The notes under the pieces are model-generated. The model had not been told where the DNA came from and did no database searches. It was given only the letters and a program-made list of their open reading frames with translations. From the IMG/VR virus record IMGVR_UViG_3300027983_000141, positions 1-21,163 of that record: a DNA stretch of 21,163 nt, one strand, 5' to 3'. Both the position numbers and the translations under genes were made by a program. Below, piece by piece: positions 1-21,163 of the stretch. Origin of the DNA: a virus. The number at the start of each line of letters is the position of its first letter. Position 1 is the first letter of the stretch.

Positions 1-97
1 CGCAACATTTCTTTTTGTACTTCCCATCTTTGCAAAGGCAACCTCTCGTTGCGCCCTCTCTCGGACTTGCCTTGCTTGGTGTTTTAAATTTCGCCAT
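1..97 (-). CDS. Short basic Cys-rich phage protein, 3' end cut by window edge
   Basis: The reading frame opens with ATG at 97 and stays open to the window edge, giving 32 residues that start MAKFKTPSKASPREGATRG and continue into a CLCKDGKYKKKCC segment. Its start lies inside the last codons of the upstream protease-like gene (14-base overlap in another frame), so it is translationally linked to it. I have seen very similar short peptides in phages of Bacteroidota next to tail or head genes, but I know of no assigned function. The three cysteines in the visible part (one CxC and a CC pair) could bind metal or form disulfides; this is inference. The C-terminus is missing, so the full length is unknown. 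Confidence 0.7.
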   Translation of the reverse strand, partial: MAKFKTPSKASPREGATRGCLCKDGKYKKKCC

Positions 98-662
98 TAA
101 GTAATTTTTTAAGTTGATTAATAATTTCATTATTTTCTACGTTTGATGAGTTCTGAATTTTATCGGCAAAATATCCCTCGATCGAAAAACCTTTTATTTT
201 TTCATCTTTAACGTCTTTCCAAACTTCATCGTTTTCAACTTTCATCGAAATCATCCAAGTTCCTATCGGTAAATCAAATCCGTACTTTGCGGACTTGTCC
301 ATTTTTTTATCCTCAATTATCCAACTTTCAACAACTGTCATTCCTGTTAGTTGTTTCTCGTGTTCCATCGTGGCATTATTTTGATTGGATTTTTGTAGAA
401 ACAATTCACTTGCTCGTCGGACAGTCTTTTCAGAAAAAAACACGTAAAATTCCTCATCTTTATTTTTCCTATAAATCTGTTTGTTTGGAATAAGCGCCGC
501 ACCCATTAAGATTCGTTTTTCCGAATCAATTTGTTTCAACTCGACCTCGTGTTTTTTTAGAGCGATAAAATTTTCTTCAATTGCTGGGTCATGGACAATG
601 GAAACCGCATCTATTCCAGATAGCGGGTTCTTTTCATCAATCAATAATTCTATGATATTCAT
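84..662 (-). CDS. XkdF-like putative phage prohead protease
   Basis: A 192-residue protein. The core at about residues 100-166 resembles the XkdF-type putative phage serine protease family: a conserved His region (MEHEKQLTGMTVVESW), then an IIEDKKMDKSAKYGFDLP stretch, GTWMISMKV, and a KGFSIEGYF motif carrying the candidate nucleophilic Ser near 160. His101 and Ser160 are plausible catalytic residues by family analogy; I cannot verify them. Such proteins are thought to process scaffold and capsid proteins during head maturation. The N-terminal 95 residues are less conserved and charged; the C-terminal tail is short and hydrophilic. It lies 34 bases after the tape measure gene and overlaps the next small gene, marking the change from tail to presumed head genes. 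Start ATG at 662 gives the family's usual N-terminus beginning just before the ISLV-like segment. Confidence 0.75.
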   Translation of the reverse strand: MNIIELLIDEKNPLSGIDAVSIVHDPAIEENFIALKKHEVELKQIDSEKRILMGAALIPNKQIYRKNKDEEFYVFFSEKTVRRASELFLQKSNQNNATMEHEKQLTGMTVVESWIIEDKKMDKSAKYGFDLPIGTWMISMKVENDEVWKDVKDEKIKGFSIEGYFADKIQNSSNVENNEIINQLKKLLNGEI

Positions 663-696
663 ACTTATTAACTTTTATTTGGTTGTTTGTTGTATT

Positions 697-2781
697 TTAT
701 AAAGTAACTAAAGATTGTTTATTTCGGTCTAACTGCTGTTGACTTGTCATTTCTCCACTTACCACGAACGCCTGTATCGGTTGGTTAAGGTTGTTTAATT
801 GATTAATTCCAGTATTTCCAACTACGTTAAAATTGGGTGTAATTTGTGTAGCACCTGGACCTCTACTCTCTCCTCCAAGACCGCCACCACCAGTTGGTGC
901 GCCGCCACCACCCAATGCACTTAATCCTTTTGCTGTTGCTGCTATGTTAGCTGCTATTCCAATTCCAGCTGAAATATTGTTACTAGCTATAACGGGTATC
1001 GCACTCACTCCACTTGTCGCAATTGCTTGTGGAGTTGCTAATGCCGCAATGTTGGCAAGTTTTGTTGATATAACCATTTTAGCTATACCAATTGCGGATT
1101 CAGCAATTAATGCCGATTTCTGAACTCCTTTAGATTTTTCAAACAACCCTTTTATTATTCCAATACCCTGTAAAGCAGAATTAAACCCTTGCTCTTGAAT
1201 AAATCTTTTTTGTTCGGCAACTGCTTTCTCCGCTTCTATTTTTTTGTCATCAATAATTTTTTGGTCTGCATCAATTTTATCTTGATTTGTTTTTCTCGCA
1301 ACTGCATCAGATTCGTTGAATGTTTTATTTATTAAAGCTAATTTATCTACTTTCGCTTGTTCCAATGTTGCTGTGTCAATTTCGTTTTGCTCGGCTTGTG
1401 TAATTAAATTAAAATAAAAGTCATTTGCATTTTGTAGTTCTAATTGCCGAGCCGTTAATTTTGTGTTTGCGCTATCCTGCTCAACTTGAGCAATACTATC
1501 TAGTAATTCATTTTGCAAGTCCTTAATATTGTCTAATCTTTCTTTTTCAATTGCCGCTAATTCATCTGTGTTTTTAGAAACCTCTTTGACCGACGTAACT
1601 ACATCTTTGTTCCCCTCGACATACTTTTTACCACCCTCTGTTAACTTATCTTGCTCGCCTTTTAGTTTGCTAATATTCACACCGTAACCCAACAACCTGT
1701 CATTTACCTTATCCAGTTCTACTATTGATTTTGCGTAATCCAAATTTCTAGCAGTTTCACCGAAAGACTTTCCAGTAGATTCCATTACTTTTAAAATCTC
1801 AATCCTTTCTTTCGCAACTTTCTTTTCTAAATCATATTGCTTTTCTAAAGCACCCGAAATGAGTTCTTCATTTTTTCCAATTTTAAATTTCACACTTTGC
1901 AAACGAATGTACTCCGAAATAGATACGTTTAGTTGTTCCGTAAATTCAAATTCATCAGACAAATTTTTAAGAGTAGTCCCGTACTTTCCGTTTACCTCTT
2001 TTATTAAATTTGCCCTTTCTTTGGATTTTGCATTAGTTCCTTTCAATTGATAAATCAAACCAACGAAAGCAGCGGATTCTTCAACTATAAATTTACTTTG
2101 TTTTTTAGATGCTTCCTGTGCTTCTTTTGCGACTTTCTTCTGTTGTTCTGCATATTTCTTTGAAGCTTCTGTACCGAATCCAGTAGCCTCTAAAATATCA
2201 TCCCAATAAGCAACCACTAATCCCAACCCAACAATTAGCACACCAATTCCAGTTGCTAATAATCCAGTTTTAATACCTTTCAAGGCATCCATAGCGGCGT
2301 CTTTCATTTGCCTAAACACAGGTATAGCATCTCTAACACCCTGTACACCTTGCTGAATAGCCATCGCCGCTTGAACCTTTAACAAGGCTTCTTCAACTTG
2401 TTTAGATTCCGTACCGAAAGCACCCATAACACCCTGTGCCAAAGAGAAACCAGCCGTTACACCCGTAATTGCACCGCCTAATTTTTGACCTAAAGTACCA
2501 GCCGCTGCGTCAACAGCTAAATCTGTTTTTATCTGAACTTGTCGGTAATTTCCAACTGTTTTTAAAAGTTCTTTGTACTCCTTAGTGGTGGTTTGACCTG
2601 CTAATCCTAGTTCATACAACCTATCCTCCGCTTCACCCATTCTTGAGGTCAGTGGCTGTAATTCTCCGTAAACATCCTCAAACGAAGCGTGGACACCCTT
2701 ATTGGCTTTCGTTAGATTCTCCATCGCATTGACAGCTTGTTTTGTGTCAACGTTTAGTTGTATTGTTTTAGTTTCCGCCAT
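697..2781 (-). CDS. Phage tail tape measure protein
   Basis: A 694-residue protein with the typical composition of a tail tape measure: long charged helical stretches rich in Lys, Glu, Gln and Ala, a strongly hydrophobic segment at about 171-193 (TGLLATGIGVLIVGLGLVV), and a second Ala/Ile-rich hydrophobic region at about 600-660 before a Gly-rich linker (GGGGAPTGGGG) and a short C-terminal tail. The N-terminal 100 residues (MAETKTIQLNVDTKQAVNAM onward) match the usual opening of these proteins in Bacteroidota phages. The protein sets tail length and is expelled at infection; at roughly 0.15 nm per residue it would fit a tail near 100 nm, which is inference. ATG at 2781 is chosen because the preceding 54-aa gene ends just inside it at 2768. 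No lysozyme or peptidase domain is recognisable. Confidence 0.85.
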   Translation of the reverse strand: MAETKTIQLNVDTKQAVNAMENLTKANKGVHASFEDVYGELQPLTSRMGEAEDRLYELGLAGQTTTKEYKELLKTVGNYRQVQIKTDLAVDAAAGTLGQKLGGAITGVTAGFSLAQGVMGAFGTESKQVEEALLKVQAAMAIQQGVQGVRDAIPVFRQMKDAAMDALKGIKTGLLATGIGVLIVGLGLVVAYWDDILEATGFGTEASKKYAEQQKKVAKEAQEASKKQSKFIVEESAAFVGLIYQLKGTNAKSKERANLIKEVNGKYGTTLKNLSDEFEFTEQLNVSISEYIRLQSVKFKIGKNEELISGALEKQYDLEKKVAKERIEILKVMESTGKSFGETARNLDYAKSIVELDKVNDRLLGYGVNISKLKGEQDKLTEGGKKYVEGNKDVVTSVKEVSKNTDELAAIEKERLDNIKDLQNELLDSIAQVEQDSANTKLTARQLELQNANDFYFNLITQAEQNEIDTATLEQAKVDKLALINKTFNESDAVARKTNQDKIDADQKIIDDKKIEAEKAVAEQKRFIQEQGFNSALQGIGIIKGLFEKSKGVQKSALIAESAIGIAKMVISTKLANIAALATPQAIATSGVSAIPVIASNNISAGIGIAANIAATAKGLSALGGGGAPTGGGGLGGESRGPGATQITPNFNVVGNTGINQLNNLNQPIQAFVVSGEMTSQQQLDRNKQSLVTL

Positions 2782-2932
2782 TTCGATTGATTATTATTTG
2801 TCTTTTTCCCTGCTTCCAAATCTTTTTCCAACTTGTGTGTAACTTATATTTTCCTTTTGCAATATCTATATTCTCCGATTCGTTGTAAAAATCGGTAAGT
2901 TGCAACATTTCTACAATAGCTTTTATCGTCAT
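2768..2932 (-). CDS. Small unknown protein (54 aa) before the tape measure gene
   Basis: A 54-codon frame starting MTIKAIVEMLQLTDFYNESE and ending NRNGGN. Both ends couple to its neighbours: the ATG at 2932 overlaps the TGA of the large tail gene in an ATGA junction, and its TAA at 2770-2768 lies 14 bases inside the tape measure gene. It fills what would otherwise be a 147-base gap in a tightly packed tail operon. The sequence is basic in its C-terminal half (KKIWKQGKRQ) with no membrane segment. I do not recognise the family. Position directly before a tape measure suggests a tail-assembly role, but that is context only. Confidence 0.7.
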   Translation of the reverse strand: MTIKAIVEMLQLTDFYNESENIDIAKGKYKLHTSWKKIWKQGKRQIIINRNGGN

Positions 2933-5259
2933 CCCTCTTGTGTTATTATTAATTGTGATTGAACTTCTTGCGCAACACCACCAACGTAGTAGGTTGCCGT
3001 AACATTTACCGCCTCTGTTCTTTCTACACCTGTTGTGTTTGTTGGATATGTGAATGTTGTTTGAACAGTTCCACTTGGGAAGAGTCTATATTCCTCCAAA
3101 CAGTTGTAAGCCTCAAATGTTCCGCCATCATCTTTGGCGCGTTTCTGAAATGCCAATATCCTAACATCCGCAGACGAATCCACGAAATCGGAAAATGAAC
3201 CGAAATCAATACCATCACGAGATATTGCCATACTTCCATCGCCAACCTCAAAAAATATATCCTCTTCTCCCTCTGTTGCGCCAATTTTTATAATCATACT
3301 ATTGTCATCAATATTCCACCACGACAATAATTCCATTTTCATATCGCCGGTATTCAGATTCGTTTGAAGTGAATTTATAATGTATTTTTTATCACGAACA
3401 ATTACCTTATCATTTAGTTTCAAGTCTATAATTAAAGACTGCGGAAAGTTTACATCTAAGGAAACTACTCTAGTTTTTTTGTTAAATAAATTTAGCAAAT
3501 AAGGTTCGTAATAAGTAGAATATAGTCCGTTTGGCTCTGGATTTTCTGTCCAACTAGATACCTCGATATTCCAATTCAATGTATAATTCGTTCCGCTATT
3601 TATTAAATCTTGACCGAATGGAATGTAGTCACCTGTATATGCCGTTCCACCTAAATAAACCTCGTATATTCCGGGTGATTTGTCAAAATAAGTAAGAACA
3701 ACAGGCTTTGGCACATACGGTTGTAGATCCTTATTGATACAATATCCGACCTGCAAACCTGTTCCTGTAAATTTCTGATGCAATAAAGTTTCAAACCCTA
3801 ATTGAACATCAAATTTACCACCATCATAAGGGAATGTACCCCTTAAATCTCCGTAGTTTCTACCAAATAAATCAAAAAAAGCTGTGTTTAATATTGATTC
3901 AGATTTTTGGTATTTAAAATCAATCTCACTAAATAGACTAGGTCGCTTATATTCAATTAAATCCGTAACAACGTAGGGCGTAATGTCTATATTTCTACCA
4001 GAATTATAATACTCGTTTAACGGCATAAACACAAAATCAGTTTCATTTAGTCCCACAACGGTTAGTTGTGCGCTTTGCATTACAGATCTAAGGAAATCCA
4101 ATACCTTTATTTCGGGTGCATAGATTTGTAGATTTGTCGTTATGGATGTTGTTATTGAATTGAATGGATTTGAATAACTCTCTATGTTGTATCCAGTTGA
4201 GTACTCATAGGTTTGGATGCTATAATTTATAGAGCCAGTAAAAGTTGCTACTCCTTTACTTCTAATCTTAAACGTGTAGGATTCAGAAAGCGATGGATTG
4301 TTTTGTTGAAGTGTAACGACTTGAAAAAAATTATTGCCACCTCCCCATTTTGTTAAAGTAATTACATACAAACCATTTTTAAAAACATCTAAATAATAGT
4401 CAAAAGTTGATGTTGTGTTAACTTGAACCGATGCACTATGCCTTATATCCCCACCAACAACAGTCGCTGGATTTCTGTACGTGTAAAACAATTCGCTAAA
4501 AATAAATCCATTTGTAAAATTTTCGCCACTGTCATTTACCAAGTCGTAAGGCTTAGAAATTTGCTGTATTTGGTTTTTATTTTTGAACCATAAACACTGT
4601 CTTTTGAAGTTTTCAGACGACAACCAACCACCGCTGAAAGTTAACCCATATTTTAATTGTATTAATTCAAATATCTTTGGAAAAGTTACGGCAGGAAATA
4701 GGTCTGAATGTAATATTTTTCCCGCCACAGTTGTGATGTCCGTAGATGCCAAATCTCCATAAGTCCAATTATTCTTACTCGTAATTAATGGATATTTTAC
4801 GCTGTCAACAATATCTCCTTTTACTCTTTTAAATACTTCTATTTCCGTATAGGCGTGGTCGATTGATGAATAATCTAAATCCCCCAATTTATCCTCGCCT
4901 ATTTTATCTTTTAAGGTTACAAATTCTCCATAAAAAGTAGCCGTATAATATTCCGCTTGACCCTTAACGACCACACCTTTTTCAAGTTGAGCCTTTCCAG
5001 TTCTAAATATATCTAAATCAATTTCTAACCTAGACGCTCTGCGTAGGTTGTGGTCAATTGTTCCATCTAAATCATTATTGTAGTAGTACTCAAAAATTGA
5101 GTTGTTATTGTCAGATGCAGGAACGGTAAAGGACTGTGAATAGTCTGTGAATATTTTACCAATATCTTTGTAGTCCGCAATTTTCGAAGTAATCTTTATC
5201 TGTTCCTCTTGAAATAAATCTAGTTTTTTATCCTCAATCCAAAAATCTACCCTCCTCAT
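2929..5259 (-). CDS. Large tail/baseplate structural protein
   Basis: A 776-residue protein of mixed beta-rich composition with many Tyr, Thr, Ser and Asn residues, as expected for a virion structural protein. The N-terminus (MRRVDFWIEDKKLDLFQEEQ) and the DYSQSFTVPASDNNN segment at about 41-55 are of a type I associate with tail-region proteins of Bacteroidota phages. The last 120 residues, after about 655, look like a separate beta domain with GATEGEEDIFF and a terminal stretch ending QSQLIITQEG, possibly an Ig-like or receptor-facing module. It begins in a 4-base overlap with the preceding gene and ends in an ATGA overlap with the 54-aa gene before the tape measure. I cannot say whether it is a distal tail, hub or fibre protein. 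Confidence 0.6.
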   Translation of the reverse strand: MRRVDFWIEDKKLDLFQEEQIKITSKIADYKDIGKIFTDYSQSFTVPASDNNNSIFEYYYNNDLDGTIDHNLRRASRLEIDLDIFRTGKAQLEKGVVVKGQAEYYTATFYGEFVTLKDKIGEDKLGDLDYSSIDHAYTEIEVFKRVKGDIVDSVKYPLITSKNNWTYGDLASTDITTVAGKILHSDLFPAVTFPKIFELIQLKYGLTFSGGWLSSENFKRQCLWFKNKNQIQQISKPYDLVNDSGENFTNGFIFSELFYTYRNPATVVGGDIRHSASVQVNTTSTFDYYLDVFKNGLYVITLTKWGGGNNFFQVVTLQQNNPSLSESYTFKIRSKGVATFTGSINYSIQTYEYSTGYNIESYSNPFNSITTSITTNLQIYAPEIKVLDFLRSVMQSAQLTVVGLNETDFVFMPLNEYYNSGRNIDITPYVVTDLIEYKRPSLFSEIDFKYQKSESILNTAFFDLFGRNYGDLRGTFPYDGGKFDVQLGFETLLHQKFTGTGLQVGYCINKDLQPYVPKPVVLTYFDKSPGIYEVYLGGTAYTGDYIPFGQDLINSGTNYTLNWNIEVSSWTENPEPNGLYSTYYEPYLLNLFNKKTRVVSLDVNFPQSLIIDLKLNDKVIVRDKKYIINSLQTNLNTGDMKMELLSWWNIDDNSMIIKIGATEGEEDIFFEVGDGSMAISRDGIDFGSFSDFVDSSADVRILAFQKRAKDDGGTFEAYNCLEEYRLFPSGTVQTTFTYPTNTTGVERTEAVNVTATYYVGGVAQEVQSQLIITQEG

Positions 5260-6293
5260 ATTCCGACATTAATTAAAGGATTTGCATAAACAAAATCTAA
5301 TTCGTAATTGATATTCCTTTGGTTAACCGCAGAGGGTAACGGCATTGCGTTTGTCTTTCTACGTACAGGTCTATTGTCTAGTAATATCGTTTCGGATAAC
5401 ATAAGTTGTTTTACTACCTCGCTATATTCCTCTGGCACAAACCCAGTATTTACCTTAATAGATTCTTTTCCGTTTATATTAAGTTCTCTTGTTTTTGCTT
5501 CTAAAATATTATAATTGACCGCTCCACTCATGAAATTATATTCTTTACCTGAAACATCAATATTTGTTTTTGAAACTTTCAAGAATACCAACCTTTGCCA
5601 AACCCCAAATTTATTTATGAAATCACAATTAATTGGCGTGTACCTATTTTCGCATTGTGTCTTAAAAAAATAAGTCCCCAATACAACTGCGCTTGGATTT
5701 GTGATAACTAATTTATTGCCACCCAAAGCAAAAGCGGATGGATGAATGTACGGTATCTTTTTTATCGAACCACTCAAAGCAAAAGTACCAATTGATGCAC
5801 CAGTTACGATATCAGTGTACGTTGCCGTATAGCTTAACCCATCCGTTTGCGTGTCTAAATACAAGCTACCGCAAGTTGTTTCATCGGTATAATAAGTTCC
5901 GTTCGTTAAGGCTGTAAATGCTGATGACTTATTGTAGTTGTAGCCATCATCGTTGTAGCCAAATCCTTTCAAGCAAGTGAATGAGCTGATAAATTCCGTC
6001 GTTTCGTTTAGTTTGACAATTATGCTTGCGTTTGCAAATTCATTATTTTCAATAGTTCCAACCGCACCATACTCAACAAAAGAAATAGGTTGTATGTACT
6101 CGCGAATGTATGGCGAAATATCGAAATAAACAGTCGTTACATTTGCGCTTGGTATAGGCTTTGTTAATATTCTCGTCGGATGTCCTGGTGCGCTACTTGG
6201 ATTATTCCATACTTTCAACTCAACACTTGCAACCTGTCCAACTGTTCCTGTAATTGCAATTATATATGGCGACCTTACAAATAATGTACTCAT
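5256..6293 (-). CDS. Probable tail structural protein (345 aa)
   Basis: A 345-residue protein starting MSTLFVRSPYIIAITGTVGQ. It is rich in Thr, Val, Tyr and Asn with alternating hydrophobic stretches that suggest beta-sheet (VASVELKVWNN, ITNPSAVVLGTYFFKT). Three to five cysteines are scattered (TCLKG, ETTCGS, TQCENRYTPINCDF). There is no signal peptide or membrane helix. It overlaps the preceding HK97-gp10-like gene by 4 bases and the following large tail gene by 4 bases, so it is part of one translationally coupled tail block. I do not recognise a named domain; a structural role is inferred from composition and position. Confidence 0.55.
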   Translation of the reverse strand: MSTLFVRSPYIIAITGTVGQVASVELKVWNNPSSAPGHPTRILTKPIPSANVTTVYFDISPYIREYIQPISFVEYGAVGTIENNEFANASIIVKLNETTEFISSFTCLKGFGYNDDGYNYNKSSAFTALTNGTYYTDETTCGSLYLDTQTDGLSYTATYTDIVTGASIGTFALSGSIKKIPYIHPSAFALGGNKLVITNPSAVVLGTYFFKTQCENRYTPINCDFINKFGVWQRLVFLKVSKTNIDVSGKEYNFMSGAVNYNILEAKTRELNINGKESIKVNTGFVPEEYSEVVKQLMLSETILLDNRPVRRKTNAMPLPSAVNQRNINYELDFVYANPLINVGI

Positions 6294-6871
6294 TTTTTAA
6301 CTTTTATTATTTCGTCTAATTGTTTATTCAATATTTTCTCGGAATCTAATCCGTATTTTTCAATCAATTCATTTGGCAAATTCTTGTAAGCAGACTCAAA
6401 AGGTTTGGTAAAAAATAGACTTGGTTTGATTCCTCTATTGTAGATATTTCCTGCAATAACGTGAGCCAAAGATTTGTAATTTCCACTTTTATATTTGCCG
6501 TTTTTGTCTCTAAACCTTATGTTCTTTTTCTTTGCCCACTTTTCTATCGATGAAACAAATTCCCCATACCTCCCAACACTTCCGCTCCCAAATCTGTACT
6601 TACTGTTTGGTGCTTGCTGTCCTCTTATCTTTGCATTTGGGGATACCTTGCTTGGGTCTTTTCCCTTCACTCCTTCGTCTTGAAATACTCCGTAATTCTC
6701 CATTGAAAAATCAAGCTCAATACTGTTCTTGCTAGTCTTTACAGAGCCTTTAAGGGAGTTGTATAAGGTCTTTGACGAGTTCTTTTGCCTTGACGTAAGG
6801 TTACGCCTAGCCTGACTTATAACGTGGTCGCGAAACCTTTCTAATGCTATTTGAACCGCCCCCTTTTCCAT
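6290..6871 (-). CDS. HK97 gp10-like head-tail/tail completion protein
   Basis: A 193-residue basic protein. The segment MENYGVFQDEGVKGKDPSKV (about 57-76) followed later by HVIAGNIYNRGIKPSLFFTKP resembles the HK97 gp10-like / tail-completion fold, in which a G-V-F-x-D/E-x-G turn is followed near the C-terminus by a GI-P-x-x-F-F motif. The N-terminal helix (ALERFRDHVISQARRNLTSR) is also typical. Such proteins act at the head-tail connector or the tail terminator ring. The gene shares one base with the end of the preceding 151-aa gene (TAATG junction at 6871) and overlaps the next gene by 4 bases. Assignment is by motif only; moderate confidence. Confidence 0.55.
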   Translation of the reverse strand: MEKGAVQIALERFRDHVISQARRNLTSRQKNSSKTLYNSLKGSVKTSKNSIELDFSMENYGVFQDEGVKGKDPSKVSPNAKIRGQQAPNSKYRFGSGSVGRYGEFVSSIEKWAKKKNIRFRDKNGKYKSGNYKSLAHVIAGNIYNRGIKPSLFFTKPFESAYKNLPNELIEKYGLDSEKILNKQLDEIIKVKK

Positions 6872-7326
6872 TAACAGATAGTTACTTCATTTGGCACTAT
6901 AATATCAAATGTCATTGTCCACCCAGCTAATAGGTTTTCAAATCTTTCTGTGAACGGTTCGCAGTTTGGGTTGCCACTTACCTCAACTGAACTATCCCAT
7001 AATTCGCCATGTAGCATTTGCGCATACGCCCTATTTAGTACTTCAAGTTGCGTGTTAAGTACATCGTGTTCGTTGCTGTTTCCTCGAAATATATCCGTTA
7101 CGGATTCCTTTGAAATATCAACTACATCCATAGCAATTAGGCTCACGTTGAAACGAACAACATTTACCTCGAAAGATGCGTTATTAACCATTACGTGAAC
7201 TAATGGAAATATAGTCTGTTTGTTTAAATCTACTTCAAAAATATCCCCCTCAGTTACGGTATTCACAATAATATCATTTGTGAAATGCGTCTGTAATGCT
7301 TCCGTTATTTTATAGAATCCTTTCAT
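6871..7326 (-). CDS. Putative tail terminator-like protein (151 aa)
   Basis: A 151-residue protein beginning MKGFYKITEALQTHFTNDII. The N-terminal helix plus the alternating strands that follow (GDIFEVDLNKQTIFPLVHVMV, RFNVSLIAMDVVDI) and the C-terminal WTMTFDIIVPNEV strand are the layout seen in tail terminator/neck proteins of siphoviruses. This is a fold-level guess without a diagnostic motif. The ATG at 7326 forms an ATGA overlap with the TGA that ends the -1 frame of the preceding gene, and lies just after the TAA of its zero frame, so either product of the preceding gene can feed ribosomes into this start. Confidence 0.5.
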   Translation of the reverse strand: MKGFYKITEALQTHFTNDIIVNTVTEGDIFEVDLNKQTIFPLVHVMVNNASFEVNVVRFNVSLIAMDVVDISKESVTDIFRGNSNEHDVLNTQLEVLNRAYAQMLHGELWDSSVEVSGNPNCEPFTERFENLLAGWTMTFDIIVPNEVTIC

Positions 7327-8083
7327 CTTATTTTGTTTCTTCTTTGAATTTCTCTGTTTTCAATTTCTGTTTTGTTTTTCTCGAATGTAAGATAGGTAAG
7401 GCATTTAGTAAGTCGAGATGCGGCGATGTCGTCAAACTTTGTAATGTCGCCCTGAGCGAGTGCATATAGGCTTTGATACCATCCCCACCGTTTAGCAAAT
7501 TGAGTTCTTTCGCTAAAGTCGTTGATTTCTCCATCGCCATTTGACTCTCCAAATAATTCAGAGTACCCTGCAACAACTCGCTTTCTAAAGTCCAAAAAAA
7601 AACAGACGAAGCAATACAAACGTCTAGTGGTGCAAACTTCATCAAGTCCTGAAAATCCTTGTTTGGTTCATAGTCGATAATATCGTACTTGTCTTTTCGT
7701 TTAGCTTTAATTGGCCGATATAGCACAGACATCGCCTTATGATAGTCATCCCAATTCTGCATATGATTTTCCAAATCCACGTACTCCCCAAATGTAATCT
7801 CTTCTAGGTCTGGAATGAATCCAAATTCCAATTCTCCAATTTTAAAGCTAGATTGAAACTTTGGTTTTTGGGTGAATAAGTGGGTGAAATGTACCACCAT
7901 TTCGTTTAAAGATTTTAGTTTAATCTTCGCAACTTCCGAAAGTTTTATACCGCAAAATATCTCAATCATTTTTTGAGCCACAAACTCCTCGTCGTTGGAA
8001 TCTTTTTGAATGGCAACAAAAGTTTGATAATCTTTTAGAGTTATCTCACTTAAATCTGTTGGTACTTTTATCTGTAAATCCAT
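7323..8083 (-). CDS. Predicted -1 frameshift product of the same gene (about 253 aa)
   Basis: If the ribosome or polymerase slips back one base on the T run after codon 163, translation continues TTG GAC TTT and reads 90 residues to a TGA at 7325-7323. This segment includes ELFGESNGDGE, then FSERTQFAKRWGWYQSLYA, LAQGDITKFDDIAASRL and CLTYLTFEKNKTEIEN. It is aromatic, well balanced and ends exactly in an ATGA overlap with the next gene, which supports real use. The in-frame heptamer is T TTT TTT, the classic -1 slippery type. The fusion would be only two residues longer than the zero-frame product, unlike the long G/GT fusion of lambda. Alternatives are transcriptional slippage, or a single-base deletion (natural or sequencing error) in a gene normally carrying T10. 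I see no other start in this frame better than a TTG at 7619. Confidence 0.6.
7328..8083 (-). CDS. Conserved phage protein of the tail block, zero-frame product (251 aa)
   Basis: A 251-residue protein. The N-terminal two-thirds is well formed, with LKDYQTFVAIQ near residue 17, an EIFCGIKLSEV segment near 41, and a conserved-looking GFIPDLEEITFGEYVDLE motif followed by HKAMSVLYRPI at about 114-124. I associate these motifs with a protein that often follows the terminase in Bacteroidota phages; its function is unassigned. After residue 163 the frame crosses a run of nine T (plus-strand A9 at 7594-7602). The zero frame continues for 88 more residues, ending with a very basic tail (KTKQKLKTEKFKEETK), but its third codon positions become G-rich, unlike normal genes here, whereas the -1 frame over the same bases looks like genuine coding sequence. 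The gene may therefore produce two proteins with different C-termini (see the separate entry). Confidence 0.75.
   Translation of the reverse strand: MDLQIKVPTDLSEITLKDYQTFVAIQKDSNDEEFVAQKMIEIFCGIKLSEVAKIKLKSLNEMVVHFTHLFTQKPKFQSSFKIGELEFGFIPDLEEITFGEYVDLENHMQNWDDYHKAMSVLYRPIKAKRKDKYDIIDYEPNKDFQDLMKFAPLDVCIASSVFFWTLESELLQGTLNYLESQMAMEKSTTLAKELNLLNGGDGIKAYMHSLRATLQSLTTSPHLDLLNALPILHSRKTKQKLKTEKFKEETK
7594..7602 (-). promoter_or_regulatory. T9 slippery run, candidate frameshift site
   Basis: The minus strand reads CTG, nine T, GG here. In the zero frame the codons are GTT TTT TTT TGG (V F F W), so the run contains T TTT TTT in the phase required for tandem -1 slippage. It is the junction between the two C-terminal frames of the gene at 7323-8083. 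I did not find a clear downstream stimulatory hairpin by eye within the next 40 bases. Confidence 0.6.
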
Positions 8084-8091
8084 TGTCTTAT

Positions 8092-8274
8092 CTATTTAAC
8101 TTGCTCTGCGTTTTTTTGTAACACATAGGAATAAGCGTCCGCTAACATTTGGCAATGTAGCCTAATTTTATAAGGGTCATTAAACACTATTCTCACGTGT
8201 ACTCCTTTTTGTTGGTAGATGTACTCCTGCACCACCGCCACCATTATCGGCAATTCGTCTTTAACTGATTGCAT
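8092..8274 (-). CDS. Small unknown protein between large terminase and tail block (60 aa)
   Basis: A 60-residue protein, MQSVKDELPIMVAVVQEYIY onward, predicted to be largely helical with no cysteine cluster or membrane segment. It starts 14 bases inside the end of the large terminase gene and stops 8 bases before the next gene, so it is coupled to both. I do not recognise a family. In this position phages may carry small connector or terminase-associated proteins, but no feature of the sequence supports a specific function. Confidence 0.65.
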   Translation of the reverse strand: MQSVKDELPIMVAVVQEYIYQQKGVHVRIVFNDPYKIRLHCQMLADAYSYVLQKNAEQVK

Positions 8275-9463
8275 ATTTTCCAGAATTTGGGTTAATTAAT
8301 TGATGCGTTACAGCATATCTCATCGCGTCAATGCAATGATTAAATTTGTCTATTGGTGTGCTGGATTTTTTATCCATCCAACTATAATTGTTCATTTCCT
8401 TTATTAATTCAATACTACTTTCATCTATTATAATATCATAATCTTGAAGCAAAGCAATCCCAAAAGTAATCTCCGTTTTTTTAATTGGAACAACATTATT
8501 TCCTTTGCTTTTAAGTTCTGATATTAATCTAGGTTCAGCGCTATCGCCGACGATCAATTTATCCCCAGCAAACTGCCTGTTATAGCTATATAAATCCGTA
8601 GTTGTAAGCGCTTGTTTATACAGGCACAGCTTAACGTATATCTTTTTATTTTCTTTGTCTATTGATGTTTCAACAAGTGTGCTAGGGTCATTTGAAAATC
8701 CATAATCTTGACCGAAAACAGATGTACCGCAATTAACAAACGTGCCTATTGACCAATTGGTAAATATTACTCCCTCCGCTTTATCGAGCCACCCACCAAG
8801 TATTTGATGTTTGTATTTTTCGGGTCGCCTTACCCTTATATTTTCAAGTTGATTTAGGTAACTTTCAGATAGATTTTCGGAGTTGTCTAGGTAGGTTGTA
8901 TGTATGTATGTTGTGTCTAATTTAGTTTCGTTAGATCCACCTTTCACGCCTTTAGATTCAAAGAATCGCTGATAAATAAAGTGTTCTTTTGTTGCGGGAT
9001 TTAGTATCAAGATTACCCTATTATGCAAACCCTTTTGGCGTATCGATAAATCAATTTTATCAAACATATCCTCATTATGTAATTCCTCTGCTTCATCGAG
9101 AACCCATGTTGTTACGCCTTGCAATGATTTTAGGTTTGCCGTTTGGTCGCCACTAGAAGTTTTTAAGCCACGAAATAATATCTTTGAACCAGTTAACTTA
9201 TTAACTATCTCATCTTTTATGACATAAAAATCATCTTGTTTTCCCATAAGTTCAATCTTCTCGAGGAACTCTGGAATAATTGAAATATGAGCAGACGACA
9301 TAGTGTACCTAGTGAACAGAATTACGTGTCCTTTTTCGTAGGTTAACAAACTTATGAGTAGATTTAGACTAAATGATTTGCCAGAACCACGCCCACCTGT
9401 TACAATGAAGTAACGAGAATTGGCGTTAAATCCTTCAATGTATTTGTTATTTATTTGTATCAA
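8261..9463 (-). CDS. terL: Phage terminase large subunit (PBSX-type)
   Basis: A 400-residue DNA-packaging motor. The ATPase domain carries Walker A GGRGSGKS at 23-30, a likely adaptor region near IPEFLEKI, and Walker B VLDEAEEL with Asp123/Glu124, followed by ILNPATKEH. The nuclease domain has the expected acidic residues: QDYGFSNDPST (Asp253), VGDSAEPRLI (Asp307) and HCIDAMRYAV (Asp379). This layout matches the PBSX-family terminase large subunit, which cuts concatemeric DNA and pumps it into the prohead. The protein is compact for the family, and ATG at 9463 places Walker A 22 residues from the start. It overlaps the end of the small subunit gene by 17 bases. Confidence 0.93.
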   Translation of the reverse strand: MIQINNKYIEGFNANSRYFIVTGGRGSGKSFSLNLLISLLTYEKGHVILFTRYTMSSAHISIIPEFLEKIELMGKQDDFYVIKDEIVNKLTGSKILFRGLKTSSGDQTANLKSLQGVTTWVLDEAEELHNEDMFDKIDLSIRQKGLHNRVILILNPATKEHFIYQRFFESKGVKGGSNETKLDTTYIHTTYLDNSENLSESYLNQLENIRVRRPEKYKHQILGGWLDKAEGVIFTNWSIGTFVNCGTSVFGQDYGFSNDPSTLVETSIDKENKKIYVKLCLYKQALTTTDLYSYNRQFAGDKLIVGDSAEPRLISELKSKGNNVVPIKKTEITFGIALLQDYDIIIDESSIELIKEMNNYSWMDKKSSTPIDKFNHCIDAMRYAVTHQLINPNSGKYAIS

Positions 9464-9857
9464 ATCCTTTTATAATATCCGAAAATTTAATGTCCAAACC
9501 GTTAAGAAGTAAGTTCTGACTTATAGATTTTTTTTCAGGTTCATTAAGTCCAAGCAGTTTTGATTTTGATTCAATTAAATTTCTGCACTCTCTAAAATCT
9601 TCTATTGTGTAATTTTTAACATACAAATCGTCTAATTGAGCTAAATGTTTTTCAACGATTCTTTCTTTATATTCTAAGCCAAAAGTTAATTTAATTTCTT
9701 CGTTTACTCGTGACAAATATGTATCTACTTGCCTTGACGATATATTATAATTTTCTGAACAATATCGAACAATATACTTTCTGGAAGCACCTTTAACAAC
9801 CATTTCGTAAATTGTTGATACTCTTAATTCTATTTCTGCGTCTGTTGATTTTGCCAT
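9447..9857 (-). CDS. terS: Phage terminase small subunit
   Basis: A 136-residue protein when started at the ATG at 9857 (MAKSTDAEIELRVSTIYEMV). A longer frame with a start 30 bases upstream exists, but 9857 is preferred because it gives a TAATG junction with the stop of the preceding gene. Residues about 18-55 form a helix-turn-helix-like unit (KGASRKYIVRYCSENYNISS, then RQVDTYLSRVNEEI), as expected for a small terminase that recognises the packaging site. The middle is a helical oligomerisation-like region, and a short tail (DIKFSDIIKGFDTNK) may contact the large subunit. Identity is supported mainly by its place directly before the large subunit. Confidence 0.8.
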   Translation of the reverse strand: MAKSTDAEIELRVSTIYEMVVKGASRKYIVRYCSENYNISSRQVDTYLSRVNEEIKLTFGLEYKERIVEKHLAQLDDLYVKNYTIEDFRECRNLIESKSKLLGLNEPEKKSISQNLLLNGLDIKFSDIIKGFDTNK

Positions 9858-10465
9858 TAGATTAAATCTGTTAATTCTGACATCCATTCTTTGTGGTGTT
9901 CAAATAAATCTTTGTCGTTTAATATTAAAAAGTTTTCTATTCTTGGATTTTCACTCCAATTCGCTGAACCGCTTACAGTAATATAGTCTATTCCATTTGA
10001 TATTGAAAAAGTTTTAGCGTGTGAATTTATTTCTTTTAATTTAACATTTTCAAAATCTTTCATGCTATTAACAAGGCATGAGTAGAGTGATGGGTTTGCT
10101 GGTTTTAATGTTGACGAAAAAACCATCGTTAATTTTTTTAATTTCCCAGATATAACCGCATCAGAAAGTCTTTTTATATTTGCCTTTGAAATTGTCCAAG
10201 TTGCTAAATACATTTCCGTAATTTCTTCCCAGTTATTAAGTGCATAGGTAAAAATTGACCCACAATCGCTCGTGCCGTTTGTTTTTATGGCTTGGTATTG
10301 ATTTATTTTCGGAAATCCAGACAATTCATTCATTATTTCTTTAAAGTTATCATCTCTTTTAGAAACTCTTAAATTTTGTGTTTCTATTTTTTTTGATGCT
10401 TTAAATGATAGTTTGTCATTTGTTTTTATTACAATGTTTTTAGGAAAGCTGAATAATTCGTTCAT
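9857..10465 (-). CDS. PLD-like (HxK) domain protein in the terminase operon
   Basis: A 202-residue protein. The C-terminal part contains HAKTFSISNGIDYITVSGSA, directly followed by NWSENPRIENF, at about 149-176. This resembles one half of a phospholipase D-superfamily active site: H-x-K followed by a strand, then G-S-A-N and a conserved N-x-R-x-E. The canonical Asp after H-x-K is not at the usual +4 spacing, so catalysis is uncertain. An upstream segment (TSDCGSIFTYALNNW and YLATWTISKANIKRL) suits the Rossmann-like half of the fold. Such proteins may act as nucleases. With a single motif it could work as a dimer. It ends in a TAATG overlap with the small terminase gene and follows a 57-base gap. 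Confidence 0.6.
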   Translation of the reverse strand: MNELFSFPKNIVIKTNDKLSFKASKKIETQNLRVSKRDDNFKEIMNELSGFPKINQYQAIKTNGTSDCGSIFTYALNNWEEITEMYLATWTISKANIKRLSDAVISGKLKKLTMVFSSTLKPANPSLYSCLVNSMKDFENVKLKEINSHAKTFSISNGIDYITVSGSANWSENPRIENFLILNDKDLFEHHKEWMSELTDLI

Positions 10466-10522
10466 GTTTTTATGTTTATTTAAATTTAATAATAAAATAC
10501 CGATATTCCTATTTTTTTATCA

Positions 10523-10909
10523 TTAAATTTTATCTATTTCATAAGTCGATAAAACCGCCAATAATTTTCTCTGCCATTCAGTAACACAAGTTGCGCAGCT
10601 TGTCGGTTCGTATCTTACATTCGATACTCGTGAAAGTATTTTTATCATCATATATTGTTCACTTGGCTTTATGTTGACTTTTTTTGTCAATACCTCATTG
10701 TTATTTGCAGTAAGATAGTTGTACTCCGCTTCGGTTAAACAATTTGGTTTTTTATGCGGAAATATTCGTAGTTTGTTTAATTTTTCTTTTCGCTTATCGC
10801 ATCCACAGTCCTCGCCTAGCACAAACTTTGCTAATTTTCCCAATCCTGTTGCGTCAAGTACTTTCTCTACTGTGTCGCCTAATCCTTTCGACGTTTTTTT
10901 CTTTGCCAT
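10523..10909 (-). CDS. Conserved Cys-containing phage protein upstream of terminase (128 aa)
   Basis: A 128-residue basic protein starting MAKKKTSKGLGDTVEKVLDA. It has a CGCDKRKEKLNK motif near 54-65, FPHKKPNCLTEAEYNYL near 70-86, and a C-terminal CATC (TSCATCVTEW) near 106-112. The spread of cysteines could form a zinc-binding site. I have the impression that this protein type (VGEDCGCDKRKEKLN plus a KPNCLTxxEYNY block) commonly precedes the terminase in Bacteroidota phages, but its function is not established. The start is 3 bases after the sigma-like gene, which indicates an operon. Confidence 0.65.
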   Translation of the reverse strand: MAKKKTSKGLGDTVEKVLDATGLGKLAKFVLGEDCGCDKRKEKLNKLRIFPHKKPNCLTEAEYNYLTANNNEVLTKKVNIKPSEQYMMIKILSRVSNVRYEPTSCATCVTEWQRKLLAVLSTYEIDKI

Positions 10910-10912
10910 ATA

Positions 10913-11443
10913 TTATTTTATTAATTCAAAATCTTTATTTAAATAATCTCGCCAATCCTCGCCCACGTTATCTTTCAATCTTTGTTTGCAGTTTTTTAGC
11001 GTGTTAAAAATCGATGTTAGACTTATGTTTGCTTGTTTGGCTATTTCCCTCATTGATAAATCTCTTTCTAAATATAGAGTGAATAGCATGGTATCGTACC
11101 AATGCCAGTTTAATATTTCGTTTCTTATTTTTCTATGCAAACGCTCTAAACTTGAAAATTGGTCATCCTCCGGTAATTCAGCTGCGTAATTCTTAAGATC
11201 GTCTATTGGAAGTAACTCGCGTTTGTACTTTTTGTTGTGGTCGTGTGTCGCATTTCTAAGCATCGCCCACATTAACGAAGTGTTAATTTTATCCTCAATT
11301 ACAATTCTGTCAAGGTAGTTGTACTTGTGTATTCGTAAATAAACATCCTGAACAATATCGTCTGCGTAATTTCTTTCGCCAAAAGATTTCACTATCGAAA
11401 CCCATTCAGAATGTTTACCAGCTATTTTTGATAGTTTATCCAT
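10913..11443 (-). CDS. Sigma-factor-like protein (sigma-70 regions 2 and 4)
   Basis: A 176-residue protein. A region 2-like helix is visible at 26-40 (YADDIVQDVYLRIHKYN), the usual A-D-D-I-V-Q-D-V/T signature of ECF-like sigma factors. A C-terminal helix-turn-helix at about 128-157 (LSMREIAKQANISLTSIFNT, then LKNCKQRLKDN) corresponds to region 4. The middle linker is short. It lies directly ahead of the terminase and tail genes, one base after a small acidic gene, so a role in late transcription, either as a sigma factor or as an adaptor of host polymerase, is plausible. Many Bacteroidota phages carry such a protein near the terminase; none of this shows which promoters it would use. Confidence 0.75.
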   Translation of the reverse strand: MDKLSKIAGKHSEWVSIVKSFGERNYADDIVQDVYLRIHKYNYLDRIVIEDKINTSLMWAMLRNATHDHNKKYKRELLPIDDLKNYAAELPEDDQFSSLERLHRKIRNEILNWHWYDTMLFTLYLERDLSMREIAKQANISLTSIFNTLKNCKQRLKDNVGEDWRDYLNKDFELIK

Positions 11444-11444
11444 G

Positions 11445-11618
11445 TTAATTAAGTTGCCCAGAAATCTTAATAAATTTCAAGGTTGCTTGGATTACGCAAA
11501 GCCTAAATTCTTCTTCCTCATCATCCTCCATGAACATATTGTAATCAAAATTTTCCGCCAAATAGTCCTTAACAAATTCGTTAATATCATTCCTTACTGA
11601 TAGTGGTTCGTATTTCAT
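11445..11618 (-). CDS. Small acidic unknown protein (57 aa)
   Basis: A 57-residue protein, MKYEPLSVRNDINEFVKDYL onward, with a very acidic stretch (EDDEEEEF) near 31-38. A start five codons upstream is possible, but the ATG at 11618 is preferred because it forms an ATGA overlap with the stop of the 25-residue membrane peptide gene. It stops one base before the sigma-like gene. No family recognised. The acidic patch and the neighbouring sigma-like gene raise the possibility of a regulatory partner, which is speculation. Confidence 0.6.
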   Translation of the reverse strand: MKYEPLSVRNDINEFVKDYLAENFDYNMFMEDDEEEEFRLCVIQATLKFIKISGQLN

Positions 11619-11692
11619 CGCGTTATAAAACAAAATAATAATGATAAAATAATTATCGTTAAAAACACTACTTCATTTTTATCTTGGTTCAT
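11615..11692 (-). CDS. Single-pass membrane miniprotein (25 aa)
   Basis: A 25-codon frame MNQDKNEVV followed by FLTIIILSLLFCFITR. It has a charged N-terminus of seven residues, one hydrophobic helix of about 17 residues with a single Cys, and a terminal Arg. It ends in an ATGA overlap with the next gene, which is the main evidence that it is translated. It is the first frame after the terminator at 11.75 kb and so would be the first gene of the late operon. Membrane location is predicted from hydrophobicity. Function is unknown; a holin-like or superinfection-related peptide is possible but unsupported. Confidence 0.5.
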   Translation of the reverse strand: MNQDKNEVVFLTIIILSLLFCFITR

Positions 11693-11749
11693 AGTTTCGT
11701 TTTTGTAATAATACGAAAATAAATCTGTTTGGGTTGCTAATGTTTTTAA

Positions 11750-11782
11750 CAAATAAACCCCACGAAATTAATCGTAGGGTCT
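11750..11782 (-). terminator. Rho-independent-type terminator after the HTH gene
   Basis: On the minus strand ACCCTACGA is followed by a six-base loop TTAATT and TCGTGGGGT, giving a 9-bp stem with one T-G wobble, extendable by two pairs, then TTATTTG. It lies about 50 bases after the HTH gene stop and before the late operon. The wobble favours the minus-strand transcript, although the opposite strand also has a T-rich flank. Confidence 0.65.
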
Positions 11783-11795
11783 AATTATTTGACTT

Positions 11796-11809
11796 GGTTA
11801 TTTTTAACC
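11796..11809. repeat. Short perfect inverted repeat GGTTA-N4-TAACC
   Basis: The plus strand reads GGTTATTTTTAACC, a perfect 5-bp dyad with a four-base centre. It lies between the HTH gene stop (11831) and the terminator (11782). It could be an operator for the adjacent HTH protein or simply a second small hairpin before the terminator; nothing else supports either reading. Confidence 0.35.
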
Positions 11810-11830
11810 GTTTGATTTTTGTTGATAACT

Positions 11831-11998
11831 CTAGTTTACAGCCTCACGAATTTTGTCGAGTTTCATCGTGTTTCGTTTGCCATCAATTACGCCACGTAAA
11901 AAAGTAGTGTCCATTTTGAGAATCTTAGCAAACTCGCTCAATCCGTATCTGTCCACCCCTTGTTTGAGCAGCTTAATTGTTTCGTCTTTATTTGTCAT
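11831..11998 (-). CDS. Small HTH DNA-binding protein (55 aa)
   Basis: A 55-codon frame with ATG at 11998 and TAG at 11833-11831. Residues 17-54 read RYGLSEFAKILKMDTTFLRG, then VIDGKRNTMKLDKIREAVN, which has the pattern of an Xre/Cro-type helix-turn-helix: a first helix ending in FAKIL, a turn with MD, a recognition helix TTFLRGVIDGK, and a last helix LDKIREAV typical of lambda-repressor-like domains. It starts 12 bases after the SSB-like gene stop and is followed by a dyad and a terminator, closing the recombination operon. At this size it would consist of the HTH only, suggesting a Cro-like or excisionase-like regulator; which one cannot be told. Confidence 0.7.
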   Translation of the reverse strand: MTNKDETIKLLKQGVDRYGLSEFAKILKMDTTFLRGVIDGKRNTMKLDKIREAVN

Positions 11999-12009
11999 AA
12001 TCTTAATTT

Positions 12010-12363
12010 TTAGAATGGTAAATCGTCTGCCGTTGTTGCTAGTACATCTACTTTGTTAATGGTTGGAATTGGTGGTGGAGCAGAACCTTGACCACTTTCA
12101 ATTCTCCAAGCTTCTAAAGTATTGAAGTATTTTACTTCGCCTTGTGGACTTGTCCATTCACGACCTCGCAAATTATAGTGGACATCAATTTCCTGTCCTA
12201 CTGAATAATTGTCTAATTTGCTACAATTGTCTTGCGTTAATTGAAACACCACGTCTTGCGGATATGTATCTCCAGTCGTAATTACAAACTCTCTTTTTTT
12301 GAACTTATCGCTAACTACAAATGTTTCATTAACCACTTTTAATTTTCCTTTTACTTCGCTCAT
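12010..12363 (-). CDS. DUF3127-like single-stranded DNA-binding protein
   Basis: A 117-residue protein. The body (KGKLKVVNETFVVSDKFKKR, then YPQDVVFQLTQDN, VGQEIDVHYNLRGREW, GEVKYFNTLEAWRI) closely fits the DUF3127 family found in Bacteroidota, which has an OB-fold-like pattern. The C-terminus is a Pro-rich linker followed by ADDLPF, very like the acidic DDDIPF tip of bacterial SSB, the site where SSB binds partner proteins. Together these argue for a phage SSB. It sits 25 bases after the YqaJ-type exonuclease gene, with Erf just upstream, so it likely works in annealing-type recombination and replication. Known from family features: OB fold and tail motif. Inferred: actual ssDNA binding. Confidence 0.75.
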   Translation of the reverse strand: MSEVKGKLKVVNETFVVSDKFKKREFVITTGDTYPQDVVFQLTQDNCSKLDNYSVGQEIDVHYNLRGREWTSPQGEVKYFNTLEAWRIESGQGSAPPPIPTINKVDVLATTADDLPF

Positions 12364-12388
12364 TTTACTTTATTTATTTGTTATTTAT

Positions 12389-13063
12389 TTACTTTAGTTT
12401 TTCCCTTAGAATCTCAACGAATGAATCTCGCAAAATAGACGCTTCAACAATCCTTTCTTTGATAAAATTAATTCTATTTTCATCTCGCTCAACTATTATT
12501 TCATCGTGCATTTCTACGCCATTAAAGATAATGAAATTAAAAAAGTGGCAACGAACAGAATTTGTGCATAACATTTGCATTTGCATCTGGTCGATGTAAT
12601 TCTTGTCCACCGCGTCAATTCCTTTAGCACAAATTTTAAAGAATTTATCAGGTCTAGGGCATTTGATTTCAAGTATCGCATCATTTCCCACCATGCCATC
12701 AGGCGACGCGCCTCCATTTTCTTGATACGGAAAGAAGTACGCTTGTTCGGTATTTATGAAGTCCAAAGATTTAAGTTCCGAAAAACATCTAAACGCAAAC
12801 GGCTCTAATTCGTTGCCACGTTTCATATCGTAACTTTCGAAATCCTCATCTTCATCTCTGCCAAAAATCAATTCACTTGCTTTTTTCAAACATAGACTTT
12901 CGCCAGTCAGTCCAAGTCCTTTCACGCCCAATAGGTCGGAAATATTGGAAGCCGTAAATCTACCTAGTCGCTGGTTAAACCATTCGTTTGTCCGTTGGTT
13001 AGGTTGTGCATTTGCCCACTCCAAAGCTTCCAATTCTCTGTCAATATCTAATAAATTTTCCAT
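12389..13063 (-). CDS. YqaJ-type (lambda exonuclease-like) recombination nuclease
   Basis: A 224-residue protein with the YqaJ viral recombinase signature. QRLGRFTASNISDLLG (31-46) is the N-terminal R-x-x-x-T-A-S motif; RGNELEPFAF (82-91) supplies a conserved Glu; GGASPDGMVG (117-126) holds the Asp; LEIKCP (131-136) holds the Glu-x-Lys catalytic pair; and YIDQMQMQML (156-165) holds the final conserved Gln. It should degrade one strand of double-stranded DNA ends to create single strands for the annealing protein encoded immediately upstream. Only 2 bases separate it from the Erf gene, and the SSB-like gene follows. The length is normal for the family. Confidence 0.85.
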   Translation of the reverse strand: MENLLDIDRELEALEWANAQPNQRTNEWFNQRLGRFTASNISDLLGVKGLGLTGESLCLKKASELIFGRDEDEDFESYDMKRGNELEPFAFRCFSELKSLDFINTEQAYFFPYQENGGASPDGMVGNDAILEIKCPRPDKFFKICAKGIDAVDKNYIDQMQMQMLCTNSVRCHFFNFIIFNGVEMHDEIIVERDENRINFIKERIVEASILRDSFVEILREKLK

Positions 13064-13065
13064 TT

Positions 13066-13548
13066 TTAAGTTGTTTTTAATTTAATAAATTCCTGCTCTA
13101 AAATTGGCGCAACAAAATATTTTCCTTTCAATTGCTCTAGAGTTGCTCCAGCTTCAAACGCTTTTTTAATAGTTTCTATTGTTGCTTGTGGTTTTTCACT
13201 TGCTTTTTGCCCATCGTCATCTTCCGCTTGCAAAGATAGCAATCCTTGTAAGGTGTATCTCCGGTAGTAAGTTATCGCAGAACCCATTTGCTGAGGGTTT
13301 CCAGTTGTTGGTAAATCCAAGTAACTTTCGATAAATCCATCACTTTCCGTGTCGTGAATTTGTGTGAACACTTTACCATCTTTTATTGGTTGTAATAAAA
13401 CCAAACCTTTAGAAAGCAATATCGGTTCGACTGCTTCGATTAGCGCATTAATATCCGCATACGTGTTTTTAAAATGTGGATTTTTAGCGTTTTTTGCCAC
13501 CTTTCCAATTTCCATTTTTGCCTCTGCAATTTTTTTGTAAATGCTCAT
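13066..13548 (-). CDS. erf: Erf-family single-strand annealing protein
   Basis: A 160-residue protein. NPHFKNTYADINALIEAVEP (23-42) followed by a GL-V-LLQP segment, and GSAITYYRRYTLQGLLSLQA (89-108) followed by EDDDGQ, are the conserved blocks of the ERF superfamily. It should promote annealing of complementary single strands during phage recombination and genome circularisation. The following YqaJ-type exonuclease (2-base gap) and the SSB-like protein make a complete red-type recombination unit. The C-terminal 45 residues form a variable linker and a small helical tail. Confidence 0.88.
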   Translation of the reverse strand: MSIYKKIAEAKMEIGKVAKNAKNPHFKNTYADINALIEAVEPILLSKGLVLLQPIKDGKVFTQIHDTESDGFIESYLDLPTTGNPQQMGSAITYYRRYTLQGLLSLQAEDDDGQKASEKPQATIETIKKAFEAGATLEQLKGKYFVAPILEQEFIKLKTT

Positions 13549-13550
13549 GA

Positions 13551-13760
13551 TTATTTATTTTTTAAGTTAGTTAATTCAGCTGATAGCCATTGCTCGATAA
13601 ATCCAGTACCATCAACTAGATCTTCTTTTCTTTTCATCACTCGCTCGGTTGCGTTCACGATGTCCAGTAGTAAGCCTAGTCGTTTACCTGTCCACTTCTT
13701 GTCGGAAAAGTCATAACGACCTTTTTCCATTTCATTTTTAACCTCGTTTAATAGTTCCAT
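13551..13760 (-). CDS. Small unknown protein at the head of the recombination operon (69 aa)
   Basis: A 69-residue helical protein, MELLNEVKNEMEKGRYDFSD onward, containing KKWTGKRLGLLLDIVNATER. It has no motif I recognise. It is the first gene after a clear promoter-like site at 13777-13806 and stops 2 bases before the Erf gene, so it is co-transcribed with the recombination genes. Start ATG at 13760 is preceded by AAAATTAGAAATT, the same leader found before the first gene at 21053. Confidence 0.65.
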   Translation of the reverse strand: MELLNEVKNEMEKGRYDFSDKKWTGKRLGLLLDIVNATERVMKRKEDLVDGTGFIEQWLSAELTNLKNK

Positions 13761-13776
13761 AATTTCTAATTTTCTC

Positions 13777-13806
13777 TAAAGATAACTATATTTATTCAAT
13801 AACCAA
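13777..13806 (-). promoter_or_regulatory. Promoter-like site PC (TTG-N19-TATCTTTA)
   Basis: On the minus strand TTG, a 19-base spacer and TATCTTTA (seven of eight to TAnnTTTG) stand 17 bases before the ATG of the 69-aa gene. The TATAGTTATCTTTA core and the spacing are shared with the sites at 14307-14337 and 15507-15537. Consistent with the Bacteroidota type of promoter and a leader of only about 10 bases. Confidence 0.6.
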
Positions 13807-13810
13807 CTAT

Positions 13811-13830
13811 ATTTATTTATTTATTTATTT
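13811..13830. repeat. (ATTT)5 tetranucleotide repeat
   Basis: Five perfect ATTT units lie directly upstream of the promoter-like site PC, in the 145-base gap between the 127-aa and 69-aa genes. They may act as an AT-rich upstream element; repeat number could vary. The rest of this gap shows no gene beyond a frame of about ten codons. Confidence 0.6.
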
Positions 13831-13905
13831 TTTGTCCTGTTTTTTAATCACTTTACTTTGTCATAACAAATTGTAAAATCCATAAAAACGGCTTTTATTT
13901 GGTCG

Positions 13906-14289
13906 TTACATTCCCTCCATCAACTGACCATTCAGCTGTCTGAAATTATCGTTTAACTTAATTTGTATTCGTAATTTTTCTTTCAATTCGCTTATCTCCT
14001 TATCCTTTGAAAAAAGCGCATACCCGAAATTTGACCGCTCTTTATGATGTTTGCGGATTTCATTACGCGCCTTTTCCATCGTAATTCTACACAAATCCAA
14101 ATTTTCAGCTATCTGGGTCAAATTCTTGAATTTAGCGTCTTTCCCACCTTTAGCTGTTTTAAGCCGTTCTAAAGCCTTTAAACGGAAATTACTAGCCAAT
14201 ATATCACATTGGGTGTAAAAGTAGCTTAAAGCCGTTCTAACATCTTGATTTAAGGAATCTAGTTCAGTATCGTTTAGTTTGTTGTTCAT
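13906..14289 (-). CDS. Helical unknown protein (127 aa)
   Basis: A 127-residue, mostly helical, basic protein. The C-terminal part (about 78-122: ARNEIRKHHKERSNFGYALF, then KEISELKEKLRIQIKLND) suggests a coiled coil. The N-terminal half has KALERLKTAKGGKDAKFKNL, then TQIAENLDLCRITMEKARNE. No known domain seen. It has its own promoter-like site (14307-14337) and is followed by a gene-free gap, so it may be expressed alone. Placement between the methyltransferase and the recombination operon gives no clear functional hint. Confidence 0.65.
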   Translation of the reverse strand: MNNKLNDTELDSLNQDVRTALSYFYTQCDILASNFRLKALERLKTAKGGKDAKFKNLTQIAENLDLCRITMEKARNEIRKHHKERSNFGYALFSKDKEISELKEKLRIQIKLNDNFRQLNGQLMEGM

Positions 14290-14306
14290 TTGTTTCTAAT
14301 TTTTTA

Positions 14307-14337
14307 TAAAGATAACTATATTTTATTAATAAACAAA
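14307..14337 (-). promoter_or_regulatory. Promoter-like site PB (TTTG-N19-TATCTTTA)
   Basis: On the minus strand TTTG, 19 bases and TATCTTTA stand 17 bases before the ATG of the 127-aa gene. The 45-base stretch 14301-14345 matches 15501-15545 at 43 positions, so PA and PB are duplicates. Confidence 0.65.
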
Positions 14338-14345
14338 TTTATTTT

Positions 14346-15488
14346 TCAATCCATAAATGATAAAATGTGAATAATAACAGGCAAAGTCCATCCATCACCC
14401 AAAAGGGATCCCGCTTTTGCTTTTGAAAGTATGGAGGTGTAGCCATCTGGGAAACCCTGCAAACGTTCCATTTCAACTTGGTTAACTGTTCTAACTTGCA
14501 AATTTTGATATTTATACAAGTTGTTGTTGCTTTCCATTAAACAAGGTGATTTGCATTTTGTAAGCCTCCCTCTCCTTGTTGTGCTTGTTGGAAAACTTAG
14601 ATCAATACAGTCGTTTTCTGTTATTGTATCGTACCCTTTTTTCGTGTTTGTTTTGATTCGTAACTCATTATTTTCTTCATAAATCAAAGTAAGCATTCCG
14701 GTTGTTTCATTTCTGTGTTTCAAATATCTTTGAGTTCCACCAGTTCCACTACCAGTATTTAAACACGTGTGCTTATCTGTGTCAACGTAAACAATTGGAC
14801 ACATCCCTATTGCATTTCTGTTTTTAAGATGTTTTTGTGCTTTATCGCTTGTTTCATTTTTGTACGTATTTTTCGCAACATAACCCTCAAGCAAACAAGT
14901 AGATTTCACTCGTTCTACAAATCCATCGGTCAAAATATCCTTAAACATTATTTTTAAATCTTTTGGCTGTGGAATATCAGTAACAATATCAAACATAGTT
15001 TCCTTTGTTCTTATGTTTGTCCAATAGTATCGATCCCTTAATTGTGCCGTTAATAATTTAGAGTTTATTCTAGCAGGGTAAACACCTAGCGATCTACTCA
15101 TAATTCCAACATCTAATTTTGAAGCTGAACCTACATTTTCCTGTAAAAATAATACGTTTGGATTAAGCGATTTTACGTGTTCTAAAATTTCAATAAACAC
15201 AAAAAACAAACTTGACTTTTTGCCGTTAATTCCTGCACGTTTACCAGCTGCACTTAAATCTTGGCAAGGGCTTCCACTTCCTATAAAATCAATAGTTTTC
15301 CAATCAATACCCCATTCTTTCCAATTCTCAATATCTCCAACCTGTATCACATCGGGAAAGTGGTGTTGTTGCAATTCGATAGCGTATGGCTTAATTTCGC
15401 TTGAATAATATTTATTAATATTAATATTCATATCGTGAAACGCTTGTCGTAGCGTACCCATCCCATTAAACAAACTTATTACATTCAT
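14346..15488 (-). CDS. DNA (cytosine-5) methyltransferase
   Basis: A 380-residue C5-cytosine methyltransferase. Motif I is SLFNGMGTLRQAF (5-17), the SAM-binding F-x-G-x-G turn. Motif IV is GSPCQDLSAAGK (72-83), with catalytic Cys75. Motif VI is LQENVGS (Glu117). Motif VIII is QLRDRYYW (149-156). Motifs IX-X are near the C-terminus (VEMERLQGFPDGYTS and GSLLGDGWTLPVI). About 130 residues between VIII and IX form the target-recognition domain. Motif I (SLFNGMG) and GSPCQDLS are closer to the Dnmt3-like branch than to the D-L-F-x-G-x-G-G type. It probably methylates phage DNA to avoid host restriction; no endonuclease partner lies next to it, so it is an orphan. It has its own promoter-like site and only a very short leader. 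Confidence 0.9.
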   Translation of the reverse strand: MNVISLFNGMGTLRQAFHDMNININKYYSSEIKPYAIELQQHHFPDVIQVGDIENWKEWGIDWKTIDFIGSGSPCQDLSAAGKRAGINGKKSSLFFVFIEILEHVKSLNPNVLFLQENVGSASKLDVGIMSRSLGVYPARINSKLLTAQLRDRYYWTNIRTKETMFDIVTDIPQPKDLKIMFKDILTDGFVERVKSTCLLEGYVAKNTYKNETSDKAQKHLKNRNAIGMCPIVYVDTDKHTCLNTGSGTGGTQRYLKHRNETTGMLTLIYEENNELRIKTNTKKGYDTITENDCIDLSFPTSTTRRGRLTKCKSPCLMESNNNLYKYQNLQVRTVNQVEMERLQGFPDGYTSILSKAKAGSLLGDGWTLPVIIHILSFMD

Positions 15489-15506
15489 ATTTATTTAGAT
15501 TTTTTA

Positions 15507-15537
15507 TAAAGATAAGAATATTTTATTAATAAACAAA
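15507..15537 (-). promoter_or_regulatory. Promoter-like site PA (TTTG-N19-TATCTTTA)
   Basis: On the minus strand TTTG, 19 bases and TATCTTTA stand 18 bases before the methyltransferase ATG at 15488. It is a near-exact duplicate of PB. The upstream edge overlaps the stop of the helicase gene, so the whole intergenic space is the promoter. Confidence 0.65.
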
Positions 15538-15543
15538 TTTATT

Positions 15544-16515
15544 TTAAAAATTTTCATTCGGTTTGATGTTTAAATTATTGTGGATTTTATGCAATTCCGC
15601 TGTGTCATTGATTAATTTGGCGTGATACAGCTCTTTTTGCTCATCCAAACTTTTTGCACCTTTTCTTGGCATCGGGTCAATTCCGTTGATCAAGAAGCCT
15701 TTGCCGTTGTTGTATTCGAAGTACAATTCCTCGTCGATAATTGTAGGTGAACCGCCTGTAAATGTGTCTTTTATTTTTGGTGTCCCAATCATTGTGGTAT
15801 TTTTCATCGTCGGATGTTGGGTTAACCTGTGGCAAATTATAAAATTATCAGCCTTATTCGCGAAAGGTTTGCCACCTTCGATATTTGATTTTTGAGGTGG
15901 TGCAACGTGTCCGTTGTAGATGTGTTCTTTTGGGTAAAATCCGCTACTCCGACCGCTTTCTGTGTTTGGATGAGCATTGATAAAAATACTTTTTTGCTCT
16001 ATTTTGTTTATCATTTTTAGCTCATTCATCACTTTGTAATTTTCAGAATAAACAAATGGAGTGTCTAACCCATTGAACGGATCAATTAACAAACAATCCG
16101 TTTGAGTGGATAGCCACACATCTGTCAGTTGGGTAGGTGTGTACATTCTTTGATTATCAACGAATTTAAAGTAATTTTCGATAAGCATTTCAGCCGAGCG
16201 TACTTCTTTGTGATTTAATTCAAAATAATTTTTACCAGTCCATAGCTGGATTAAATCTCGCATCACTTTGTGTGCATAATTTTCGTCCATGAAAAGCGTG
16301 AATTGCAAACCATGCGTCATCGCCAAACAAAGGAAATACCATTCGGCCCAATAGGTCTTTCCGACATTATCGTGTCCTAAAATAATTGTTAATTCGCTAG
16401 GTTTGTAAACGAAGTGTTTATCTAGGTCGCAACCAATACCCAAACCCATCTGTATTTTCCCATCTGTCAACTTGGTAAGATAGTCGGTACTATGACCGTT
16501 TTTCAATATGCTCAT
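15544..16515 (-). CDS. DnaB/RecA-fold replicative helicase-like ATPase
   Basis: A 323-residue RecA-fold ATPase. Walker A is GHDNVGKT at 47-54, preceded by strand ELTIIL. A conserved-looking MDEN follows at 76-79. Walker B is DCLLIDPFNGL (140-150, Asp145), with the D-P-x-N arrangement of DnaB/AAA_25-type phage helicases. A sensor-like FINAHPNT lies at 178-185, and KADNFIICHR at about 223-232 could be the arginine-finger region. It lacks the N-terminal domain of host DnaB, as many phage helicases do. It starts in an ATGA overlap with the replication initiator-like gene, so both are made together, fitting initiator-helicase loading. Confidence 0.75.
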   Translation of the reverse strand: MSILKNGHSTDYLTKLTDGKIQMGLGIGCDLDKHFVYKPSELTIILGHDNVGKTYWAEWYFLCLAMTHGLQFTLFMDENYAHKVMRDLIQLWTGKNYFELNHKEVRSAEMLIENYFKFVDNQRMYTPTQLTDVWLSTQTDCLLIDPFNGLDTPFVYSENYKVMNELKMINKIEQKSIFINAHPNTESGRSSGFYPKEHIYNGHVAPPQKSNIEGGKPFANKADNFIICHRLTQHPTMKNTTMIGTPKIKDTFTGGSPTIIDEELYFEYNNGKGFLINGIDPMPRKGAKSLDEQKELYHAKLINDTAELHKIHNNLNIKPNENF

Positions 16516-17360
16516 AAGGCTAGTCCCTCTTTATAAAATTTGCCACCCAGTTCATTTGTCCACTCTACGCCATTGTCTAAATACTCTTTTTGCTTTAACA
16601 CTAAATAATTTTGGGCTTTTAAGTGATTTTGATTTCTTTTAACATCCAAAGTTTCAATTTGTGAAAATGGGTTTACCCTTACTTCGTCCTCCCAATGTTT
16701 ACCGTTTAACCATGTTGATGGATTTTTTCGATATTGTAAATCTGGAGTATTTTTAACGTAATTATCGACAACTGCTAAAATAGCCTTAATTTCTGAATCT
16801 TTTAGGGCTGTGAATTTTTTATGTGTTTTTTCCCTCCCTATTTTTTTGTCGTACTTATTCCAAAATAAATCAAAATCAATTTCTTTATCTTTTGATAAAG
16901 TGCTTATCTTCTCTTCTCTTCTCTTCTCTTCTCTAAATGCTATACTTTTGCCATCACTTTTTTCTAGGGTGGCTATGCTTTGGCTATCTTTTTTTTCTAG
17001 GTTGGCTATGCATCCCTTATCCTTGTTGTGTTTCTCCCATCTTTTTTTTGCGCCAATTAAACCGTTTTCAGAATAAACTTTGCTTAATTTTGTTCTTTCG
17101 GCATATTGTTCATCAAGAAAATTAATCTCGATATCATCATTAACAACCTTAATAATTCCCTCATAAACAAGTTCCTCTAGTTCCTTTTCTGCGTTTATAA
17201 TTCTTTTTTTCGCTTGTGTTAATGTAATTTCACAGTCTTTTTGCCAGTACAATGCCCTTAGAATGGTGAACACACCTTGACTTGCGTAAGTGCAATACAT
17301 AATATCCCCAGCTAAATACTCCGCTGGTTCACTTTGATAATAAGGCAATCTTTTGCTCAT
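16512..17360 (-). CDS. Phage replication initiator-like protein
   Basis: A 282-residue protein. The N-terminus (PYYQSEPAEYLAGDIMYCTY, then VFTILRALYWQKDCEITLTQ) resembles the winged-helix-like start of DUF1376/Lin1244-type phage replication proteins. The middle (about 105-155) is a low-complexity linker with repeated SIA-LEK units and a REEKRREEK stretch. The C-terminal part (FDLFWNKYDKKIGREKTHKK, then YRKNPSTWLNGKHWEDE) has the signature of O-type replication proteins, which bind the origin and load helicase; the linker or coding region of such genes often contains the origin. It is preceded by a terminator-like hairpin only about 20 bases upstream and followed by the helicase. Function is inferred from similarity of pattern and context. 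Confidence 0.65.
   Translation of the reverse strand: MSKRLPYYQSEPAEYLAGDIMYCTYASQGVFTILRALYWQKDCEITLTQAKKRIINAEKELEELVYEGIIKVVNDDIEINFLDEQYAERTKLSKVYSENGLIGAKKRWEKHNKDKGCIANLEKKDSQSIATLEKSDGKSIAFREEKRREEKISTLSKDKEIDFDLFWNKYDKKIGREKTHKKFTALKDSEIKAILAVVDNYVKNTPDLQYRKNPSTWLNGKHWEDEVRVNPFSQIETLDVKRNQNHLKAQNYLVLKQKEYLDNGVEWTNELGGKFYKEGLAL
16911..16934. repeat. Pentanucleotide repeat (CTCTT)4.8 in the initiator linker
   Basis: Four full CTCTT units plus four bases lie inside the replication gene and encode REEKRREEK on the minus strand. Gain or loss of one 5-base unit would shift the reading frame, so the tract could switch the gene off. Two nearby 20-base blocks (around 16963-17010) also repeat and encode the SIA-LEK units. 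Confidence 0.75.
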
Positions 17361-17377
17361 AATAAAAATATTTGTTT

Positions 17378-17430
17378 AATAAAAAAACCCCTCAAAAATC
17401 TAGCGGTCAGTCCAGATTTTCAAGGGGTTT
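17378..17430 (-). terminator. 17-bp terminator hairpin upstream of the initiator gene
   Basis: The stem described for the ncRNA is followed by a U tract (UUUUUUUAUU, part of it in the stem). It sits about 20 bases before the ATG at 17360, so it may end the RusA operon, end an sRNA, or act as an attenuator for the replication genes. Confidence 0.75.
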
Positions 17431-17459
17431 ATACCTAATTTCCTTACTCCTGACCGAGC
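17379..17459 (-). ncRNA. Candidate sRNA or attenuator leader with loop pseudoknot
   Basis: Between the RusA-like and initiator genes, the minus-strand RNA starting a few bases after a TATATTTG box would be about 80 nt and contains no ATG. It carries CGGUCAG (17456-17450), a 19-nt single-stranded stretch, and then arm AAACCCCUUGAAAAUCU (17430-17414), loop GGACUGACCGCU (17413-17402), arm AGAUUUUUGAGGGGUUU (17401-17385), and further U. All 17 positions of the stem pair in the minus-strand RNA, two of them as G-U; on the plus strand those two would be C-A mismatches, so the RNA is made from the minus strand. The loop CUGACCG is perfectly complementary to the 5' CGGUCAG, giving a possible pseudoknot. 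No known family recognised. Confidence 0.6.
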
Positions 17460-17464
17460 GTGTG

Positions 17465-17497
17465 CAAATATAATAAAATTATTCCAATAAATTACAC
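17465..17497 (-). promoter_or_regulatory. Promoter-like site for the ncRNA (TATATTTG)
   Basis: TATATTTG on the minus strand (17472-17465) fully matches TAnnTTTG. The upstream half is weak: a GTG at 17497-17495 at N22, or a TTG only 12 bases away. Transcription would start near 17459, just before CGCUCGGUCAG. Confidence 0.5.
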
Positions 17498-17502
17498 TTT
17501 TT

Positions 17503-17820
17503 TTAATCTATTTCTAATTTTATAAAATCCTCCCCTTTTTTAACTTTCACTTTGTACTGATGAAGTTCAGTAATTTCCTTGTCATTTACGCCATATTTTT
17601 TCTGTAAAATGTCGATAATTAATTTTGTAGGATTGTCAATATCGCTGGCCCAGTTACTGAATCCGTATGTAATTGTCAACTTTTTAAACGATTTCAATTC
17701 TACTTTCGGTAAAGATAATAAAACAAGTTTTTCGTACATCTTATATTTTTGGGTTTTGAATCTCCTGCCTTGCCACGCTTGGTTAACCGATAAAGGTTTG
17801 ATTTTTAGCGTGAATTTCAT
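17503..17820 (-). CDS. rusA: RusA-like Holliday junction resolvase
   Basis: A 105-residue protein with the RusA fold signature: the opening strand FTLKIKPLSVNQAWQGRRFK, then WASDIDNPTKLIIDILQKKY (57-76), followed by GVNDKEI. The acidic residues Asp60/Asp62, Asp70 and Asp80, with Lys66, correspond to the metal-binding and catalytic positions of RusA (D-x-D-N-x-x-K-x-x-x-D and D-D-x-x-I, here N-D-K-E-I). It should cut branched DNA formed in replication and recombination before packaging. It starts in a 4-base overlap with the phosphoesterase gene and is the last gene before the non-coding element. Confidence 0.85.
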   Translation of the reverse strand: MKFTLKIKPLSVNQAWQGRRFKTQKYKMYEKLVLLSLPKVELKSFKKLTITYGFSNWASDIDNPTKLIIDILQKKYGVNDKEITELHQYKVKVKKGEDFIKLEID

Positions 17821-18533
17821 AACTCCATTTTTACATTGAAAGCAGTATGACCGCCAATTACTATCCCTACTCCGATGGCTTCTTTTTTTCCACCTTGCAT
17901 ATATCCCATTGCATAAGATTTGCTATCAATTCCGCAACCTACCTGCATTGCAAAAAGAGCAGCGTATTTTCCAAAGAACCATTCGACATACATTTGCGTA
18001 TGAAAGTGTCCGCTAACTGTTGACACCATATCACGTTTGGCAGATGTTCGGGCCACGCTACTTTTATCGCCGTGAACATAGCGCACACCATCGACGTAAA
18101 CCTCTGTTACGAAATTCCAATTTGGTGTTTCCAGAACCTCTTTAAATTCTTTAATCCACTTGCTTGGAATGTTGCTAGATTGTGCTTTTCTAACTATTAT
18201 TCTGTCGTGATTTCCAAGCGTTACATCGGCATTTGGGAACACCTTATACCATTTAGAAATACGTTTAATCGCAAGTTCCAGCTCATCTTTTCCGCCCATA
18301 CCATCCGCATCGGTTTCGTGGTAACTAGAATAATGAGAATCAATTAAATCGCCAATAAATATTACTTTGTTGCAATTGTATTCTTTGAATGTTTTAACAC
18401 AAAAATCCAGGTATCCATCTAAGCAAAACGGCTCATGCAAATCTCCAATTACCAAAACTCGATTTTCAACTTTCGTCAATTTTCGATATGCCCTCAATAC
18501 ATTTCCATACAATCTCGGTCTTTCTTGTTTCAT
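17817..18533 (-). CDS. Calcineurin-like metallophosphoesterase
   Basis: A 238-residue protein with all five conserved blocks of the calcineurin-like fold: VIGDLHEP (28-35, D and H), FIGDLIDSH (59-67), GNHD (107-110), VHGDKS (153-158) and SGHFHTQ (174-180). These build a two-metal centre that hydrolyses phosphoesters; the substrate cannot be told, and phage members may act as nucleases or on nucleotides. The gene follows a 34-base spacer after the small broken-looking frame and overlaps the RusA-like gene by 4 bases, suggesting a shared role in DNA metabolism. Confidence 0.85.
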   Translation of the reverse strand: MKQERPRLYGNVLRAYRKLTKVENRVLVIGDLHEPFCLDGYLDFCVKTFKEYNCNKVIFIGDLIDSHYSSYHETDADGMGGKDELELAIKRISKWYKVFPNADVTLGNHDRIIVRKAQSSNIPSKWIKEFKEVLETPNWNFVTEVYVDGVRYVHGDKSSVARTSAKRDMVSTVSGHFHTQMYVEWFFGKYAALFAMQVGCGIDSKSYAMGYMQGGKKEAIGVGIVIGGHTAFNVKMEL

Positions 18534-18567
18534 ATTTTTAGATTATTTTCGTGCAAGTTACAACTTT

Positions 18568-18723
18568 TCAACTTATAAACTTATTTTTTGCTTTTATTTT
18601 TAAGTCTGTAAACTGTTTTTTTTTTGGTTGTGCATATTTAAGAATTTTCATTGTGCAGAAAATTGAACTATCGTCAACTTGTTTGTCTTCAATTATTATC
18701 TCTTTCGTGGTTTCTTGACTGTT
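18568..18723 (-). pseudogene. Open frame that may be the lost C-terminal part of the upstream gene
   Basis: In the frame +1 to the 57-aa gene, 51 codons from Asn (18723) to TGA (18570-18568) stay open, including EIIIEDKQVDDSSIF and a basic end, KKKQFTDLKIKAKNKFIS. The only ATG gives 27 residues (18651). The sequence looks more protein-like than the tail of the 57-aa gene. Removing one base from the AAAA at 18722-18725 would join the two frames into one protein of about 97 residues. Either a frameshift or a separate 27-residue peptide. Confidence 0.4.
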
Positions 18724-18862
18724 TTATGGACTTGTTTAAATCTTGAATAGATCTATGAATAGCCACGCTGCTCGTTGCATTTTTCAATCTTTCAATCCGT
18801 ATTTTTTGCAGTTCTTCGGCGCATTGGTGCATAACCCGATATTTGAATGGCAGTTTGTTCAT
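18689..18862 (-). CDS. Small unknown protein following the homing endonuclease (57 aa, perhaps truncated)
   Basis: A 57-codon frame, MNKLPFKYRVMHQCAEELQK onward, with ATG at 18862 in an ATGA overlap with the endonuclease stop, which supports real translation. It is helical and basic with no known motif. The last 11 residues (KQSRNHERDNN) are odd and unlike the rest, and a different frame is open through the same region, so the gene may have suffered a one-base frameshift at the AAAA tract. Confidence 0.55.
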   Translation of the reverse strand: MNKLPFKYRVMHQCAEELQKIRIERLKNATSSVAIHRSIQDLNKSIKQSRNHERDNN

Positions 18863-19536
18863 GATGAAAGTTGTTTTAGTGCGGTTTGGTATGCGTTTGA
18901 CGCTTCTATTTCGTCTGTGAAAAGACCTAGATGCTTAGTTTTTCCGTTAATTTTAATTGATGAAAGCCATTTTTTAGACTGTTTTTTCCAACAAACACCA
19001 TTATATTTAGAAGAAAAATTATGTTTTTTAACTTTTATTTCCTCAACCATGCCTTCCTTAACACAAATCAGCGCATTTTCATAGGTTCGGTGTGCTTCTA
19101 TTTCGTCTGTGAAACAACCTAGATATTTCAGTTTTCCGTTAACAAAAATATCTGCCCTCCATTTTTTAGCGTGTTTTTCCAAACAAACACCAGTATAGAT
19201 TGAGCTACTTTTTAAGTGTTTTTGATTTGAGTTTTCTCGATTCGTTACAATTTCCAAGTTTTCAACTCGATTGTCCGTTTTATAAAAATTAATGTGGTTA
19301 ACGACTAATTTGTGGCCACATGGTTTGTGTCCTAAAAAAGCAACTGCCACAAGTTGATGGATTGATCTTGTTTTTATCTTATTATCTTTATATAAAACAA
19401 CTGCAGAATAACCACGACTATTAATTCCTCCTTTTAATATTCTTTCTTTTCCGTACCAAAAACTTTTTACCCTACCCAAATTGCTCACTTGATACATTCC
19501 CTCATACCCCTCAATTTCTCTAAATTCCTCAATCAT
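18859..19536 (-). CDS. HNH homing endonuclease with NUMOD4 and two AP2-type repeats
   Basis: A 225-residue free-standing homing endonuclease. The N-terminal NUMOD4 (1-45) reads FREIEGYEGMYQVSNLGRVK. The HNH nuclease (about 58-105) has IHQLVAVAFLGH, then VVNHINFYKTDNRVENLEIV and NRENSNQ, with His60, His81 and Asn89/93 likely in the active centre. Two DNA-binding AP2-like units follow at about 111-157 (YTGVCLEKHAKKWRADI, LKYLGCFTDEIEAHRTYENA) and 174-221 (YNGVCWKKQSKKWLSSI, KHLGLFTDEIEASNAYQTA). Such genes spread by cutting genomes that lack them. It is fitted with ATGA overlaps on both sides (DnaA-like gene and 57-aa gene). Confidence 0.88.
   Translation of the reverse strand: MIEEFREIEGYEGMYQVSNLGRVKSFWYGKERILKGGINSRGYSAVVLYKDNKIKTRSIHQLVAVAFLGHKPCGHKLVVNHINFYKTDNRVENLEIVTNRENSNQKHLKSSSIYTGVCLEKHAKKWRADIFVNGKLKYLGCFTDEIEAHRTYENALICVKEGMVEEIKVKKHNFSSKYNGVCWKKQSKKWLSSIKINGKTKHLGLFTDEIEASNAYQTALKQLSS
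18902..19123. repeat. Internal direct repeat encoding the two AP2 units
   Basis: The 30 bases at 18902-18931 recur at 19094-19123 with about two mismatches, 192 bases (64 codons) apart; both encode the FTDEIEA end of an AP2 unit. This suggests recent domain duplication; recombination between the copies would delete exactly one unit in frame. Confidence 0.7.
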
Positions 19537-20006
19537 AATTGTACATTTTTAGTTAATAAAGCCTCATTTATTGCGTCCAGAACCCAACTATATTCGACCT
19601 TTGTTTCAAAGTCCAGAAGTTCACTTGTCCAATTGGTATAGTGTTTAGACATTAATTTTTCCGCTACGTTACTTACTACGACCTCGATTTCGTGCCTAGA
19701 TTTCAACTTGTTCACACACTCCAAAGTTAACGAATCTTTCCAATTGTATAGGTTTATGAAAGTGCGAATCGCATGAATTACAGTTGCGTGGTCTTTCTTG
19801 AATAAACCGCCAATTTTCTCCAAAGTTTCGCCTTTTGAATACAAATAAGCCATTAAGATTTGTCGCCACACTACCCGATTTCTCAACCTAGTTTCAGTAA
19901 GTTCTTTCCAATTGTAGCCAGTTAACTTGACAAGTTGCGAAAGTTCTAAATCCATTTTTAAATTTAGAATTTGACGAAGTAATATTCTTTTTTTGTGCGC
20001 TGTCAT
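19533..20006 (-). CDS. DnaA domain IV-like DNA-binding protein
   Basis: A 157-residue protein. Residues about 42-85 (RNRVVWRQILMAYLYSKGET, then LEKIGGLFKKDHATVIHAIR) strongly resemble the C-terminal DnaA domain: a helix, a helix-turn-helix, and the DH-A/T-T-V-x-H-A signature that contacts DnaA boxes. The ATPase domain of DnaA is absent. The C-terminal 70 residues are helical and unrecognised. Such a protein could bind DnaA-box-like sites to regulate the phage or compete with host DnaA. It begins 8 bases after the preceding gene and overlaps the homing endonuclease by 4 bases. Confidence 0.7.
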   Translation of the reverse strand: MTAHKKRILLRQILNLKMDLELSQLVKLTGYNWKELTETRLRNRVVWRQILMAYLYSKGETLEKIGGLFKKDHATVIHAIRTFINLYNWKDSLTLECVNKLKSRHEIEVVVSNVAEKLMSKHYTNWTSELLDFETKVEYSWVLDAINEALLTKNVQL

Positions 20007-20014
20007 GATTATTA

Positions 20015-20272
20015 TTAATTAAAAGTTTCACCGTTTACCCTTACTTGCTCGGTAACTTGTTTTTCTGTTAAATACTCCCTCAAACCACATTCGTACTCCA
20101 CCAAATACTCGCAAAATGTGTTCACTTTATTTGTGGATTTTCCATGAAATGAGCCTAATCCATTTGCTCTTTTTATTACTTTGAAATTTCTCTTTTTCAA
20201 GCTCAAAATGTTCGGTTTTGCGTTTTCGTTAATCGTAAATACTGACCGAATATTGTTGTTATTATTTTCCAT
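20015..20272 (-). CDS. Small unknown basic protein (85 aa)
   Basis: An 85-residue protein starting MENNNNNIRSVFTINENAKP with the central basic block LKKRNFKVIKRANGLGSFHG and a more acidic C-terminus (CEYLVEYECGLREYLTEKQV). No domain recognised. The KRANGLGSFHG turn suggests a small beta-rich fold. It precedes the DnaA-like gene by 8 bases. Confidence 0.6.
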   Translation of the reverse strand: MENNNNNIRSVFTINENAKPNILSLKKRNFKVIKRANGLGSFHGKSTNKVNTFCEYLVEYECGLREYLTEKQVTEQVRVNGETFN

Positions 20273-20431
20273 ATTTTTTTAGTTTTTAAAGTTAAATTAA
20301 TCCACCCAAGCACTTTCGTGGTTCGCCACACTTCCAAATTATAAACCTAAATAATGTTCAAAAAAGCAACTTAAAACACATCTTCGGCAAATACTCAGAA
20401 TAATTAGCGCAATCAAGAGCGGAAAAAGTTG
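20273..20431. other. Gene-free gap of 159 bases
   Basis: No coding frame of useful length on either strand. On the minus strand a short hairpin GTGG-CGAA-CCAC is visible, and TATAATTTG about 14 bases after a TTG is a poor match to the local promoter type. A promoter for the 85-aa gene could lie here but cannot be supported. Confidence 0.4.
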
Positions 20432-20719
20432 TTAATATTTTATTATTTTATCCTCATCTGTTGGTTCGTGCCAAAGCGACACATCGCCCTCGTAATATTC
20501 ATAGCCATTGCACCCATTGAAATCGGCAAAAATCTCGCTTTGTTCCTCCAAATTCTGAATATCCACCTCGCCCAGTTCCGTTTCTAAGTCTTCTGCGTAT
20601 GCCGTGCCATCAATTACGTGTATATCGTCAAGTTGGAAGCCTTGCGTATAGCTGATGAATATCGGGTGTATATTTTTCACTTCCATCATTTCGATTAATT
20701 TGTCGTCTATGTTCGCCAT
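20432..20719 (-). CDS. Small acidic unknown protein (95 aa)
   Basis: A 95-residue acidic protein starting MANIDDKLIEMMEVKNIHPI. A start 17 codons upstream would overlap the preceding gene by 50 bases; ATG at 20719 is preferred because it begins one base after that gene's stop. Many Asp/Glu residues (EDLETELGEVDIQNLEEQSE) and a Tyr-rich patch (GCNGYEYYEGD) give a DNA-mimic-like composition, but no family is recognised. It is the second gene of the early block. Confidence 0.6.
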   Translation of the reverse strand: MANIDDKLIEMMEVKNIHPIFISYTQGFQLDDIHVIDGTAYAEDLETELGEVDIQNLEEQSEIFADFNGCNGYEYYEGDVSLWHEPTDEDKIIKY

Positions 20720-20720
20720 C

Positions 20721-21053
20721 TTAAAAAATCTGAACTGTTGCCCATTTCGACCAGTCGCCAGTATTGTCAATTACACTTTGCGCATCTTTTTCCGTTTCAA
20801 ATACCCAAGCATCTTCCGCACATTCTGTGTTTCTTCCACTTTCGCAAACATAGGCACTACCGTTTGCTGAATTATCAAAAATAACGTATTGCAAAGTATC
20901 AACTAAAAAGTCGTCGGAATCGTAGCCGTTACCGTTCTTGTTTTCATTTGGCGAGTTAAACCATTCGATTTCACTTTTGATATGGTCGTTAACCATTTCC
21001 ATTGTTTCAAATACTCTTACTTCGTTGTTAATTGTGTTTGTTACGCTGATCAT
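20721..21053 (-). CDS. Small acidic unknown protein, first gene of the early block (110 aa)
   Basis: A 110-residue acidic protein starting MISVTNTINNEVRVFETMEM. It contains two cysteines (VCESGRNTECAEDAW) and a C-terminal DNTGDWSKWATVQIF. No motif recognised. The start is set by a good promoter-like site 39 bases upstream and the leader AAAATTAGAAATT. Acidic small early proteins of phages often bind host factors; that is general context only. Confidence 0.65.
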   Translation of the reverse strand: MISVTNTINNEVRVFETMEMVNDHIKSEIEWFNSPNENKNGNGYDSDDFLVDTLQYVIFDNSANGSAYVCESGRNTECAEDAWVFETEKDAQSVIDNTGDWSKWATVQIF

Positions 21054-21092
21054 AATTTCTAATTTTTAAGTTGTTTAATTAATTTCTATACA

Positions 21093-21124
21093 CAAATATA
21101 AGATAAACTTATTTATCCCGCAAA
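21093..21124 (-). promoter_or_regulatory. Promoter-like site for the early block (TTTG-N20-TATATTTG)
   Basis: On the minus strand TTTG (21124-21121), a 20-base spacer and TATATTTG (21100-21093) fully match the Bacteroidota promoter consensus. It lies 39 bases before the first ATG (21053), with a leader that ends AAAATTAGAAATTATG. Confidence 0.75.
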
Positions 21125-21163
21125 CTTTTTAACATTTATTTCACATTTATTGCATTTATTTTA

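Follow-up and report, generated by a model that had tools for sequence, protein, structure and literature searches.

The window (the whole 21,163-nt stretch of DNA analysed here, from a virus of Bacteroidota-type bacteria) carries, directly ahead of a replication-initiator-like gene, a leader RNA whose terminator loop can kiss the loop of a smaller hairpin at its own predicted 5′ end. Many other phage leaders belong to the same class. Judged from the comparison of sequences, the two hairpins and the kissing pairing between them are almost certainly a genuine RNA structure. The element is probably a cis-acting, promoter-proximal leader or attenuator of about 85-105 nt, gated by this self-kissing.

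At 17472-17381 on the minus strand, a TATATTTG box is followed by a stretch free of ATG and by a 19-bp terminator; the terminator loop, ACUGACCG, can pair with CGGUCAG close to the 5′ end (Table 1). These parts occupy a 142-nt gap on that strand, between the RusA-like gene (ending at 17503) and the initiator-like gene, whose ATG lies at 17360, 20 nt past the T-tract. The preliminary description had read a TAnnTTTG box followed by RNA free of ATG and a terminator, had placed them on the minus strand, and had set the hairpin about 20 bases before the initiator gene; all of this holds, the box lying at 17472-17465 and no ATG occurring in 17464-17381. Its terminator also stands, with other dimensions: instead of a 17-bp stem and a 12-nt loop, RNAfold and the terminator scan give 19 bp and a loop at 17411-17404. 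The gap is not the only gene-free one of the replication region, as had been supposed, since nearby 18534-18688 is also empty. Hairpin 2 has the GC-containing stem and the following U-tract of an intrinsic terminator, and the window holds every part of the self-kissing class, namely box, hairpin 1, terminator with complementary loop, U-tract and ATG. Its −33 element is poor, with a TTG 12 nt from the box; in relatives the commonest distant TTG is 18-20 nt from the box. The initiator gene is likely the first of the controlled operon. Within it, a run of the pentanucleotide TCTTC (16913-16935) encodes a REEKRREEK stretch.

Table 1. Leader elements and neighbouring genes in the window
Feature	Position	Strand	Basis or remarks
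TAnnTTTG promoter box TATATTTG, Bacteroidota type	17465..17472	-	sequence
Hairpin 1, GCUC-GGUCAG-GAGU, at predicted 5′ end	17446..17459	-	fold; stem covaries in 62 distinct relatives
Kissing loop GGUCAG of hairpin 1	17455-17450	-	fold
CGGTCAG segment	17456-17450	-	sequence
Linker, A/U-rich, single-stranded	17431..17445	-	relatives mostly 14-23 nt, 54% A, 3% G
Hairpin 2 (terminator), 19-bp stem 17430-17412 / 17403-17385	17385..17430	-	RNAfold and terminator scan; model R2
Hairpin 2 loop ACTGACCG (RNA ACUGACCG); kissing CUGACC 17410-17405	17411-17404	-	fold
Terminator U-tract, seven T	17381..17387	-	terminator scan
Replication initiator / primosomal protein-like, 282 aa, downstream of leader	16512..17360	-	PHROG 9327 and 270 ('primosomal protein', 'replication initiation protein')
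Primase/helicase-like ATPase, next operon gene	15544..16515	-	PHROG 18375 and 239
RusA-like resolvase, upstream of leader	17503..17820	-	flank used for finding syntenic relatives

The complementarity between the terminator loop and the 5′ region, which the preliminary description had pointed out, is exact over 7 bp (CTGACCG with CGGTCAG), and the homologues described below indicate that it is a real RNA feature. The window fold is more stable than dinucleotide shuffles (z = −3.6), and a loop/upstream match of at least 7 nt has P = 0.0075 in shuffles of the window alone. By itself this value is suggestive, and the decision had to come from relatives. It leaves some room for chance complementarity beside an ordinary terminator, an explanation that all comparative results below refute and whose probability is now negligible.

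Searching phage records for DNA similar to the window element gave no real match, and a scan of genome contigs returned chance matches only. Exact scans for CGGTCAG/CTGACCG likewise yielded mostly GC-rich chance matches. The exception was locus L017, from the IMG/VR pattern scan for both heptamers, where both stems are wholly different, yet GGUCAG and ACUGACCG recur as the loops downstream of a TATATTTG box. Relaxing the scan to TATATTTG, GGTCAG and CTGACC retrieved 81 contigs, of which about 70 are A/T-rich and clearly belong to one family; the TAnnTTTG box is common to all these GGUCAG-type homologues because the scan demanded it. Pairing was then tallied in 62 distinct elements, free of any alignment and counted outwards from the loops. 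Hairpin 1 had 97-100% standard pairs over offsets 1-5 and hairpin 2 had 95-98% over offsets 1-4, and several kinds of pair were seen at each offset. The 5′ partner is thus itself the loop of a covarying hairpin, and the contact is a loop-loop kissing. The H-type pseudoknot of the preliminary description, with a linear 5′ strand, was rejected on these grounds. A covariance model built from 22 relatives, with the window excluded (R2), matches the window at 17464-17380 with 40.7 bits (E=9.4e-6). Many GGUCAG-type leaders (L052, L078, L051, L055, L045) have a further CUGAC within the 5′ side of the hairpin 2 stem. Possibly, this copy could pair with loop 1 before the apical loop emerges, as a switching intermediate.

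As these scans had fixed the loops, the loops were next left free. The loci already fetched were scanned generically for a box, a hairpin and a second hairpin with the complement in its loop, which uncovered more leaders with other loops in the same phages (81 matches, against 0, 1 and 3 in controls with reversed, complemented and identical loops). A strict structural scan gave 225 matches, against 1 (reversed), 20 (complement) and 1 (same); we believe that the complement control is inflated by true elements, such as TGGTCA/ACCAGT, the reversed and same-sequence controls being cleaner. Two IMG/VR scans, constrained to nothing but the box, the hairpin 1 stem and a few second-stem bases, collected 59 and 16 distinct elements. 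Loop complementarity of at least 6 nt was present in 58/59 and 16/16 of them, compared with 6.3 and 0.3 when loops were swapped between elements, and the single failure looks like a chance match in a coding region. In an alignment of 20 free-loop elements the kissing helix was paired in 100% of cells, and three of its six pairs had changed on both sides, with 17 compensatory cells and none broken; these sequences are related and the cell counts are not independent events, yet a dozen or more loop states are represented. When the partner was slid by 1-3 columns, the paired cells of the structure fell from 96% to 33-52%.

At corresponding sites, other loops are paired. L020, fetched by its RusA protein only (61% identity), has a leader at the same RusA/initiator junction, composed of a box, a hairpin 1 with GCUACGAC in its loop, a terminator hairpin with GUCGUAGC in its loop and a U-tract, after which a different initiator-type gene begins with its ATG. 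Its kissing pair of 8 bp differs from that of the window, and the promoter box was found there independently. Three further complementary loop pairs came from L003, L005 and L008, which were fetched by the initiator protein of the window and carry leaders directly before the ORF. The leader is absent from L001 and L002, where the initiator follows directly after a RusA 96% identical to that of the window. The leader is dispensable, because these close relatives do without it.

Cultured Flavobacterium phages confirm the covariation of the loops at one homologous site. In mumin6-1, hemulen6-1 and morran9-1 a leader stands at the corresponding site before the replication genes, and its loops differ between the phages and remain complementary (GTGGAACG/CGTTCCAC, GTGAGACG/CGTCTCAC and GTGAGAAG/CTTCTCAC, respectively). 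Covariation of the kissing pairs was therefore found in the free-loop scans, in the alignment, in the cultured phages and in L020, and a conserved, covarying pairing between 5′ end and loop, on which the preliminary description had let its case depend, is strongly borne out there as well as in the 62 elements. A GUCGUC-type leader is present in 34 records of such phages, before an annotated endonuclease (PF07463 in the records inspected). In MN812220 (11666-12244), a leader and a NUMOD4 endonuclease lie between neighbouring genes, and morran9-1 has a different gene there (MN812219 12833-13713). This arrangement suggests that leader and homing endonuclease move together. In the window, the generic scan found no kissing leader at the NUMOD4/HNH_3/AP2 endonuclease gene (18859-19536). 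Scans of Tenacibaculum phage JQ and of parts of Cellulophaga and Leeuwenhoekiella phage records detected no convincing leader, and the class is thus not universal in flavobacterial phages. As for host chromosomes, none of 395 sampled Bacteroidota genomes had a match to the type B model or to the exact type B pattern, in scans that are weak, having been run without a positive control.

The assembled set comprises 178 distinct leaders with a downstream ORF and 34 loop hexamers; it was selected by complementarity, and the selection-free evidence is that of the free-loop scans, the alignment, the homologous site of the cultured phages, L020, and L003, L005 and L008. The loop-to-loop distance is 39-46 nt in 163/178. 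The linker length and composition given for relatives in Table 1 are those of the class. A negative correlation between linker and stem length was set aside, as uncertain stem ends can generate it. In L148 at 2824 (TCTCAC loop) and in L091 and L169 (CATCAC loop), the apical stem of hairpin 2 reaches 12-13 bp, the longest of the class besides the window. The downstream proteins fall into 36 similarity clusters, mainly of replication, recombination and homing endonucleases. They include NUMOD4/HNH/AP2 and GIY-YIG homing endonucleases, DUF6291 replication initiators, BT4734-like primases, helicases, RecT-like annealing proteins, methyltransferase-like proteins and unknowns.

At loci with more than one leader, none of 52 pairs shared a loop (permuted mean 6.3, minimum 1 in 2000). 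Such distinctness may reflect selection for orthogonality, a reading confounded by the association of leader types with gene types. Orthogonality is favoured by L164, L179, L194 and L199, each with two similar leaders whose loops differ.

How the leader might work is suggested by its layout. RNA polymerase would start just behind the TAnnTTTG box, and hairpin 1 would fold at the 5′ end. The A/U-rich linker would stay open, the terminator hairpin would come next, and its apical loop would kiss that of hairpin 1. The terminator would then either halt transcription, releasing a short leader RNA, or be read through into the replication initiator and helicase genes. The kissing might form as the terminator loop exits the polymerase, and might perhaps hinder the terminator and favour read-through. 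Comparison of the sequences shows both hairpins, the compensatory kissing pairing, the T-tract, a fixed order of parts and an ATG close behind them; we infer from these that transcription terminates at the hairpin, that downstream expression depends on read-through, and that the kissing state sets the balance. The ATG lies 8-27 nt past the stem in about 171 of the 178 leaders. From stem end to ATG there is too little room for a promoter, so that expression of the next gene must pass the terminator-like hairpin, although this spacing could partly reflect compact genomes. No purpose would be served by keeping a hairpin only as a match for the terminator loop if lengthening the stem sufficed, which favours kissing as a gate that weakens the terminator.

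The same spacing bears on a free-standing phage sRNA, a short stable transcript that would act in trans, with the next gene merely close behind its terminator. An own promoter and terminator without an ORF would fit such an RNA, as would the fact that close relatives either have or lack the whole of it between RusA and initiator. Loops never repeated within a locus are also what is expected if the RNAs could meet in trans. Yet the ATG follows closely in nearly all leaders, which precede 36 protein clusters, the terminator of an sRNA would silence these genes, and the conserved contact is intramolecular, no external target being conserved. We consider an sRNA quite unlikely. The preliminary description had offered an attenuator or a separate sRNA; the attenuator has gained ground, and a cis-acting leader is favoured because T-tract and ATG closely follow the hairpin before 36 unrelated protein clusters.

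A second alternative concerns the mRNA itself. As a stabiliser of the 5′ UTR or a translational control element, the kissing fold would shield the mRNA 5′ end or set access to the start codon, and the U-run would simply belong to the A/U-rich region in which Bacteroidota typically start translation. In most leaders hairpin 1 begins 4-6 nt past the box, at about the expected transcript start, which leaves almost no free RNA 5′ end, and hairpin 2 ends about 10-20 nt ahead of the ATG. Moreover, type C leaders lack a contiguous U-tract; their U-run comes about 4 nt after the stem (GGCAUUAACUUUU) and makes a poor terminator. Against this, a strong hairpin 2 (median about −16 kcal/mol), with at least five T among the next 8 nt in 167/178, has the textbook form of an intrinsic terminator, and a pure UTR role seems rather unlikely. 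The displaced U-run of type C does imply that termination may not be the universal output, which may partly be translational or concern mRNA stability. The element would be a conditional terminator, or a UTR element if the hairpin terminates poorly.

For the preferred cis-acting leader, a search for an alternative antiterminator helix found no complementarity to either terminator arm above shuffles. As a sequence signal, TAnnTTTG boxes on the opposite strand are not enriched either (21/178, compared with a 15% background). With no antiterminator helix conserved and no antisense promoter enriched, the kissing is the sole conserved contact between the two halves. Since the loops change freely in sequence yet stay complementary, any factor acting in trans would be expected to read the shape of the kissing complex and not its sequence. 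We tentatively propose that these are RNA-only conditional terminators of Bacteroidota phages, each with its own lock (the terminator loop) and key (the loop of the 5′ hairpin). The code would drift by compensatory change and be kept distinct within a genome, operons and homing endonucleases would be switched separately, and all leaders could be read by a single factor that recognises shape, or by the polymerase itself.

Among known systems, pT181-type attenuators combine a promoter-proximal leader with hairpins, a conditional intrinsic terminator and loop kissing in the control of a plasmid replication initiator (PMC3753616). The phage leaders share the promoter-proximal position, the hairpins, the terminator, the kissing of hairpin loops and the replication initiator gene. 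In pT181, however, a separate antisense RNA is kissed and the leader switches to an alternative helix, whereas here both loops are on one RNA and, by sequence signals, neither an antisense RNA nor a mutually exclusive antiterminator helix was found. That a counter-transcript kisses the phage leader, as the kissing-competent loops of pT181 initiator leaders might suggest, is very improbable, given the missing enrichment of opposite-strand boxes and the presence of both partners on the same RNA.

In the repZ leader pseudoknot of ColIb-P9 and IncB plasmids, long-range intramolecular loop pairing in an initiator leader controls translation, together with a leader peptide and an antisense RNA. Our leaders resemble it in such pairing ahead of a replication initiator and differ by their terminator hairpin; leader peptide and antisense RNA were not seen. 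ColE1 RNAI and RNAII pair through loops over 6-8 nt, and Rop recognises the resulting complex by its shape, whatever the sequence. Loop pairing of this length, and a factor that would likewise need to recognise shape, are common to both, whereas the kissing in ColE1 is intermolecular and involves no terminator. In the lambdoid phage HK022, put works at a few sites as a processive antiterminator, and is not known to rely on kissing with a terminator loop. The putRNA is reported to lie close to the 5′ end of an early phage transcript and to act in cis on termination (PMC9378689). In this the leaders would be similar, though their partner is the terminator itself and their loop sequence varies from leader to leader.

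Structured RNAs of Bacteroidota include 6S-flavo (RF01685) and Flavo-1 (RF01705) (PMC2864571); unlike these, no leader scanned matches Rfam. No Rfam 15 family exceeded its gathering cut-off in the window or in the leaders of 18 loci, and sub-threshold matches in the window stayed far below the cut-offs (best 23 bits, compared with 54). The only match in the scanned loci, a DUF805b RNA just before an ATG in the phage locus L133 (2119-2151, minus strand, 39.5 bits), lies away from the leader. A similar-looking sequence, GAAGCCGAAAAGCTAATAGAGTAGGC, is present just behind the kissing leader in L094. No description of such a leader was found in the open-access literature, which is not proof of novelty, and the words hairpin, terminator and promoter are all absent from the Baltic Flavobacterium phage paper (PMC7077304). 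The preliminary description had recognised no known family, and we regard the self-kissing leaders as a new family of cis-acting leader RNA; the nearest kinds each differ from it in a tested or evident feature.

This appears to be an unrecognised, common class of regulatory RNA in phages infecting Bacteroidota, placed before replication initiators, recombination genes and homing endonucleases. The natural compensatory loop changes in cultured Flavobacterium phages make its mechanism testable now. If the leaders are indeed conditional terminators, they would be naturally evolved orthogonal RNA switches of one design, with direct use in RNA regulation and in gene control in Bacteroidota.
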